DNA from: Agromyces sp. ISL-38
GTDB lineage: Bacteria > Actinomycetota > Actinomycetes > Actinomycetales > Microbacteriaceae
Direction of reading: 5' to 3'
DNA: 64,000 bases
NCBI RefSeq assembly: GCF_018613935.1
Contig: NZ_JAGGPF010000010.1
Span: 1 to 64,000 of the forward strand
Positions 1 to 64,000 of this stretch are shown one piece after another (within the stretch, counting starts at the first letter, position 1; the number at the start of each line of letters is the position of its first letter). A program made the translations under genes and the position numbers. The notes under the pieces were generated by a model, which saw nothing but the letters and a program-made list of their open reading frames with translations, searched no databases and had not been told where the DNA came from.

Positions 1-1916
1 CCGACGTGCCGACGGCGGGCAGCGCGGCACGCACCGCCCTGCGCGACGCACCCGCCGCCGCGGCGCTGCTCGCCGCGGCATCCCTCGCACTCGATCGCGA
101 GCCCCTCACCCCCGAGCTCGCCGTCGCGGTGCTCACGGGTCCGCTCGGCCGGCTCGACGGCGTCGGGCTGCGCCGGCTCCGCCTCGCGCTCCGCCACGAA
201 GAGCTCGCCGGCGGCGGCGACCGCACGGGCGATGAACTGCTCGTCGAGGCGCTCTCCGCGCCCGGCGGGTTCGAGACGATCGATGCCGCCCCGGCTAGGC
301 GCGCGGGGCGACTCGCCAAGCTCCTCGCGGCAGCGCGCGGCGTGGCCGAGAGCGGCGGCACCGTCGAAGAACTGCTCTGGGCACTGTGGAGTGGCAGCGG
401 CCTCGCAACCGAGTGGGCGGCGCAGGCGGCCGGCACGGGCGTGCTCGCCGAAGAGGCGAACCGCGCGCTCGACGCCGCCGTCGCGCTCTTCGCGGCTGCC
501 CAGCGGTTCGTCGAGCGCGAGCCCGAGGCGCCGGCTTCCCGCTTCGTCGACGAGGTGCTCGCGAGCGAGCTGCCCGAAGACTCGCTGGCACCGCAGCGCA
601 GCGCCGAGACGGTGCTCGTCACCACGCCGCCCGCGCTCATCGGGCGCGAGTTCGAGATCGTCGTGATCGCCGGCCTGCAAGAGGGCGTCTGGCCGAACCT
701 GCGGCCGCGCGGCACACTGCTGCACGCCGCGCTCCTGCCGAGGGTCGTCGCCGCGGCTCGCGCGGGTGCCCCGCTGCCCGCGCCCGAGTCGGTCGCCGAA
801 GCACGGGCGTCGGTGCGCGGCGACGAGCTGCGTCTCTTCGCCCTCGCGGCATCGAGGGCCACCCGCCAGCTCGTGCTCAGCTGCACCGCCAACGACGATG
901 AGCAGCCGTCGATGCTCATGGGCTACGCCACCCAGCGCATCGCGGGCTCGCGTCGTCGTCCGCTCCATCTCCGCGGACTCGTCGGCGCGTTGCGTCACGA
1001 GGCGGTCGCCTCCGCGTCGGGCGAGGCGCCGTCCGCGCTCGCGCTGCTCGCCGAGGAAGGCGTGCCCGGAGCGAACCCAGACGACTGGTATGGGCTCCGC
1101 GCCCTCTCCACCACGGCCCCGCTCGTCGACCTCGACGGCGATCCCGAGGCGCTCGTGCCCGTGTCGCCGTCGCAGATCGACCGGGCCGAGGAATCACCGC
1201 TCGGCTGGTTCATCGACCACGTCGCCTCGCCGCCGTCGGGCCTCGCCGCCTCGATCGGCACGATCGTGCACGCGGTCGTCGAAGAGGCGGGTGCCCGCGA
1301 CGACGGCGACACGAGCATCGAGACGCTCTGGGCGGCCGTGGAGCTTCGGTGGCGCGAGCTCCGATTCGAGGCGGGCTGGGTCGCCGAGCGCGAGCGTCGC
1401 GGTGCGCGACGTATGGCCGAAGGGGCATCCGATTACCTCACGAACTTCGCCGACGACGGCAAGGTGCTGCTCGGCGCCGAGGGCCGGTTCACCCTCATCG
1501 TCGACCGAGTGCGCATCACGGGCACGATCGACCGCGTCGAGGCCTCGCCCGATGGCACGACCGTGATCGTCGACCTGAAGACAGGGCGCACGCCGCCCAC
1601 GGCCGAACAGACCGCGGCCCACCCGCAGCTCGCCGCGTACCAGCTCGCGGCTCGAGCGGGCGAGGTGCCGCACGCCGGTCTGCACGGAGGGGCGAAGCTC
1701 GTGTACGTCGCGAAGCCCACTCGGGGCGTGGGCTACACCGAGCGCGCCCAGCAGCCGTTCGACGACGACCCCGAAGCGGCATTCCGCGAACGGCTCGCCG
1801 CGGTCGCGCGCACGATGGCCGGCGCCGAGTTCGAAGGTCCGGCCGAACTCGGCTTCCGCTCGCGATTCGGCGCGTGGCAGTATCGCGTGCACCTCGTGCC
1901 GGCGGTGTCGGCGTGA
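1..1916 (+). CDS. adnA: AdnA-type helicase-nuclease subunit (5' end outside window)
   Basis: This is the C-terminal part of a UvrD-fold helicase fused to a RecB-family nuclease. It enters open at the left edge and stops at 1914-1916. Visible pieces are a motif V-like stretch (FEIVVIAGLQEGVWP, about 651-695), a motif VI-like stretch (LFALAASRATRQ), and a PD-(D/E)XK nuclease with the upstream His (GTIVHAVVEE), VIVDLKTG and QLAAYQLA. In mycobacteria AdnA and AdnB form a heterodimeric motor-nuclease that resects double-strand breaks, with adnA directly upstream of adnB as here. The stop overlaps the adnB GTG (GTGA), so the two are translationally coupled. The N-terminal motor is not visible, so I cannot tell whether its ATPase site is intact. 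Confidence 0.82.
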   Translation, partial: DVPTAGSAARTALRDAPAAAALLAAASLALDREPLTPELAVAVLTGPLGRLDGVGLRRLRLALRHEELAGGGDRTGDELLVEALSAPGGFETIDAAPARRAGRLAKLLAAARGVAESGGTVEELLWALWSGSGLATEWAAQAAGTGVLAEEANRALDAAVALFAAAQRFVEREPEAPASRFVDEVLASELPEDSLAPQRSAETVLVTTPPALIGREFEIVVIAGLQEGVWPNLRPRGTLLHAALLPRVVAAARAGAPLPAPESVAEARASVRGDELRLFALAASRATRQLVLSCTANDDEQPSMLMGYATQRIAGSRRRPLHLRGLVGALRHEAVASASGEAPSALALLAEEGVPGANPDDWYGLRALSTTAPLVDLDGDPEALVPVSPSQIDRAEESPLGWFIDHVASPPSGLAASIGTIVHAVVEEAGARDDGDTSIETLWAAVELRWRELRFEAGWVAERERRGARRMAEGASDYLTNFADDGKVLLGAEGRFTLIVDRVRITGTIDRVEASPDGTTVIVDLKTGRTPPTAEQTAAHPQLAAYQLAARAGEVPHAGLHGGAKLVYVAKPTRGVGYTERAQQPFDDDPEAAFRERLAAVARTMAGAEFEGPAELGFRSRFGAWQYRVHLVPAVSA

Positions 1917-4900
1917 GCGCGGGCCTCAGCGCCAGCGAGATCGCCGCGCGCCTCGGCCTGCACGAGCCGACCCCAGAGCAACGCGCGGTCATCGAGGCCG
2001 ACCCTCGCGGGCAGAGCATCGTCGTCGCGGGCGCCGGCAGCGGCAAGACCGAGACCATGGCGAATCGCGTCGTGTGGCTGCTCGCGAACGGCCACGTCGA
2101 CGTGCCCGAGGTGCTCGGCCTCACCTTCACCCGCAAGGCGGCGGGCGAGCTCGCCGAGCGAGTGCGCGAGCGCGTGGCGCAACTCGTGGCCGAGGGCATC
2201 GCCGACGTCTCACTCGACCCCCTCGAATCCGCCTCCGTCGGCACGTACAACGCCTTCGCGAGCGCCATCTACCGCGAACACGCGATGCTCATCGGGCGCG
2301 AGCCCGACGCCGCCGTGCTCGGCGAGGCATCCGCATGGCAACTCGCCCGAACTGTGGTCGCTGCATCCGACGACCCTCGACTCGTCGAGCTCGACGCCTC
2401 GCTCGACCGGGTCACCGGCGCTGTGCTGGCGCTCAGCCGCGCCCTCGCCGAGAACGTCGCCGACAGTCGCGACGTGCGGGCGATGTCACGCGACTTCCTC
2501 GCAATGGAGGGGCTGCCCATCGAGGCGCCCCGCAAGCGCACGCCCTTCACGTCGTTCACCGACGCGCTCGGCGTGGTGGGCGCCCTGCCGCCGCTCCTCG
2601 AGCTCGCCGACGCCTACACGGCGGCCAAGCAGATGCGCGGGTACGTCGAGTTCTCCGACCAGGTCTCGCTCGCCCTCGAGATCTGCACGAGGAATCCCGA
2701 GGTCGTCGCCGCCCATCGCGAGCGCTATCGCACCGTGCTCCTCGACGAGTACCAAGACACCAGTGTCGTGCAGACGAAGCTGCTCGCGACGCTGTTCGGC
2801 GGGCAGCCGGTGATGGCCGTCGGCGATCCCGACCAGTCGATCTACGGATGGCGCGGCGCGAGTTCGGCGAATCTCGCGCGGTTCGGCGGCGACTTCGCCA
2901 CCACCGGGGCGGCGGCGGTCTTCGACCTGTCGACGAGCTGGCGCAACCCGAGGGTCGTGCTCGACGCAGCGAACGCCCTCATCGCGCCGCTCGACGCCGG
3001 CATCCCGAAGGCGCCGCTCACCGCGTCGCCGTTCGCGGGCCCAGGTCGCCTCGAGTTCGCGTGGGCCGAGACGATCGAGCTCGAGGCCAATCACGTCGCG
3101 CGCTGGTTCGCGGAGCGCCTCACGCGGCGCGGCGACGGCCCGGCGCTCAGCGGCGCGCTGCTCTGTCGCACGTTCGCGAGCGTCGGCGTGTTCACGGCCG
3201 CACTCCGCGAACACGGCGTGCCGGTGCACGTGCTCGGCATGGCAGGCCTGCTCGACCAGCCCGTGATCGCCGACCTCGTGTGCGTGCTGCGGGTGCTGCA
3301 CGATCCGACGGCCGGGTCCGAGCTCGTTCGCGTGCTCGGCGGCGCGCGGTGGCGCATCGGGCCAGCCGATCTGGCCGCGCTGCACGGCCTCGCGAAGTGG
3401 CTCGCCGATCGCGATTTCGCGGCTCGGCGCCTCGACGACGACGTGCGCGCTGGCCTTCGCGCCTCGATCGCGCCCGATGAGTCGCCCTCGATCGTCGACG
3501 CTCTCGACTACCTCCTCACCGCTCCCGACAGCCATTCGGCCCTCAAGGGCTTCAGCGAGACCGGGCTCGCCCGCATGCGACGCGCGGGTGCGCAACTGCA
3601 ATCGCTGCGCCGGCGCGCGGGGCTCGGCCTCGTCGACTTCGTCAGCCTCGTGCAGCAAGAGCTGCTCCTCGACATCGAGGTCGCCGCGAACGCCGATCAG
3701 CCGCTCGGGAGGCCGAGCCTCGAGGCGTTCGACGAGCTGCTCGCGGGGTTCGTCGACGTCTCCGAACATCCGACCCTCGGCTCGTTCCTCGGGTGGCTCA
3801 CCGAGGCCGAGCAGCGCGACCGGCTGGCGCCGCGGCGCGACGAACCCGAGCCCGGCGCCGTGCAGGTGCTCTCGATCCACGGGTCGAAGGGGCTCGAGTG
3901 GGACGTCGTGGCGATCCCCCGCATGGTCGAAGACGAGCTGCCGTCCAAGCCGAGGTCGGCGAAGGGATGGCTCGCATTCGGCGAGCTGCCGAACGACTTC
4001 AAGGGCGACCGCGACGAGTTGCCCGAGCTGCAGTGGCGCGGCGTGCAGAGCCAGGCCGGGTTCGACGAGGCGGTCACTGCGTTCGCAGCCGAGAATCGCG
4101 AACGGCACGCCGCTGAAGAGCGCCGCCTCGCCTACGTCGCCCTCACCCGTACTCGTGCCGACCTCCTGCTCACCGGGTCGTGGTGGTCGACGCAGAAGGC
4201 GCCGCGACAGCCGAGCCCCTTCATCCGCGAGCTCGTGCACGCCGGTGTCATCGAGCCGGGCCGGCTGCCCACGGCGCCCGAGGCCGATGAGAATCCGCGC
4301 GGTGACGTCGCGGAGCGTGAACGCTGGCCGCTCGATCCGCTCGGCGCGCGGCGATCGGCGGTCGAGGCCGCAGCTCGCGCCGTGCGTGCCGCGGCCGAGG
4401 GTCCGAGCGGCGCCGGCATCGGGCCGCGCCTCGCCGAGCAGATCCGCCTCCTCCTCGAGGAGCGGCGCCGTCGCGCCGACGGCCCGGGCACCCCCGACAT
4501 CCCGGCACGGGTGCCGGCGTCGAGATTCAAGGACTACGTCGACGACCCCGCCGCCGTCGCCGCCCAGCTCCGGCGCCCCATGCCGCAGCGGCCGTTCCGC
4601 GCAACCCGCATCGGCACGCTCTTCCACGAGTGGGTCGAGCATCGATCAACCGGCGAGGGCGAAGCCGCGGCGATCGATGCGCTCGATGGTATCGGCATCG
4701 GCATCGGCATCGGCGTCGGCATCGGTGCCGGTGGGGGAGCACCGGGAGAGTCGGGCGACGCCCGCGAATCCGGTCTGTATGTCGCGGATGCCGCCCCCGA
4801 GCGCCTCCGCGCCCTGCAGGCCACGTTCGCGGCATCGGAGTGGGGCACCCGCAAGCCCATCGCGGTCGAGCTCGAGCTGCACCTGCCGATCGGCGGAAAC

Positions 4901-5224
4901 GTCTTCGTGTGCAAGCTCGATGCCGTCTACGAGGTCGAGCCGGGCACCGAGCTCGCGGCGCGCGGCATCCGATACCAGCTCATCGACTGGAAAACCGGCA
5001 AGGCGCCTCGTGACGCCCGCGATCTCGAGCTCAAACAGACGCAGCTCGCGCTCTACCGGCTCGCCTACGCGAGCTGGGCGGGAGTCGCCCCCGAGATCGT
5101 CGACGCGGTGTTCTATTTCGTCGAAGACGACCGAGTCATCCGCCCCGAGCAGCTCTACGACGAAGCAGCGTTGCGGCGTGCCTGGGCGTCGGTCTCGGCG
5201 TCGGAGTCGAGGGCGTCGGCCTGA
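1913..5224 (+). CDS. adnB: AdnB-type ATP-dependent helicase-nuclease
   Basis: A protein of about 1103 residues starting at a GTG that overlaps the adnA stop. It is close in length to mycobacterial AdnB (about 1100). Motor motifs in order: Q motif EPTPEQ (about 18-23), Walker A GAGSGKT (40-46), motif Ia LTFTRKAA, Walker B LLDEYQDTS (about 276-284), DPDQSIYGWRGA (about 305-316), SIHGSKGLEWD (about 655-665) and YVALTRTR (about 741-748). The C-terminal RecB-type nuclease has GTLFHEWVE, KLDAVYEVE, LIDWKTGK and QTQLALYRLAY. A hexanucleotide-encoded Gly-Ile run interrupts the nuclease domain. Expected role is the lead motor and one nuclease of the AdnAB end-resection machine. The 3' end overlaps the convergent gene at 5155-6384 by 70 bp. 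Confidence 0.92.
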   Translation: MSAGLSASEIAARLGLHEPTPEQRAVIEADPRGQSIVVAGAGSGKTETMANRVVWLLANGHVDVPEVLGLTFTRKAAGELAERVRERVAQLVAEGIADVSLDPLESASVGTYNAFASAIYREHAMLIGREPDAAVLGEASAWQLARTVVAASDDPRLVELDASLDRVTGAVLALSRALAENVADSRDVRAMSRDFLAMEGLPIEAPRKRTPFTSFTDALGVVGALPPLLELADAYTAAKQMRGYVEFSDQVSLALEICTRNPEVVAAHRERYRTVLLDEYQDTSVVQTKLLATLFGGQPVMAVGDPDQSIYGWRGASSANLARFGGDFATTGAAAVFDLSTSWRNPRVVLDAANALIAPLDAGIPKAPLTASPFAGPGRLEFAWAETIELEANHVARWFAERLTRRGDGPALSGALLCRTFASVGVFTAALREHGVPVHVLGMAGLLDQPVIADLVCVLRVLHDPTAGSELVRVLGGARWRIGPADLAALHGLAKWLADRDFAARRLDDDVRAGLRASIAPDESPSIVDALDYLLTAPDSHSALKGFSETGLARMRRAGAQLQSLRRRAGLGLVDFVSLVQQELLLDIEVAANADQPLGRPSLEAFDELLAGFVDVSEHPTLGSFLGWLTEAEQRDRLAPRRDEPEPGAVQVLSIHGSKGLEWDVVAIPRMVEDELPSKPRSAKGWLAFGELPNDFKGDRDELPELQWRGVQSQAGFDEAVTAFAAENRERHAAEERRLAYVALTRTRADLLLTGSWWSTQKAPRQPSPFIRELVHAGVIEPGRLPTAPEADENPRGDVAERERWPLDPLGARRSAVEAAARAVRAAAEGPSGAGIGPRLAEQIRLLLEERRRRADGPGTPDIPARVPASRFKDYVDDPAAVAAQLRRPMPQRPFRATRIGTLFHEWVEHRSTGEGEAAAIDALDGIGIGIGIGVGIGAGGGAPGESGDARESGLYVADAAPERLRALQATFAASEWGTRKPIAVELELHLPIGGNVFVCKLDAVYEVEPGTELAARGIRYQLIDWKTGKAPRDARDLELKQTQLALYRLAYASWAGVAPEIVDAVFYFVEDDRVIRPEQLYDEAALRRAWASVSASESRASA
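4688..4729 (+). repeat. In-frame GGCATC hexanucleotide repeat inside adnB
   Basis: About seven tandem, slightly degenerate copies of GG(C/T)(A/G)TC encode alternating Gly-Ile/Val, followed by a Gly-rich stretch (GAGGGAPG). The run sits between the nuclease His motif and the downstream acidic motifs, where a flexible loop is plausible. Because the unit is 6 bp, slippage would change loop length by two residues without shifting frame. Confidence 0.85.
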
Positions 5225-6384
5225 CCCGGGCGAGCGGGCGGATTCGCATCGCCCCAGTCGCTCAGGTCGAGCGGGATCGGGGCCGTGGCATCCATCGGGG
5301 GCGTGTCCCGTTCGCCGGCGTCGCGGCGCTCGAGCTCCGAGAAGTCGTAGGTGTCGGTGAGCATGCTCGAACCGCCCTCGCGCGGCACGTGGTCGCGCGG
5401 CGTCTCGTCGAGCATCCGCTCGACGTCGCCGACCGTGAGGATCGGGCCGGTCTCGGGCGACAGCGGCTCGCTCGATCGGTCGTGCACGCTCTCGACGAGC
5501 CCGTCGAGCAGCCCGACCGCATCGTCGACGATCGACTCGTCGTGAACCTCAACCCCGTGCAGCAGCCATTTCGCCAGTTCGAGCTCACCGTAGAGCAGCG
5601 CCCGCTGCGGCAGGTGCGCGTCGGCGCCACCCTCGCGAGCCGCGATGTACGCCTCGAGCGCGCGCTCGGCGGCGGCCCCTCGCGACGTGAGCAACCAGTG
5701 CAGGTCGATCGCCGGGTCGCCGAGCGCGAGCGCGGACCAGCCGATGATGCCCGTGACCGTCTCGCCGTCGACGAGCATCGAGTCCGCACTCAGCGCGCCG
5801 TTGACGACCGTCGGGCGGAATCGCCAGAGCGCCTCGTCATCGGTGGCCTCCTCCCAGCGGCGAAGGATCGCGGCGGGCAGGCGACCGGTGTCGGCGGTGC
5901 GACCGATGAGCTCGACGACCGCATCGTGCGATTCCTCGGCGGTCTGCCGCGGCAACCCGGCGTCGGCGACGAACCCGCTCGGCAGGGCGTGCACGGCGGC
6001 GATCGCGAGGCCCACGGATGCCGCGAGCCGCTCGTGCGCGGTGAGCCCGTCGGCCGACTGCACGGCACCCGGCAGGTACTTCGTGACGATCGCGCGCGTG
6101 CCGTCGATCGGAGCCTGCCCGACATAGGTCGGCACGGCGAACGGGAGGCGCGCGCGGATTCCCGGCGTCATCGCGTGAAGCGCCACGAGGTCGGCCGACT
6201 GCTCGGACTCCGCGGCTTGGGAACGTGGAACACGGATGAGCAGGTGCTGCTCGTCGAGGGCGGTGAGCTCCACCGCATCGAACGCGCCATGGCTGCGGCG
6301 AGTATGCGGCCGAGCGGCGTTCACCTCGAGACCGGGCACCGCCGCCGTGGCCAACGCGGCTAAGGTGAGAGGGGGTCTGGCCAT
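5155..6384 (-). CDS. Phosphotransferase (APH/MPH fold) with degenerate catalytic loop
   Basis: A protein of about 409 residues starting at the ATG giving MARPPLTLAALA. The N-lobe (IRVPRSQ, then VTKYLPG) and the C-lobe end (ALGDPAIDLHWLL) resemble aminoglycoside/macrolide phosphotransferases. The expected catalytic loop HGDxxxxN reads NGALSADS and the metal-binding DW/DF reads IGW. The catalytic base and a magnesium ligand therefore appear lost, suggesting a pseudokinase-like or non-canonical role. The C-terminal 100 residues are acidic and low in complexity, ending in Asp/Ala-rich sequence. The gene is convergent with adnB (70-bp overlap) and divergent from nudC. Substrate unknown; do not read it as a resistance gene. 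Confidence 0.75.
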   Translation of the reverse strand: MARPPLTLAALATAAVPGLEVNAARPHTRRSHGAFDAVELTALDEQHLLIRVPRSQAAESEQSADLVALHAMTPGIRARLPFAVPTYVGQAPIDGTRAIVTKYLPGAVQSADGLTAHERLAASVGLAIAAVHALPSGFVADAGLPRQTAEESHDAVVELIGRTADTGRLPAAILRRWEEATDDEALWRFRPTVVNGALSADSMLVDGETVTGIIGWSALALGDPAIDLHWLLTSRGAAAERALEAYIAAREGGADAHLPQRALLYGELELAKWLLHGVEVHDESIVDDAVGLLDGLVESVHDRSSEPLSPETGPILTVGDVERMLDETPRDHVPREGGSSMLTDTYDFSELERRDAGERDTPPMDATAPIPLDLSDWGDANPPARPGQADALDSDAETDAQARRNAASS

Positions 6385-6470
6385 GGCACTCAGCTTAAGC
6401 AGGCATCTCCGCGAGCCGAGCGACCGCCACGCCTTCCGGCCGACTCCGACCGAGCAGCGAGAGGTGGTCC

Positions 6471-7412
6471 GTGACCGTTTCCACGTCCCCACCACTTGCC
6501 CGTGCGCCAATCGATCGTGATGGCAGGACGCGCGCCGACCCTGAGTTCGAGGCGCGATTCGACGCCGATCCGACCTCCCGCGTCGTGGCACTCCGGCTCG
6601 GCCGGGCGCTCCTCGCCGAGCGCATCGAGGGTTCGATGCCGGCGCTGGAGCTCCGGCATCCGAGTGAGCTTCCCGAGCCGGTGCTGCGCTGCTACCTCGG
6701 CCGTGCCGACGACGTCCTGTACGAGGTGCGGGTGTTCGACGAGGATGCCGCCGCCCTGATCGAACCCGAGGAGGCACGCTGGTCGGGCCTCCGGCAGGCC
6801 GTGCCCCTGCTCGGCGGGCGCGATGCAGCACTGGTCACCGAGGCGGTGGCGATGGCCACGTGGCATGAAGGACACGCGCATTGCCCGCGATGCGGCGCGA
6901 CGACGGTGTCTGTGCAGGCGGGCTGGGCGCGGCGCTGCGAGAACGAGGGCAACCTGCTGTTCCCGCGCACCGACCCCGCGGTCATCGTGCTCGTCGTCGA
7001 CGACGACGATCGGGTGCTCCTCGGGTCGAACGCGCTCTGGGAACCGCACCGCTTCTCGCTCCTCGCCGGCTTCGTCGAACCCGGTGAGTCACTCGAATCC
7101 GCAGTGGTGCGTGAGATCGGCGAGGAGGCCGGCGTGCTCGTCGACCGCGTCGAATACGTCGCGTCGCAGCCCTGGCCGTTCCCGGCGAGCCTCATGCTCG
7201 GCTTCACCGCACGCATCGCCGACGGAACTCCTGCCGCATCGGCGGCGGCCGACGGCGAGGAGATCATCGAACTCCGCTGGTTCACCCGCGACGATCTCGT
7301 CGCCTCGCTCGGCGACATCGCCCTTCCCGGCGAGACGTCGATCGCCCGGTGGTTGCTCGAGCGGTGGTTCGGCGGCCCGATCGACGGGGGCTTGCCGTGG
7401 TCGACGCGATGA
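6471..7412 (+). CDS. nudC: NADH pyrophosphatase / NAD-cap hydrolase NudC
   Basis: A protein of 313 residues with a GTG start 5-8 nt after a GAGAGG ribosome-binding site. NudC cleaves NADH to NMNH and AMP, and in characterised bacteria also removes NAD caps from RNA. The zinc-ribbon segment has HCPRCG and a third Cys in RRCENEG; the usual fourth Cys is replaced. The Nudix box is complete (GFVEPGES ... REIGEEAGV), and the NudC-specific SQPWPFPASLM follows it. The gene overlaps the downstream uvrD2 start by 4 bp (ATGA), so the two are co-translated. The nudC-uvrD2 order is the same as in mycobacteria. Confidence 0.93.
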   Translation: MTVSTSPPLARAPIDRDGRTRADPEFEARFDADPTSRVVALRLGRALLAERIEGSMPALELRHPSELPEPVLRCYLGRADDVLYEVRVFDEDAAALIEPEEARWSGLRQAVPLLGGRDAALVTEAVAMATWHEGHAHCPRCGATTVSVQAGWARRCENEGNLLFPRTDPAVIVLVVDDDDRVLLGSNALWEPHRFSLLAGFVEPGESLESAVVREIGEEAGVLVDRVEYVASQPWPFPASLMLGFTARIADGTPAASAAADGEEIIELRWFTRDDLVASLGDIALPGETSIARWLLERWFGGPIDGGLPWSTR

Positions 7413-9202
7413 CCGCGTCATCCGACCCGCTGCTCGACGCCCTCGACGATGAGCAGCGCGTGGCGGCCGAGGCGTTGCTGGGCCCGGTGTGCGTGCTCGC
7501 CGGTGCGGGCACCGGAAAGACGCGCGCCATCACGCACCGCATCGCCTACGGTGTGTCATCGGGCGCCTACGACCCGGCGCGGGTCATGGCGCTCACGTTC
7601 ACGTCGCGAGCTGCTGCAGAGCTCCGCGCGCGCCTGCGCGCACTCGGCGCGGGTGCAGTGCAGGCGCGCACGTTCCACGCCGCGGCGCTCGCGCAGCTGA
7701 ACCACTTCTGGCCGCTCGTCGTCGGCGGACAGGCGCCGCGCGTGCTCGAGTACAAGGGGCGGCTGCTCGGGCAGGCGGCCGAGAAGCTGCGGATCAGGGT
7801 CGATGTGCCGACGTTGCGGGATGTCGCAGCTGAGATCGAGTGGCGCAAGGTGGCGGCCCTCGGCCCCGACGCCTACGAGGCGCGGCTCGCCACTCGCGGA
7901 GCGCCGGGGGCCCTGAGCGCCGAGCCGTTCCTCGCGCTCGTGCAGGCGTACGAAGATCTGAAGGACGAGCGGCGCATGCTCGACTTCGAAGACGTGCTGC
8001 TCGCGACGGCCGGCATGATCGAGTCCGAGGCATCCGTCGCCATGCACGTGCGGGAGAGCTACCGGCACTTCGTCGTCGACGAGTACCAGGACGTCTCGCC
8101 CGCCCAGCAGCAATTGCTCGAGCTCTGGCTCGGCGGCCGTCGCGACCTGTGCGTCGTCGGCGACGCGAGCCAGACGATCTACTCCTTCGCGGGAGCGAGC
8201 TCGCAGTACCTGCTCGACTTCGAGCGCCGGTTCGACGATGCGATCGTCGTGCGGCTCGAACGCAACTACCGCTCGACGCGCCAGATCGTCGGCGTCGCGA
8301 ACCGGCTGATGCGCGGCCGGGCGGGCGCCCTGCGGCTCGAGGCCGTCGGCGACCGGCAGGGTGCCGAGAGCGGTGGGCGCGGCGCAGCGGATGCCGCGGC
8401 GATCGCCCCGCTCGCCGAGCCCACGGTCACCGCCTACGCCGACGAGCTCACCGAGGCCCGTGGTGTCGCCACCCGCATCCGATCGCGTATCGACGCGGGC
8501 ACCCCGCCCGAGTCCATCGCCGTGCTCATGCGCGTGAACTCCCAATCGGCGATTCTCGAGCGCGCTCTCGAAGAGGTCGGCGTCGGCTCGCGGGTGCGGG
8601 GCGCATCGCGATTCTTCGACCAGCCCGAGGTGCGCGAGGCGGTGCACGCGTTGCGCGCGGCGGCGCTCACGATCGCCGGCGAGCCCCTGTTCAAGTCGGT
8701 GAGCGACGTGCTCCGCTCGATGGGGTGGACGGTGCAGCCGCCCGACGGGCCGGGTGCCGTGCGGGCCCGTTGGGAATCCCTCAACGCGATCGCGCGGCTC
8801 GTCGACGACGCCCCGGCGGGCACGACGTTCCGTGCCTTCGCCGACGAGCTGCGTGCTCGTGCCGAGGCTCAGCACGAGCCGACCGTGTCGGCCGTCACCC
8901 TGGCGACCCTGCACTCGGCGAAGGGCCTCGAGTGGGACGACGTCTTCATCGTCGGCCTCACCGAGGGCATGCTCCCGATCGCCTACGCGAAGGGGTTCGA
9001 CGCCATCGACGAGGAGCGCCGCCTGCTCTACGTCGGCATCACGCGGGCACGGCGCCGGCTCGAACTGAGCTGGCCGCGCCAGAGCGGAACGCATCGAGGG
9101 GAACGGGAGCCGTCGCGGTTCCTCCAGGAGCTCGGCAACCGCACCCAGGGTGCGGGGAATGGCGCTGGAGCCGCGGCTCGCCGCCGAGCCTCTGGAGGGT
9201 GA
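7409..9202 (+). CDS. uvrD2: UvrD2-type superfamily 1 DNA helicase
   Basis: A protein of about 597 residues. The ATG inside the ATGA overlap with nudC is preferred over in-frame GTGs upstream. Motifs: GAGTGKT (Walker A), LTFTSRAA, QARTFHAAA, VDEYQDVSPAQ (Walker B), GDASQTIYSFAGA, LERNYRST, LHSAKGLEWDDVFIVG and LLYVGITRARRRLELSW. This is a complete 3'-5' SF1A motor of the actinobacterial UvrD2 group. It ends soon after the RFLQEL tail. The HRDC and Cys-rich C-terminal modules of the longer mycobacterial UvrD2 are absent. Its last 164 bp are antisense to the end of the gene at 9039-9929. Confidence 0.9.
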   Translation: MTASSDPLLDALDDEQRVAAEALLGPVCVLAGAGTGKTRAITHRIAYGVSSGAYDPARVMALTFTSRAAAELRARLRALGAGAVQARTFHAAALAQLNHFWPLVVGGQAPRVLEYKGRLLGQAAEKLRIRVDVPTLRDVAAEIEWRKVAALGPDAYEARLATRGAPGALSAEPFLALVQAYEDLKDERRMLDFEDVLLATAGMIESEASVAMHVRESYRHFVVDEYQDVSPAQQQLLELWLGGRRDLCVVGDASQTIYSFAGASSQYLLDFERRFDDAIVVRLERNYRSTRQIVGVANRLMRGRAGALRLEAVGDRQGAESGGRGAADAAAIAPLAEPTVTAYADELTEARGVATRIRSRIDAGTPPESIAVLMRVNSQSAILERALEEVGVGSRVRGASRFFDQPEVREAVHALRAAALTIAGEPLFKSVSDVLRSMGWTVQPPDGPGAVRARWESLNAIARLVDDAPAGTTFRAFADELRARAEAQHEPTVSAVTLATLHSAKGLEWDDVFIVGLTEGMLPIAYAKGFDAIDEERRLLYVGITRARRRLELSWPRQSGTHRGEREPSRFLQELGNRTQGAGNGAGAAARRRASGG

Positions 9203-9929
9203 TCGACGCCGCAGCGAGGTCGGAGGTGCCACGCGAGATGCGGTCGTCGATGATCGACGCCGCGAGCGCCGCGGCATCGTGCGCGACACGAGCGGTGAGG
9301 CCCGCCGCTGCTCGCCCGGCGAGCTGTGCGGCGATCACCGGCCACGCCACGTCGGCGTCGCGCCGCGAGAGGTCGAGGCAGCGCAGGCACGGCCCGGCGC
9401 CCGGTTCGACGAGCGGGCCCACTCGCGTGCCCGACTCGTCGAAGACGAGCGAGAGGTGGGGCACGTCGCTGCGAAGCCATGGCAGGTAGCGCGGTGGCGG
9501 GATCACCCATGCGGCGGCGATCACCGCGAGGTCGGCGTGTTCCGGGTCGACCTCGTCGACTGGCGCGACGTCGTGGCCGAGCGCCGTGAGGTTCGAGGCG
9601 AGGCGCTGCGCCACGATGCCGTCGGCGTCGAGTGCAATCACCGCCCGGTGCGACGGGGCGACGGATGCCGCGTCATCCGTTGCGGCCTCGGGTTCGAACG
9701 TCGGCGCGAGCACGTCGAGCAATCGGGCGGTGTCGGCGGGGGAGCCGCCGAGGCCGGCCCCTATCGTCTGGAGCGTCGAGAGACGTGCGCCGTGGCGGAG
9801 GGCCGCGATGAGGCCGGTCTCGAGCTCGCCCGGATCGCGGAGCACGACACGCGGCATTATTGCGCCGAACTGCAGTTCGTGCGGCGAGCGCCACACGAGC
9901 GGGAGGGCCGGGTCGATGCGGGGGACCAT
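9039..9929 (-). CDS. Orphan TOMM-cyclodehydratase-like (ThiF/YcaO-partner fold) protein
   Basis: A protein of about 296 residues, started at the ATG giving MVPRIDPALPLVWR. It resembles the actinobacterial family annotated as TOMM precursor leader peptide-binding or cyclodehydratase-like proteins. There is an N-terminal winged-helix-like segment (LWRSPHELQFG), a central E1-like Rossmann region (LAVIAAAWVIPP, LSLVFDESGTRVGPLVEPG) and a C-terminal PCLRCLDL ... HPGCGC cysteine set that could bind zinc. In RiPP pathways this fold presents the leader peptide to a YcaO enzyme, but no YcaO or precursor gene is in the window. It overlaps the 3' end of uvrD2 by 164 bp in antisense. Function unknown. 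Confidence 0.72.
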   Translation of the reverse strand: MVPRIDPALPLVWRSPHELQFGAIMPRVVLRDPGELETGLIAALRHGARLSTLQTIGAGLGGSPADTARLLDVLAPTFEPEAATDDAASVAPSHRAVIALDADGIVAQRLASNLTALGHDVAPVDEVDPEHADLAVIAAAWVIPPPRYLPWLRSDVPHLSLVFDESGTRVGPLVEPGAGPCLRCLDLSRRDADVAWPVIAAQLAGRAAAGLTARVAHDAAALAASIIDDRISRGTSDLAAASITLQRLGGEPRLQRHSPHPGCGCRAPGGTATAPVPLDAFRSGAASSVRAGAVPA

Positions 9930-10006
9930 GCGGAGAGCTTGCCCCAAGTGCCGCGGAGGCGGCGGCATCCGTCCACAGGGCCAGTCGACGTGACGGCGCT
10001 CGCCGC

Positions 10007-11380
10007 CTAGGGAGCCGGCTCCTCGCCGTCTTCGCCGGGAGCCGTGGGCGTCTCGCCGCGCAGCAGCTGCTCGAGCGCCTGGTCGAACTCGTCTTCGGCT
10101 TCGGAGCCCGCGTCGGCGCCCGTGAGTCGTGCGATGAGGGCGCTCGGGTCGTCGAGGTCAGCGGCCGTCGGCAACAGGTCGGGATGCGACCACAGCGCAT
10201 CGCGCGCGTCGACCCCGACGGCGTCGGTGACTGCACGCCACATCGCGGTCGCCTCGCGCAACCGCCGCGGCCGCAGCTCGAGCCCTACTAGGGTTGCGAA
10301 CGCGGACTCGGCCGGGCCGCCAGAGGCGCGACGGCGGCGGATGGACTCGGCGATCGCGTCGGACTTCGGCAGCCGTTCGGTGGCTGCGGCCGTGGCCGCG
10401 TCGACCCAGCCCTCGACGAGCGCGAGCATCGTCTCGAGCCGGGCGAGCGCCGCCTGCTGGGCCTCGCTCTTCGGGCGGATCAGCGCGCCGTTCACCACGG
10501 CGTTGCGCAGCTCTTCGGTGTTCGATGGATCGAAGCCCTCGGCGAGCTCTTCGAGCCGATCGGTGTCGATGTCGATGCCGCGGGCGAACGCGGTGATCGC
10601 GGTGATGAGGTGCAGGCGCAGCCACCTCGCGTGCCGGAAGAGTCGCGCATGCGCGAGCTCGCGCACCGCGAGGTAGAGCTCGACCTGGTCGGTGGGGATG
10701 TCGAGTCCCTCGCCGAACACGGCGGCGTTCTGCGGAAGGATCGCCGCGTGCCCGTCTTCGAGCAGCGGGATGCCGATGTCGCCGCCCGAGACGACCTCGG
10801 TGGCGAGCTGGCCGACCACCTGGCCGAGCTGCATGGCGAAGAGCGCGCCGCCGATGCCCCGCATCATCCGGCTCGCACCCTGGATCATCGATTGCAGCTC
10901 TTCGGGAGCCTGCTCGCTCATGACCCTCGTGAGGGAGTCGGAGATGCTGATGGCGACGGGTTCGGCCAGCTGCGACCAGATGGCGATGGTCGAGGCGACC
11001 CACGCGCGTCGGGTGAGCAGTTCGGGGGCGCCCGCCAGCGCTGAGAACGAGACCGCCTCGTCGAGCCAGAGCGAGGCCACCTGGAACGCCTGGTCGAGCC
11101 GGGCGCGCTCCTGGTCGGTGATCTGACGCTGGCCGGATGACGCTCGCTCCTCGCCCTGGCGCTGGGCGACGCTCCAGTCGATGCCATCGCCGGCCTGGTT
11201 CATCGCCTGCTGCAGTTGGCCGAACAGCGCGGCGATGCTCGCCGGATCGTTCGGGAGGCCGGCCGCCCCGGCGAGTTGCGACGGATCGATGCCGCCCGCG
11301 CCCGAGAGCAGCTCGCGGAGCATCTCCCGGAACTCGTCTTCGGGGCTCAGGTCGCCAGGCTCATCGTCTCGATCGGCCAC
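10007..11380 (-). CDS. Zinc-dependent metalloprotease of the DUF2342 family
   Basis: A protein of about 457 residues. The GTG at 11380 is chosen because GGGAGG lies 8 nt upstream, better than in-frame TTG/GTG further out. The family signature is a modified HExxH-type helix, ELAHARLFRHARWL, with a downstream acidic residue. Further conserved segments are SGGDIGIPLL, QLGQVVGQLA and the C-terminal ATAMWRAVTDAVG. Family members sit next to the PDZ-Lon and UPF0182 genes in mycobacteria, as here. Substrate unknown; both termini are acidic and probably disordered. It is transcribed away from the PDZ-Lon gene, leaving about 160 bp for divergent promoters. Confidence 0.85.
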   Translation of the reverse strand: MADRDDEPGDLSPEDEFREMLRELLSGAGGIDPSQLAGAAGLPNDPASIAALFGQLQQAMNQAGDGIDWSVAQRQGEERASSGQRQITDQERARLDQAFQVASLWLDEAVSFSALAGAPELLTRRAWVASTIAIWSQLAEPVAISISDSLTRVMSEQAPEELQSMIQGASRMMRGIGGALFAMQLGQVVGQLATEVVSGGDIGIPLLEDGHAAILPQNAAVFGEGLDIPTDQVELYLAVRELAHARLFRHARWLRLHLITAITAFARGIDIDTDRLEELAEGFDPSNTEELRNAVVNGALIRPKSEAQQAALARLETMLALVEGWVDAATAAATERLPKSDAIAESIRRRRASGGPAESAFATLVGLELRPRRLREATAMWRAVTDAVGVDARDALWSHPDLLPTAADLDDPSALIARLTGADAGSEAEDEFDQALEQLLRGETPTAPGEDGEEPAP

Positions 11381-11542
11381 TGCAGCCACCTCCCAGTCGC
11401 GTCTCGTCAACCGTAACGCGAGCGCATGGCCCGATGTCTGGGAAATGGCCTAGGCTGGCGTTCCGGGTGTCCGCCCTTCGCGAACAGCGCCGGGCCACGG
11501 GCCCGCACACCGGCGACGACACCCCGGAAGGAACGAACACGG

Positions 11543-12664
11543 ATGGCCCTCTTCGCCGACGAGCCGTCACCTCATGCTCCGTCGTCGGCACGTGACGAGC
11601 GCCGCCCGTTGCGTGAACGAATCGGCTGGGCGTCCCTCACGATCGCCACGGCCGTCGCGGTGGTGTTCGCGCTGCTGCCGTCGCCCTACGTCATCGAACG
11701 ACCGGGACCGGTCTACGACACGCTCGGCACGGCAGACCGCGACGGCGAGGCGGTGCCGCTCATCGAGATCCCCGACGAGCGCACCTATCCGACCGACGGC
11801 GAGCTCAACCTGCTCACCGTCTCAGTGGTCGGACTCCCCGGTCAGACCCCGAACTGGCTCGAGGTGCTCGCTGCGTGGCTGGATCGCACGCGCTCGGTCG
11901 TGCCGGTGGAGTCGGTCTTCCCGGTCGGGGTGAGCAACGAGGACCGCGACGCGCAGAACGAGGCGGCGATGGTCGACTCGCAGCATGACGCGATCGCCGC
12001 GGCGCTCGTCGATCTGGGCTACGACTTCCGACGAGACGTGACGGTCGCGGGACTGCTCGACGACTCGCCCGCCGACGGCGCGATCGCCGAGGGCGACGTG
12101 ATCGTCTCGGTGAACGGCGGCGACGTGCATTCGGTCGACGAGCTGCGCCGGGCGGTGCAGGAGAACGGGCCGGATGCCGCGGCGTCGCTCGTGATCGCAC
12201 GCGACGGCGTCGAGCGGACCGTCCAGATCACGCCCGCCGATCGCGATGGCACGAGCGTGCTCGGCGTCGGGGTGCGCATGCAGTACGACTTCCCGATCGA
12301 CATCGAACTGCAGCTCGACAACGTCGGTGGGCCAAGCGCCGGCATGATGTTCGCGCTCGGCATCGTCGACAAGCTGACGCCGGGCGCCATGACGGGCGGC
12401 GAGATCGTGGCGGGCACCGGCACGATCGACTCGGCCGGCGAGGTGGGGCCCATCGGCGGCATCCGCCAGAAGCTCTGGGGAGCCTCGGATGCCGGAGCCG
12501 AGTGGTTCCTCGCCCCCGAGGCGAATTGCGGCGAAGTGGTGGGGCATGTGCCCGACGGCATCGAGGTCTTCGCCGTGTCGACACTCGAAGAGGCTCGCGC
12601 CGTGGTGGAGGATCTCGCCGACGGCACCGTGACCGGCTCCTACCCCTCGTGCACGGCCGGCTGA
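11543..12664 (+). CDS. PDZ domain plus Lon-like (S16) membrane-anchored protease
   Basis: A protein of about 373 residues starting at MALFADEPS after GGAAGGAA. One N-terminal transmembrane helix (WASLTIATAVAVVFALL, about 29-45) precedes a periplasm-facing body. It holds a PDZ domain (VAGLLDDSPADGAIAEGDVIVSVNG) and a C-terminal Lon protease domain with the Ser of GGPSAGMMFALG and the Lys of GGIRQKLWGA, an intact Ser-Lys dyad. It belongs to the YlbL/Rv3194c-like group. A UPF0182 gene follows after 71 bp, repeating the mycobacterial order. Likely an envelope-associated processing protease; substrate unknown. Confidence 0.9.
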   Translation: MALFADEPSPHAPSSARDERRPLRERIGWASLTIATAVAVVFALLPSPYVIERPGPVYDTLGTADRDGEAVPLIEIPDERTYPTDGELNLLTVSVVGLPGQTPNWLEVLAAWLDRTRSVVPVESVFPVGVSNEDRDAQNEAAMVDSQHDAIAAALVDLGYDFRRDVTVAGLLDDSPADGAIAEGDVIVSVNGGDVHSVDELRRAVQENGPDAAASLVIARDGVERTVQITPADRDGTSVLGVGVRMQYDFPIDIELQLDNVGGPSAGMMFALGIVDKLTPGAMTGGEIVAGTGTIDSAGEVGPIGGIRQKLWGASDAGAEWFLAPEANCGEVVGHVPDGIEVFAVSTLEEARAVVEDLADGTVTGSYPSCTAG

Positions 12665-12735
12665 ACAGCCGTTTCCAAGCGAACGAACCGTAGGATGGAA
12701 TCTCGATCCCATCCCGACCGAACACGAGGCCGAGA

Positions 12736-15639
12736 GTGTCAGCACAGTCGCAAGAACCGAGGATGCCGCGCCGTCGTGCGCCGATCGCGATCACGATCGG
12801 GGTGGTCGCAGCCCTCGTCATCGCATTCTTCGTCTTCGCGGGCCTCTACGCCGACGTCCTGTGGTTCGACCAGCTCGGCTTCCTGCCGGTGCTCACCACC
12901 GAGTGGATCTCGCGCATCGTGCTCTTCGTCGTCGGCTTCGTCGCGATGGCGCTGCCCGTGTGGGCGTCGATCCAGATCGCCTATCGCACGCGACCGGTCT
13001 ATGCGAAGCTCAACTCGCAGCTCGACCGCTACCAAGAGGTCTTCGAGCCGCTCCGCAGGCTCGCCATGTTCGGCATCCCTGTGGTGCTCGGCGTGTTCGC
13101 GGGTGTCTCGGTGTCGAGCCGGTGGGAGCTCACGCTCACCTTCCTGAACCGCACGCCGTTCGGCACCACCGACCCTCAGTTCGGGTTCGACGTGGGCTTC
13201 TTCGTGTTCGAGCTGCCCTACTACCGTTCGATCGTCGGCTTCGCCTCGGCGGTCGTGCTGCTCTCGGTGCTCCTCGTGATCGCCACGAACTACCTATACG
13301 GCGCGATCCGGGTGAGCGGCCGCGAGGTCGTCATCTCGAAGTCCGCGCGAGTGCAGATCGCGATCACGGCCGGCATCTACCTGCTCCTCCAGGCCGTCAG
13401 CATCTGGTTCGACCAGTATGCGACGGTGACCGAGACCGGCGAGCTGATCACCGGTGCTGCCTACACCGACGTCAACGCGACGATCCCGGGCCACGGCATC
13501 CTCGCGGCCATCGCCGCGGTCGTCGCGGTGCTGTTCTTCATCACGGCGGCCATCGGGCGCTGGCGTCTCCCGCTCATCGGAACGGCGCTCCTCATCGTGT
13601 CGAGCATCCTCATCGGCTCCCTCTATCCCTGGGTGGTGCAGCGCTTCCAGGTCGACCCGAGCGCCCGCACCCTCGAGGCGCCGTACATCCAGCGCAGCAT
13701 CGACCTCACTCGTGATGCCTACGATGTCGCCGACATCGAGCAGATCCCATATGAGGCGACGACCGACGCCACGCCGGGCGCCTTGCGTGCCGACGCCGAG
13801 ACCACGGCGAACATCCGCCTCATGGACCCGCTGCAGATCAGCGACGCGTTCGCGCAGCTCGAGCAGTTCCGGCAGTACTACCAGTTCCCCGACGCCCTCG
13901 ACGTCGACCGCTACAACATCGACGGCGCGACGCAAGACACGGTCGTGGCCATTCGCGACCTCAACCTCGCCGGCCTCGGCGACGCCCAGACGTGGTTCAA
14001 CACGCACCTCGTCTACACGCACGGCTACGGCCTCGTCGCCGCGGCGGGCAACCAGCGCTCGGTCGACGGCCAGCCGGTCTTCCTCCAGTCGAGCATTCCG
14101 TCGACGGGTGACCTCGGCGAGTTCGAGCCGCGCGTCTACTTCGGCGAGGAGTCACCCGAGTACTCGATCGTCGGCGCCCCCGACGGCAACGACCCGGTGG
14201 AGCTCGACTATCCCGCGGGCGGCGACGGCGGCCAGACCCAGACCACGTTCAAGGGCGAGGGCGGCCCGAAGCTCGACAACGTCTTCACCAAGCTCGTGTA
14301 CGCCCTGAAGTTCCAGTCGGAGCAGATCTTCCTCTCCGACGTGGTCACGAACGAGTCCCAGATCCTCTACGACCGCGACCCGATCCAGCGCGTGCAGAAA
14401 GTCGCGCCCTACCTCACGCTCGACTCCGACGCGTATCCGTCGGTCGTCGACGGTCGAGTCGTCTGGATCGTCGACGGCTACACGCTCACCGACCAGTACC
14501 CGTACTCGAACAAGCAGAGCATGAGCGATGCCATCGCCGACAGCGAGGGCCTCGCGCCGACGCTCGCGTTCGACGAGGTGAACTACATCCGCAACTCGGT
14601 GAAGGCCACGGTCGACGCCTACGACGGCAAGGTCACGCTCTACGCGTGGGATGAGGAAGACCCCATCCTGCAGACGTGGCAGAAGATCTTCCCGACGACC
14701 CTTCAGCCGATGAGCGAGATGTCGGGTGAGCTCATGAGCCACGTGCGGTACCCGTCCGACCTGTTCAAGGTGCAGCGAGCGGTGCTCGGCCGCTACCACG
14801 TGACCGACGCGAGTTCGTTCTACTCGCGTGAAGACGCGTGGACCACGCCGAAAGACCCGACCGCCGGCGCCGGCAGCACGCTGCTGCAGCCGCCCTACTA
14901 CCTGACGATGCAGATGCCCGGTCAAGACGACCCGTCGTACTCGCTGTACTCGTCGTTCATCCCCGAGGCCAGAGGCGAGCAGAGCCGGAACGTGCTCCGC
15001 GGGTATCTCGCCGTCGACGCCGACGCCGGAAATGTCGATGGTGAGCGCTCCGACGGCTACGGCAAGCTTCGATTGCTGACGTTGCCCGAAGACGACAACG
15101 TGCCCGGTCCCGGCCAGGTGCAGAACAAGTTCAACGGTGATCCGAGCATCTCGGCGCAACTGAACATCCTGAAGCAGGGCCAGTCCGAGGTCATCAACGG
15201 CAACCTGCTCACGGTGCCGGTGGGTGGCGGTCTGCTCTACGTCCAGCCGGTGTACGTGAAGTCCACCGGAGAGACGAGCTATCCGCTCCTCCAGAAGGTG
15301 CTCGTGGCGTTCGGCGACCACATCGCGTTCGAAGACACCCTCGACCTCGCGCTCGACGTGCTGTTCGGCGGCGAGTCCGGCGCCGAAGCGGGCGACAACG
15401 AGGTCGAGCCGGGCACCGAGCCGACGACGCCGCCCGAGGAGGGCGCTCCCACGACGCCCGAGACGCCGACCGACGAGGTGCAGGCGTTGCTGAACGAGGC
15501 ATCGCAGGCGCTGAAGGAAAAGGAGGCCGCGCTCGCCAAGGGCGACTGGGCCGCCTACGGCGTGGCCGATGAGCGGCTCGCGGAGATCATCACGAACCTC
15601 ATCGAGTTGACGTCCGCGACGTCGACGACGACCGAGTGA
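12736..15639 (+). CDS. UPF0182 family large membrane protein
   Basis: A protein of 967 residues from a GTG start. The first third has about seven transmembrane helices (for example ITIGVVAALVIAFFVFAG and IVLFVVGFVAMALPVW). A long extracytoplasmic region follows with Tyr/Asp-rich conserved stretches (LMDPLQISDAF, GYTLTDQYPYS). The C-terminus has a Pro/Thr/Glu-rich linker (about residues 890-915) and a helical tail. This matches UPF0182 (Rv3193c/Rv0064-like), whose biochemical role is not established. The linkage to a PDZ-Lon and a DUF2342 protease hints at envelope quality control. A hairpin terminator follows at 15652-15682. Confidence 0.9.
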   Translation: MSAQSQEPRMPRRRAPIAITIGVVAALVIAFFVFAGLYADVLWFDQLGFLPVLTTEWISRIVLFVVGFVAMALPVWASIQIAYRTRPVYAKLNSQLDRYQEVFEPLRRLAMFGIPVVLGVFAGVSVSSRWELTLTFLNRTPFGTTDPQFGFDVGFFVFELPYYRSIVGFASAVVLLSVLLVIATNYLYGAIRVSGREVVISKSARVQIAITAGIYLLLQAVSIWFDQYATVTETGELITGAAYTDVNATIPGHGILAAIAAVVAVLFFITAAIGRWRLPLIGTALLIVSSILIGSLYPWVVQRFQVDPSARTLEAPYIQRSIDLTRDAYDVADIEQIPYEATTDATPGALRADAETTANIRLMDPLQISDAFAQLEQFRQYYQFPDALDVDRYNIDGATQDTVVAIRDLNLAGLGDAQTWFNTHLVYTHGYGLVAAAGNQRSVDGQPVFLQSSIPSTGDLGEFEPRVYFGEESPEYSIVGAPDGNDPVELDYPAGGDGGQTQTTFKGEGGPKLDNVFTKLVYALKFQSEQIFLSDVVTNESQILYDRDPIQRVQKVAPYLTLDSDAYPSVVDGRVVWIVDGYTLTDQYPYSNKQSMSDAIADSEGLAPTLAFDEVNYIRNSVKATVDAYDGKVTLYAWDEEDPILQTWQKIFPTTLQPMSEMSGELMSHVRYPSDLFKVQRAVLGRYHVTDASSFYSREDAWTTPKDPTAGAGSTLLQPPYYLTMQMPGQDDPSYSLYSSFIPEARGEQSRNVLRGYLAVDADAGNVDGERSDGYGKLRLLTLPEDDNVPGPGQVQNKFNGDPSISAQLNILKQGQSEVINGNLLTVPVGGGLLYVQPVYVKSTGETSYPLLQKVLVAFGDHIAFEDTLDLALDVLFGGESGAEAGDNEVEPGTEPTTPPEEGAPTTPETPTDEVQALLNEASQALKEKEAALAKGDWAAYGVADERLAEIITNLIELTSATSTTTE

Positions 15640-15651
15640 GCTGAGCACCGA

Positions 15652-15682
15652 CCGCGGCCGACGGCAGAGCCATCGGCCGCGG
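15652..15682. terminator. Hairpin between convergent UPF0182 and chitinase genes
   Basis: A perfect 10-bp stem CCGCGGCCGA / TCGGCCGCGG with an 11-nt loop lies in the 64-bp gap between two converging genes. There is no U-tract, as is common in high-GC actinobacteria. It could serve both strands. Confidence 0.6.
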
Positions 15683-15703
15683 CCGGCGCGGGCAGTGCGC
15701 GGT

Positions 15704-17062
15704 TCAGTCGAGCGGGCCGGACTCGGCCGCGCGCAGGACCCCGCCGAGTGTTCCGCCGAGCTCGTTGCGGTAGTCGCCCGAGAGATCCCACCACATGGCC
15801 CCGCCGTATCCTTCGGTCGTGAGCCAGTCCGCCTTCGCCGTGATCGACGACGGGTCGTCGAGGCTCCACCAGTCGCCGGTCGCGGCGTCGTAGCGCCACG
15901 AGGCCCCGACCTCGGCATCGAAGTACGCGTCACCGACGTCGCGGATCTCGAAGTACGGCTTCGTGCCGAGCGATCCTGCAGCGGGCTGCCACGCCTCTGA
16001 GCCGTTCGTGACGCCGCTCCAGCCGTGTCCGTAGGCCGCCAGGCCGGCGTTCAGCTGTTCGGGGCGAGCGCCGGCGTTCAGGTACATGCCGACCGCGACG
16101 TCGAGGCCCAGGCCCCAGTTCTGCGTGCCGTCGGGATGCAGGTTGCCCTGGTGTCCCGTGGTGTTCGGCACCCAACCGCCGTGGAAGTCGTAGCCTTGCA
16201 CGTTGAGGAAGTCGACGGCCGCGAACAGCCGGGGATCGAGCCATCCGCCCTGCCCGGCGTTCCAGCCGCCGGCGGGCGCGAAGGCGGTGAGCAGGTAGTC
16301 CTCGCCGGTCACGGCGCCGTAGGCGTCGAGCTGCGCGCGGAACTCCTCCATGAGGGCGAGGAAGTTCTCATTGTCGGCCGGGGTCGCGTTGGCCGTCTCG
16401 CCTCCGGTGACCGGCCACTCCCAATCGATGTCGATGCCGTCGAAGATGCCGGCTGCCGAGCCGGGGCCACCCTTTCCGTCGATGACGGGCAGGTTGCCCT
16501 TCAGGTAGAGGTCGATGCACGAGGAGACGAGGGCCGTGCGGCCCTCGGGTGTCGCCGCGGCCGCCGAGAAGTTGTCGGACCAGGTCCAGCCGCCGAGCGA
16601 GATGAGCACTTTCGTCTCGGGGCTGCGCTCCTTGAGCTTGCGCAGCTGGTTGAAGTTGCCGGCGAGCGATTGCGTCGCCTTGTCCTTCTTCCCGTCGACG
16701 GAGTCGGCTGCCGAGACGAGCCGGAGGAAGTCGTTCTGCGCATCACCCTCGCCGGCGACGTCGAGGATGTCGCAGCGAAGGTCGGCGGTCACATTGCCGA
16801 AGGCGTAGTTCAGGTGCGTGACGTCGCGGATCGCGCCCGTGTCGAAGAGGCCCTCGATCTGGTAGTCGCGAGTGACGGGAGCGTCGGACATGAGGTAGCC
16901 GACGCTGCGATATCCGTTGATGTCGGCCGAGCCCGCGACGGGCGGCGGTTTCGATTGGCCGGGCGCGGCGAGAGCAGGGGAGGCGATCGCGGAGGCGGCG
17001 ATCGCGGTGGCGGTGGCCAGCGTGATCGAGGCGCGGCGGAGCGTGCGGCGGCGTGGTGACAT
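15704..17062 (-). CDS. Secreted family 18 chitinase
   Basis: A protein of 452 residues. The N-terminus is a classic Sec signal: basic MSPRRRTLRRA, an Ala-rich core and a likely cut after SPALAA. The GH18 barrel carries VLISLGGWTWS (strand 3), the catalytic FDGIDIDWEWP (DxxDxDxE, Glu as acid/base), YDFHGGW and a final GGAMWWDLSGD strand 8 Trp. The length fits a single catalytic domain with no added chitin-binding module. It should hydrolyse chitin or chito-oligosaccharides outside the cell. Two inverted repeats upstream (17142-17160 and 17174-17196) are operator candidates. No sugar transporter is next to it. Confidence 0.94.
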   Translation of the reverse strand: MSPRRRTLRRASITLATATAIAASAIASPALAAPGQSKPPPVAGSADINGYRSVGYLMSDAPVTRDYQIEGLFDTGAIRDVTHLNYAFGNVTADLRCDILDVAGEGDAQNDFLRLVSAADSVDGKKDKATQSLAGNFNQLRKLKERSPETKVLISLGGWTWSDNFSAAAATPEGRTALVSSCIDLYLKGNLPVIDGKGGPGSAAGIFDGIDIDWEWPVTGGETANATPADNENFLALMEEFRAQLDAYGAVTGEDYLLTAFAPAGGWNAGQGGWLDPRLFAAVDFLNVQGYDFHGGWVPNTTGHQGNLHPDGTQNWGLGLDVAVGMYLNAGARPEQLNAGLAAYGHGWSGVTNGSEAWQPAAGSLGTKPYFEIRDVGDAYFDAEVGASWRYDAATGDWWSLDDPSSITAKADWLTTEGYGGAMWWDLSGDYRNELGGTLGGVLRAAESGPLD

Positions 17063-17141
17063 GGAATCCTCATCGGTCTTGTCGGGGGTGGGTATCCGAC
17101 GAACTGGAGCGGTCTCGGGGACAGTACCAACGCGCGGGCGA

Positions 17142-17160
17142 GTTGGGAAGGGTTCCTAAC
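17142..17160. promoter_or_regulatory. Inverted repeat upstream of chitinase (operator candidate)
   Basis: GTTGGGAA-ggg-TTCCTAAC is a near-perfect inverted repeat (one mismatch in eight pairs) about 80 bp before the chitinase start. It looks like TTAGGAA/TTCCTAA sugar-regulator operators of actinobacteria. The cognate regulator is not in the window. Confidence 0.4.
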
Positions 17161-17173
17161 AAAGTGGTGCATT

Positions 17174-17196
17174 CCGACAGCCGATACCCGTGTCGG
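17174..17196. promoter_or_regulatory. Second inverted repeat upstream of chitinase
   Basis: CCGACA and TGTCGG are separated by 11 nt, about 112 bp upstream of the chitinase start. It may be a second operator or a chance repeat in GC-rich DNA. Confidence 0.2.
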
Positions 17197-17259
17197 CGGC
17201 GGAAAGCTACAGTCGCGTGCGATGCGATGTCGGGATGCCACAGGCGACCGCGGCTTCGA

Positions 17260-17289
17260 TTCGACGGTGGCCGGGACGCGTGCTAGTGT
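17260..17289 (+). promoter_or_regulatory. Probable sigma-70 promoter of the first tRNA-fMet
   Basis: A -35-like TTCGAC (17260-17265) and a -10-like TAGTGT (17284-17289) are spaced 18 nt apart. They place the transcription start a few bases before the mature tRNA end at 17302. Confidence 0.45.
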
Positions 17290-17297
17290 TATCTCTT

Positions 17298-17377
17298 GTG
17301 CCGCGGGGTGGAGCAGTTCGGTAGCTCGCTGGGCTCATAACCCAGAGGTCGTAGGTTCAAATCCTGCCCCCGCAACC
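17298..17377 (+). repeat. 80-bp direct repeat, left copy (spans tRNA-fMet)
   Basis: The 80 bp from GTG just before the tRNA through the second C of its CCA are identical to 31714-31793. Flanking sequence differs on both sides. The pair brackets the urease/urea-transport region. Confidence 0.9.
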
Positions 17378-17378
17378 A
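17302..17378 (+). tRNA. tRNA-fMet(CAU), initiator, copy 1
   Basis: A 77-nt cloverleaf with CGCGGGG acceptor 5' strand and CCCCGCA 3' strand, giving the C1:A72 mismatch typical of bacterial initiator tRNA. The anticodon loop is CTCATAA, the anticodon stem has GGG/CCC pairs, the T-arm is GGTTCAAATCC, and CCA is encoded. A second, otherwise identical copy lies at 31718. Confidence 0.95.
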
Positions 17379-17443
17379 ACAAGTCCCGGTCAGATCCGTT
17401 TTTTCGATCCCCACAGAGGGAAAGGGGATGACTGACTCGGCAC

Positions 17444-17480
17444 AAATCCGGCGCAGCCTAGGCTGCGCCGGATTTTTTCG
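17444..17480. terminator. Perfect palindromic terminator after tRNA-fMet copy 1
   Basis: A 15-bp perfect stem (AAATCCGGCGCAGCC and its complement, 17444-17475) is separated by only TA and followed by a T-run. It lies between the tRNA (plus) and the convergent nickel permease (minus), so it can terminate both. Confidence 0.8.
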
Positions 17481-17561
17481 TCGCTGCGCGATCGTTGAAA
17501 ATCGGCTCGGCTCGGAGAAGGTCCGCCAAACGATCCTTCAGCGGGTCGAATGCCCAAGGCC

Positions 17562-18668
17562 TTACTCCTGGCGCGGTCGCCGCCATACGACAAGAGCGCC
17601 GAGCCACATGACGATCAGGCCGCCGGCGATTCCGAACCCGATCACGTTGAGGTCCAAGCCGGCTGCGAGCCGCCACACGCTGCCGTCGAGTCCGAGTTCA
17701 TGGCCGAACATCGCGACAAGCTCGGTGGTTCCGACTGCGACGGCAACGATGACGGAGATCGCGGTGATGGCCAGGTTGTACCGAAGCTTGCGTGCGCCGT
17801 CGGCGAACGCCCAACCGTACGCGTAGCGCATCACCAGTCCGTCGGCGGTGTCCAGGAGGGACATGCCCGCGGCAAAGAGGAGCGGTAACGCCAGCAGGGT
17901 GTACCACGCGATCCCGGACGCGGTGCTGGTTGCGGCAAGGACCAGCAGGCCCACCTCGGTTGCGGTGTCGAATCCGAGGCCGAAGAGTACACCGAGCGGA
18001 TACATCTGCCAGGGTGCGCGGATCGCTTGCATCACCGGTGCGAAGAGACGGGAGAGGGGGCCGCGGCTCGTCGCGTGCTCTTCCACCTGAGTCATCGTCA
18101 TCTCACCCGAGCGCACCTGCCGATATGTTCGCCACGTCGATGCCAGCAGGACGACGTTGATTGCCGCAATGAATCCCAGGAACAGACCCGACACGGTTGT
18201 GCCCACGGCGCCGGTGACCTGGTGCAGCGCGGATTTTTCGTCCTGGAGCGGACCGGCCAAGGCACCCACGCCGAGCGCGAGCAGCACCACGAGCGCCAGC
18301 ACGATCGTGGAATGGCCGAGTGAGAACCAGAACCCCACCGACAGGGGCTTCTTGCCGTCACTGAGCAGCTTCCGGGTCGTGTTATCGATCGCCGCGATAT
18401 GGTCGGCATCGAACGCGTGCCGTAGGCCCAGGACGTAGGCGGTGAGCCCCACCCCGAGACTGAGAGACGCGCCGGCACCCGCTTCTCGCCCACCTTGTGC
18501 CAGGAGGACACTGAACCCCGCGACATGGAGGGCCAGAATGGCCCCAACCATCCCCGCGAGAGAGAGGCCGGTTCCGCGGCGATCAGAACGCGCTGACGCT
18601 GGGGCGCTGCTGCTCGCAGTCGACGACATCGGACTCAACACCACCGCGCCCGGGGAAAGACGAGTCAT
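17562..18668 (-). CDS. NiCoT-family nickel/cobalt permease
   Basis: A protein of 368 residues and about eight transmembrane helices. It has the NiCoT signature RHAFDADHIAAIDN in helix 2, FWFSLGHSTIVL, and LGFDTATEVGLL, the His/Asp metal path of HoxN/NixA proteins. It imports Ni(II) (or Co) with high affinity. It is the last gene of the leftward urease operon; its ATG overlaps the ureD stop (ATGA), which couples nickel import to urease maturation. The first 35 residues are Ser/Ala-rich and may be cytoplasmic, and a later start is possible. Confidence 0.93.
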   Translation of the reverse strand: MTRLSPGAVVLSPMSSTASSSAPASARSDRRGTGLSLAGMVGAILALHVAGFSVLLAQGGREAGAGASLSLGVGLTAYVLGLRHAFDADHIAAIDNTTRKLLSDGKKPLSVGFWFSLGHSTIVLALVVLLALGVGALAGPLQDEKSALHQVTGAVGTTVSGLFLGFIAAINVVLLASTWRTYRQVRSGEMTMTQVEEHATSRGPLSRLFAPVMQAIRAPWQMYPLGVLFGLGFDTATEVGLLVLAATSTASGIAWYTLLALPLLFAAGMSLLDTADGLVMRYAYGWAFADGARKLRYNLAITAISVIVAVAVGTTELVAMFGHELGLDGSVWRLAAGLDLNVIGFGIAGGLIVMWLGALVVWRRPRQE

Positions 18669-19450
18669 TCGACTGACCTGACCGAGTCAACCCCTCGAGG
18701 CGAGGACAACCCTCCTGCCGTGAGAGGCACGGCAGTGGCCACGGGGGGAACCGCAGATGACTTGGCTATCTCCGACCACGTCGCCCAGACGTCATCCATC
18801 GGCGACTCGTGCATGAGGTCGCCCAAGTGTCGTGCCACCGCCCCGGGCTGGTCGAGCAGCATCGCGCCAGGCTGGAGGTCAGGGCGAAATCCGACCGCGA
18901 CTACCGCGTCCAGCACTCGCGCCGAGCCCAATATGCCTGGCTCAGGGAAGGACCCGTCGACGTCGAGGTCCTCGTTGAGCACTGGGCCGTCGGGATCCGT
19001 GATCGAGATGTGGGACGTGAGGCTCCCAGCCGTCTCACCCTCCCGACCCAGCACGATGGTCTCCCGGATGACAGCGCATCCACCCTGGTCAAGGTCGATC
19101 TGTGTGCGGCGCTCGACGCGTGCGCCCGCTGCGACGACCAGCGGCAAGGCACGCCAGAGGAGAGTTCCCCCTGATCCGACCCGCGCAACAAGCGTCAATT
19201 GAGAAGCCGACCTCGGAGCGCGATAGGCGACCATGCCGCCGACGTCTTCGAGTTCAAGGGTGCAGTCGGGCCCGACGTCCACCTCGACGTGAACCAGGTC
19301 GCCGCCGAGAAGGAGCATGCCGGCAGCGCTGAGAGCAACGTGCGCGGTGCCGGAGGTCCGTCCTACAAGGCGCGGAGCCAGGGCGCCGACCGCCAAGTCG
19401 ACGTGCGCCCGGGGATGCCCGGCCCGCACCGCGATCCGCGTCGTCGTCAT
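18665..19450 (-). CDS. ureD: Urease accessory protein UreD (UreH)
   Basis: A protein of 261 residues. UreD scaffolds the UreF-UreG complex on apo-urease and channels nickel. Visible family features are [12 protein letters not shown] near residue 40, VTRRTQIDL-like [21 protein letters not shown] and the C-terminal [11 protein letters not shown]. It is a little shorter and more divergent than enterobacterial UreD, as usual in actinobacteria. The start overlaps the ureG stop and the stop overlaps the nickel permease start, both by 4 bp. The GGAxxPGE-type central motif is replaced by [10 protein letters not shown]. Confidence 0.88.
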
Positions 19451-20235
19451 TTCCGAGTGTCGGAATGCGAGTGGACGTGATGCGGCGCACTCGCGTGGTG
19501 CTCGTCCCCGCTCGTCTCGTCGTGGGCGTGGACGAAGCCTCCTTCTGGGTGCTCTTCGTCGGCGTGGAAGTGCGGTGCCATCGGCCCGGGGTCCTGAGGC
19601 ACGTGCGTGCCGCGCCGGTGGCTCTCGAGAACGCCGAGCACCCAGGCGCGCAGCGCAGCGATGGACGCGACGTCCGAGCGCGACAGCGCCAGGACTGCCC
19701 GGCCCTCGCGCGCCACCGACGCATCCGCCACCATTTGCGGCACGTCGACGCCGACGTACGGTGCCAGGTCGGTCTTGTTGACCACCAGCAGGTCGGCTCG
19801 GCCGATGCCCGGGCCGCCCTTGCGGGCCACGTCGCCGCCACCTGCGACATCGAGCACGAAGATCTGCGCGTCGACCAGCGCCGGTGAGAACGTCGCGGTG
19901 AGGTTGTCACCACCGGACTCGATAAGCACGACATCGAGGGGGGCGAAGTCACGCTCGAGGTCTTCGGCGGCGAGCAGATTCGTGGTGATGTCATCGCGGA
20001 TCGCGGTGTGCGGGCACGCGCCGGTCTCGACGGCACGGATGCGCTCTGGCTCGAGCACTCCGGCCGAACGGAGGAATCGGGCGTCTTCGTCGGTGTAGAT
20101 GTCGTTCGTGATCACCCCGAGCCGGAGCTCGTCTGCGAGGGAGCGGCACACGGTTGCGATGAGCGAGGATTTGCCGGTTCCCACGGGTCCGGCAACGCCC
20201 AGGCGCAGTGCACGGGTGGGGGTGTTCTCAGGCAC
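19447..20235 (-). CDS. ureG: Urease accessory GTPase UreG with His-rich C-terminal tail
   Basis: A protein of 262 residues, longer than the usual 205-220. Motifs: Walker [10 protein letters not shown] (about 16-24), [11 protein letters not shown], the nickel-site CPH in [20 protein letters not shown] and the guanine-specificity NKTD. UreG hydrolyses GTP to deliver Ni(II) to the urease active site through UreD/UreF. From about residue 210 an added tail carries many His with Asp/Glu (for example [22 protein letters not shown]). Where UreG has a His-rich extension it is normally N-terminal. No ureE is seen in the operon, so this tail may act as the nickel store. Confidence 0.95.
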
Positions 20236-20893
20236 GGAAGAGCCTCCTGGTGGTCAGGGCATGGGCTTCCGACCATGCCTCGCTTTGCGGCGCACTCGCC
20301 GCGGGGATCTGGTGGGCAGCGGTGATGCTCGACACTGCGGCGACCTGCGGCTCGATGGATGAGCAGGCTTCGAGCACCATCGCGACACCGTGCGCGGGAT
20401 CGCCGGGTTCGAGCTTCAGGAGCGCGGCTACGGCGCATGCCATGTCGTCGTAGACGGTGAGCCGGACCAGGCTCTCGGCATCGATTCCCGCGTGTGCGGC
20501 GATCGCACCGAGCACGAGCGGCCGCGGCGGGGACTCGCCGAGGTGGTCGAGCGAGGATCGCACTTCGGGCCAGATCCGCCCGGCAAGCCGAAGAAGGCCG
20601 CGTCCGAGATCCTTCGAGGCATCACGGATCGCACGGCTCGGCGTGCGCGCAGCCCATGCCCGCTCGATCGGTGCCACCGGGATGCAGTCGAGCGCCCTGT
20701 GCCGGGCGAGCACAGCGGTGCCGGCATCCACCATGCCCGTCGTCCGCGCTCTGGCACGCAGGAACGCGGGCACGTCCGCGACCGGCATCCCCGCCAGCAG
20801 TGCCGGCTCCACCCCCGACGACTGCGCATGACCGCCGCTGGGGAGGCGCGCATCCGCCAGCAGCAGGCTGATCGTCTGTGGTGACGGCTGCAT
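20228..20893 (-). CDS. ureF: Urease accessory protein UreF
   Basis: A protein of 221 residues with the UreF opening ([20 protein letters not shown]) and the C-terminal [11 protein letters not shown] ... LTTRRLFRA. UreF works with UreD as the activator that gates UreG GTP hydrolysis during nickel insertion. Its start codon shares one base with the ureC stop (TGATG), and its end overlaps ureG by 8 bp, so translation is tightly coupled. Confidence 0.92.
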
Positions 20894-22590
20894 CAGAAGA
20901 GGTTGTACAGCTGGGCGAGGGGGAGGGATGCCGCGGGCGCCGGTTCGACGTCTTCGCCGTCGATCGCGATCTCGAACGTGTCGGAACGAATGCGGATCGC
21001 CGGCAGAACGTCGTTGTTCTTCATGTCGGCCTTGCCGATCTGACGCGTGGGCTCGACCGCAGCCAGGCGACGACGCAGGCCGAGCGTTTCGGCGAGGCCG
21101 GCATCGAGCGCCGCCGGCGAGACGTACGTCACCGACAGGTCCGCCCCGATCGTGTCACCGAAGGACGGTCGCATCATCACGGGCTGGGGCGTCGGGATGG
21201 AGGCGTTCGGGTCGCCGAGCGCGGCCCACGCGATCGCGCCGCCCTTGATGACGACGCCAGGCCGGACACCGAAGAACTTCGGGTCCCACACAACGAGGTC
21301 GGCCAGCCTGCCGACCTCGACCGACCCCACGTCATACGCGATCCCGTGAGCGATCGCGGGGTTGATCGTGTATTTCGCCACATAACGACGCGCGCGCTCG
21401 TTGTCTGCCGGCATCCCGCCGCCCAACTGGCCGCGACGGTGTTTCATGACGTGTGCGACCTGCCACGTGCGCGTGACCACTTCGCCGATCCGGCCCATCG
21501 CCTGCGCGTCGGACGAGGTCACCGACAGGGCTCCGATGTCGTGGAGGATGTCTTCCGCGGCGATCGTGGTGGCACGGATGCGCGACTCGGCGAACGCGAG
21601 GTCCTCCGGCACCGCCGGGTTGAGGTGATGGCAGACCATCAGCATGTCGAGGTGCTCGGCGACCGTGTTGACGGTGTGAGGGAGCGTCGGGTTCGTGGAA
21701 CCGGGGATCACGTTGGGCAGCCCTGCGATCGAGAGGATGTCGGGGGCGTGACCGCCGCCGGCGCCTTCGACGTGGAACGCGTGGATCGATCGGCCCCCCA
21801 TCGCTGCAATCGTGGACTCGACGAATCCCGCCTCGTTCAGCGAGTCCGAGTGCAGCGCGACCTGCAGGCCCCAGTCCTCGGCCGCCCGCAATGACGCGTC
21901 GATCGCGGCGGGGGAGGAGCCCCAGTCCTCGTGCACCTTGTAGCCGGCGGCCCCTGCGAGAGCCTGCTCCTTCAGTGCGGCCATCGACACCGTATTGCCC
22001 TTGCCGAGCAGCAGGACGTTGATGGGCAGGGGATCGAGCGCACGGTGCATGGCTGACAGATGCCACGCCCCCGGGGTGACCGTCGTCGCCTTGGACCCCT
22101 CCGAGGGCCCCGTGCCGCCGCCCACGATCGTCGTGATCCCGGTGGCGAGGGCCTCGTGGATCTGCGAGGGCGAGAGCAGATGGACGTGCGAGTCGATGGC
22201 GCCTGCCGTGACGATGCGTCCCTCACCGGAGATGACATCAGTGGACGGCCCGATGATCATGTCGATGCCGTCGCTGATGTCGGGATTGCCAGCATGCCCG
22301 ATCCCGACGATGCGACCATCTCGGATGCCGATATCGGCGCGGATGATGCCCCACCAGTCCAGGATGATCGCGTTCGTGATGACGGTGTCGAGGGCGCCGT
22401 CCGCTCGCGTCGTCGTCGCCTGCGCCATGGACTCGCGGATCGACTTGCCGCCGCCGAAGACAGCCTCCTCGCCGCCGACGGTGAGGTCGCGCTCGATCTG
22501 GATCCACAGATCGGTGTCGCCCAGCCGCACCTCGTCTCCTACCGTCGGCCCGTAGATCGCTGCGTAGCGTGATCGGTCAAGCCAGACCAT
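20893..22590 (-). CDS. ureC: Urease alpha subunit
   Basis: A protein of 565 residues, normal for UreC. The ATG giving [16 protein letters not shown] is the family start; upstream in-frame codons lie inside ureB and are ignored. Key residues are present: HVHLLSPSQ (metal His pair), the carbamylated Lys in [32 protein letters not shown] and the mobile-flap Cys-His of [16 protein letters not shown]. It hydrolyses urea to ammonia and carbamate at a di-nickel centre in an (alpha-beta-gamma)3 complex. It overlaps ureB by 14 bp. Confidence 0.97.
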
Positions 22591-22927
22591 GGAGCAGCTC
22601 CTGTCCGTCGGCCTTGATCTGGATGCCGGGAACCCGGCGCGCCCCGCGCAGTGCCACGGCGTCGAGCGCCCGCGACGCGCCCGGCTCGAAGCGCTGCGAC
22701 GTTCCGGAGGGGATGTCGAGGCGAAATCCGTGTGCGAGGGCACGGTCGAACTCGAGGGCCCCGTTCACGTCAGGGAGGTGGATGTGCGAACCGATCTGGA
22801 TCGGGCGGTCGCCCGTGTTCACGAACACGAGCCGGATGCGCTCGGCCTCGCTGCGGTCGGCGTTGAGCTCGATGCGCCCCGGTTGGATTCGGTAGGCGCC
22901 AGGGCCTTGCGAGGAAGGGGATGCCAC
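22577..22927 (-). CDS. ureB: Urease beta subunit
   Basis: A protein of 116 residues from a GTG start. Diagnostic segments are [15 protein letters not shown], the [17 protein letters not shown] stretch, RFEPG and the VRGARRV-like [10 protein letters not shown]. It is a separate chain, not fused to gamma as in Helicobacter. It lies 9 bp downstream of ureA and overlaps ureC by 14 bp. Confidence 0.96.
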
Positions 22928-22936
22928 GGCGACTCC

Positions 22937-23239
22937 TCAGTCGATCGGGTGGTGGACGGTGATGAGCTTGCGACCATCCGGGAACGTCGCCTCGACCTGC
23001 ACATCGGCGAGCATTTCAGGAACGCCCGGCATCACCTGATCACGCCTGAGCACGGTGCGGCCCTCCTGCATCAGCTCGGCGACGCCATGTCCTTCTCTGG
23101 CGCGTTCGATGACCCAGCACGACAGCAGGGCGACCGTCTCGGGGTGGTTGAGCAGGATGCCCCGCTCGAGCCGGTCGCGCGCGACCATCGCGGCGACCGA
23201 CAGCAGGAGCTTCTCGGTTTCGGCGGGAGTGAAGTGCAT
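22937..23239 (-). CDS. ureA: Urease gamma subunit
   Basis: A protein of 100 residues, the full normal length. It starts [13 protein letters not shown] and carries [36 protein letters not shown] and LITVHHPI. It is the first gene of the leftward operon ureABCFGD plus nickel permease. The 464-bp gap to the divergent urtA contains the probable shared control region. Confidence 0.97.
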
Positions 23240-23703
23240 TCGGGCCTCCGGCGGGTGATGTCAGAAGTGTGCCATATCGAGCCAGTTGGCCGGAGGTCAT
23301 CGCCCGTCTGAGTCCCCGCACTCGGGCATGGAAGCCCGGAATCACGCCGATTTCACCGCGAAGTCCGGCTGATGGTTAACAGAATCGGAACAATCGAGAA
23401 ATGTCAGAGTAATGCCACGGTCCCATGCTGGCACTACCGGAGCAGTCGGCGATCACGTTCCGCCGATCCAAACCGGCATGCGAAGCCCGGCACCACCCGA
23501 CATCGAGACGCACGCACCACCGGACCACCCCCTGCACCACGCTCCGATTCACCGATCAGCTCGTTCCGTCACTCCCTCGGCACGCCCTCCTTTCGGCGTG
23601 CCCCGGAATGGTGCCGGGGCGACGGCGTCATTCGGCGTGCCTGCAGGACGCAGCATCCGATCCGAGAACGCATCACCTGCATCACACAGAAACGGAGATC
23701 CAC
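23240..23703. promoter_or_regulatory. Divergent control region between ureA and urtA
   Basis: This 464-bp stretch holds no convincing gene. Open frames running into it from urtA lack family similarity. By eye it is less G/C-rich than the flanking coding DNA, especially 23360-23460. It must hold both the urease and the urea-transport promoters. Its clearest internal signal is the 11-bp-periodic block at 23376-23413. Confidence 0.7.
23376..23413. promoter_or_regulatory. Four 5-mers at 11-bp spacing, GlnR-box-like
   Basis: TTAAC-n6-GGAAC-n6-GAAAT-n6-GTAAT places four A-rich pentamers on the same helix face. The actinobacterial GlnR consensus is gTnAC-n6-GaAAC repeated. The spacing fits exactly and the bases fit partially. 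It lies about 140 bp from the ureA start and 290 bp from urtA, so nitrogen-starvation activation of either operon is plausible but unproven. Confidence 0.4.
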
Positions 23704-25008
23704 ATGAAAACGACACGAACTCGAAGGGTGCGCAGCCTGCTGGCGATCCCCGCCCTCGCGGCGGCGGCGACCCTCGTGCTCGCCGGCTGCGGTTCCCGCG
23801 CCGGCGACTCCGCGGAGCCGACAGGGTCCGGTGCCGCGTCTGAGAGCTGCATCGACACGTCCGGCGACACGATCAAGCTCGGCTTCCTCAACTCGCTGAC
23901 CGGTGGCATGGCGATCTCGGAGCAGACCGTCTCCAACGTCCTGCACATGGCCGCGGATGAGATCAACGCCGACGGCGGCATCCTCGGCAAGCAGATCGAG
24001 TACGTCCAGGAAGACGGCGCCACCGACTGGCCGACCTTCGCGGAGAAGACCGAGAAGCTGCTCACTCAGGACTGCGTCGCCGCGATCTTCGGCGGCTGGA
24101 CCTCGTCGTCCCGCAAGGCGGTCAAGCCGGTCGTCGAAGAGAACAACGGCCTGTTCTTCTACCCGGTGCAGTACGAGGGCCTCGAGTCGTCGCCGAACAT
24201 CTACTACACCGGTGCGACCACGAATCAGCAGATCATCCCCGCGATGGACTACCTCGCCGCGCAGGGCGTGAAGACGCTGTTCCTGGCGGGCTCCGACTAC
24301 GTGTTCCCGCGCACCGCGAACGCGATCATCAAGTTGTACGCCGCCGAACTCGGGATCGAGATCGTCGGCGAGGAGTACGTGCCCCTCGACAAGGATGACT
24401 GGACCACCCAGGTGTCGAAGATCGCCGCGGCGGACCCGGACTTCGTCTTCAACACGATCAACGGCTCGTCGAACGTCGGCTTCATCAAGGCGTACTACGA
24501 CGCCGGTCTCACCCCGGAGACGACGCCGATCATCTCGGTCTCGATCGCCGAGGAGGAGGCGCCGGCCATGGGTCACGAGGTCACGGGCAACTACGCGTCG
24601 TGGAACTACTTCCAGTCGCTCGAGGCTCCCAACAACCCGGGCTTCATCGAGCGCTGGCAGGCGTACCCCGACAGCAGTGGGGTGACCTCCGACCCGATGG
24701 AGGCCGCGTACATCTCGCTGTACCTCTACAAGGCTCTGGCCGAGGCGGCCGGTTCGTTCGACGTCGACGAGATCAATGCCGCCGCTGCGGAAGGCGGAAT
24801 CACCGTCGACGCGCCGGAGGGCGTCGTAACGCTGGACGGCGAGAACCACCACATCTCCAAGCCGGGCAACATCGGCAGGATCAACGCCGACAACCAGTTC
24901 GACATCGTCTGGTCGTCCGAAGGCTTCATCGATCCTGACCCGTACCTCGAGGGGTACGACTGGTTCCCCGCAGACGTCCGCGATGCTCTCGTAGCCGCCG
25001 CGGGCTGA
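23704..25008 (+). CDS. urtA: Urea ABC transporter substrate-binding lipoprotein
   Basis: A protein of 434 residues starting at MKTTRTRRVR after AACGGAGATCC. It has a lipoprotein signal with lipobox VLAGC (Cys about 29). The mature part starts IKLGFLNSLTGGMAISE and continues with GGILGKQIEYVQEDGATDWP, FGGWTSSSRK and FFYPVQYEGLE, typical of UrtA within the branched-chain amino acid/amide binding family. It captures urea outside the membrane for UrtBCDE. A strong hairpin (25020-25059) separates it from urtB. Confidence 0.95.
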   Translation: MKTTRTRRVRSLLAIPALAAAATLVLAGCGSRAGDSAEPTGSGAASESCIDTSGDTIKLGFLNSLTGGMAISEQTVSNVLHMAADEINADGGILGKQIEYVQEDGATDWPTFAEKTEKLLTQDCVAAIFGGWTSSSRKAVKPVVEENNGLFFYPVQYEGLESSPNIYYTGATTNQQIIPAMDYLAAQGVKTLFLAGSDYVFPRTANAIIKLYAAELGIEIVGEEYVPLDKDDWTTQVSKIAAADPDFVFNTINGSSNVGFIKAYYDAGLTPETTPIISVSIAEEEAPAMGHEVTGNYASWNYFQSLEAPNNPGFIERWQAYPDSSGVTSDPMEAAYISLYLYKALAEAAGSFDVDEINAAAAEGGITVDAPEGVVTLDGENHHISKPGNIGRINADNQFDIVWSSEGFIDPDPYLEGYDWFPADVRDALVAAAG

Positions 25009-25019
25009 TCGCCTACTGG

Positions 25020-25059
25020 GCGTGGGGTCCCGTGCACACTCGGGTACGGGACCCCACGC
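25020..25059 (+). terminator. Intercistronic hairpin between urtA and urtB
   Basis: A perfect 14-bp stem, GCGTGGGGTCCCGT with its complement, closes a 12-nt loop directly after urtA. Such hairpins often stabilise the binding-protein mRNA or reduce read-through, so that the binding protein is made in excess over the permease. There is no T-run. Confidence 0.6.
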
Positions 25060-25108
25060 TCTAGAACCCCCTACCAGAACTCCTCACCGTAAAGAGAGAG
25101 GGCAGCAC

Positions 25109-25993
25109 ATGGATGCACTCATACCGCCGCTATTGAACGGCACCGCGCTGGGTGCGCTCCTGCTGCTCGCAGCGCTCGGGCTCACCCTCACCTTCGGCCA
25201 GATGGGGGTGATCAACATGGCGCACGGGGAGTTCATCATGGCCGGTGCCTTCATCGCGTACCTGACCCAGCTGGTCGTCACCTCCAGCAACACCTCGATC
25301 GTGCTGGCGCTACCGCTCGCCTTCCTGGGCGCGGGTCTCCTCGGCCTCCTTCTGGAGGTCGGCATCATCCAGTGGATGTACCGACGGCCACTGGATACCC
25401 TCCTCGTCACGGTCGGGGTGAGTCTCATCCTGCAGCAGATCGCGTTGCAGATCTTCCCCGCCCAAGGCGTCCCCGTGGAGAGCCCCGGCTGGCTGGATGG
25501 GCGGGTGGACACCCTCGGCTATGCGTGGCCGCTTCGCCAGGTGTTCACCATGCTGCTCGCAGCCCTCTGCCTGGCCGCTCTCGCGGCCTGGCTCAAGTAC
25601 ACGTCCTTCGGACGCCGGATCAGGGCGACAGTCCAGAACCGGGACCTCGCCGAGACCAGTGGTATCCCCACCCGCACGGTCGACCGCATCACCTTCTTCG
25701 TCGGCTCCGGTCTGGCCGGGGTGGCCGGAGTCGCCGCATCCCTGATCGGCGGCACGAATTCTCAAATGGGCACGCAGTACATCATCCCGGCCTTCCTTGT
25801 CGTCGTCGCCGGCGGAGTCGGACAGATCAAGGGCACCGTCATCGCCGCGTGGGCCGTAGGCATCGCGTTGTCGTTCTTCGCCGATTGGACGACCGGAAGC
25901 ATGGCCCAAGTGCTCGCCTTCGTGCTCGTGGTGATCTTCCTGCAGTTCCGCCCACAGGGCCTGTTCACCGTACGAACCAGGGGATTGACATGA
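25109..25993 (+). CDS. urtB: Urea ABC transporter permease UrtB
   Basis: A protein of 294 residues starting at MDALIPPLLNG, with GAGAGAGGG upstream. There are about eight helices of the LivH type: LTLTFGQMGVINMAHGEF, RRPLDTLLVTVGVSLI, then GRRIRATVQNRDLAETSGI and VVVAGGVGQIKG. With UrtC it forms the membrane channel of the urea importer. It ends with a 4-bp overlap (ATGA) on urtC. Confidence 0.95.
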   Translation: MDALIPPLLNGTALGALLLLAALGLTLTFGQMGVINMAHGEFIMAGAFIAYLTQLVVTSSNTSIVLALPLAFLGAGLLGLLLEVGIIQWMYRRPLDTLLVTVGVSLILQQIALQIFPAQGVPVESPGWLDGRVDTLGYAWPLRQVFTMLLAALCLAALAAWLKYTSFGRRIRATVQNRDLAETSGIPTRTVDRITFFVGSGLAGVAGVAASLIGGTNSQMGTQYIIPAFLVVVAGGVGQIKGTVIAAWAVGIALSFFADWTTGSMAQVLAFVLVVIFLQFRPQGLFTVRTRGLT

Positions 25994-27093
25994 TGAAACT
26001 CAAACCGTGGCTTCCCCTCATCGGCATCGGGGTGTTCGCCGTTCTCCTGCTGGTCGTCGCCCCCGCGGTGCTCTCCATGCATTGGATCAACAACCTCGGC
26101 AAGTATTGCTGCTGGGCGATCGCGGCGGTAGGGATCGGCCTGGCCTGGGGCCGAGGTGGGATGCTGGTCTTGGGTCAGGGGGTCTTCTTCGGGCTCGGTG
26201 CCTACGCCATGGCGATGCACCTCACGTTGGAGACCGCGGGGCCCGACCGCCTGCCGGTCTTCATGATCCTGTACGACCCATCGGCGCCGCTTCCGGCTTT
26301 CTGGGAGCCGTTCCGCAGTGACTCGTTCACACTCGTGGCCATCGTGCTGCTCCCGGTGATCGTGGCGTCGATCCTCGGCTACGCGCTGTTCAAGCGCCGG
26401 GTCAAAGGGGCGTACTTCGCGATCCTGACTCAGGCGCTCGCCGTGGCGCTGGCCGTCCTGATCAGTTCTACGATCCGGGAGACCGGTGGTGACACGGGGC
26501 TCAGCGACTTCAAGTACTTCTTCGGATTCGTCCTTGACGACGACGCCAACAAGATCATGGTCTTCATGATCGCGGCCGCGATGCTCATCGTGTGCCTTCT
26601 GGTGGTGTGGCAGCTCAACCGCAGCCGCTTCGGCGAACTGCTGATCGCCACGCGGGATGCGGAGGAGCGCGTTCGGTTCCTCGGCTACGACCCCGCCAAC
26701 ATCAAGCTGGTCGCCTTCGTGGTCGCCGCCGTGATGGCCAGCATCGCAGGAGCCATGTTCGTCCCCATCGTCGGCATCATCACGCCGGCGGAGATCGGCG
26801 CCTCCGCCTCGATCCTGATGATCGCCGGTGTGGCGCTCGGTGGCCGCGCCTCGCTCTTCGGTCCGGCACTCGGGGCGATGGCGATCGGGTGGGGTCAGTC
26901 GAGCCTCGGTTCCAGCTGGCCAAGTGGGTGGATCTACATCCTGGGCCTCGTCTTCATCCTGGTGACCCTGTTCCTACCGATGGGATTGTCCTCGCTGTCG
27001 GGCAGGGCGAAAAGCTTGGTGTGGCGCTCACGCGCAGCGCCGACCGCGCCCGCCGCCGCCTCGGCACCTGTGCTCGAGGAGCTGAAGAAGTGA
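25990..27093 (+). CDS. urtC: Urea ABC transporter permease UrtC
   Basis: A protein of 367 residues (two ATGs in tandem at 25990 and 25993). It has about ten transmembrane helices of the LivM type. Motifs: GLAWGRGGMLVLGQGVFFGLGAYAM, AYFAILTQALAVALAVLI, the ETGGDTGLSDF loop, IATRDAEERVRFLGYD and IMIAGVALGGRASL-like ILMIAGVALGGR. The C-terminal 30 residues are basic, then Ala/Pro-rich and cytoplasmic. It partners UrtB and overlaps it by 4 bp. Confidence 0.94.
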   Translation: MMKLKPWLPLIGIGVFAVLLLVVAPAVLSMHWINNLGKYCCWAIAAVGIGLAWGRGGMLVLGQGVFFGLGAYAMAMHLTLETAGPDRLPVFMILYDPSAPLPAFWEPFRSDSFTLVAIVLLPVIVASILGYALFKRRVKGAYFAILTQALAVALAVLISSTIRETGGDTGLSDFKYFFGFVLDDDANKIMVFMIAAAMLIVCLLVVWQLNRSRFGELLIATRDAEERVRFLGYDPANIKLVAFVVAAVMASIAGAMFVPIVGIITPAEIGASASILMIAGVALGGRASLFGPALGAMAIGWGQSSLGSSWPSGWIYILGLVFILVTLFLPMGLSSLSGRAKSLVWRSRAAPTAPAAASAPVLEELKK

Positions 27094-27095
27094 CC

Positions 27096-27908
27096 ATGAC
27101 TCGTTCGCTCGTTGTCACCGATCTGCGCGTCGAGTTCGATGGATTCGCCGCCGTCGGCGGCGTCTCCTTCGACGCCCACCCCGGCGAGGTCCGATTCCTC
27201 ATCGGCCCCAACGGCGCCGGCAAAACGACGTGCATCGACGCCATCACCGGCTTGTCCAAGGGCTCCGGCTCGGTGAAGCTCGGCGACCAGGAACTGCTGG
27301 GCAAGTCCGTCAACAAGATCGTCCGCCTCGGAGTCGGCCGTACCTTCCAGACCGCGAGCGTGTTCGAGCAGCTCTCGGTTCTGCAGAACCTCGACATCGC
27401 GGCAGGGCTCCACCGCTCTTCCCTCTCCCTGCTGCGTGCCCGACGCGGCATCGAACCGGCGATCGAGTCGGCACTGGAGGAGACGGGACTCACCGCGGAG
27501 CGGGAGACGCCCGCAGGCATCCTGTCTCACGGCCAGAAGCAGTGGTTGGAGATCGGGATGATGCTCGTGCAGGAGCCCCGCGCGCTGCTGCTCGACGAAC
27601 CCGTCGCCGGGATGAGCCAGGACGAGCGGACCGCGACGGGGGAGCTGCTGCAGCGCATCGCCCAGCGCCGCATCGTCCTGGTCGTCGAGCACGACATGGA
27701 TTTCATGCGCCGTTACGCGTCGCGCGTCACGGTGCTGCACCAGGGCAAGGTGCTCTCGGAGGGCGCGGTGGCGCAGGTGCAGGCCGACCCCAAGGTGCAG
27801 GAGGTCTACCTCGGTACCGCCGGGGCCGCGACCACGACCGCAATGCTGGCCGTGGCCGACACGACGACCGCGGTGTCGAATACCGCTACGCAAGGGGAGG
27901 GGGCCTGA
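27096..27908 (+). CDS. urtD: Urea ABC transporter ATPase UrtD
   Basis: A protein of about 270 residues from ATG 27096. A GTG at 27090 overlapping the urtC stop is an alternative that adds two residues. Walker A GPNGAGKTT, Q-loop VGRTFQTASVF, signature LSHGQKQWLEIGM (LSHGQ, the UrtD form), Walker B ALLLDEPVAGM and H-loop VEHDMDFMR are all present. It powers urea uptake together with UrtE. The last 30 residues are a Thr/Ala-rich tail not usual for UrtD. Confidence 0.94.
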   Translation: MTRSLVVTDLRVEFDGFAAVGGVSFDAHPGEVRFLIGPNGAGKTTCIDAITGLSKGSGSVKLGDQELLGKSVNKIVRLGVGRTFQTASVFEQLSVLQNLDIAAGLHRSSLSLLRARRGIEPAIESALEETGLTAERETPAGILSHGQKQWLEIGMMLVQEPRALLLDEPVAGMSQDERTATGELLQRIAQRRIVLVVEHDMDFMRRYASRVTVLHQGKVLSEGAVAQVQADPKVQEVYLGTAGAATTTAMLAVADTTTAVSNTATQGEGA

Positions 27909-27909
27909 A

Positions 27910-28596
27910 GTGCTCGAGCTGAACGACATCCACGCCGGCTACGGCCGCACGCTCGTGCTGCACGGCGTGACGCTGCCGGCCTCCGACAAGGTGGTCGCCG
28001 TGCTCGGCCACAACGGCGCCGGAAAATCGACGCTGCTGCGCGTCGCGATCGGACTCATCAAGCCGCGCAGCGGCCACGTGATCTTCGACGGCGAGGACGT
28101 CACGTCGCTGGCACCCAACAAGCGCGTCGCGCGCGGCATGGCATACGTGCCGCAGGGCCAGCAGTCGTTCTCGCAGCTCACGACGATGGAGAACCTGCAG
28201 CTCGTCGCCGACGGCCGCAAGCGCGGCAAGTTGCTCATCGACCAGCAGCTTTCGCGCTTCCCCGCCCTGGAGAAGTTCGCCACTCGCAAGGCCGGCCTGC
28301 TCTCGGGCGGCCAGCGTCAGCAGCTCGCAATCGCCCGGGCGCTCATCACCGAGCCGAAGATGCTCATCCTCGACGAGCCGACCGAGGGCATTCAGCCGAC
28401 GATCGTCGCCGAGATCGAGCACACGGTGATGCAGCTCGCAAGCGAGGGCCTCTCCGTGCTGCTCGTCGAGCAGCACATCGGCTTCGCGCTGGAGGCCGCG
28501 GACAAGTACCTCGTGCTCGCGAGCGGCTTCGCGTCGAGCACCGGCGACGGCGGAGCATCCGCGGCCGAAGGCGTGCGTGCGGCAATGGCGATCTAG
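27910..28596 (+). CDS. urtE: Urea ABC transporter ATPase UrtE
   Basis: A protein of 228 residues from a GTG start 1 nt after the urtD stop. It has Walker A GHNGAGKST, YVPQGQQSFSQLTTMENL (the UrtE/LivF-like Q-loop), signature LLSGGQRQQLAIARAL, Walker B MLILDEPTEGIQP and VEQHIGFALEAAD. It is the second nucleotide-binding subunit and completes urtABCDE in canonical order. Confidence 0.95.
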   Translation: MLELNDIHAGYGRTLVLHGVTLPASDKVVAVLGHNGAGKSTLLRVAIGLIKPRSGHVIFDGEDVTSLAPNKRVARGMAYVPQGQQSFSQLTTMENLQLVADGRKRGKLLIDQQLSRFPALEKFATRKAGLLSGGQRQQLAIARALITEPKMLILDEPTEGIQPTIVAEIEHTVMQLASEGLSVLLVEQHIGFALEAADKYLVLASGFASSTGDGGASAAEGVRAAMAI

Positions 28597-28673
28597 CGCT
28601 GTCTGCGCGCAATGCGGCTGTAACACGCAAACCGGGACAATGAGCCCAACGTGCGAGGCGCAGGGAGTGCGAC

Positions 28674-30380
28674 GTGGCGAGGGCAGACAACGCGCGGGCA
28701 GCCGCCGAGGACAGCCTCGAGGACTATGCCTTCCGCTACGTTCCGCGGACGTTCCGGCGCTGGAGCGCCGGCTCGATCGGGGTCACCGCCCTCGGCTCGA
28801 TCGCCTTCCTCGCCGATTTCTCGATCGGGGCCAGCGTCGGCATCGAGCACGGCACGAACAACGCCGTGCTCGGCATCCTGTTCGCCTCGGTCATCATCTT
28901 CATCGTCGGCCTGCCCATCGCGTACTACGCCGCTCGCTACAACCTCGATCTGGATCTGATCGCGCGGGGGTCGGGGTTCGGCTACTACGGCTCGTCGATC
29001 ACGACCGTGATCTTCGCCGTGTTCACGTGCATCTTCTTCGCCCTCGAGGGGGCGATCATGGCGCAGGGGCTCCACATCGCGCTCGCCATCCCGCTCCCGA
29101 TCGGCTACCTCATCTCCACCGTGGTGGTGATCCCGATCGTGATCTACGGGATGCGCGCACTCGAGCGCCTGCAATTCTGGACCACACCGCTGTGGCTCGC
29201 GCTCGCTCTGCTGCCGCTGCTCTGGGTGATCGTGTCCGACCCCGACGCGGTGAGCGCGTTCGTCGCGTTCACGGGCGCTTCCGATGGCGCCGTCAGCTTC
29301 GAGGCGATCGTCGCGAGCGCGGCTGTGTGCTTCGCGCTGACTCCCCAGCTGGCCGAGCAGATCGACGTGATCCGGGCGATGCCGCCGCGCACGAGCGTGA
29401 ATCGGCGGTCATGGTGGGCCTCGCTCATGTTCGCGGGACCCGGCTGGGTGCTCTTCAGCGGCATCAAGCAGGTCATCGGCGTCTTCCTCGCGGTCTACCT
29501 CATCACCCGCGCCGACCCGGCTCTCGGCCAGCAGGCCGCCGAGCCGGTCCGCCAGTTCATCGCCCTCTACGAATCGATCATGCCGGAGTGGCTGGCGATC
29601 GGGTTGGCACTCGTTCTCGTCGTCGTCGCCCAGGTCAAGATCAACGTCACGAACGCCTACTCCGGGTCGCTGGCGTGGTCGAACGTGTACACCCGGCTCA
29701 CCAAGACCTACCCGGGCAGATCGATCTTCATCTTCTTCAACCTCGCCATCGCGCTCGCGCTGATGTGGATGGACGTCTTCAGTCTCATCAGCTTCGTGCT
29801 CAGCCTCTACGCGAACGTCGTGATGGCTTGGCTGGTCACGATCGCCGCCGATATCGCGATCAACAAGCATGTGCTGCACATGTCGCCGATCTACCCCGAG
29901 TTCCGTCGCGGCATGCTGCGCGATTGGAATCCGGTCGGCCTCGTCTCGGTCGGCCTAGCGTCGCTCCTGTCACTGGCGGCGTTCGGGGGACTGTTCGGCG
30001 AAGGGCTGCGGCCGTTCTCGGTGCTGATCGCCATCGGCGTCGCCGTGATCACGACCCCCCTCATGGCGGTGGCCACGCGCGGCAGGTACTACCTGCGACG
30101 CCAGACGGATGGCATCGCCTCGCCGATACTCGATGCCGACGGCAACCCGTCCGGGGTGCGGCTGCGCTGCCATGTCACTGGGTACACATTCGAGCGTCCG
30201 GATATGCTGGCATCGGCGGAGCGCGGGGCTCATGGCGAGACGCAGTATGTGTCGTCACTGGCGCTGACGCTGGACGACTCGGATCATTATGTGCTGCCTG
30301 CCGAGCCGACGTCGTGGCGGGACCATTCGCCAATGCGGACGGCCGAAGAGACCAGACGACCGAAGGGAAGGGGCGGATGA
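28674..30380 (+). CDS. NCS1-family purine/cytosine-type permease
   Basis: A protein of 568 residues from GTG with CAGGGAG upstream. About twelve helices carry NCS1 features: GSIAFLADFSIGASVG, the FGYYGSSITTVIF segment and VKINVTNAYSGSLAWSNVY. NCS1 proteins take up nucleobases, allantoin or hydantoins by Na+ or H+ symport. A soluble extension of about 100 residues follows the last helix (from about RYYLRRQTDGIASP). The gene lies in the urea-transport operon and ends overlapping the first TetR gene by 4 bp. Its substrate may be a nitrogenous compound whose breakdown releases urea, but this is inference. Confidence 0.85.
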   Translation: MARADNARAAAEDSLEDYAFRYVPRTFRRWSAGSIGVTALGSIAFLADFSIGASVGIEHGTNNAVLGILFASVIIFIVGLPIAYYAARYNLDLDLIARGSGFGYYGSSITTVIFAVFTCIFFALEGAIMAQGLHIALAIPLPIGYLISTVVVIPIVIYGMRALERLQFWTTPLWLALALLPLLWVIVSDPDAVSAFVAFTGASDGAVSFEAIVASAAVCFALTPQLAEQIDVIRAMPPRTSVNRRSWWASLMFAGPGWVLFSGIKQVIGVFLAVYLITRADPALGQQAAEPVRQFIALYESIMPEWLAIGLALVLVVVAQVKINVTNAYSGSLAWSNVYTRLTKTYPGRSIFIFFNLAIALALMWMDVFSLISFVLSLYANVVMAWLVTIAADIAINKHVLHMSPIYPEFRRGMLRDWNPVGLVSVGLASLLSLAAFGGLFGEGLRPFSVLIAIGVAVITTPLMAVATRGRYYLRRQTDGIASPILDADGNPSGVRLRCHVTGYTFERPDMLASAERGAHGETQYVSSLALTLDDSDHYVLPAEPTSWRDHSPMRTAEETRRPKGRGG

Positions 30381-30946
30381 TGGCGGAGGGAGTGGATACT
30401 CCGACCGCGATCCTTGCCAACGCCGCTGCGGCTCTGCGTGAGAGTCCGTTCGACGACATCTCGTACCGCTCACTGGGCGACGCGGTCGGCGTGTCGGAGA
30501 GGACGGTCTACCGTCACTTCCCGACGAGATCGCATCTCCTGGAGGGCGTCGCGGGGTGGATCGAGTCCGCCGAGTTCCCGTTGCCACCGTTCGTCACGAT
30601 CCCTCAGTTCCAGGACGCGTCGCGCGCCCGGTTCCTGGCCTTCGATTCGTCGCCGGCGTTCGCCTTCGTGTGTGCACGCGCCGCATCCATCTCACCTACC
30701 GGAGAATCGGAAGCCACGTTCTTCACACGCGCCCTGGTAGCTATGCTCGCGACGAATCATCCCTCGGTGAACGAACGCGATCTGCGCCGGGTGGCGGCCA
30801 CGCTGCGCTACTTCGCGTCGGCGCACTTCTGGGCTCGCATGCGGACCGGCTTCGACATGAGCGCGCCGGAGATCTCGGATGTCTTCGATCGCACTGTCGT
30901 CCAGGCCTTGAGCGGCCTTCCCACCCTGTCACGGACCTCGAGATGA
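30377..30946 (+). CDS. TetR-family regulator 1
   Basis: A protein of about 189 residues. The start ATG overlaps the permease stop (ATGATG). The N-terminal helix-turn-helix reads ISYRSLGDAVGVSERTVYRHF, a normal TetR recognition helix; the C-terminal ligand domain is not assignable. It is co-transcribed with urea and NCS1 transport, so it may sense nitrogen status or the permease substrate. In Corynebacterium the TetR protein AmtR controls urea genes. This protein is a possible functional counterpart, not a proven orthologue. Confidence 0.85.
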   Translation: MMAEGVDTPTAILANAAAALRESPFDDISYRSLGDAVGVSERTVYRHFPTRSHLLEGVAGWIESAEFPLPPFVTIPQFQDASRARFLAFDSSPAFAFVCARAASISPTGESEATFFTRALVAMLATNHPSVNERDLRRVAATLRYFASAHFWARMRTGFDMSAPEISDVFDRTVVQALSGLPTLSRTSR

Positions 30947-30977
30947 ATCACTCCTTTTCGCGAGCGCGGGCGTGACG

Positions 30978-31565
30978 ATGTCCGCCACATCTGAACCCGA
31001 TGACCGATCGGCGGGCGACGTCAACCGCACGCAGGAGGCGATCCTCGCCGCCTACGCCGAGTTGATCGAAGAACTCGGCACCGACGACGTGTCGTTCCGG
31101 CTGATCGCCCGACGTGCGGGAGTCGGCGAGCGCACGATCTTCCGCAACTATGCGACACGGGTAGATCTGCTGCTCGCTGTGGCCGCATGGATCGAGCGTA
31201 GGATCTTCCCGCGCCAGGACTCTCCGAGCATCTTCGACATGCCCCTCACGATCCGGGCGGCGATGGAGTCGTACGACCATCGACCGGAACTGGCGCACGT
31301 CGTGGCCGAAACCACGATGCGAGGCATCAGCGGCGCGACGCCCAGCCCACGAAGGGCCATGCTCGAGGAGATGATCGATGCCGAGGTCCCTTCGCTCGGA
31401 GACGCTGAGCGCAGGGCGATCGTTGCGGCCCTGGCTCACCTCGATTCGGCGGCGACGTGGGTCACGTTCCGTCGGGAGTTCGGCATGACCCGTAGCGACA
31501 TCGCCGACGCTGCAGCGTGGGCAGCGGAGGCGGTGCTCGATCCGATACGCTCCCGCGTCGGCTGA
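30978..31565 (+). CDS. TetR-family regulator 2
   Basis: A protein of about 195 residues from ATG 30978 (GTG 30972 is possible). HTH: DVSFRLIARRAGVGERTIFRNYA. It follows the first TetR gene by 31 bp, in the same orientation, and shares layout with it (R-T-V/I-Y/F-R in the recognition helix, a WIE motif just after, and an F-W-or-W-V segment in the last third), suggesting tandem duplication. The two could form a heterodimer or split control of the two operons. Confidence 0.85.
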   Translation: MSATSEPDDRSAGDVNRTQEAILAAYAELIEELGTDDVSFRLIARRAGVGERTIFRNYATRVDLLLAVAAWIERRIFPRQDSPSIFDMPLTIRAAMESYDHRPELAHVVAETTMRGISGATPSPRRAMLEEMIDAEVPSLGDAERRAIVAALAHLDSAATWVTFRREFGMTRSDIADAAAWAAEAVLDPIRSRVG

Positions 31566-31713
31566 GCCGAGCGAGCCCCGACAGTAGCGCGTCGATGCGG
31601 ATCAACTGCACTCGAGTTGTGACCTAGACTGGAGGGACCATCGCAATTAGCTCGATCGAGAAAACACGATCTGACGAGGGCTGATTCGAGGGAAGACTGC
31701 CGAAAGGGAGTCG

Positions 31714-31793
31714 GTGCCGCGGGGTGGAGCAGTTCGGTAGCTCGCTGGGCTCATAACCCAGAGGTCGTAGGTTCAAATCCTGCCCCCGCAACC
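31714..31793 (+). repeat. 80-bp direct repeat, right copy (spans tRNA-fMet)
   Basis: Identical to 17298-17377. The match ends at the second C of the CCA position; here the next base is G. It marks the right border of the bracketed urea region. Confidence 0.9.
31718..31791 (+). tRNA. tRNA-fMet(CAU), initiator, copy 2, CCA not encoded
   Basis: The tRNA body is base-for-base the same as copy 1, including the C1:A72 initiator mismatch and the CAT anticodon. After discriminator A73 the DNA reads CCG, so the 3' CCA must be added by nucleotidyltransferase. A terminator hairpin follows at 31801. Confidence 0.93.
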
Positions 31794-31800
31794 GAAAGAA

Positions 31801-31829
31801 GATCCCGGTCTCGTTCTGAGGCCGGGATC
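31801..31829 (+). terminator. Terminator of tRNA-fMet copy 2
   Basis: A 12-bp stem GATCCCGGTCTC / GAGGCCGGGATC (one G-T pair) with a 5-nt loop is followed by TTCTGCATTT. It lies 10 nt after the tRNA. Confidence 0.75.
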
Positions 31830-31923
31830 TTCTGCATTTCCGGGCGGTCCACAGACGCGCGTCGCACCGCCGCCCAGAGCGGATGCCTCAGCGCCGCGAG
31901 CCCGACGCGACTACGCTTTCGAC

Positions 31924-32748
31924 ATGGCCGAAGCGACCTCCCAGAGCCCCGCATTCGCGATCGCCGTCGCGCAGTTCGCACCCGGCCCCGACACCGCCGC
32001 GAACCGTGCGGAGATCGCGCGGCTCGCCGAGCTCGCGGCATCCCGTGGCGCAGGGCTCATCATCTTCCCCGAGTACTCGAGCTACTTCACGCCCGAGGCG
32101 GGTGAGGAGTGGCTCGCGGCATCCGAGCCCGTCGGCGGCCCGTTCACGCAAGCGCTCACGGTGCTGGCCGACCGTCTCGGCGTGCACCTCGTCGCCGGCA
32201 TGATCGAGCGCCTCGAGGGTGAGCGCCGCGTCGCCAACACGGTTGTGGCCGTCGCTCCCGGCGCCGGCGTCGTCGCACGCTATCGCAAGCTCCACCTCTA
32301 CGACGCCTTCGGGGAGCGGGAGTCCGACTGGGTCGCTCCGGGCGACATCGGCGAGCCCGAGCTCTTCGAGGCGGGAGGTCTCCGCTTCGGCCTGCAGACC
32401 TGCTACGACGCGCGCTTCCCCGAGGTCACCCGTCGCATCGTCGACGCGGGCGCCGACGTCGTGTGCATGCCCGCCGAGTGGGTGCGCGGGCCGCTGAAGG
32501 AGGCGCACTGGCGGCTGCTCGCCACCGCACGCGCCCTCGAGAACACGATGTACGTCGCGGCCGCCGACCATGCACCGCCCATCGGCGCAGGCAACAGCAT
32601 GATCGTCGACCCCATGGGTGTCGAGCTCGCGACGATCGGTGAGGCGACGGATGTCGCGATCGCCTGGGTGTCGCGTGAGCGCATCGACGCCGTGCGCCGC
32701 ATCAATCCGGCGCTCGAGCTGCGCCGTTTCGGCGTCAGCCAGCGCTGA
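31924..32748 (+). CDS. Carbon-nitrogen hydrolase (nitrilase superfamily, omega-amidase-like)
   Basis: A protein of 274 residues. The Glu-Lys-Cys triad is clear: Glu in IIFPEYSSYF, Lys in ARYRKLHLYDAFG, Cys in FGLQTCYDARFPE. The second conserved Glu region (GPLKEAHWRLLATARALENTMY) is intact. It resembles the Nit2/YafV/MtnU branch, which hydrolyses alpha-keto acid amides. It converges with and overlaps by 14 bp an aminotransferase gene, the usual partner for such amidases. The precise substrate is inferred only. Confidence 0.87.
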   Translation: MAEATSQSPAFAIAVAQFAPGPDTAANRAEIARLAELAASRGAGLIIFPEYSSYFTPEAGEEWLAASEPVGGPFTQALTVLADRLGVHLVAGMIERLEGERRVANTVVAVAPGAGVVARYRKLHLYDAFGERESDWVAPGDIGEPELFEAGGLRFGLQTCYDARFPEVTRRIVDAGADVVCMPAEWVRGPLKEAHWRLLATARALENTMYVAAADHAPPIGAGNSMIVDPMGVELATIGEATDVAIAWVSRERIDAVRRINPALELRRFGVSQR

Positions 32749-33952
32749 GCGCGGCGAGCCGGGCCGACGCCTCCTCGAGCACGTCGAGGCGCTTGCAGAA
32801 TGCGAAACGCACGAGGCTCCGGTATGCACCCTGGCGGTCGTGGTGCACGAACGCCGACACCGGAACTCCGACGACTCCGGCTCGCTCCGGCAGCTGGCGG
32901 CAGAACGCCGCGCCGTCGTCATACCCGAGCGGCGCGGCATCCGCGACGATGAAGTAGCCGGCCTCGGGAAGCGACACGGTGAAGCCGGCGGCGCTGAGAC
33001 CCGCGGCGAGCACGTCGCGCTTGGCGTGCAGGGCGGCGGCGGCATCCGCGAAGGACGAATCGGGCAGGCCGAGTCCGACGGCGATGGCCGGCTGGAACGG
33101 CGCGCCGTTCACGAACGTGAGGTACTGCTTCACGGCGAGCACGCTCGTGACGAGCGAAGCCGGCGCGGTGAGCCAGCCGATCTTCCATCCCGTGGTGCTG
33201 AATGTCTTGCCGCCCGACGAGATCGAGATGGTGCGCTCGCGAGCACCGGGCAGTGTCGCGATGGGCGTGTGCGCGGCGCCGAACGTGAGGTGCTCGTAGA
33301 CCTCGTCGGTCACGATGATCGCGTCGTGCCGGGTGGCGAGCTCGACGATGAGCGCGAGGGTGTCGGCGTCGAGCACGGTGCCGGTCGGGTTGTGCGGGGA
33401 ATTCACGAGGATGAGACGCGTGCGATCGGTGATCGCAGCCCGGAGCTCCTCGGGATCGGGCCGCCAGTCGGGGAATCGCAGCGGCACCGTGCGGTGAACG
33501 CCGCCGGCTCGGGCGATGAGCGCCGCGTACGCGTCGTAGTACGGCTCGAACGTGACGACCTCGTCGCCGGTGTCGACGAGCGCCAGGATCGTCGCGGCGA
33601 GGGCCTCGGTCGCGCCCGCGGTCACGAGCACCTCGGATGCCGCGTCGACGTCGATGCCGTAGAAGCGCCGTTGGTGCGCCGCGATCGCCTCGCGCAGCAC
33701 CGGTGCCCCGATGCCGGGCGGGTACTGGTTCACCCCGTCGCTGATCGCCTGGCGGGCGGCGTCGAGCACCTCGGCAGGGCCGTCTTCGTCGGGGAAGCCC
33801 TGGCCGAGGTTGATGGCGCCGGTGCGCGCGGCCAGGGCGCTCATCTCGGCGAAGATCGTGGCTGCGATCGTGCCGTCGGCGGCGAGGAGCCCGGCGCCGG
33901 CGGCGGTGCGCTGCCAGGGGCGCAGATCAGGTGCGGGGGAGAAGTCGCTCAC
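32735..33952 (-). CDS. PLP-dependent class I/II aminotransferase (glutamine/methionine transaminase-like)
   Basis: A protein of 405 residues from GTG (VSDFSPAPDL). Fold type I motifs: NLGQGFPDEDGP, the ATEALAATILALVDTGDEV loop, NSPHNPTG, the D-E-V-Y of VTDEVYEHLTF and the Schiff-base Lys in SISSGGKTFSTTGWKIGW. The closest group by motif is kynurenine/glutamine transaminase K or YbdL-type methionine aminotransferase. The product, an alpha-keto glutaramate-type amide, would suit the neighbouring nitrilase. Confidence 0.87.
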   Translation of the reverse strand: MSDFSPAPDLRPWQRTAAGAGLLAADGTIAATIFAEMSALAARTGAINLGQGFPDEDGPAEVLDAARQAISDGVNQYPPGIGAPVLREAIAAHQRRFYGIDVDAASEVLVTAGATEALAATILALVDTGDEVVTFEPYYDAYAALIARAGGVHRTVPLRFPDWRPDPEELRAAITDRTRLILVNSPHNPTGTVLDADTLALIVELATRHDAIIVTDEVYEHLTFGAAHTPIATLPGARERTISISSGGKTFSTTGWKIGWLTAPASLVTSVLAVKQYLTFVNGAPFQPAIAVGLGLPDSSFADAAAALHAKRDVLAAGLSAAGFTVSLPEAGYFIVADAAPLGYDDGAAFCRQLPERAGVVGVPVSAFVHHDRQGAYRSLVRFAFCKRLDVLEEASARLAALSAG

Positions 33953-34117
33953 GCTCTCACCGTACGTCAGGCTAGGGCCGGTACGCTGTCGCAGGGCGAG
34001 CGACGGGGCCACCCCGCGTTCGGATGAATCACTGCTCGTCGATAGCAGGATCACAGACTCCGCCGACCTGGCACACAGCTTGCGGCGGGAGGCTGGCAGC
34101 GCTTGGAAGGAGCAGAC

Positions 34118-35719
34118 ATGACCGACACCACCAACGGCGCCACGGGGGAGCCCCGCGACGGCGACGTCTCCGAGACCCCGGCCGCACCGGAGTCCGCCAC
34201 GGAGCGGCCCGACGCGGCAGCACCTGCGGAGTCCGCACCCCCTGCCACCGGCACCGTCTACGAGCCCGGCCACGAGCCGCAGCCGTACACTGCGCCCCAC
34301 TACGAGCACGAGGCGCCTGCCGCGGTCGCAGCACCGGCCTCGGCCGCACCCGCTGCGCCTGCTGCTTCCACCGGCAGCGCGAACGCGCCGGGCCACGTGC
34401 CGCCCGCGTTCGGCGGCCCGCAGCACACCCAGCCCACCACGCCGATCGCCGGCGGGCAGGCGCAGGGCACCGACGCCACCGGCACTCCTGGCGCACCGAA
34501 GCCGCGCAGGGTCGGTCTCGGCGTCGCCGCCGCGATCGTGGCCGCCGCCCTCATCGGCGGCGCATCCGGCGCCGGCATCACCACGCTCATCTCGAACAAC
34601 GACGGCGTGGTCTCGAACGACAGCGCCGGTGTCGAGAGCATCGTCGTGAACGACCCCGATTCGGTGAACCAGATCACCGCGGTCGCCGCGAAGGCGAGCC
34701 AGAGCGTCGTGACCATCTCGGTCTCGAGCGGCCAGGGCGGCGGCACCGGATCGGGCATCATCCTCTCCGACGACGGCTACGTGCTGACGAACACCCACGT
34801 GGTCACGCTCGACGGCGCGACCGCCGACCCGTCGATCAAGGTGAAGACGAGCGACGGGCGACTCTTCGATGCCGAGCTCGTGGGCACCGATCCGCTGTCC
34901 GACCTCGCAGTCATCAAGCTCGCGGGTGCCTCCGACCTCACCCCGCTCAAGTTCGCCGACTCCGACGAGCTCAACGTCGGTGACACGGCGATCGCGATCG
35001 GCGCTCCCATGGGCCTCGCGGGCACCGTGACGAACGGCATCGTGAGCGCACTCAATCGCAGCATCGACGTGGCCTCATCGGCTGCTCCGGCGACGCCCGA
35101 CGATGGGACCGACGAGGGTGACAACGGGCAGAACGGCTCGGAGAGCCCGTTCGACTTCTGGAACTTCCAAGGTCCTGAAGGCGGCGAGCAGCCGCAACAG
35201 CAGGAGGGCACCGGCCAGATCTCGATTCCGGTGATCCAGACGGATGCCGCGATCAACCCCGGCAACTCGGGCGGCGCGCTCCTCGACTCCGAGGGCAACC
35301 TCATCGGCGTCAACGTCGCGATCCTCTCGGCCGGCGGTGCGCAGACCGAAGCCGGCAACATCGGCGTCGGGTTCGCCGTTCCCGCGAACCTCGCCGAGCG
35401 CGTCGCGAAGGAGATCATCGAGAGCGGCTCGGCCACCCACGGCCTGCTCGGCGCCACGGTGACCGCCGCAGAGAGCGACGCCGAGAGCACCGTGGTCGGC
35501 GCACTCATCTCCGAGGTGAGCTCGGGCGGCGCGGCAGAGGCCGCCGGCCTCAAGTCGGGCGACGTCGTCACCGAGTTCAACGGAGTGCCGATCACCGACC
35601 AGACCGACCTCACCGCGCAGGTCCGGGCGCTGCCCGGCGGCGCCAAGGCGGAGCTCACGTACCTGCGCGGCGGCGATTCGCACACCGCGTCGGTCACGCT
35701 CGGCACGTTCGAGGGCTGA
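34118..35719 (+). CDS. HtrA/DegP-type membrane-anchored serine protease with PDZ domain
   Basis: A protein of 533 residues from ATG with GGAAGGAG upstream. An Ala/Pro/Thr-rich cytoplasmic N-terminus (about 1-125) is followed by one transmembrane helix (VGLGVAAAIVAAALIGG) and a trypsin-like domain with His in TNTHVV, Asp in DPLSDLAVIKL and Ser in NPGNSGGAL. A Gly/Asn/Gln-rich loop of about 50 residues interrupts the protease domain before the Ser. A PDZ domain ends the protein (AGLKSGDVVTEFNGVPITD). It is like mycobacterial PepD/HtrA and probably degrades misfolded extracytoplasmic proteins. It is monocistronic; a hairpin follows. Confidence 0.93.
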   Translation: MTDTTNGATGEPRDGDVSETPAAPESATERPDAAAPAESAPPATGTVYEPGHEPQPYTAPHYEHEAPAAVAAPASAAPAAPAASTGSANAPGHVPPAFGGPQHTQPTTPIAGGQAQGTDATGTPGAPKPRRVGLGVAAAIVAAALIGGASGAGITTLISNNDGVVSNDSAGVESIVVNDPDSVNQITAVAAKASQSVVTISVSSGQGGGTGSGIILSDDGYVLTNTHVVTLDGATADPSIKVKTSDGRLFDAELVGTDPLSDLAVIKLAGASDLTPLKFADSDELNVGDTAIAIGAPMGLAGTVTNGIVSALNRSIDVASSAAPATPDDGTDEGDNGQNGSESPFDFWNFQGPEGGEQPQQQEGTGQISIPVIQTDAAINPGNSGGALLDSEGNLIGVNVAILSAGGAQTEAGNIGVGFAVPANLAERVAKEIIESGSATHGLLGATVTAAESDAESTVVGALISEVSSGGAAEAAGLKSGDVVTEFNGVPITDQTDLTAQVRALPGGAKAELTYLRGGDSHTASVTLGTFEG

Positions 35720-35742
35720 TCTGAGCGGCATCGGATGCCGCA

Positions 35743-35778
35743 CGGCGGGGCCGGATCCCAAGGGGTCCGGCCCCGCCG
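35743..35778 (+). terminator. Strong hairpin after the HtrA-type gene
   Basis: A 17-bp G/C-rich stem (from CGGCGGGGCC to its complement, one G-T pair) has a minimal loop and lies 24 bp past the stop. Confidence 0.7.
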
Positions 35779-35851
35779 CGTGCGTGTGCCCCTCGAAGCC
35801 CGTCGCAAGGGCTGCTGCTAGGCTCGATCGACCCCAGCGCGAGTGAGGAAC

Positions 35852-36907
35852 ATGCCCGAGCAACACCCAGAGGCGGCGACATCGCCGCTCCTCGGCGTCT
35901 CCTACGTCATGCCGGTGCTGAACGACGCATCGCACGTGCGGGCCGCGGTGGAGTCGATCCTCGCGCAAGATTACGAGGGCCCCGTCGAGGTGCTCATCGC
36001 ACTCGGCCCGTCGATCGACGGCACCGCAGGGCTCGTCGCCGACCTCGCCTCGCGCGACGAGCGCGTGCGAGTGCTCGAGAACGAGGTGGGCTCGACGCCG
36101 GCGGGCCTGAACATCGGCATCCGCGCCGCGCGTTACCCGGTGGTCGTGCGCGTCGACGCCCACTCGATGCTGCCCGTCGACTACGCCCGCGTGGCGGTCG
36201 AGGTGCTCGAACGCACCGGGGCCGACAACGTGGGCGGCATCATGGACGCGCACGGCGAGACGCCGTTCGAGCGGGCGGTCGCGATCGCCTACGGCACGAA
36301 GGTCGGCCTCGGTGGCACGCCATGGCACGTGGGAGGGCACGAGGGGCCCGCAGAGACCGTGTACCTCGGCGTCTTCCGAACGTCGGCGCTCCGTCGCGTC
36401 GGCCTCTTCGACGAGGGAATCAAGCGCGGCCAGGACTGGGAGCTGAATCGGCGCCTCCGCGAGACGGGCGGCATCGTCTGGTTCACGCCCCGGCTCAGCG
36501 TCACCTACCGTCCCCGGTCGAGCCTCGAGCGGCTCGGGCGCCAGATGTTCTCGACCGGCCTCTGGCGCGGAGAGCTCGCGCGTCGTTTCCCGGCGGCCAA
36601 CGGCATCCGGTACTTCGTGCCCCCGGTCATGGTGCTCGGGGTCATCCTCGGACTGATCGCCGGCGTGTCCGGCATCGTGCAGGCCTCCGCCGGCGGGGCG
36701 CCGTGGCTGCTCGCCGGATTCGCCGTGCCGCTCGTCTACCTGCTCTTCGTCGTCCTCGCGACGATCGCCTACGCCCGCGGGCGTGGCGCAGCCACCGCCG
36801 CGTGGTTTCTCATAGTCTTGCCCTGCATCCACGTCTCGTGGGGGCTCGGCTTCGTGCTCGGCTATCTCTCGCTCACGAGCAACATCGCAAAGCACACGGG
36901 AAGGTGA
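35852..36907 (+). CDS. Family 2 glycosyltransferase, membrane-anchored
   Basis: A protein of about 351 residues from ATG 35852 (GTG 35843 is possible). The GT-A domain has VSYVMPVLNDASHVRAAVESIL, the sugar-nucleotide Asp residues in IALGPSIDGT, a DxD-like VRVDAHS, and a late GQDWELNRRLRETGG (the ED/QxxRW-type acceptor region). Four C-terminal hydrophobic helices anchor it. It begins the wall-polymer region and ends in a GTGA overlap with the next gene, so the two are co-translated. Confidence 0.88.
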   Translation: MPEQHPEAATSPLLGVSYVMPVLNDASHVRAAVESILAQDYEGPVEVLIALGPSIDGTAGLVADLASRDERVRVLENEVGSTPAGLNIGIRAARYPVVVRVDAHSMLPVDYARVAVEVLERTGADNVGGIMDAHGETPFERAVAIAYGTKVGLGGTPWHVGGHEGPAETVYLGVFRTSALRRVGLFDEGIKRGQDWELNRRLRETGGIVWFTPRLSVTYRPRSSLERLGRQMFSTGLWRGELARRFPAANGIRYFVPPVMVLGVILGLIAGVSGIVQASAGGAPWLLAGFAVPLVYLLFVVLATIAYARGRGAATAAWFLIVLPCIHVSWGLGFVLGYLSLTSNIAKHTGR

Positions 36908-36912
36908 CGCGG

Positions 36913-37725
36913 ATGTCCCCAGCCAGATCGGGTTCCGCCAGGCCCTCGAGCATCGCCGAGCTCCGCGCCGTCACCCAGCCGCCCGAGGTGCGCGGTCGCC
37001 GCAATGCCGAGCACTGGACGGCATCGCTCTACCTCCGTCAATTCTCGCCCTACCTCACATGGCTGCTCCTGAAGACGTCGATCTCGGCGAACGGCGTGAC
37101 AGGGCTCATGATCCTCGTCGGGTGGTCGACCGCCGCCGCGCTGCTCATTCCGGGCATCTGGGGCGCGCTGCTCGCGGTCGTGCTCGGCCAGCTGCAGATG
37201 CTCGTCGACTGCTGCGACGGCGAGGTCGCGCGCTGGCGTCGCACGTCGTCGCCGGCCGGGGTGTTCCTCGACAAGGTCGGGCACTACACGACCGAGGCCC
37301 TCATCCCGATCGCGCTCGGCATCCGGGCGGCGGCATACCCGCTCGAGTTCCCCGCCGACTTCCTCTGGACGACGGTCGGCGCCATGCTCGCCCTCATCAT
37401 CGTGCTGAACAAGGCGCTCAACGACATGGTGCACGTGGCACGCGCGAACGCGGGGCTCGCGAAGCTTGCCGACACCCCCGGTGAGACCGAGCCGCGCGGG
37501 GGACTCGTCGCCAAGCTGCGCAAGGCCGCGCGCTTCCTGCCGTTCCACCGCCTCTACCACTCGGTCGAGCTCACGCTCATCGCGTTCGCCGCGGCGCTCG
37601 TCGGCCTCGTGGGCGGCGAGCCGCTCGTCGACCGCCTCGTCGTCGTCGCGCTCCTGCCCCTTGCATTCGTCTCGGTGGTCGGCCACTTCGTGGCGATCAT
37701 GGCTTCACGTCGTGTCCGTTCCTGA
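36913..37725 (+). CDS. CDP-alcohol phosphatidyltransferase family membrane enzyme with altered motif
   Basis: A protein of about 270 residues from ATG 36913 (GTG 36904, overlapping the upstream stop, also fits). About six helices. The CDP-alcohol motif DxxDGxxAR(x8)GxxxDxxxD is found as DCCDGEVARWRRTSSPAGVF, then DKVGH. Every position matches except the last Asp, usually the catalytic base, which is His. Such enzymes move a phospho-alcohol from CDP to a lipid or polyol hydroxyl. Placed among glycosyltransferases and a TagF-like gene, it probably serves a surface glycopolymer or glycolipid. Confidence 0.85.
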   Translation: MSPARSGSARPSSIAELRAVTQPPEVRGRRNAEHWTASLYLRQFSPYLTWLLLKTSISANGVTGLMILVGWSTAAALLIPGIWGALLAVVLGQLQMLVDCCDGEVARWRRTSSPAGVFLDKVGHYTTEALIPIALGIRAAAYPLEFPADFLWTTVGAMLALIIVLNKALNDMVHVARANAGLAKLADTPGETEPRGGLVAKLRKAARFLPFHRLYHSVELTLIAFAAALVGLVGGEPLVDRLVVVALLPLAFVSVVGHFVAIMASRRVRS

Positions 37726-38638
37726 CGACGTGAACCCCGGCTCGAACGAGGCGGCGCCCACGTTGCCGCACGTCGGCGTGGTGGTGCTCACGCAAGGCAC
37801 CCGGCCCGACGACCTCGTGCGCGGCATCCGGAGCATCCTCGACCAGGAGGGCGTCGTCACCGATGTCGTCTGCGTCGGCAACGGGTGGGATCCCGCCTCG
37901 GCAGAGCCGCCGTTGCCGGCCGGGGTGAAGACCCTGCACCTGCCCGAGAACCTCGGCATCCCGGCCGGTCGCAACCGCGGCGTGCCGCTCGTTTCGGGCG
38001 AGGTGCTGTTCTTCCTCGACGACGACGCGTTCCTGCCGAACGTCCGGTTCCTGCGTGACGGATGCCGCATGCTCGCCGAGCGCCCAGAGCTCGGCCTCAT
38101 TCAGCCGCGGGTCGTCGACCCCACCGGTCTCGTGTCACCGCGCCGCTGGATCCCGCGCATCCGCAAGGGCGATCCCGGGCACTCGAGCAACGTCTTCTCA
38201 TGTTGGGAGGGAGCGGTGCTGCTGCCGCGCGCGGTCTTCGACCAGACCGGCGGCTGGGCCGACCCGTTCTTCTACGCGCACGAGGGTATCGAGCTCGCAT
38301 GGCGGGTGTGGGACACCGGCCACGTCGCGTGGTACGCGGGCGACCTCGAGGCGGCGCACCCTGTGATCGACCCCGCCCGGCACGCGTACTACTACCGGTT
38401 GAACGCGCGCAACCGGGTGTGGCTCGCCCGCCGCAACCTTCCGGCGATCCTCGTGCCGTTCTACGTCGGCTCGTGGACCGCGATCCAGGTGCTGCGCTGG
38501 GTGCGCCACCCCGCTGCGCTGTCGGCCTGGTTCGCAGGATGGCGCGCCGGCTGGCGGGAGCACCCGGGGGAGCGACGTCCGCTCTCGTGGCGCACGGTCT
38601 GGCGGATGACGATTGCCGGTCGGCCGCCACTCGTCTGA
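37712..38638 (+). CDS. Family 2 glycosyltransferase (rhamnosyl-type fold)
   Basis: A protein of about 308 residues. The GTG at 37712 overlaps the previous gene by 14 bp; GTG 37730 is an alternative and neither has a strong ribosome-binding site. GT-A elements are VGVVVLTQGTRPDDLVRGI, AGRNRGV, the metal-binding FFLDDDAFLPN and GWADPFFYAHEGIELAWRVW. The C-terminal 80 residues are amphipathic and basic and probably bind the membrane. It belongs to the wall-polymer operon with the genes on either side. Confidence 0.86.
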   Translation: MSVPDDVNPGSNEAAPTLPHVGVVVLTQGTRPDDLVRGIRSILDQEGVVTDVVCVGNGWDPASAEPPLPAGVKTLHLPENLGIPAGRNRGVPLVSGEVLFFLDDDAFLPNVRFLRDGCRMLAERPELGLIQPRVVDPTGLVSPRRWIPRIRKGDPGHSSNVFSCWEGAVLLPRAVFDQTGGWADPFFYAHEGIELAWRVWDTGHVAWYAGDLEAAHPVIDPARHAYYYRLNARNRVWLARRNLPAILVPFYVGSWTAIQVLRWVRHPAALSAWFAGWRAGWREHPGERRPLSWRTVWRMTIAGRPPLV

Positions 38639-38725
38639 GCCTCCACGGTAACGATCCCCTTTCGGTCCCGTCGTGAACGCGACCTCGCGGCATCCGTGCA
38701 GCCGGCCCTCGCTACCCTTGGACCC

Positions 38726-40021
38726 GTGGCATTGATGAGAGACGCGCGGCGCGCGATCAAGCTGGCGAAAGACGTCATGTGGTCGCGGCGCGCCCAGCGT
38801 GCGCTTGCGAAGAAGCTCGCCGAGCGCCCCCCGCTCGAACCGCACCACTACCGCGTCGGCGTCTACTTCGCCGATGGCAGGGTCAACCTCTACCAGCTGC
38901 GGCAGTGGTACAAGCCGCTCCTCGAGCTCTCGAAGCGGCATCCGGTGCTCATCCTCAGCCGCGCCTCGGGTTCCGCCCTGCAGTTGCTCGACGAGGCGCC
39001 GCTGCCCGTCGCCTACGTGCGCCGTGTCGTCGACCTCGAGCACGTCATCCACGAGCAAGACCTCCACGTCGTGCTCTATGTGAACCAGAACGCGAAGAAC
39101 TTCCAGATGATGCGCTACGGGCGCCGCTGGCATGTGTTCATCAACCACGGCGAGTCCGACAAGATGTACATGACCACGAACCAGTTCAAGGCCTACGACT
39201 ACGCGCTGATCGCGGGCGATGCCGCCCGCGCACGGCTCGAGAAGGTGCTCTGGGACTACGACTTCGACAAGCGGGCCATCCCGATCGGCCGCCCGCAGGC
39301 CGACCACTACCTCGACGGCTCGCCGCTGCCGTATCCGTCCGACGGGCGCGAGGTCGTGCTCTACGCCCCGACGTGGGAAGGCGACCGCGGGGCCGCAGCC
39401 TACGGCTCGATCGCATCGCACGGCGTCGAACTCGTGCGTGGCCTGCTCGCGACCCGCCGCCACCGGGTGATCTATCGACCGCATCCTCGCTCCGGAGTCG
39501 TCGACCCCGAGTACGGGGCCGCCAACCGCGCGATCATCGCGGCGCTCGCCGCGGCCAACGCCGCCGACCCGAGCGCCTACCACATCTACGACAACGGTCC
39601 GGAGCTCGGCTGGCAGCTCGCTGCCCCCGATGTCGCGATCGTCGACATCTCGGCCATGGTCTACGACCGGCTCGCCGCAGGCAGGCCCCTGCTCATCACC
39701 CGCCCGGCGAACCGCGAGGCGCAGATCGACACGGGCGGTTACCTCCAGGCGTGCGAGTGGCTCGAGGCGACGGATGCCGCGGCGATGGTCGCGCGCGTCG
39801 ACGAGGTCACCCACGACGCGGCGGCACTCGCACGGCTCGGCGTGTGGGTCGAACGCTACTTCGGCGACACGACCCCCGGGGTGACGACCGCGCGATTCCA
39901 CGACGCCGTCGACCACCTCATGGACGAGTGGTCGCGTTTCGCCGCCATTCACGCCGGCGAGCCGGAGATCGACGAGTTCGAGATCGAGGCCGAAGAGGCC
40001 GACGAGGCTCTCGAGGCCTGA
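38726..40021 (+). CDS. TagF-like CDP-glycerol glycerophosphotransferase family protein
   Basis: A protein of about 431 residues from GTG 38726 (ATG 38735 is also possible). Polymerase motifs typical of teichoic-acid TagB/TagF enzymes are present: INHGESDKMY, VLYAPTWEGDR, IYRPHPRSG and VDISAMVYDRLAAGRPLL. They poly- or mono-transfer glycerol (or ribitol) phosphate from the CDP donor to a wall polymer. The C-terminus is a Glu/Ala-rich tail. It ends the rightward glycan operon. The donor is not proven, and a LicC-like cytidylyltransferase is nearby at 43329. Confidence 0.87.
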   Translation: MALMRDARRAIKLAKDVMWSRRAQRALAKKLAERPPLEPHHYRVGVYFADGRVNLYQLRQWYKPLLELSKRHPVLILSRASGSALQLLDEAPLPVAYVRRVVDLEHVIHEQDLHVVLYVNQNAKNFQMMRYGRRWHVFINHGESDKMYMTTNQFKAYDYALIAGDAARARLEKVLWDYDFDKRAIPIGRPQADHYLDGSPLPYPSDGREVVLYAPTWEGDRGAAAYGSIASHGVELVRGLLATRRHRVIYRPHPRSGVVDPEYGAANRAIIAALAAANAADPSAYHIYDNGPELGWQLAAPDVAIVDISAMVYDRLAAGRPLLITRPANREAQIDTGGYLQACEWLEATDAAAMVARVDEVTHDAAALARLGVWVERYFGDTTPGVTTARFHDAVDHLMDEWSRFAAIHAGEPEIDEFEIEAEEADEALEA

Positions 40022-40023
40022 GG

Positions 40024-40962
40024 TCAGTCGGCTGCGTCGTCGGGCGCGCGCTGACGGCGGCTGCGCGGGGTGATGGCACGCCTCGCTGCACCGGCGGCGC
40101 CCGCGATGCCGCCGCCGACAGCGGTGCCCACTCGTGAGAGGCGGCCTCCGGCGGCCCGCAGGAGCGTCGTGCCCTCGCCGGGTTCGAGCTCGAGCGGGAG
40201 CGCGGACGGTGGGGCCCCGAAGCCGAGTCGCGAGTGCCGCAGCACCCGTCGCCCGAGCATCTGATTGCCGGCGCCGCCGATCGCCGCCCCGATGCCGAAT
40301 GGGATCGCCTTGCCGATGATGCCGGCACCGCCGCGCACCGCGAACTGCTTGATGAAGACCGTGCGCAGCCGGTCGACGACGGTGCCCATCACGGCCTTCG
40401 GCAGGCTGTTCGTGATGAGTTCGCCCCAGTACACGTTTCGCGTGACGCCCGCGCCGGTCACCTGCGACGCGAACTGGCGCACGAGGTCGACGCCCTCGTT
40501 CCCGAGCATGAGCGTCATCACGAGCGCGCGTGCTCGGTCTGGGTTCTCGATCGCAATGCCGTGCACCTCGGCGACGGACTGGGCGAAGAGCGCGGTCGCT
40601 TCGAGGAACCCGACGGTCTCCACGCCCGAGAGCGCCAGGGTGACGCCCGTGCCGATGCCGGGAATCACTGCCGTCGCGCCGACGGCCGCTCCGCCCGTGG
40701 TGACGGCGGCGAGGTAGCGGCGCTCGAGGATGCGAACGATCTGCTCGGGGGTCGCATTCGGAGACCGCCGACGGATGCCGCGAAGGTGAGCCACCACGAT
40801 CGGACGCTGGATCGCCAGTGCACGGTCGATGGCGCGCTCCATGCCGTGGGCGCGGGGTTCGGCGGGGGAGGAGCTCTCGTGCTCGCCGCTGATGCCCTGG
40901 GGGCGCGGTTCGTTCGGGGCATCCGCCCCCATCGACGTGATCCGGTGCACGCGCTCGGTCAT
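40024..40962 (-). CDS. Conserved hypothetical protein with hydrophobic Gly/Ala segments
   Basis: A protein of 312 residues, not assigned to a family. An acidic/Pro-rich N-terminus is followed by a helical segment (IVVAHLRGIRR), then hydrophobic stretches AAVGATAVIPGIGTGVTLAL and AGIIGKAIPFGIGAAIGG that could associate with membranes, and a basic C-terminal tail. There is no catalytic motif visible. It starts beyond the 5' flank of the Wzm/Wzt genes on the same strand but 101 bp downstream of wzt, so operon membership is uncertain. Confidence 0.7.
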   Translation of the reverse strand: MTERVHRITSMGADAPNEPRPQGISGEHESSSPAEPRAHGMERAIDRALAIQRPIVVAHLRGIRRRSPNATPEQIVRILERRYLAAVTTGGAAVGATAVIPGIGTGVTLALSGVETVGFLEATALFAQSVAEVHGIAIENPDRARALVMTLMLGNEGVDLVRQFASQVTGAGVTRNVYWGELITNSLPKAVMGTVVDRLRTVFIKQFAVRGGAGIIGKAIPFGIGAAIGGAGNQMLGRRVLRHSRLGFGAPPSALPLELEPGEGTTLLRAAGGRLSRVGTAVGGGIAGAAGAARRAITPRSRRQRAPDDAAD

Positions 40963-41063
40963 GGTGGGTCGATCTTACGAGATGCGCTCGACCGGGAGCT
41001 GAAAGCGAACGAATTCGGAACGCGAGGCCCGCCGAGCGTCGCGCTCACGACAGGTGCGCTCTG

Positions 41064-41831
41064 TTACGCCTTCGACCCGTGGTCGGCGTTGTAACGCTCG
41101 AGCACCTCGTCGATCGAGGCGTCGAGCACGAGCGCTCCCTTGTCGAGATAAAGGCCCCGTGTGCAGAACCTCCGCAGGTCGCGTTCGTTGTGCGAGACGA
41201 AGAAGAGCGTGCGGCCGCCCGCGAGCAGCTCGTCGATGCGCCGGTAGCACTTCTCGCGGAATCCCTTGTCGCCGACCGCGAGCACTTCGTCGACGAGCAT
41301 GATGGGCTCCTCGAGCTGCGAGATCACCGCGAACGCGATGCGCACTTTCATGCCGCTCGAGAGGTGCTTGTATGGGGTGTCGAGGAAGTCGCCGATGTCG
41401 GCGAACTCGATGATCTCGTCGAACTTCGCGTCGATCTGAGCCCCCGTCATTCCGTGCAGGCCCGCGGTCAGGTAGACATTGTCGCGCACCGTGAGGTCGT
41501 CGACGAACCCGCCCGTGATCTCGATGAGCGGTGCGACGCCGCCCGTGACCTCCACGATGCCCTCGTCGGCGATCATGACGCCTGCGACGAGCTTCAAGAG
41601 GGTCGACTTGCCCTGGCCGTTGCGTCCGACGACGCCGATGGCCTCGCCGGGGCGCACATGGATCGACACGTTGCGCAGTGCCCAGAACTCGCCGGGACGG
41701 GTGCGGCGGCGGCGGCCGGCGAGCAGATCCTTGAAGGTTCGGCGACCGCGACGATTGCGACGGAACCGGATGCCGAGCCCGTCGGTGCGGATGGCGGTGT
41801 CGGTCGCCGAGACGGCGGTAGTGGCATCCAC
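41064..41831 (-). CDS. Wzt/TagH-type polysaccharide exporter ATPase
   Basis: A protein of 255 residues. Walker A GRNGQGKST, the Wzt-type loop VAPLIEITGGFVDDLTVRDNVYL, signature HLSSGMKVRIAFAV, Walker B IMLVDEVLAVGD and SHNERDLRRFC. It lacks the C-terminal carbohydrate-binding domain of O-antigen Wzt, so it should export without end-cap recognition, like TagH short forms. It starts 1 nt after the permease stop, so the pair is co-translated. Confidence 0.93.
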   Translation of the reverse strand: MDATTAVSATDTAIRTDGLGIRFRRNRRGRRTFKDLLAGRRRRTRPGEFWALRNVSIHVRPGEAIGVVGRNGQGKSTLLKLVAGVMIADEGIVEVTGGVAPLIEITGGFVDDLTVRDNVYLTAGLHGMTGAQIDAKFDEIIEFADIGDFLDTPYKHLSSGMKVRIAFAVISQLEEPIMLVDEVLAVGDKGFREKCYRRIDELLAGGRTLFFVSHNERDLRRFCTRGLYLDKGALVLDASIDEVLERYNADHGSKA

Positions 41832-41832
41832 G

Positions 41833-42633
41833 TCAGATCTCCTTCAGCACTTGGCGCAGGCTTCCCCGGAAGACCAGAAGGCCGATGGCAAGCAGCGCAA
41901 CCGACATCGCGGCCGAGATCACGACGTTGAACCAGTCGAGTTCCTCGGGGAAGAAGCCGGCACGATACAGGCCGAAGATGCCCGACAGCGGATTGAAGGC
42001 CGCCCAGACGTGCAGTTCGCTCGGCAGGTTGGACACGCCGTAGATGATCGGCGACGCGTAGAACAGGAAGCGCAACACGAGCTTCACCGCGCGCTCGAGG
42101 TCGCGGAAGAAGACGACGAGCGGGGCCACGATGAGCGCCACGCCGGCGGTGAGGATGGCCTGCAGCAGGATGGCGAGCGGGAAGTACGCGAGCTCCCATC
42201 CGACCCGCGTGCCGGGTACCAGGATCGCGAAGAGCGCGAGCACCGGGAGGGCGAACACGAACTCGATGCCCTTCGAGAGCACGATGCGGTTCACCCAGAT
42301 CGTGCGAGGGATCTTCGTCGACCGCACGAGCTTCGCGTCCTTCAGGAACGCGCGCGTCGAGTCCGACACCGCCCCGTTGAACCACATCCACGGCAGCAGC
42401 GCCGAGAGCAGGAACACCATGTAGGGCTCGGTGCCCACGGGGCGCTGGAACACCTGTGTGAACACGAACCAGTAGATGCCCGCCATCACGAGCGGATCGA
42501 GCACCGACCAGAGGTACCCGAGCGCAGACGTCGAGTAGCGCACCTTCAGGTCGCGTGTGGTGAGCAACCACAGCGAGTGCCGGTAGCGATCCCACGGCGT
42601 TCGCTGCAGTGGATGCGTGTCGGCGTAGCTCAT
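41833..42633 (-). CDS. Wzm/TagG-type polysaccharide export permease
   Basis: A protein of about 266 residues (ATG 42633, GTG 42636 adjacent) with six transmembrane helices. The family signatures are RDLKVRYSTSALGYLWSVLDPL at the N-terminus (broken here as RDLKVRYS and LGYLWSVLDPL), VRSTKIPRTIWV, VFFRDLERAVKLVLRFLFY and SPIIYG. With the ATPase downstream it exports a lipid-linked glycopolymer across the membrane, presumably the product of the enzymes at 35.8-40 kb. Confidence 0.93.
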   Translation of the reverse strand: MSYADTHPLQRTPWDRYRHSLWLLTTRDLKVRYSTSALGYLWSVLDPLVMAGIYWFVFTQVFQRPVGTEPYMVFLLSALLPWMWFNGAVSDSTRAFLKDAKLVRSTKIPRTIWVNRIVLSKGIEFVFALPVLALFAILVPGTRVGWELAYFPLAILLQAILTAGVALIVAPLVVFFRDLERAVKLVLRFLFYASPIIYGVSNLPSELHVWAAFNPLSGIFGLYRAGFFPEELDWFNVVISAAMSVALLAIGLLVFRGSLRQVLKEI

Positions 42634-42716
42634 CACGCTCTCATCGTAGATGCCGTGCCGCGGTAGGTTTGTCAGCAGACGATCGGCGCGTGCCGAGCCC
42701 CGTCGGAAGGAGCGTC

Positions 42717-43256
42717 GTGCACCGCACCAGCACCCGCGTGATTTTGAGCTGCGCGGCCATCGGCGTCGGCGGCGGGCTCTTCGCGGCCGGGGCGGGCTAC
42801 CTCGCGGGCCTCGTCGCCGGCATCGTCCCCATGCTCTACGGAATCACGATCGGTTCGCATTTCCTGCCGAGCGCCGTCGCACTCGCGTTGCTGAAACGAC
42901 CGGGCGTCGCGATCCTCACGGGGTTCATCGCGGGTCTCGTCGGGGCGGCGTTCGCCCCGCAGTGGATCCTTCGCTTCCTCGGCACGGGCCTGCTCGTCGG
43001 TGCGCTCCTCGAGCTGCCGTTCCTGGTCACCCGATACAAGAACTGGTCGCCGGTGCTCTATTACCTCGCCGCAGGAGCCGCCGGCGTGCTCCTCGCCGCC
43101 GGCACCTTCGTGGTGCTCGGCCCCGAGCATTACGCCCCGTGGTTCTGGGCGCTCTACCTCGCGCTGTTCGTGCTCAGCCCGGTGCTCTTCACGTGGCTCG
43201 GCCGTGCGATCGCGGTGTCGCTCTCCCGGGCGGGTGTCGCGCGAGCGCTCACCTGA
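42717..43256 (+). CDS. Small integral membrane protein, ECF S-component-like
   Basis: A protein of about 179 residues from GTG with GGAAGGAG upstream. Six hydrophobic helices run through it, with an ECF substrate-capture-like pattern (VAGIVPMLYGITIGSHFLPS, FIAGLVGAAFAP, LLVGALLELPFLVTRYKNW). S-components bind a vitamin or metal and need EcfT/EcfA1/EcfA2, none of which is nearby. It would have to use a shared module elsewhere. The assignment rests on fold pattern only; an unrelated membrane protein is possible. Confidence 0.6.
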   Translation: MHRTSTRVILSCAAIGVGGGLFAAGAGYLAGLVAGIVPMLYGITIGSHFLPSAVALALLKRPGVAILTGFIAGLVGAAFAPQWILRFLGTGLLVGALLELPFLVTRYKNWSPVLYYLAAGAAGVLLAAGTFVVLGPEHYAPWFWALYLALFVLSPVLFTWLGRAIAVSLSRAGVARALT

Positions 43257-43278
43257 GCCGCCACAAGCGCTGACATGC

Positions 43279-43310
43279 GAAGAGCGGATGCCGCGAGGCA
43301 TCCGCTCTTC
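43279..43310. terminator. Bidirectional terminator, perfect 14-bp stem with GCGA loop
   Basis: GAAGAGCGGATGCC and its exact complement close a GNRA-type GCGA tetraloop between two convergent genes. Flanking GA and TT bases extend weakly. It should stop transcripts from both sides. Confidence 0.8.
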
Positions 43311-43328
43311 ACTGCTGTGCTGCTGCGA

Positions 43329-44021
43329 TCACACGAAGTGGTTCGCACGCTCCAGGTCTTCTGCGAAGTCGATCTCGACCGCGTAGAGGTCGGAGATGTC
43401 CATCGGCTCGACAAGCAGGCCGTTCTGCTCGATGGCGAGCTCGAGGCCGCGCTCGAAGTAGTCCTGGTCGCCGACGCGCGCGAGGTGTGCGAGGAGCGTG
43501 GACTTGTCGCGGCTCGAGATGTAGTTGATGCCGACGGCCTCGCCGAGCCCGCCCTTGACGGTCTTGGAGAGCTCCTTGATGTAGCCCTCGGCGCTCGTGG
43601 TGTACTTGACCTCTTCGTCGGACACCTTCGAGGTGTTGACGGTCACGAACGACTGGTCGCGCGCGATGAACGGCAGCGCGCGGTCGAGGATGCGCGGGTC
43701 GAAGACCACGTCGCCGTTCATCCAGAGCACCCCGCCCGACTGCGACGCCTGCAGGGCGCGCATCAGGCTCTTGGAGGTGTTGGTCTGGTCGTATTCCTCG
43801 TTGTAGACGAACGACGCCTGCGGGAATGCCTCGATGATGTGCTCGAGCTTGTAGCCGACGACGATCGTGACGTTGGCGTTGCGGCCGAACGCGTGCTCGA
43901 TGTTGTCGAACTGCTGGCCCATGATCGTGCGGCCGTCGCTGAGCTCGGTGAGGGGCTTGGGGAGGGATCGCCCGAGCCGGCTCCCCATGCCGGCCGCGAG
44001 AATCACGATCTGGGTGTTCAC
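43329..44021 (-). CDS. LicC-like nucleotidyltransferase (CTP:phosphoalcohol type)
   Basis: A protein of 230 residues from GTG, with GAAGGAG upstream. Motifs: nucleotide-binding ILAAGMGSRLG and PKPLTEL, then NEEYDQTNTSKSLMRA (the TN..SL pattern of phosphocholine cytidylyltransferases), WMNGDVVFDP (metal Asp) and a late VEIDFAEDLERA. It would make a CDP-activated alcohol such as CDP-choline or a related donor. This fits the CDP-alcohol transferase and TagF-like polymerase a few kb away, though a sugar-phosphate nucleotidyltransferase is not excluded. Confidence 0.82.
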   Translation of the reverse strand: MNTQIVILAAGMGSRLGRSLPKPLTELSDGRTIMGQQFDNIEHAFGRNANVTIVVGYKLEHIIEAFPQASFVYNEEYDQTNTSKSLMRALQASQSGGVLWMNGDVVFDPRILDRALPFIARDQSFVTVNTSKVSDEEVKYTTSAEGYIKELSKTVKGGLGEAVGINYISSRDKSTLLAHLARVGDQDYFERGLELAIEQNGLLVEPMDISDLYAVEIDFAEDLERANHFV

Positions 44022-44265
44022 TGCATCTCCTTCGGTGGGTCGGATGTCGGGAGCCGCGACACCCATCGCAGGGTGTTCGGCGCAAATTCATCCGGAAGTT
44101 CACATATGGACACGCCGTTATGCCGGAGTTCAGGATACCGGGAGGGCGCCACCCCCACCACGGGGGAGGGACGTCGTGTCAGGATCGTGATGCGACGTTC
44201 AGGAGATCCCCAGCTTTTCGGACCGTGTGAGGAGGCCCGAACGAGCGCTGCAAGAGCCGTCTTGG

Positions 44266-44271
44266 TAGGTT
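44266..44271 (+). promoter_or_regulatory. Possible -10 element for a leaderless transcript
   Basis: TAGGTT ends 6 nt before the GTG start at 44278, the spacing expected if transcription starts at the start codon. No good ribosome-binding site precedes this GTG, and no clear -35 is seen. Confidence 0.3.
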
Positions 44272-44277
44272 GGCTTG

Positions 44278-46200
44278 GTGACTTCTGTTTCGCGCTCCAA
44301 CCAAGACGACGAAGCAGCCGAAGGCACCGGCACGGGGGTGCCTGAAGCAGGGGAATCCCCGACGGGCGCGGCGGCTGAAACCTCGTCGACCCCGGCACGT
44401 TCGGGTGCGACGAAGAGCACGGCCGCGGGGAGGTCCGCGGCACCCAAATCGACGGCTGCGAGGCCTGCCGCGAAGTCTGCAGCCGCCAAAGCTGCAGCCG
44501 CGAAGCCTGCAGCCGCGAAGCCTGCAGCCGCGAAGCCCGCGGCGAAGGCAGCCGCTGCGAAACCGGCGGCGAAGTCGGCAGCGGCGAAGTCCGCAGCGGC
44601 GAGGTCGGCAGCAGCGAAGGCGGCGGCAGCCGAGCAGGCTGAAGCCGAGCAGGCTGATGCGAAGCCCGAAGACGTGAAGCCGGCGGCACCGAAGCCCGCA
44701 GGCGCGAAGCCGGCGACGGCGAGGTCGACCGCGGCGAAGTCTGCGGCGGCGAGGTCGACCGCAGCGAAGTCGACCGCAGCGCGGACCGGAACATCGAAGC
44801 CCGCCCCGAGGAAGCCGGCCGCGACGACGACGGCGGAGGGTGAGACGAACCAGCCCGCACCCTCGAAGCGTACCGCGGCCTCCCGAGCCGCGTCGGCGGA
44901 TGCCGCGGCAGCGCGAGGCGAGGCGGCGAAGTCGACGCGCACCCCGCGGGTCACGGCAGCGGAGGGTGCGGCCAGCTCCTCTGCACCCAGCCGCGCGGCG
45001 GCGGCGGCGGCCGCGAGCAGCCAGCGCCAGGCCCAGCGCGTCGCGGCTTCGCTCACGACCGAGACGACGGCGGCAGAACGATCGTCCCGTAAGCCCGCGA
45101 CGGAGGTGCCCTCCGCGGAGGTCGGCGAAACGTCGACCGCAGAAGCGCCGGCCGTGCGATCCGAGATCGATGAGGAGACGGTCGAGCGTGCGCCCTCGCG
45201 TGCCGCAGCCGAGGCGACCGAGTCGGCGGCGGCGATTCCCGCACCGATGGCAGCAGCCTTCGTTGCACCGACCACCGAGTCGGCGACATCCGATGCCATC
45301 GCACCGGCAGCTGACACGACGGCCAACGAAGAGACGGCCACCGCCGACCAGGCCGTCGCCGTCATCCCCGTGCCGAAGAAGCCCTCACCGCGCAAGAAGC
45401 GCACGCTGCGCGTCGCGCGTCCGGCTCCTTCCGCCGACGCGCCTCGAGTGCTCGCGATCGAGGGCCTCGTCAAGCGCTTCGGCCCGAACACCGCGGTCGA
45501 CGGCATCTCGCTCGACGTGCGCGCCGGGTCGTTCTTCGGTCTCGTCGGGCCGAACGGCGCCGGCAAGACCACTACGCTCTCGATGGTCACGGGGCTGCTC
45601 CGGCCCGACGCGGGCACCGTGCGCATCCACAACATCGATGCGTGGGACAACCCTCGGGCCGCCAAGCGCGCCACCGGCGTGCTGCCCGACCGCCTGCGTC
45701 TCTTCGACCGCCTGACGGGAGCTCAACTCCTCTATTACTCGGGCGTGCTCCGGGGCCTCGACAACCGCACGGTACGTGAACGGAGTGCCGACCTCATCGC
45801 AGCGTTCGGACTCGACGACGCCGTCGACCGTCTCGTCGCCGATTACTCGGCGGGAATGACGAAGAAGATCGCCCTCGCCTGTGCGATGATCCACTCGCCG
45901 CGACTGCTCGTGCTCGATGAGCCGTTCGAATCGGTCGACCCAGTGTCGGCCGCGAACCTCACCGACATCCTCGAGCGCTACGTCGCGGGCGGCGGCACGG
46001 TCGTGCTCTCCAGCCACGGCATGGACCTCATCGAGCGGGTCTGCGACTCGGCGGCGATCATCGTCGGCGGGCGGGTGCTCGCTGCGGGCACCCTCGATGA
46101 GGTACGTGCCGGCCAGACCCTCGAAGACCGATTCGTCGAACTCGCCGGCGGACGCAAGGCAGCGGAAGGCATGGAATGGTTGCACAGTTTCTCCGACTGA
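44278..46200 (+). CDS. ABC exporter ATPase with long histone-H1-like N-terminal tail
   Basis: A protein of about 640 residues. From about residue 35 to 385 the chain is almost only Ala, Lys, Pro, Ser, Thr and Arg in AAKPA/AAKSA/ARSTAAK-type repeats, turning acidic toward the end. This looks like the C-terminal tails of histone H1 or actinobacterial HU/HupB-like proteins. A normal ABC ATPase follows: VLAIEGLVKRFG (about 392), Walker A GPNGAGKTT, signature DYSAGMTKKIALA, Walker B LLVLDEPFESVDP and H-loop SSHGMDLI. It overlaps by 25 bp the membrane partner. ABC family known; tail function unknown. It may bind nucleic acid or acidic lipid. Confidence 0.85.
   Translation: MTSVSRSNQDDEAAEGTGTGVPEAGESPTGAAAETSSTPARSGATKSTAAGRSAAPKSTAARPAAKSAAAKAAAAKPAAAKPAAAKPAAKAAAAKPAAKSAAAKSAAARSAAAKAAAAEQAEAEQADAKPEDVKPAAPKPAGAKPATARSTAAKSAAARSTAAKSTAARTGTSKPAPRKPAATTTAEGETNQPAPSKRTAASRAASADAAAARGEAAKSTRTPRVTAAEGAASSSAPSRAAAAAAASSQRQAQRVAASLTTETTAAERSSRKPATEVPSAEVGETSTAEAPAVRSEIDEETVERAPSRAAAEATESAAAIPAPMAAAFVAPTTESATSDAIAPAADTTANEETATADQAVAVIPVPKKPSPRKKRTLRVARPAPSADAPRVLAIEGLVKRFGPNTAVDGISLDVRAGSFFGLVGPNGAGKTTTLSMVTGLLRPDAGTVRIHNIDAWDNPRAAKRATGVLPDRLRLFDRLTGAQLLYYSGVLRGLDNRTVRERSADLIAAFGLDDAVDRLVADYSAGMTKKIALACAMIHSPRLLVLDEPFESVDPVSAANLTDILERYVAGGGTVVLSSHGMDLIERVCDSAAIIVGGRVLAAGTLDEVRAGQTLEDRFVELAGGRKAAEGMEWLHSFSD
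44400..44830 (+). repeat. Low-complexity Ala/Lys/Pro-coding repeats
   Basis: Imperfect tandem units of the type GCG-AAG-CC(T/C)-GCA-GCC encode AAKPA/AAKSA. The densest run lies around 44470-44640. Repetition is in the DNA as well as the protein, so length may vary between strains and assembly collapse is possible. Confidence 0.8.
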
Positions 46201-47750
46201 AACTGCGCCTGCTCGCGAACATCTTCCGGCGGAGCCCCTGGCAAGTGGTTGGCATCGTCGTCGGGCTCATCTATGGGCTCGGTGTGGCCGTGCTGCTCTT
46301 CGCAACGCTCGTCGGCTTGCGCTTCTCAGGCGACGTCGCGGTGATCCGCGACGCGTTCATCGTCGCCGGGGCGGCGACGATCATCGGATTCATCGTGTTC
46401 CCGCTCGTGTTCGGAGTCGATGACACGATGGACCCGAGGCGGTTCGCGCTCTTCGGGGTGCCCAACCGCACGCTCGCGTTCGGTCTCGCGGTCGCAGCCG
46501 TGGTCGGCATTCCCGCACTCGTGCTCGCCATTGTGCTGGTCGGCACCGTGTTCACCTGGTCGCGCGGGCCGGCCGAGACCCTGCTCGCGATCATCGCGGC
46601 GGCGATGGCGTTCGCCACGTGCATCCTGCTCGCCCGTGTCGCAAGCGGGCTGGCATCGCTCCTCCTCGCCACTCGCCGCGCCCGCGAGCTCATGGGAGTG
46701 TTCGGGATCCTGCTCATCGTGATGCTCTCGCCGATCCTCGTCGTGCTCGTGTCGACGGACTGGGCCGATTCTGGCCTCGGGGTGCTCGAGTCGATCGCGG
46801 GCGCGCTCGCCTGGACGCCCCTCGGCGCCGTGTTCGCGATTCCGGGCGACGCTGCAACGGGCGACTGGGGCCCCGCGATCCTGAAGCTCCTGATCGCCGC
46901 CGCGACCCTCGGCGCGATCTGGCTCGCGTGGCAGGCGCTCGTCGCACGCATGCTCGTGACTCCGGGTCGCGAGGCATCCGCCAAGAACTACCGGGGGCTC
47001 GGCTGGTTCGACCGGATGCCGCATGGCGCAACGGGCGCCGTCGCCGCCCGCAGCCTCACCTACTGGTTCCGCGATGCGCGCTACTGGGTGTCGCTCCTGA
47101 TGGTGCCGGTCGTGCCGGTACTCGTGATGGTGCCGCTCAGCCTCGCCGGCATCCCGCTCTCGTACGTCGCGCTCATTCCAGTGCCCCTCATGTGCCTGTT
47201 CCTCGGCTGGAGCCTCCACAACGACACCGCCTACGACAGCACCGCGGTCTGGATGCATGTGGCCTCGGGCGTGCGCGGTGCTGCCGACCGCACCGGTCGC
47301 CTCGTGCCGGTGCTCATCGCGGGTGTGCTCGTCATCGGGCTCGGGAGCGCCGTCACGGTGTTCGTGCTCAACGACTGGCGGCTGCTGCCGTCGGTTCTCG
47401 GGGTCAGCACGGCCCTGCTCTTCGCGGGACTCGGGCTCGGCTCGTTCACCTCCGCGCGGTTGCCGTATCCGGCGGTCAAGCCCGGTGACAGCCCCTTTCA
47501 GGCGCCTCAGTCGACGGGCACGATCACGGCGCTCGTGCAATCCGTCACGATGTTCGGTTCGCTGCTCATCGCGTCGCCGGCCGTCGTCTTCGCTGCCCTT
47601 GGGATCCTCGTCGACCCGGCCTGGTACACGGCATCGTTCGCGGCCGGCGTGGGCCTCGGGCTCCTCGTGCTCGTGTGGGGCATCTGGGTCGGCGGTCGCG
47701 TGTTCGACCGTCGCGGCCCCGAGATCCTCGCCGCCGCGCTGCGTGCGTAG
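46176..47750 (+). CDS. ABC-2-like transporter membrane subunit
   Basis: A protein of 524 residues from ATG with GGAAGG upstream, overlapping the ATPase gene by 25 bp. About twelve transmembrane helices occur in two clusters, before and after a cytoplasmic segment around residues 265-295 (SAKNYRGLGWFDRMPHG). Conserved bits are FVDDTMDPRRFALF-like VFGVDDTMDPRRFALFG and RSLTYWFRDARYWVSLL, typical of actinobacterial exporters of unknown substrate. Its only energising partner is the Ala/Lys-tailed ATPase. Confidence 0.86.
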   Translation: MVAQFLRLKLRLLANIFRRSPWQVVGIVVGLIYGLGVAVLLFATLVGLRFSGDVAVIRDAFIVAGAATIIGFIVFPLVFGVDDTMDPRRFALFGVPNRTLAFGLAVAAVVGIPALVLAIVLVGTVFTWSRGPAETLLAIIAAAMAFATCILLARVASGLASLLLATRRARELMGVFGILLIVMLSPILVVLVSTDWADSGLGVLESIAGALAWTPLGAVFAIPGDAATGDWGPAILKLLIAAATLGAIWLAWQALVARMLVTPGREASAKNYRGLGWFDRMPHGATGAVAARSLTYWFRDARYWVSLLMVPVVPVLVMVPLSLAGIPLSYVALIPVPLMCLFLGWSLHNDTAYDSTAVWMHVASGVRGAADRTGRLVPVLIAGVLVIGLGSAVTVFVLNDWRLLPSVLGVSTALLFAGLGLGSFTSARLPYPAVKPGDSPFQAPQSTGTITALVQSVTMFGSLLIASPAVVFAALGILVDPAWYTASFAAGVGLGLLVLVWGIWVGGRVFDRRGPEILAAALRA

Positions 47751-47802
47751 GAAGTCGCAAGCCGAGGCCGTGGTGCCGGGTTCGTTGCGTAGAATCGAGG
47801 GC

Positions 47803-48090
47803 ATGATCGAACCCGTGCACGCGAGCATCGCCGACCCGGATACCCCGGGTGGCGGCACCTCGGTCCTCGACCGCGAACTCGAGGAACTCCTCGAGAAAGA
47901 GGCCATCGAGCCGGGTGACCATGAGCGCTTCTCGCACTACGTGAAGAAGGAGCAGATCCTCGAGTCGGCGATGACCGGCAAGCCGGTGCGCGCGCTGTGC
48001 GGCAAGAAGTGGACCCCCGGGCGCGATCCCGAGAAGTTCCCGGTGTGCCCGTCGTGCAAGGCGATCTACGAGCGGCTCAAGGCCGGGTAG
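47803..48090 (+). CDS. DUF3039 small zinc-ribbon-like protein
   Basis: A protein of 95 residues. The acidic N-terminal half (LDRELEELLEKEAIEPGD) is followed by HYVKKEQILESAMTGKPVRALCGKKW and VCPSCKAIYERL. One Cys plus a CxxC and a nearby His could form a small zinc site. This is the actinobacterial DUF3039 family with no known function. It sits alone between the exporter and pncB (opposite strand). Confidence 0.85.
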   Translation: MIEPVHASIADPDTPGGGTSVLDRELEELLEKEAIEPGDHERFSHYVKKEQILESAMTGKPVRALCGKKWTPGRDPEKFPVCPSCKAIYERLKAG

Positions 48091-48103
48091 TGCCCGACGC
48101 GCG

Positions 48104-49423
48104 TCAGCGGTAGACCGTGGGGATCACCGCTTCGCCGCGCCCGAGGCGGAACGCGTCGATGGGGAGCTCCTGCATGACCTCGGCACGATGCGCTCGCGCG
48201 GCATCCGTGCCGGCCTTGCCGAGGTAGGCGGGATCGGCCTCGCCGGCCGTCATGAAGCGCACCATGAGTGGACGAAGCGACGTGCCGGCCTCGAACTCGG
48301 CCTCGCCGTCGGGACCATCGCCGACGAACACCACCTCTTCACGGGCGGTTCGCATGGAATCGAGCCGTCGCGCGGCGTTCTTGCGGCCGCCGACGCTCAG
48401 CTTCTGGGTTGACGCCTTCGCCACGGCCACCCATTCGCCGGCGTCGTCGCGCCGCGCGACGAGCTTGTACACCATGCCCGCGGCCGGGAAGCCCGAGCCG
48501 GTGACGACTGCCGTGCCGACGCCGTAGGAGTCGACCGGTGCGGCCGAGAGAGCCGCGATCATGAACTCGTCGAGGTCGCTCGTGACGGTGATCTTCGTGT
48601 CGACGGCGCCGAGCTCGTCGAGTTGCTCGCGCACCGCGGCGACGATCGTTGGCAGGTCGCCGGAGTCGATGCGCACCGCACCGAGCCCGAGGCCGGCGAT
48701 CCGCACAGCGCGATCGACGCCCTCGGCGATGTCGTATGTGTCGACGAGCAAGGTTGTCTTCGGGCCGAACGCGTCGACCTGGGCCTGGAACGCGTCTTCC
48801 TCGGAGTCGTGCAGCAGGGTGAACGCGTGTGCCGCCGTGCCCATCGTGGGGATGCCCCACGTGCGGCCGGCCTCGAGGTTGCTCGTCGCGTCGAAGCCGG
48901 CGATGTACGCGGCGCGCGCCGCGGCGACCGCGGCGTATTCGCTCGTGCGACGCGAGCCCATCTCGACCACCGGCCGGCCGAGCGCGACCGAGACCATGCG
49001 CGCTGCGGCGCTTGCCACCGAGGAGTCGTAGTTGAGGGTCGACAGCACGAGCGTCTCGAGCATCACCGCTTCGGCGAAGGACGACTGGATGGTGAGCAAC
49101 GGTGAACCGGGGAAGTACGCCTCACCCTCGCGGTATCCCCAGATGTCGCCCGAGAACCGGAAGTCGGCGAGCCAATCGATCGTCGCGGACCGCACCACCT
49201 CGTGCTCGCGCAGCCAATCGAGGTCGGCGTCGTCGAATCGGAACCGATCGATGAGCTCGAGCAGCCGGCCCGTGCCGGCCACGACGCCGTACCTGCGTCC
49301 GTCGGGCAGTCGCCGCGCGAACGCCTCGAAGAGGCTCTCGCGATGCGCGGTGCCGTCGAGCAGTGCGGCATCCACCATCGTCAGTTCGTAGCGGTCGGTG
49401 AAGAGCGCAGCAGACCCGGTCAC
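48104..49423 (-). CDS. pncB: Nicotinate phosphoribosyltransferase
   Basis: A protein of 439 residues from GTG (VTGSAALFTDRYELTMVDAAL). Family features: the DRYELTM opening, FSGDIWGYREGEAYFPGSP, the phosphate-binding region EMGSRRTSEYAAVAAARAAYIAGFDATSN, MGTAAHAFTLLHDSEEDAF with the active-site His, and VRIDSGDL. It makes nicotinate mononucleotide from nicotinate and PRPP (NAD salvage). It lies 4 bp after an EamA exporter gene on the same strand and is probably co-transcribed. Confidence 0.95.
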   Translation of the reverse strand: MTGSAALFTDRYELTMVDAALLDGTAHRESLFEAFARRLPDGRRYGVVAGTGRLLELIDRFRFDDADLDWLREHEVVRSATIDWLADFRFSGDIWGYREGEAYFPGSPLLTIQSSFAEAVMLETLVLSTLNYDSSVASAAARMVSVALGRPVVEMGSRRTSEYAAVAAARAAYIAGFDATSNLEAGRTWGIPTMGTAAHAFTLLHDSEEDAFQAQVDAFGPKTTLLVDTYDIAEGVDRAVRIAGLGLGAVRIDSGDLPTIVAAVREQLDELGAVDTKITVTSDLDEFMIAALSAAPVDSYGVGTAVVTGSGFPAAGMVYKLVARRDDAGEWVAVAKASTQKLSVGGRKNAARRLDSMRTAREEVVFVGDGPDGEAEFEAGTSLRPLMVRFMTAGEADPAYLGKAGTDAARAHRAEVMQELPIDAFRLGRGEAVIPTVYR

Positions 49424-49427
49424 ACGG

Positions 49428-50318
49428 TCAGCCTATCGGTGACACCTCGGCCGGTCGGCGACGTGCAGGCGGGGATGCGGAGGGAGTGCCGCGTCCGACG
49501 GCGATGGCATTCCCGGCCGTGATGAGCACGAGGCCGGCGATCTGCCATGCCCCGAGCGTCTGGCCGAGCACGACGAGTCCGGCGACCGCGGCAGCGGCCG
49601 GATGCACGCTCTGCAGCACGCCGAAGAGCTGGCGGGGAAGGCGCCGGAGCACGAGGAGGTCGATCGAGTAGGGGATTGCGGAGGACAGGATGCCGGCGGC
49701 GAGGCCGACGACGGCGACGCGGAGCAGCTCGTGCGGATCGAGCCCGACGAGGACGATGACGAGGATCGGCGACGTGAGGATCGCGGCGACGAGGCTTGCG
49801 ATCGCCGTGCCCTGGATGCCGGGCAGGCTGCGTCCCGCCCGCTGGCTCAGCAGGATGTAGGCCGCCCAGGCCGCGGCCGCCGCGAGGCCGAGGAGGATCC
49901 CCACGACGTCGAGCCCCGGCACGGTGCCGGTGAGGAGCACGACGCCCACCCCGGCGAGGGCGGCGCACACGAGGTCGAACCGCCGGCGAGAACCGAGGAG
50001 CGCGACGGCGAGCGGGCCGAGGAACTCGAGCGTGACCGCGAGTCCCAGGCCGATTCGCTCCACGGCGCCGTAGAGGGTGAGGTTCATCACCACGAGCACG
50101 AGGCCGAGCAGGATGGCGGGTCGCACGGTCGACCAGCGCAGTCCGCGGAGTCGCGGCCGCGCGACGGCGATCAGTGCGATCGCCGCGACGGCCTGTCGGA
50201 GCGCGACGACGCCCGCGGGCCCGACGAGCGGGAAGATCGTTGCGCCGATCGCCGCGCCGATCTGCACCGACACGGCGCCGCCGACGGCAGCGCTCGCTGC
50301 GATCCGTTCCCGTGCCAT
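49428..50318 (-). CDS. EamA (RhtA-type) drug/metabolite exporter
   Basis: A protein of about 296 residues from ATG 50318. Ten hydrophobic helices lie in two five-helix EamA repeats (GPAGVVALRQAVAAIALI in the first, GTAIASLVAAILTSPILVIV in the second). RhtA-like members export amino acids or purine/threonine analogues. It is divergent from a LysR gene across a 68-bp gap with palindromic sites, so it is the likely regulated target, with pncB downstream. Confidence 0.88.
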   Translation of the reverse strand: MARERIAASAAVGGAVSVQIGAAIGATIFPLVGPAGVVALRQAVAAIALIAVARPRLRGLRWSTVRPAILLGLVLVVMNLTLYGAVERIGLGLAVTLEFLGPLAVALLGSRRRFDLVCAALAGVGVVLLTGTVPGLDVVGILLGLAAAAAWAAYILLSQRAGRSLPGIQGTAIASLVAAILTSPILVIVLVGLDPHELLRVAVVGLAAGILSSAIPYSIDLLVLRRLPRQLFGVLQSVHPAAAAVAGLVVLGQTLGAWQIAGLVLITAGNAIAVGRGTPSASPPARRRPAEVSPIG

Positions 50319-50338
50319 ACCCGCCACGCTACGTCGCT

Positions 50339-50373
50339 ATTGGTGCAATGAGAAATGCAATCTATGTAGATTG
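50339..50373. promoter_or_regulatory. LysR-type operator pair in the EamA/LysR gap
   Basis: Two inverted repeats lie in the short divergent gap: ATTG-gtg-CAAT (50339-50349) and the perfect-armed CAATCTA-tg-TAGATTG (50358-50373), which contains a T-N11-A core. Two dyads suit a LysR tetramer. Confidence 0.6.
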
Positions 50374-50386
50374 ATACGCTTGTCGC

Positions 50387-51256
50387 ATGAGTATCGACCT
50401 TCGCCAGTTGCGGGTACTCGTCGCGGTCGACGACGAGCGATCGTTCACGGCTGCCGCCGATCGGCTCGGGATGTCACAAGCGAGCGTCTCCCGGTCGCTC
50501 GCGTCGCTCGAGCACGAGCTCGGAACAGCCCTCATGCACCGCACGACACGTCGCGTGGAGCCCACCGACGCCGGCATCGCCTTCACGGCCACGGCCCGCC
50601 GCGTGCTCGCCGAGCTCGACCGAGCGGTGACCGAGGCCCGCGGGGAGCGCTCCGTCGTGCGCATCGGGTACGCCTGGGCCGCGCTCGGCGCGCACACCAC
50701 GCCCGTGCTCCGCGCGTGGAATCGGGCGCACCCGGCGACGCCCCTGAGACTCGTGCGCATCAACCGGCGCGATGCCGGCCTCGTCGACGGCCTCGTCGAC
50801 CTCGCGGTGGTGCGGCATCCGGTGGAACGGTCTGATCTCGACTCCGAACTCGTCGGCGTCGAACCGCGAATGGTCGTGCTGCCCGTCGACCATCCGCTCG
50901 CCGATCGCGACGCCGTCGGCCTCGCCGAACTGGTGCCGTTCCTCGTCGCCGTCGATCGGCACACGGGTACGACGAGCGCCGCCCTCTGGACGTCGGCAGG
51001 GCTCGAGGCGCCGTCGATGACCGAGACGGGCGATGTCGAGGAGTGGCTCGACCTCATCGCGGCGGGCGATGCCATCGGCGTCACCGCCGAGGCGACGGCC
51101 CACCAGTCCCCGCGTCCTGGCGTCGTCTTCGTGCGCATTCAGGACGCGCCGCCGATCGAGGTGCACCTCGCGTGGCACCGTCAGTACCGGCATCCGGAGG
51201 CCACGAAAGTCGCACGTGCCATCCGTGCCGCCTACGACGGCGCCGTGCTCACCTAA
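50387..51256 (+). CDS. LysR-family transcriptional regulator
   Basis: A protein of 289 residues. The N-terminal winged HTH is standard ([38 protein letters not shown]), followed by the linker helix and a periplasmic-binding-protein-like effector domain ([44 protein letters not shown]). It is divergent from the EamA exporter and has its presumed operator in the gap, so it probably autoregulates and controls export. The inducer is unknown. Confidence 0.92.
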
Positions 51257-51267
51257 GCTTGGATGTC

Positions 51268-52113
51268 GTGACGGACGCACCGATCGGAATCTTCGACTCC
51301 GGCGTCGGCGGTCTCACCGTCGCTCGAGCGGTGAAAGACCAGCTGCCGAACGAGTCGATCCTCTACATCGGCGACCTCGAGCACTCGCCCTACGGCCCGA
51401 AGAAGATCGCCGACGTGCGCGGCTACGCGCTCGCCGTGCTCGACGATCTCGTGGCACAGGGCGTGAAGATGCTCGTGATCGCGTGCAACACGGCGTCGGC
51501 GGCGATGCTCCGCGACGCCCGTGAGCGCTACGACGTGCCCGTCGTCGAGGTCATCCAGCCGGCCGTGCGCCGCGCCGTCTCTGCGACCAGGCGTGGTCGG
51601 GTGGGCGTGATCGGCACCCAGGGCACGATCTCATCGCGTGCGTACGACGACGCGTTCGCGGCGGCCCCGCACCTCGAGCTGTTCTCGGCGGCGTGCCCGC
51701 GATTCGTCGAGTTCGTCGAGGCCGGCGTCACCACGGGCGACGAATTGCTCGCCGTGGCCGAGGAGTACCTCGCGCCGCTCCGCACGGCCGACATCGACAC
51801 CCTCGTGCTCGGGTGCACGCACTACCCGTTCCTGAAGGGCGCGATCTCCTATGTCATGGGCGAGGAGGTCACGCTCGTCTCGAGCGATGTCGAGACGGCG
51901 AACGACGTGTACCGCGTGCTCGTGAGCACCGGCATGGAGCGCCGCGCCGCGCAGCCGCCCACCTACCGCTACGAGGCGACGGGGCACTCGACGAGTGACT
52001 TCCTCGACCTCGCCCACCGCCTCATCGGCCCCGAGATCCCGAGTGTCGAGCTCGTGGAGACGGGTGCCGTGACCCTTCCCGACCATGCACAGCTTCGACA
52101 GGAGACCCGATGA
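51268..52113 (+). CDS. murI: Glutamate racemase
   Basis: A protein of 281 residues from GTG ([15 protein letters not shown]). It has both catalytic cysteines: [11 protein letters not shown] and [11 protein letters not shown]. It also has [14 protein letters not shown]-like [15 protein letters not shown] and VIGTQGTI. It supplies D-glutamate for peptidoglycan. It begins the murI-rph-rdgB operon, common in actinobacteria, and overlaps rph by 4 bp (ATGA). Confidence 0.96.
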
Positions 52114-52880
52114 CCGAGGCATCCGAGACCACTACGCCCGCCACCGCCGTTCGCGCCGACGGCCGCACCGCCGACGAGCTGCGGGTGGTGACGATCGAGC
52201 GGGGCTGGAGCGAGCACGCCGAGGGCAGCGCGCTCGTCTCATTCGGCCGCACCAAGGTGCTGTGCACGGCGTCGTTCACGAACGGCGTGCCGCGGTGGAT
52301 GTCGGGCAAGGGCAGGGGCTGGGTCACCGCCGAGTACGCGATGCTGCCGCGCGCGACGAACACGCGCAACGACCGCGAGTCGGTGAAGGGGCGCATCGGG
52401 GGCCGCACGCACGAGATCAGCCGGCTCATCGGGCGGAGCCTGCGCGCCGTCGTCGACACCAAGGGCCTCGGCGAGAACACCATCCAGATCGACTGCGACG
52501 TGCTGCAGGCCGATGGCGGCACCCGCACGGCGGCGATCACGGGCGCCTACGTCGCGCTCGCCGACGCGATCGAGTGGGCGCGAGAGAAGAAGTTCATCGG
52601 CCAGCGCGCGAAGCCGCTCATCGACACGGTCTCGGCGGTCTCCGTGGGCATCATCGACGGCGTGCCGATGCTCGACCTCGCCTACGTCGAGGACGTGCGC
52701 GCCGAGACCGACATGAACGTCGTCGCCACGGGGCGCGGCCTCTTCGTCGAGGTGCAGGGCACCGCCGAGGGCGCGCCGTTCGATCGACGGGAGCTCGACT
52801 CGCTGCTCGACCTCGCGCTCGACGGCACCGCCGAGCTCACCCGCATCCAGCAGTCCGTGCTCGCCCGAGTCGAGGCGTGA
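52110..52880 (+). CDS. rph: Ribonuclease PH
   Basis: A protein of 256 residues. Typical segments are [26 protein letters not shown] (shown in parts), [56 protein letters not shown] and [16 protein letters not shown]. It is a phosphate-dependent 3' exonuclease that trims tRNA 3' ends. It is translationally coupled to murI upstream and rdgB downstream. Confidence 0.97.
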
Positions 52881-52885
52881 TCTCG

Positions 52886-53500
52886 ATGCCGCTCGCGTTC
52901 GTGCTCGCAAGCCACAACCAGCACAAGGTCGCCGAGTTCCAGCGCATCATCGCCGAGCGGATGCCGGGAGCCGTCGTGCATGCGTACGACGGGCCCGAAC
53001 CGGCCGAGACCGGCGTGACGTTCGCCGAGAACGCCTTCATCAAGGCGCGAGCTGCTGCGCAGCACACGGGACGCATCGCACTCGCCGACGACTCCGGCAT
53101 CTGCGTCGACGTGCTCGGCGGCGCTCCCGGCGTCTTCTCCGCACGCTGGGCCGGGTCGGCAGCGGGCGACGAGGCGAACGTGCGACTGCTGCTCGACCAG
53201 CTGAGCGACATCCGCCGGCCCCATCGGGGCGCCGAGTTCCGGTGCACGATCGCACTCGTGGTGCCCGACTCGGTGCTCGCCGGCGGGCACGAGTTCACGG
53301 CCGAGGGTCGATGGCGCGGCGCGCTCGCCTACGAGCCGCGCGGGTCGTACGGCTTCGGCTACGACCCCATCTTCGAGCCCGAGGGGCTCGAAGTGACGTC
53401 GGCCGAGCTCCTTCCGGCTGAGAAGAACGCGCAGAGCCACCGGGCCCGCGCGTTCGAGGCGCTGCTGCCCGAGCTCGAGCGCATCGCGGGCGACGCCTAG
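52886..53500 (+). CDS. rdgB: XTP/dITP diphosphatase (RdgB/HAM1)
   Basis: A protein of about 204 residues from ATG 52886. GTG 52877, overlapping the rph stop, would add three residues. HAM1 motifs: VLASHNQHKVAEF, TGVTFAENAFIKARAAA, ALADDSGICVDVLGGAPGVFSARW (shown in parts: ALADDSGICV, GAPGVFSARW), GSYGFGYDPIF and HRARAFEAL. It removes deaminated purine nucleotides from the pool. It is the last gene of the operon. Confidence 0.95.
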   Translation: MPLAFVLASHNQHKVAEFQRIIAERMPGAVVHAYDGPEPAETGVTFAENAFIKARAAAQHTGRIALADDSGICVDVLGGAPGVFSARWAGSAAGDEANVRLLLDQLSDIRRPHRGAEFRCTIALVVPDSVLAGGHEFTAEGRWRGALAYEPRGSYGFGYDPIFEPEGLEVTSAELLPAEKNAQSHRARAFEALLPELERIAGDA

Positions 53501-53588
53501 ACGTCAGCCCCGATCGGAGGTTCGTTGACGGGCGCAGGGGACGCTGCCATAGTGAGGGCATCTCAATAGTGGTGCAAAGGAGCCCGTC

Positions 53589-53957
53589 ATGGCCGCCATG
53601 ATCCGCAAGAGTCTGAACGAACCCGAAGAAACGCGTCCTTTTGAGGATGGGAAGGGAAAACTCGAGCTCGTCAACGTTGAGACCGGCGCCGTCGGCAGGG
53701 CCACTTTCGAATCCGGCTGGCAGTGGTCCAAACACGTCAAGCCGATCGCCAAGACGGACAGCTGCCAGTTCGCCCACACGGGTTATGTCCTGTCGGGGCG
53801 GATGAAGGTCGTCATGGACGACGGCGAAGAAAATGAGTTCAGCGCCGGGGACTACATGTTTGTCCCGCCGGGCCACGACGCGTGGATTGTGGGGGACGAG
53901 GCATGCGTCGTCATCGACTGGCAGGGGATGAGCGACTACGCCAAGCGCCAGGCATAG
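53589..53957 (+). CDS. Single-domain cupin
   Basis: A protein of 122 residues from ATG with AAAGGAG upstream. The beta-barrel core has GYVLSGRMKVVMDDGEENEF-type strands (GYVLSGRMKV and EFSAGDYMFVPPGHDAWIV), with His residues in KHVKPIA and QFAHTGY as possible metal ligands. It is not assignable to an enzyme. Its codon use (GAA, AAA, GTT, CTT) is clearly less G/C-biased than that of its neighbours, which suggests recent acquisition. It stands alone. Confidence 0.82.
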   Translation: MAAMIRKSLNEPEETRPFEDGKGKLELVNVETGAVGRATFESGWQWSKHVKPIAKTDSCQFAHTGYVLSGRMKVVMDDGEENEFSAGDYMFVPPGHDAWIVGDEACVVIDWQGMSDYAKRQA

Positions 53958-53999
53958 CGGATCGCAATCGTCAGCTTCGAGGGCGCACTCGGCTCCGGA

Positions 54000-54935
54000 C
54001 TACGCCGGCGGGCCGTCGCCGTCGTCGGTGCCGCCACCCATGAGGGCGTAGAGGTCGCCGACTGGCCCGAGATGCGTGAGCTTCTCGGGGTTGAGCTGGT
54101 TCGCGATCACCTGGGCGCCATTCGCATCGAACTGCACCATGAGCACGCTGAGCAGAGCGCCGTCGGGGCCCCGCACCCAGAGCGCGGGTGCGCCGTTGAC
54201 CGGACGCCGCTCGAGCCGCACCCCCATGCTCGTTCCGCGGCGGACGAGCCCGCCGAGGAACCGCGCGACCGCCAGTGCACCGTGCATCGGCTCGCGGATC
54301 GCGGGCGCGCGGCCGCCGCCGTCGCCGTAGAAGACGACGTCGTCGGCGAGGACGTCGACGAGCCGGTCGACGTTGCCCGCCTCGACCGCGGCGAAGAACG
54401 CGTCGGTCAGCTCGGCATCGCGCTCCTCCGCGGCCTCGAACCGCGGACGGCCCTCGGCGATGCGCGCCTTCGCGCGATGGAGGATCTGCCGGCACGCAAC
54501 CTCGTCGCGCCCGACGATCTCGGCGATCGCCGCGTAGTCGTAGGCGAATACCTCGCGGAGCAGGAACACGGCCCGCTCGACCGGACCGAGGCGCTCGAGC
54601 ACGGCGAGAAACGCGAACGAGAGCGTCTCATCGCGCTCGACGCGGTGCGCCGGGTCGGCGTCGTCGTCGGGTAGTGGCTCCGGCATCCACGGGCCGACGT
54701 AGACCTCGCGCTGGCGGCGCGCCGAGCGCAGGGCGTCGATCGCGATCCGCGTGGTGACCGTCGAGGCGTATGCGGCAGGATTCTCGATCTCGAGCCCGGC
54801 CACGCGGCGCTCCTCGATGCGCAGATGCGCCTCCTGCACGACGTCTTCGGCCTCGACCACGCTGCCGAGCATGCGGTAGGCGATCGAGAACATCAGTGGT
54901 CGCAACTGATCGTGGGCGACGGATGCTCCGGCCAT
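54000..54935 (-). CDS. ECF41-group sigma factor with fused SnoaL-like domain
   Basis: A protein of about 311 residues from ATG (MAGASVAHDQLRPLMF). Sigma region 2 (FSIAYRMLGSVVEAEDVVQEA) and region 4 (YAAIAEIVGRDEVACRQILHRAKAR) are joined by a linker with the ECF41 WxPEPL (WMPEPLPDD). The C-terminal SnoaL-like domain has DGGGR (ECF41 DGGGK) and NPEKL (NPDKL). In ECF41 factors this domain both activates and restrains the sigma. These factors are linked to a carboxymuconolactone decarboxylase, oxidoreductase or epimerase. Here a divergent epimerase-like gene fits, with a matching promoter in between. Confidence 0.92.
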   Translation of the reverse strand: MAGASVAHDQLRPLMFSIAYRMLGSVVEAEDVVQEAHLRIEERRVAGLEIENPAAYASTVTTRIAIDALRSARRQREVYVGPWMPEPLPDDDADPAHRVERDETLSFAFLAVLERLGPVERAVFLLREVFAYDYAAIAEIVGRDEVACRQILHRAKARIAEGRPRFEAAEERDAELTDAFFAAVEAGNVDRLVDVLADDVVFYGDGGGRAPAIREPMHGALAVARFLGGLVRRGTSMGVRLERRPVNGAPALWVRGPDGALLSVLMVQFDANGAQVIANQLNPEKLTHLGPVGDLYALMGGGTDDGDGPPA

Positions 54936-54971
54936 GGTTCGAGCATGGCACACCTGCGTTCCGGCGTGGCC

Positions 54972-54997
54972 GTCACAGATCGACCGGCTCGTACGTC
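54972..54997 (+). promoter_or_regulatory. ECF41-type promoter upstream of the epimerase
   Basis: GTCACA (54972-54977), exactly 16 nt, then CGTC (54994-54997). The published ECF41 target promoter is TGTCACA-n16-CGTC. Only the first base of the -35 differs (C for T). It reads toward the gene starting at 55017. Confidence 0.65.
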
Positions 54998-55016
54998 GTA
55001 GGGAGTGAGAGAAGGG

Positions 55017-55963
55017 ATGCACGATATGAGAGTGCTCATCGCCGGCGCCACGGGCGCCGTTGGAACGAGGCTCGTGCCGCTGCTCGTAGCGGCCGGGCAC
55101 GAGGTGGTCGGCACGTCACGGAGCGAGGCGCGCTTCGGCGAGCTCCAGCGGGCGGGCGCGTCGGGCGTCGTCATGAACGGCCGCGACGCGGCATCCGTGC
55201 GCCGTGCCGTGCTCGATGCCCGCCCCGACGTGATCGTGCACCAGCTCACTGCCCTGAGCGGGCAGGTCGGCGACGTGAAGCACTTCGACGAGAGCTTCGC
55301 CGCGACGAACGAGCTGCGCACCCGCGGCACCGACCACCTGCTCGCGGCCGCCGCCGAGGCGGGCGTCGGGCGCTTCATCGCGCAGAGAGCTACTCCGGCT
55401 GGCCGTACGAGCGCACGGGTGGCCCCGTGAAGACCGAGGAGGACCCGCTCGACCCGACTCCGACGAAGGCGTCGCGCGAGACGCTCGCCGCGATCCGCCA
55501 TGTCGAGCGGCAGACGACGGATGCCGGTGGGCTGGCGCTGCGCTATGGCGGGTTCTACGGCCCGGGCAACGCCATCGGGCGTGGCGGCGAAGTCGTCGAG
55601 ATGGTCATGGAGCGAAAGCTCCCGGTCGTCGGCGGCGGCACCGGCGTCTGGTCGTTCTGCCATATCGACGACGCGGCATCCGCCGCCGCGGCAGCCGTCA
55701 CGCGCGGCGCGCCGGGTGTCTACAACATCGTCGACGACGAACCGGCGCCGGTGTCGGAGTGGCTGCCGGAGCTCGCGCGTGCGATCGGCGCGAAACCGCC
55801 GATGCGGGTTCCCGCGTTGATGGCCCGACCACTCATCGGCGAACACGGCGTCTCGATGATGACGAAGGTGCGCGGCTCGTCGAACGCCAAGGCGAAGCGG
55901 GAACTCGGGTGGGAGCCCGCGTGGCCGAGCTGGCGCGAGGGATTCCGCAGGGGACTCGGCTGA
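55017..55963 (+). pseudogene. NAD-dependent epimerase/dehydratase, frameshifted
   Basis: It starts at ATG 55017 (second ATG 55026). The N-terminal half carries the Rossmann MRVLIAGATGAVGTRLVPLL and reads in frame to ...GRFIAQ at 55385. Then a 2-bp excess in CAGAGAGC (two extra bases, AG) throws it out of frame to a stop at 55430. The intact continuation SYSGWPYERTGGPVKTEEDP resumes two bases later and runs to 55963 (FCHIDDAASAA, YNIVDDEPAPV, KRELGWEP). The whole is a full-length extended SDR epimerase. It could be a true mutation, a sequencing error in a GAGAG tract or a slippage site. Confidence 0.85.
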
Positions 55964-56060
55964 GCATCCGCCGGCGCCGGGTGCCTCAGGCGTCCGCTGA
56001 GAACGCGACTCATTCCCGTCACGGGTCCGCCGGCGATTTGCGGCCTACGCTGGAGAGGAC

Positions 56061-56975
56061 ATGGGACACTCGCACGATCACTCGCAGCAGGGCGCGAACC
56101 GCGCCCGGCTGGGGGTTGCCATCGGCATCGTCGCGACGGTGCTCGTGCTCGAGGTGGCGGGCGCGTGGCTGAGCGGCTCGCTCGCACTGCTCGCCGACGC
56201 GGGGCACATGCTCTCCGACCTGATCGGGCTCATCATCGCGCTCATCGCCGTGATCGTGGCTGCGCGCCCGGCGACCGACCGGCAGACCTATGGCTACCAG
56301 CGCGTCGAGGTGTTCGCGGCGCTTATCAACGGCGTGATTCTGCTCGTGGTCGCCGCCTCGGTCACCGTCGAGGCGGTCGGCCGTCTCGTGGCGCCCGAGC
56401 CGAACGAGGTGCAGGGCGGGTTGATGCTCGTGATCGCGGCCGTGGGCCTCGTCGCGAACTCGGCGGCGCTCCTCGTACTGCGCGGTGGCGCGAAGGACTC
56501 CATCAACATGCGCGGCGCGTACCTCGAGGTGTTCGGCGACCTCATCGGGTCGGTTGCGGTCATCGTCGCCGCGATCGTGCTGCTCACGACGGGCTTCGAG
56601 CAGGCCGACGCGGTCGCGTCGCTCTTCATCGCGGTGCTGATGGTGCCGCGCGCGTTCCTGTTGCTCCGCGACGTGATGCGGGTGCTCAGCGAGTCCGCGC
56701 CGGCCGACACGGATGTCGCCGAGATCCGCGAGCACATTCTCGAGACGAACGGCGTTGTGGCAGTTCATGACGTGCACGTATGGGCGATCACATCGGGTTC
56801 CCACGTGTTCAGCGCCCACGTCGAGGTGGAGCCCGAGGTCTTCGCCACAGGCCGCACCGGAGAGCTCCTTGATGAGCTCGGCGGATGTCTCGACGCGCAC
56901 TTCGACGTCGCGCACTCGACGTTCCAGCTGGAGCCCGCAGGGCGGGCCGAACGCGAACAGTCGCAGCATCCGTGA
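56061..56975 (+). CDS. Cation diffusion facilitator (CzcD-type metal exporter)
   Basis: A protein of 304 residues starting MGHSHDHSQQG, a short His-rich cytoplasmic N-terminus. It has six helices. The helix 2 metal site is complete (LLADAGHMLSDLIGL), but helix 5 has LEVFGDLIGS, Glu where many zinc exporters have His. The C-terminal domain has VHDVHVWAITSGSHVFSAHV. It exports divalent metal (Zn, Cd or Co class) by proton antiport. Its stop overlaps the pdxH start (GTGA). Confidence 0.92.
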   Translation: MGHSHDHSQQGANRARLGVAIGIVATVLVLEVAGAWLSGSLALLADAGHMLSDLIGLIIALIAVIVAARPATDRQTYGYQRVEVFAALINGVILLVVAASVTVEAVGRLVAPEPNEVQGGLMLVIAAVGLVANSAALLVLRGGAKDSINMRGAYLEVFGDLIGSVAVIVAAIVLLTTGFEQADAVASLFIAVLMVPRAFLLLRDVMRVLSESAPADTDVAEIREHILETNGVVAVHDVHVWAITSGSHVFSAHVEVEPEVFATGRTGELLDELGGCLDAHFDVAHSTFQLEPAGRAEREQSQHP

Positions 56976-57649
56976 TCCCGCAGGAGGAGCGCGGTCGCAC
57001 CCTGCGCGAGGAGTTGCGGGCGCTGCCCGCGCTCGTCGGCGAGCCGCCGCCGTTCGACCCCGCGGAGGTACCGGCCGGGCCGCATGAGCTCTTTCTGCGC
57101 TGGTTCCGGGAGGCCGTCGACGCAGAGGTGCCCGAACCGCACGCGATGACGTTGTCCACGGCGGATGACGCCGGGTTGCCCGATGCGCGGGTGCTGCTGC
57201 TGAAGGACCTGACGCCCGAGGGGTGGTGGTTCGCGAGCGACGAGGCCAGCGCGAAGGGACGCCAGCTCGCCGGGAATCCGCGCGCCGCGGTCACCTTCTA
57301 TTGGGGGTCGCTCGCGCGCAGCGTGCGGATTCGCGGTGAGGTCACGCACGGCAGCCGTGCGCAGGCCGCCGAGGACTTCCTTGCGCGCGGCGCCGGAGCG
57401 CGCGCCGTCGCGCTCGTCGGACGCAGCGGAAGCCCCGTCGACCGAGCGGGTGTCGACGCAGAGATCGACGCAGCTCTCCGGCGCGTCGAGGCCGATCCCG
57501 GGCTCGTCGCCGAGGACTGGAGCCTCTGGTGCGTGCACGCGACGTCCGTCGAGTTCTGGCAGGCGCATCCCGAGCGGCGGCACGTTCGGGTGCGCTACGA
57601 GCGGCCCCGCGGCGGCGACGCCTGGCGCACGGCCGTGCTCTGGCCGTAG
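56972..57649 (+). CDS. pdxH: Pyridoxamine/pyridoxine 5'-phosphate oxidase
   Basis: A protein of about 225 residues from the GTG overlapping the CDF stop. PNPOx features: FLRWFREAVDAEVPEPHAM, ARVLLLKDLTPEGWWFASD, SAKGRQLAGNPRAAVTFYW, the FMN/PLP-contacting VRIRGEV, and the C-terminal SVEFWQAHPERRHVRVRYE, which forms the PLP pocket. The family typically ends with RLAP; here it ends AVLWP, a slight divergence. It makes the PLP cofactor. Confidence 0.88.
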   Translation: MIPQEERGRTLREELRALPALVGEPPPFDPAEVPAGPHELFLRWFREAVDAEVPEPHAMTLSTADDAGLPDARVLLLKDLTPEGWWFASDEASAKGRQLAGNPRAAVTFYWGSLARSVRIRGEVTHGSRAQAAEDFLARGAGARAVALVGRSGSPVDRAGVDAEIDAALRRVEADPGLVAEDWSLWCVHATSVEFWQAHPERRHVRVRYERPRGGDAWRTAVLWP

Positions 57650-57670
57650 CGCACTACGAGCGTCGACGCC

Positions 57671-57706
57671 GATGCTCGGGGTCGGAGCATCCGGTGCCGC
57701 GACCGG
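57671..57706. terminator. Hairpins between convergent pdxH and DedA genes
   Basis: GATGCTC/GAGCATC (7-nt spacer) is directly followed by CCGGT/ACCGG around 57691-57706. The two small stems could terminate both genes. Confidence 0.4.
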
Positions 57707-57718
57707 CGGACGGCGCGC

Positions 57719-58462
57719 TCAGTGCTCGTCGGCGCGGCGCTCGAAGATCTTCGGGTCGAGCGCGAGATGCTCGGCCTCTTCGTGGTCGGTCACGACATCG
57801 GCGCCGGCGGCCGCGGCCTTGCGTGCGTTGCTCGCCGAGCGGAAGTAGTGCCACAGAGTCGGGATGAGCGTGAGCACGACGGCGCCGAGAAGGATGACGT
57901 CGATGTACTCCTGTACGAAGTCGGCGACCGGCGGGATGTAGCCGATGAGGAAGCCGAAGTAGGTCAGCCCCACGCCCCAGATGAGCGCGCCGATGAGGTT
58001 GTAGATCGAGTACTTCCGGTAGTTCATGTGGCCGACGCCCGCGGCGACGGGCGCGAAGGTGCGCACGATCGGCACGAAGCGGGCGAGGATGATCGCGAGT
58101 GCGCCGAAGCGCGTGAAGAACGCGTTGGTGCGTTCGACGTTCTTCACGCTGAACAGGCCGGATTCCTTGCGTTCGAAGACGCTCGGGCCGAACTTGTGGC
58201 CGATAAGATAGCCGACCTCGCCGCCGAGGAACGCGGCGACGCCGATCGCGAGGCACACCCACCAGATGTCGACGCCGAACACGAGCACGGTGTGGGTGAG
58301 CAGGCCAGAGATGACGAGGAGGGTGTCGCCTGGCAGCAGGAAGCCGACGAGCAGGCCCGTTTCGGCGAACACGATGGCGCAGACGACGACGAGTGCCCAC
58401 GGGCCCGCGCCCTGGATGATCGATTCAGGGTCGAGCCACGGGATGAGCGCGGTGTTGATCAC
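57719..58462 (-). CDS. DedA-family membrane protein
   Basis: A protein of about 247 residues. GTG 58462 (VINTALIPWLDPESI) is chosen because AGGAG lies 9 nt upstream; an outer GTG at 58492 has none. DedA elements: AIVFAETGLLVGFLLPGDTLLVISG, AFLGGEVGYLIGHKFG, FTRFGALAIILARFVPIVRTFAPVAAG (shown in parts, with ARFVPIVRTFAP containing the key Arg residues) and a GALIWG stretch. Members flip or transport lipid carriers (UPT/DUF368-related roles) and support membrane homeostasis; exact role here unknown. Confidence 0.93.
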   Translation of the reverse strand: MINTALIPWLDPESIIQGAGPWALVVVCAIVFAETGLLVGFLLPGDTLLVISGLLTHTVLVFGVDIWWVCLAIGVAAFLGGEVGYLIGHKFGPSVFERKESGLFSVKNVERTNAFFTRFGALAIILARFVPIVRTFAPVAAGVGHMNYRKYSIYNLIGALIWGVGLTYFGFLIGYIPPVADFVQEYIDVILLGAVVLTLIPTLWHYFRSASNARKAAAAGADVVTDHEEAEHLALDPKIFERRADEH

Positions 58463-58645
58463 GGGCGGAAAGCTCCTGTCGTCGTCGGACACGGCGAGTG
58501 CCGGTCAAGGCGGCGCGGTGTCGTTGCAGTCTACCGAGGCGACGGGTGTGCGAGCGGAACGGGGGATGGGAATCATCCCGGAGGATGACCCGGATGATGA
58601 GGGCGGTTCGGGGCGACGCGAAGGCCGGCTCGCGGCATCCGTCGC

Positions 58646-59302
58646 TCAGCCCGCGAGCTCTTCGAAGATCGCACCGTTCAGACGGAACGATGCCCGCACC
58701 TCGTCGATGAGCACTTCGACCTGCTCGGGCGAGAGCGCGAGGTCGTTCATCGCGTCGCGGTAGCGCCACTTGTAGCGCTCGGCGCTGCTCCTGGCGACGT
58801 CGAACCGGTAGAAGGCGAGCTGCTCGGGCGTGGCGCTGTAGTGGCGCGCGACGAGCTTGGCGATCGCCTGGCCGCCCGAGAGGTCGCCGAGATAGCGCGT
58901 GTAGTGGTGGGCGAGGTAGCGCACGTCATCGCGCTGGATCTCGCGCAGGTGCGCTGCGTATGCGGCCGTCGCGGGCAGGGGCGGGTGGGCCGTGCGCCAA
59001 TCGGATGCCTCGAGCGAGGCCAGGTCGGCGTCGATCGCGGCCATTCGCGCGAGTGCCGGATCGAAGATCGCAGGGTCGCCCTCGTGGGTGCCGCGTTCCT
59101 CGAGGGCCTCGTACACCCACGCGAGCTGCGCGAGGTAGCGCGTGTATTCGGCAAGCGAGAGCTCGCCGCCCATGAGCGCTGTGATGAACCCGCGGGTCTC
59201 GGCGGCGCGGTGATCGTCGGCGGAGGCCGCGCGCACGAGGGCCGCGACGTCGATCGGCTCGCCGTCGGAGTGCGGGCGGAGAGCGGGTGGAGCGGTCGTC
59301 AT
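58646..59302 (-). CDS. Biliverdin-producing heme oxygenase
   Basis: A protein of 218 residues. The heme-ligating His is in ADDHRAAETRGFI. The distal helix reads TRYLGDLSGGQAIAKLV. The YKWRYRDAMNDL helix is also conserved, as in HmuO of Corynebacterium. It breaks heme to biliverdin, CO and iron. An iron-box sequence directly upstream (59317-59335) implies repression in iron-replete cells, so this is an iron-scavenging enzyme. Confidence 0.94.
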   Translation of the reverse strand: MTTAPPALRPHSDGEPIDVAALVRAASADDHRAAETRGFITALMGGELSLAEYTRYLAQLAWVYEALEERGTHEGDPAIFDPALARMAAIDADLASLEASDWRTAHPPLPATAAYAAHLREIQRDDVRYLAHHYTRYLGDLSGGQAIAKLVARHYSATPEQLAFYRFDVARSSAERYKWRYRDAMNDLALSPEQVEVLIDEVRASFRLNGAIFEELAG

Positions 59303-59316
59303 GAGCTGCCTTCGAG

Positions 59317-59335
59317 TTAGGTAAGGGTTACCTCA
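59317..59335 (-). promoter_or_regulatory. IdeR/DtxR-type iron box before the heme oxygenase
   Basis: The 19-mer TTAGGTAAGGGTTACCTCA matches the DtxR consensus TTAGGTTAGGCTAACCTAA at 15 of 19 positions and is largely dyad-symmetric. It lies 15 bp before the start codon, so a metallorepressor would block transcription or initiation. Confidence 0.75.
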
Positions 59336-59401
59336 CCCTAGAGCGCACGAAGCTGCCGCGATAGTGCGCATGTCGCCATTCGTGGCACTCTCGCAGGCCC
59401 T

Positions 59402-59875
59402 TCACTGCCCGCGGAGCCGGTCGATCTCGTCGCGGTTCAGCTCGGCGGCACGCGAGAAGAGCTCGTTGGCGAAGGCGAGCTGCTCGTCGCTCAGGGTTTC
59501 GAGGTAGTCGTTCCAGCGGGCACCGACCCGGCCGTAGACCTCGCCGAAGCGCTCGAGGATCGCGCCGGAGTTCGCCGTGACGATGACCCGGCGGCGATCG
59601 TTCGGGTCTCGTTCGCGGGTGACGAAGCCTGCCCGCTCGAGCCGATCGATCGCGGTGGTGATGCCTCCGCCGGCGGTGAGACCGGCGCGGTCGGCGAGCT
59701 CACCCGGCGTCGCCGGGCCCTGGCTCATGAGCAGGCTCGCGCACTGCAGGTCGGTGCTGTTCAGGCCTCCCCATTTCGCGACCGCCTCCTGGAAGAGCAC
59801 GGCGCGAGCCATGAACTCGCGCATCACCTCGCCGGCGCGCTCGATCTCGCGATCGCGCGTTGACTTCTCGGCCAT
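59402..59875 (-). CDS. MarR-family regulator
   Basis: A protein of 157 residues. The wHTH is ATPGELADRAGLTAGGGITTAIDRLERAGFVTRERDPNDRRRV (recognition helix GGGITTAIDRLE and wing DPNDRRR). It is divergent from an FAD monooxygenase over a 75-bp gap holding inverted and direct repeats, so it most likely represses itself and the monooxygenase until a ligand binds. Confidence 0.9.
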   Translation of the reverse strand: MAEKSTRDREIERAGEVMREFMARAVLFQEAVAKWGGLNSTDLQCASLLMSQGPATPGELADRAGLTAGGGITTAIDRLERAGFVTRERDPNDRRRVIVTANSGAILERFGEVYGRVGARWNDYLETLSDEQLAFANELFSRAAELNRDEIDRLRGQ

Positions 59876-59886
59876 CCGCTCCTATT

Positions 59887-59923
59887 CTCTCTACTATCGA
59901 GAGACTCCATAATCGAGAGTCTC
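59887..59923. promoter_or_regulatory. Repeat-rich operator between MarR and monooxygenase
   Basis: Overlapping dyads CTCTC-n7-GAGAG (59887-59903) and GAGACTC-n9-GAGTCTC (59901-59923), and a direct repeat ATCGAGAG at 59896 and 59912 (16-bp spacing). The region is unusually A/T-rich for this genome. Likely MarR-dimer sites. Confidence 0.6.
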
Positions 59924-59950
59924 GCTCACAGTCTACTCAAGGAGCATCCC

Positions 59951-61150
59951 ATGTCACGAGCACTCATCATCGGAAGCGGGGTCGCCGGCCCCGCCGTCGC
60001 CCTCTTCCTCCATCGTGCCGGCTGGCAGGTCGAGATCTTCGAGGCCGCCGAACAACCCGACGAGTACGCAGGACTGTTCCTCAACGTCGCAAGTAACGGA
60101 CTCGCCGTGCTCGAGCAGCTCGGGCTCCGCGAGCGACTCGTGGGTGAAGGGCACCGCGCTCCGCACATGGCCATGTGGTCGAGCACCGGGAAGCAGCTCG
60201 GAACGGTGCCGAACGGCCCGGCCCGCGAACCCGATCGCGGCGGCGTCGTGGTGCGCCGCGGCATCCTGCATCGCGTGTTGCGCGAGGCCGTGCAGGAGGC
60301 CGGCATCCCGATCACCTTCGGGGCGCGCCTCGAATCCATTCATGAGACGGATGCCGCGGTGCACGCGACGTTCGCCGACGGACGCACCGCGACCGGCGAC
60401 CTCCTCATCGGGGCCGACGGCATCGGCTCGCCCACGCGCCTGCACATCGACCCGGCCGCCCCGGCGCCCGAGTACAGCGGACTCGTCGGCCTCGGCGGCT
60501 TCGCGCACGTGCCGGGACTCGCGGCGACTCCCGAGACGCAGCACATGGTCTTCGGCCGCCGCTCCTTCTTCGGCTACCTCGTGCGCGACGACAGCGAGGT
60601 GTACTGGTTCGCGAACATCACGCACCCGGCCACCGACCGCCCTGCACTGCGAAAGGTGAGCACGGGGGAGTGGCTCGCGGAGTTGCGAGAGCTGCACGCC
60701 GACGATCCGTATCCCGTACCGCAGATTCTCGAGCACGCGAGCGGTGAAGTGGGCGGGTACCCGATCGACGACCTCGCGCACGTGCCGCACTGGAGCCGCG
60801 GTCGGGTCGTGGCCGTCGGCGATGCCGTGCACGCCATCTCGCCGAGCGCCGGCCAGGGGGCATCCCTCGCCCTCGAAGATGCGATCACCCTCGCGCGGTG
60901 CCTGCGCGACCTGCCCGACCACAGTGCTGCGTTCGCCGAATACCAGCGCTTGCGCCAGCCGCGCGCCGAGGCCGTCGTGGGGTACGCCCGTGCCATCAAC
61001 AAGCAGAAGCGCGTGACGAAGTCGCGGCTCGGCATCGCCATCCGCGACGCCATGCTGCCGATGTTCCTGAAGAAGGCGCGCGACGACACCCGCAACGACT
61101 GGCTCTACAACCACTCGATCGAGTGGGAGCAGCGGGCCCCGATCGGCTGA
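59951..61150 (+). CDS. FAD-dependent monooxygenase (UbiH/PHBH-like)
   Basis: A protein of 399 residues from ATG with AAGGAG upstream. FAD-binding ALIIGSGVAGPAVALFLHRAGW, the NADPH-near DLLIGADGIGSPTR and the second FAD site GDAVHAISPSAGQGASLALEDA are all intact. The fold matches aromatic/polyketide hydroxylases and tetracycline-type oxygenases; the substrate cannot be read. It is the likely target of the divergent MarR gene. After it comes a 626-bp repeat block. Confidence 0.9.
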   Translation: MSRALIIGSGVAGPAVALFLHRAGWQVEIFEAAEQPDEYAGLFLNVASNGLAVLEQLGLRERLVGEGHRAPHMAMWSSTGKQLGTVPNGPAREPDRGGVVVRRGILHRVLREAVQEAGIPITFGARLESIHETDAAVHATFADGRTATGDLLIGADGIGSPTRLHIDPAAPAPEYSGLVGLGGFAHVPGLAATPETQHMVFGRRSFFGYLVRDDSEVYWFANITHPATDRPALRKVSTGEWLAELRELHADDPYPVPQILEHASGEVGGYPIDDLAHVPHWSRGRVVAVGDAVHAISPSAGQGASLALEDAITLARCLRDLPDHSAAFAEYQRLRQPRAEAVVGYARAINKQKRVTKSRLGIAIRDAMLPMFLKKARDDTRNDWLYNHSIEWEQRAPIG

Positions 61151-61218
61151 CCGGATGCCGGGAGCCGCAGCCCTCCTTCGGATGACCGCGCCGGGATCCG
61201 TCGCTCCGGCGCCATCCC

Positions 61219-61266
61219 GCATCTGCGCATCTGCGCCACTGCGCGACTGCGCTTCTGCGCCACTGC
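61219..61266. repeat. Six-copy 8-bp tandem array GCNNCTGC
   Basis: Six exact-period units GC(AT/AT/CA/GA/TT/CA)CTGC lie end to end, with only the two N bases varying, then a decayed seventh. It is 68 bp after the monooxygenase stop. Confidence 0.85.
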
Positions 61267-61316
61267 GCGTCTCGCGCCGCGCTCCGGGGTCTGCCGGGTC
61301 CCCCTCCCGCCCATGC

Positions 61317-61394
61317 GCGGATGAGGCAGATCGGGCGACGCGCCAGCGCAGAGGCGCCGACACGCCGGGAAGAGCGCGGTTCTGCCTCATCCGC
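61317..61394. repeat. Hairpin/MITE-like element, copy 1
   Basis: A 78-bp element with perfect 14-bp terminal inverted repeats (GCGGATGAGGCAGA at the left and its complement at the right). The interior is G/C-rich. It is about 85% identical to copy 2 at 61603. Confidence 0.85.
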
Positions 61395-61555
61395 TCTGCC
61401 TGCTCCTCGGTGACCCGACCCGCGACACGTGCGCCCGTGCGACTGTGTGCTCTGCATGCTGCTCGGCGACCTGACCCGCGACACGTGCGCCTGTGACTGT
61501 GCGCTCTGCCTGCACTTCGGCGACCTGACCGGCGACGTGCGACTCGGCGTCATTC
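61393..61555. repeat. Three tandem units of about 54 bp
   Basis: Units begin GCTCTGC(C/A)TGC at 61393, 61449 and 61503 (56, 54, 53 bp) and share CGGCGACCTGACC...CGCGACACGTGCG-type cores, decaying toward the right. A partial fourth unit follows hairpin copy 2 at 61679-61720. Confidence 0.75.
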
Positions 61556-61602
61556 GCTCGCTCCGGAACCGCACCCGCGCCGCTTCTGTTCTCTCCCATC
61601 GT

Positions 61603-61679
61603 CGGATGAGGCAGAATCGGGCGACGCGCCGGCGCGGGGGCAGCGACACGCCGTGACGAGCGCGGTTCTGCCTCATCCG
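61603..61679. repeat. Hairpin/MITE-like element, copy 2
   Basis: A 77-bp element with perfect 14-bp terminal inverted repeats (CGGATGAGGCAGAA and its complement). It has the same orientation and order as copy 1 and is followed by the same GCTCTGCCTGCTCC start, so the duplicated unit is really about 120 bp. Confidence 0.85.
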
Positions 61680-61776
61680 CTCTGCCTGCTCCTCGGCGGC
61701 CCGACCCCGCGACTCGCGCGAGCCGATGAGGGCGGCCCAGCCACGGCTGTCGGCGGTCGGGGATAGCGTCGATCGC

Positions 61777-62646
61777 ATGAAACACGGGTTCATCTTCACG
61801 GGCACCGATCCGAACCTGGCGGTCGAGCTCGCGCCGCTCGCCGAGGCATCCGGCTGGGACGCCTTCTTCGTGTGGGAGGGCATCTGGGCGACCGATCCGT
61901 GGGCGACGCTCGCGGCCGCGGCGATGGTCACCGACCGAATCCGTCTCGGCACCATGCTCACGCCCGTGCCGCGCCGCCGCCCGTGGGAGCTCGCCGGGCA
62001 GACGATGACGGTCGACCGGCTCTCGAATGGCCGGGTCATCCTCTCGGCGGGGCTCGGGGTGCCGGCCGACGTCGAGGCTCGCTTCTGGATCTTCGAAGAC
62101 GACCCCGGCCGCAAGGTGCGCGCCGAGCTCCTCGACGAGGGACTCGAGCTCCTGCAGCCCCTCTGGCGCGGCGAGCCGTTCGAGTACGTGGGCGAGCACT
62201 ACCACGCGCACCGCACTGACTCGATGCTGCCGCCCGCCATCGTGCAGCAGCCGCGCATCCCCACGTGGGTCGTCGGCGTCTGGCCGCGCATGCGCTCGAT
62301 GCGCCGGGTCGCCCGGTACGACGGGTGGATCCCCAACTACGCACCGCCTGGAGCTGACGGCATCGATCCCGTCGAGCAACAGCGCACCTACACCCCCGAG
62401 ATCGCCGCCGAGGCGATCGCGTGGATCCGCGCCGAACGCGAACAGGCCGGCCTCGCCGATCGCCCGTTCGATGTCGTGCAAGAGGGCACCACGAGCGGCA
62501 CCGATGCAGCAGCGGATGCCGCGATCGTGCGCCCGTGGGCCGACGCAGGCGTCACGTGGTGGCTCGAAGCCGACTGGGGCGTCGCGGCCGACCGGGTCGC
62601 CGATTACGCACGCGACCGCGTGCGCGCCGGCCCGCCGCGGGCGTGA
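61777..62646 (+). CDS. LLM-class flavin-dependent oxidoreductase (luciferase-like fold)
   Basis: A protein of 289 residues from ATG (MKHGFIFTGTDPN). The TIM-barrel, bacterial-luciferase-type signature is seen as LAEASGWDAFFVWEG, TDRIRLGTMLTPVPRRRPWELAGQ (seen as RIRLGTMLTPVPRR, PWELAGQTMTVDRLSNGR) and ILSAGLGVP. It would use FMN or F420; no cofactor-specific residues can be called. Substrate unknown. It stands alone after the repeat block. Confidence 0.9.
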   Translation: MKHGFIFTGTDPNLAVELAPLAEASGWDAFFVWEGIWATDPWATLAAAAMVTDRIRLGTMLTPVPRRRPWELAGQTMTVDRLSNGRVILSAGLGVPADVEARFWIFEDDPGRKVRAELLDEGLELLQPLWRGEPFEYVGEHYHAHRTDSMLPPAIVQQPRIPTWVVGVWPRMRSMRRVARYDGWIPNYAPPGADGIDPVEQQRTYTPEIAAEAIAWIRAEREQAGLADRPFDVVQEGTTSGTDAAADAAIVRPWADAGVTWWLEADWGVAADRVADYARDRVRAGPPRA

Positions 62647-62673
62647 CGAGCGGCGGCCCCAGCTCGGTGGTGC

Positions 62674-62901
62674 TTATTCGAGGTTGTCGACGGGCGTGGT
62701 GTCGTCGAGCGGATCGCCCTCGCTCGCGCTCGTCACCTCGGTGCCGTCCTCCGGCTTGGTACCGGCCGCCGCCGCGCGCCGGTCGGCTTCGGCGGAGGTG
62801 AGCACGTCGTCGTTGTCCAAATCCGGATCGAGCGGCGCATCGGCGTCGCGGTCGAGGTGCGTCTTCAGTGGTTCCTTGATCGGGTCAACGAAATCAGCCA
62901 T
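62674..62901 (-). CDS. Small acidic hypothetical protein
   Basis: A protein of 75 residues from ATG 62901 with GAGAGGAAC upstream. It opens MADFVDPIKEPLKTHLDRD and is otherwise very Asp/Glu/Pro-rich, with no hydrophobic core and no cysteines. It is probably disordered. The good ribosome-binding site and strong codon bias support a real gene. Function unknown. Confidence 0.65.
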   Translation of the reverse strand: MADFVDPIKEPLKTHLDRDADAPLDPDLDNDDVLTSAEADRRAAAAGTKPEDGTEVTSASEGDPLDDTTPVDNLE

Positions 62902-63011
62902 GATCACGTTCCTCTCCTCTGACACGAACGTACCTCGACGGCCTGCCGACCGGCAGAGGCTTGCGCTGCGCCCGATTCATACCTTCGTGCCCTGGATTGC
63001 GCGGAAAGAGC

Positions 63012-63725
63012 TCAGCGACGGCGGTATTCGACCTCCGGGCGCCCGGGCGTGCCGTAACGGCCGGCACGTTCGACGATGCCGGTGTCGGCGAGGTGCTCCA
63101 GGTAGCGCCGCGCGGTGACGCGCGAGAGATCGAGTTCGGCCGCGAGTTCGGCCGCCGACATCGCGCCGGCGGGGGAGTCGCGCACGGCCGCGCGTACCCG
63201 ATCGAGGGTCTCGCGAGTGAGGCCCTTCGGGAGGTCGGCGCTCGACGAGGTGCGTAGCGCTGCGAATGAGGCATCCACCTCCTGCTGGTCGGTGACCACG
63301 GCGGAACCCACCCGGCCGTGATAGTCGCGATAGGCCTGCAACTTCTCGGCGAAGGCCGCGAAGTTGAACGGCTTGATGAGGTACTGCACGATGCCGAGCG
63401 AGACCGCGGAGCGCACCACCGCCGCGTCGCGCACCGCGGTGACCGCGATCACGTCGATCTCGATGCCCGATGCACGGAGCGAACGGCAGAGGTCGATGCC
63501 CGTCGTGTCGGGCAGGTTCACGTCGAGGAGGATGAGGTCGATCGGGGGAGTGCGGCCCTCCCTCGAGTCGCGGAGCAGCCGGATCGCCTCATGGCCGGTG
63601 TGGGCGATGCCGGCGACGGTGAATCCGTCGACTCGCGCGACATACGCGGCGTGCGCCTCTGCGGTGACCGGCTCGTCCTCGACGACGAGCACCCGGATCG
63701 GTGCGGACACGTGCGGTTCAGGCAT
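63012..63725 (-). CDS. CitB/DcuR-type response regulator
   Basis: A protein of 237 residues. Receiver: VLVVEDEPVTAEAHAAYV (acidic pair), phospho-acceptor Asp in LILLDVNLPDTTGID, Thr in AVTAVRD and Lys in YLIKPFNFAAF. The C-terminal wHTH is MSAAELAAELDLSRVTARRYLEHLADTG. This layout is that of DcuR/CitB/DctR proteins that control uptake of C4-dicarboxylates or citrate. Its start overlaps the sensor kinase stop by 8 bp, so the two are co-translated. Confidence 0.92.
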   Translation of the reverse strand: MPEPHVSAPIRVLVVEDEPVTAEAHAAYVARVDGFTVAGIAHTGHEAIRLLRDSREGRTPPIDLILLDVNLPDTTGIDLCRSLRASGIEIDVIAVTAVRDAAVVRSAVSLGIVQYLIKPFNFAAFAEKLQAYRDYHGRVGSAVVTDQQEVDASFAALRTSSSADLPKGLTRETLDRVRAAVRDSPAGAMSAAELAAELDLSRVTARRYLEHLADTGIVERAGRYGTPGRPEVEYRRR

Positions 63726-64000
63726 CCGGAACCTCCCGAGCTGCAGCAGCCGGCGTCGCCGACGACGTGGTGACCGGAAGCGTCACCTCGAATGTCGACC
63801 CGTGCACGCCGATGCGGCCGCCGAGACGCACGACGGTCTGGCGCACGAGCGCGAGTCCGATGCCGTGACCGGCCGCTCGCTTCGTTGTGACACCGAGCTC
63901 GAAGACGCGATCGGCGTCGGCAGGCCCGCCGCCGCCGTCGCTCACCGCGATGCGCAGTTCGTGCGTCGTCAGCTCCACGGCGACGTCGACGCGCGGCGCC
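63718..64000 (-). CDS. Sensor histidine kinase, C-terminal part (cut by right edge)
   Basis: Only the last 93 codons are visible, running off at 64000. They include the G1 box SDGGGGPADADRVFELG and the G2 box GHGIGLALVRQTVVRLGG of the HATPase_c domain. The His-box and sensor domain lie outside the window. It pairs with the CitB/DcuR-type regulator just downstream, so a CitA/DcuS-like sensor is expected. Confidence 0.85.
   Translation of the reverse strand, partial: APRVDVAVELTTHELRIAVSDGGGGPADADRVFELGVTTKRAAGHGIGLALVRQTVVRLGGRIGVHGSTFEVTLPVTTSSATPAAAAREVPDA

Follow-up and report, generated by a model that had tools for sequence, protein, structure and literature searches.

A long, charge-patterned N-terminal tail, predicted to be disordered, on an ABC ATPase of Agromyces and other Microbacteriaceae

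The window, a stretch of 64,000 nucleotides from Agromyces sp. ISL-38, contains a single open frame running from a GTG at 44278 to a stop codon at 46198-46200 and encoding 640 residues. In this one frame, a 384-residue low-complexity tail rich in Ala, Lys, Pro, Ser and Thr lies N-terminal to an intact ABC ATPase. For the ATPase, the query was cut from residue 385 (position 45430) onwards, the AlphaFold model has its first beta strand from residue 390, and the domain itself occupies 45448-46197 (plus strand), with pLDDT block means mostly about 90 or more. A first-pass annotation had described this ATPase as ordinary, and it is: GPNGAGKT, YSAGM and LLVLDEP, which we take to be the Walker A, signature and Walker B motifs, are all found, and Pfam ABC_tran matches residues 408-550 (3.7e-26). 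The best NCBIfam match is TIGR01188, the family of DrrA-type ATPases (195.7 bits over residues 399-611), yet it does not reach the curated cut-off of 312.45 bits.

The start of the next gene, encoding an ABC-2 type permease (46176-47750, plus strand; a predicted helical membrane chain, assigned by fold match), lies inside the ATPase gene, and a permease with the same overlap was found in most loci of the family. It is followed by a gene for a DUF3039 protein (47800-48090, plus strand, putative start; PF11238, 2.5e-30), which marks the orthologous copy. On the other side lies a divergent NTP-transferase gene (43329-44066, minus strand; PF12804, 2.9e-16), a conserved neighbour. Within the stretches fetched, it was present at 50 of 62 DUF3039-linked family loci, at none of 13 unlinked loci and at none of 20 outgroup loci, the last figure covering only the approximately 1.5 kb that these loci hold upstream. 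With an opposite-strand nicotinate phosphoribosyltransferase gene, the NTP-transferase, the tailed ABC pair and DUF3039 form a group (43329-44066 and 46176-49423) that is kept in most family loci read. Further upstream (38696-42636), a second ABC-2 pair accompanies a poly-glycerophosphate transferase-like gene, together resembling an envelope glycopolymer locus. A predicted ABC_cobalt-type membrane protein (PF09819) is encoded at 42609-43256; of 40 family loci, only one has a relative within the stretch fetched. The NTP-transferase neighbour and the glycopolymer-like genes suggest a cell-envelope export setting, and indicate no substrate.

An extended −10 box, TGGTAGGTT (44263-44271, plus strand), lies 6 bases 5′ of the GTG, and is the putative promoter of a leaderless mRNA. 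A TTG (44275) stands immediately 5′ of the GTG; it is the GTG that the spacing of the box matches. The TGNTANNNT box is found exactly 6 bases 5′ of the start in the window and in all 27 other complete loci of the genus. At the level of the family, TANNNT lies 6 or 7 bases 5′ of an in-frame start in 55 of the 62 DUF3039-linked loci, preceded by TGN in 54 of the 55, and further in-frame starts carried such a box in 0 of 210, 1 of 370 and 0 of 152 cases. A study of M. tuberculosis describes a matching placement of the −10 box in leaderless genes, and TGN as rare there (7% of TANNNT promoters; PMC3898074). A box at 6 to 7 bases from the start codon implies a leaderless mRNA, and we infer that the tailed ATPase gene is transcribed in this form. 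The first 24 codons (44278-44349, plus strand), encoding an acidic N-cap, have undergone few synonymous changes, with a pS of 0.065; the ATPase has 0.23, and the other parts of the tail 0.39-0.50. At their third positions, codons 1-20 are 77-93% identical within the genus, near the ATPase mean of 79%, so that the case for a nucleotide-level signal in this 5′ region, drawn from pS and from the identity profile, rests mainly on the low pS. Across 28 Agromyces loci, the box and the first ∼60 coding bases (44263-44349) are nearly unchanged. Such conservation hints that the leaderless 5′ end may act as a translation or regulatory element.

The first-pass annotation had named two findings that would dispose of the tail: orthologues starting at about residue 385 with their own ribosome-binding site, or an assembly artefact of repeated units. 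More broadly, a wrong start, a frame error or a faulty assembly could have added the tail to a protein that truly begins near residue 385. A few observations go in this direction: in other families, the orthologous proteins begin near the ATPase domain, and an in-frame boxed start is missing from 7 of the 62 linked loci, including L118, which a contig end truncates, and L107, where a frame break separates the boxed start from the ATPase. The break, also seen in L303 from the same genome, is either an assembly error or real, and in four other species of L107's genus the boxed start is in frame. Strongly against this explanation, the other 55 linked loci have a distal boxed start in frame with the ATPase, and none of the in-frame starts listed for the window gene has a Shine-Dalgarno match of 5 bases or more, the best match at the gene start being 4 bases. 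Of 83 genus starts located at most 80 codons from the ATPase, 7 have such a match, four of them in the single locus L038, and their distances differ. Together, the Shine-Dalgarno scan and the boxed starts rule out that translation begins near residue 385 from a separate ribosome-binding site.

The tail also evolves as coding sequence. In 8 pairs of loci, 62 of 67 gaps in the tail are multiples of three, the 5 exceptions all falling in the pair L053/L054. Over 13 pairs, pN is lower than pS in every tail, and dN/dS amounts to 0.22-0.53 for the tail and 0.03-0.10 for the ATPase; these are counting estimates made without a tree, and some loci are used in more than one of the 13 pairs. Recurrence of the tail in independent genomes, in-frame gaps and dN/dS together rule out an assembly artefact, and we consider it extremely improbable that any error of start, frame or assembly accounts for the tail. 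The long tail is real, is read in the same frame as the ATPase, and is kept in the genus and in the family.

Microbacteriaceae are soil and plant bacteria. At a threshold of 1e-70, matches to the ATPase were found in 59 of 60 genomes of the genus and 245 of 299 genomes of the family; of the 54 without a match, the 20 listed are genomes of 0.9-2.4 Mb. Downstream genes were read for 75 family loci, comprising 66 first copies (about one per genus) and 9 second copies, and DUF3039 was near the ATPase/permease pair in 62 of them. In one of these (L202), DUF3039 lies on the opposite strand, whereas L094 has its permease 2 kb further downstream. The 55 boxed linked tails have a median length of 229 residues and extremes of 49 and 717, a variation of about 15-fold among genera; 42 of the 55 reach 100 residues or more. 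No clear long tail was found in the 13 unlinked family copies; the nearest to an exception is L209, with an apparent extension of 56-82 residues, and the frame of L208 is open for at most 130 residues, has no box and by eye is unlike the tails. Tail-less paralogues (L210-L212, L199 and L207), ∼64-65% identical, have their own permease and no DUF3039, and share genomes with a tailed copy. Among 80 named loci, DUF3039 is present in 76 and the box in 72; six of the 8 unboxed loci are cut by contig ends, and two complete boxed tails have just 18 and 24 residues (L292 and L289, respectively).

In other families of the order, TANNNT was found in 17 of 20 loci (one with TGN), the start lying 0-65 residues from the ATPase. 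DUF3039 is downstream in 7 of these 20 loci, 6 of which are boxed, with leaders of 0-25 residues. Since the boxed start of other families lies so near the ATPase, the start seems to be old and the tail to have been inserted behind it. Judged from these sequences, a short leader most likely lengthened into the tail within Microbacteriaceae.

The tail had been described as basic then acidic. This order is present, and the window tail has in addition an acidic cap and a basic patch on the ATPase side: residues 1-30 are acidic, 31-180 mostly basic, 181-270 mixed, 271-360 acidic and 361-390 basic (net +8), for an overall net charge of +16. The basic Ala/Lys/Pro/Ser repeat block (44350-44862, plus strand) was delimited by composition, by imperfect tandem repeats and by its dN/dS of 0.47; repeat units of the tail match each other at 66-87%. 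An island, SKRTAAS...TTETTAAER..RK (44863-45096, plus strand; dN/dS 0.14, 8 gap codons in 8 pairs), is followed by the acidic block (45097-45348, plus strand; dN/dS 0.45), and a stretch with the basic patch QAVAVIPVPKKPSPRKKRTLRVARPAP... (45349-45447, plus strand; dN/dS 0.12) adjoins the ATPase (dN/dS 0.05). For the acidic cap, dN/dS is 0.54, a value based on few changes. All these values come from 8 separate pairs, in which the two repeat blocks have 216 and 307 gap codons, and the values of 0.45-0.47 mean that constraint on the repeat blocks is weak. SKRTxAS is present in 24 of 28 complete genus tails. The charge layout of the genus was read in the 24 of 28 complete tails that have the exact TTETT landmark: in all 24, the acidic block is negative and the last 30 residues are net positive.

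The comparison with histone H1 made in the first-pass annotation fits part of the tail only. Residues 44-185 contain 46% Ala, 14% Lys, 5% Arg and 4% Asp plus Glu, and the first half of the tail has the Ala/Lys/Pro repeat style of H1 and HupB tails; Lys makes up ∼7% of the whole tail, and both Lys shares are lower than in H1 tails. Unlike these proteins, the Agromyces tail is not basic throughout, has an adjoining acidic block, and is attached to an exporter ATPase. Across the family, the net charge of 56 tails ranges from −86 to +30 (28 positive, 23 negative, 5 zero), so a basic DNA-binding tail is not a shared family trait. If the basic block bound nucleic acid in the manner of HupB or H1, the exporter could be kept near DNA or ribosomes. 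The C-terminal domain of HupB, with its PAKK/KAAK motifs, is required for nucleoid association (PMC5676037), and AAK occurs in 30 of 56 family tails and [KR]P[AT][AT][KR] in 18 of 56. This tether to nucleoid or RNA is improbable, given the tails of negative or zero net charge, the 26 tails from which AAK is missing, the modest Lys content, and an acidic block next to the basic one that would compete for it. A DNA pattern for AAKxAAK occurs twice in the tailed gene and in one other place (reversed control: one hit); by eye, this third occurrence lies towards the end of a short gene unrelated to the tail.

The tail resembles no known domain. Pfam returned only Extensin_1 (0.0026, 18 bits versus a cut-off of 105), NCBIfam gave no match at 0.1, and a search of the tail against its own genome, in which 150 of 545 candidates were scored, gave only the tail itself at E ≤ 0.001. 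The tail is predicted to be disordered: mean pLDDT is 36-47 in the ten-residue blocks of the first 360 residues, while most of the ATPase scores about 90 or higher, and 353 residues, nearly all in the tail, fall below 50. The AlphaFold model was built with 32 of 38 available sequences, the tails of which align poorly (three loci were dropped from A1 and six from A2). FWYCILVM make up 6% of the window tail, a low share that leaves few stickers, in the sense used for phase separation.

Among genera, little sequence is shared between tails. For tails of at least 100 residues after trimming of both ends, 457 of 561 pairs gave no alignment above Z 3, a score that is rough since it comes from 12 local shuffles for each pair. 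The two islands kept within Agromyces are lost across genera; SKRTxAS and TTETT were rejected as family-wide signatures, KRT.AS being found in only 3 of 56 tails and TT[ED]TT in only 1 of 56. Charge order fares differently. Charge tests were done on linked loci with a boxed start, using tails of 100 residues or more for segregation and of 150 or more for block order. Segregation of charges was significant (p ≤ 0.05) for 30 of the 43 family tails and 23 of the 28 genus tails, and not significant for the remaining 13 family tails. A basic and an acidic 60-residue block were both present in 29 of the 37 longer tails, versus 13.65 in shuffles, one of the two being absent from the other 8. The basic block precedes the acidic one in 28 of these 29, a count that ignores relatedness among genera; they share ancestry, so 28:1 does not stand for 29 independent events. 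The trait kept across genera is thus mostly the order of charges, an acidic cap followed by a basic and then an acidic block, and not the sequence. Conservation in related genomes, which the first-pass annotation had proposed to check, holds mostly for charge order and for general composition, and fails for length.

These data can also be read as a largely neutral expansion, in which GC-rich Ala/Lys/Pro codon repeats multiplied by slippage within a permissive N-terminal linker, and only the two islands and the 5′ end are functional. The wide range of tail lengths, the two signs of net charge, and the repeat blocks with their weak constraint and numerous gap codons are in line with it, as is a Pro/Ala-rich leader of 65 residues in another family (L170). 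It accounts less well for a basic-first order in nearly all two-block tails despite little alignable sequence, for charge blocks in excess of shuffles, for islands at dN/dS 0.12-0.14, and for the short length of most unlinked copies in the same family. We see neutral expansion as possible and rather doubtful.

The stretch next to the ATPase raises another possibility, namely a membrane tether or autoinhibitory switch, in which the basic patch would bind anionic lipid or the ATPase and gate the use of ATP. The low dN/dS of this stretch and its positive charge in all TTETT-bearing genus tails agree with such a role, and in the family the last 30 residues are positive in 35 of 56 tails. There are however 21 tails without a positive end, and the long distal tail would be left unexplained. 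We regard it as unlikely; it overlaps part of the clustering explanation proposed below.

What the ATPase works with is suggested by the permease model, which is all helical (pLDDT 82; pTM 0.61, a moderate value). By sequence, the permease had no PDB chain at E ≤ 1 and no convincing Pfam match, no family matching more than 1 of 38 members. In Foldseek no row reached E ≤ 0.001; the top one, at E 0.011, was 8k1p_A, a mycobacterial efflux pump. With VIA-align, in a comparison covering the listed folds only, the C-terminal half (285-515) matched 8ce1_B at Z 16.0 (rmsd 3.7, 213 aligned). In the layout of Rv1217c, one chain comprises two ABC-2 halves; here, the N-terminal half (1-264) matched 8wam_A more weakly (Z 10.2, rmsd 4.4), and the whole permease matched 8k1n_C loosely (Z 9.8, rmsd 8.5, 415 aligned, 14% identity), both scores being below the level that VIA-align trusts for helical bundles. 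The ATPase sequence itself is similar to Rv1218c (phmmer 1.4e-34), for which the PDB has 3 entries and 6 chains. In Rv1217c/Rv1218c, a multidrug efflux pump of M. tuberculosis, ATPase and permease are also separate chains; PMC7761784 ascribes to this pump a TMD of 12 predicted helices, and a table there has the notation [TM/NBD](2x). The tailed ATPase and its permease would then form an ABC-2 exporter of this layout, with two ATPases. The Agromyces pump differs in its DUF3039 neighbour and in its long tail, which the 311-residue PDB chain of Rv1218c does not have.

It had been stated that such tails are not a feature of exporters, and this proved too strong. For Rv1747, a mycobacterial ABC exporter, PMC9312465 ties the disordered linker to condensates and nanoclusters, and disorder in the flanks of ABC proteins has been surveyed (PMC13257379). 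Rv1747 and the Agromyces protein are alike as ABC exporters with a long disordered cytoplasmic region, predicted only in the latter. They differ in that the Rv1747 linker joins two FHA domains in a protein where ATPase and membrane domain form one chain, whereas the Agromyces tail is free, ends in no known domain, is Ala-rich and has its charges in blocks. No FHA domain was found in the tailed ATPase in the Pfam scan at E ≤ 1. Literature searches found no paper on such tails, their matches being to disorder, condensates and ABC proteins generally.

Since its sequence varies among genera but its charge order is mostly kept, the role of the tail is probably a physical one, for example to cluster the exporter or to anchor it. 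Our preferred reading, to which we give a little less than an even chance, is that of a free disordered block polyampholyte which clusters or positions the pump electrostatically. It starts from what is read in the sequence, namely the tail, its start and its charge order, and adds the predicted disorder and the predicted permease fold. Beyond this, stoichiometry, clustering and any effect on the ATPase are conditional. A pump with two ATPases would carry two cytoplasmic tails. Blocks of opposite charge on neighbouring tails would attract each other, and the pumps would cluster or stay at particular sites of the membrane. The basic patch beside the ATPase might contact anionic lipid, or else the acidic block of the same tail, and this contact could set how free the ATPase is. 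Clustering is proposed because the tail is disordered and has its charges in blocks, because each pump would have two such tails, and because Rv1747 offers a precedent. Differences in length and in the sign of net charge among genera count against it, as do the 13 of 43 and 8 of 37 tails without the pattern, the two very short boxed tails, the weak constraint on the repeat blocks, the small number of stickers, the poor alignment of tails behind the AlphaFold model, and the moderate permease model with its loose full-length match. A bolder version, in which the tail is a selected electrostatic device, inherited only as a block order, with two free, domain-less tails per pump that cluster or condense exporters family-wide and a leaderless 5′ end conserved at the nucleotide level, strikes us as possible and on the doubtful side.

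Poor conservation makes the disordered flanks of ABC transporters difficult to investigate. Here, a single orthologous pump provides about 60 natural variants (the 62 linked loci) with the same start type, neighbours and ATPase. The 55 boxed tails span more than an order of magnitude in length, and tail-less paralogues and sister families serve as controls. If selection keeps the charge order, the family would offer a clean system for the control of a membrane pump by the bulk electrostatics of a disordered tail.
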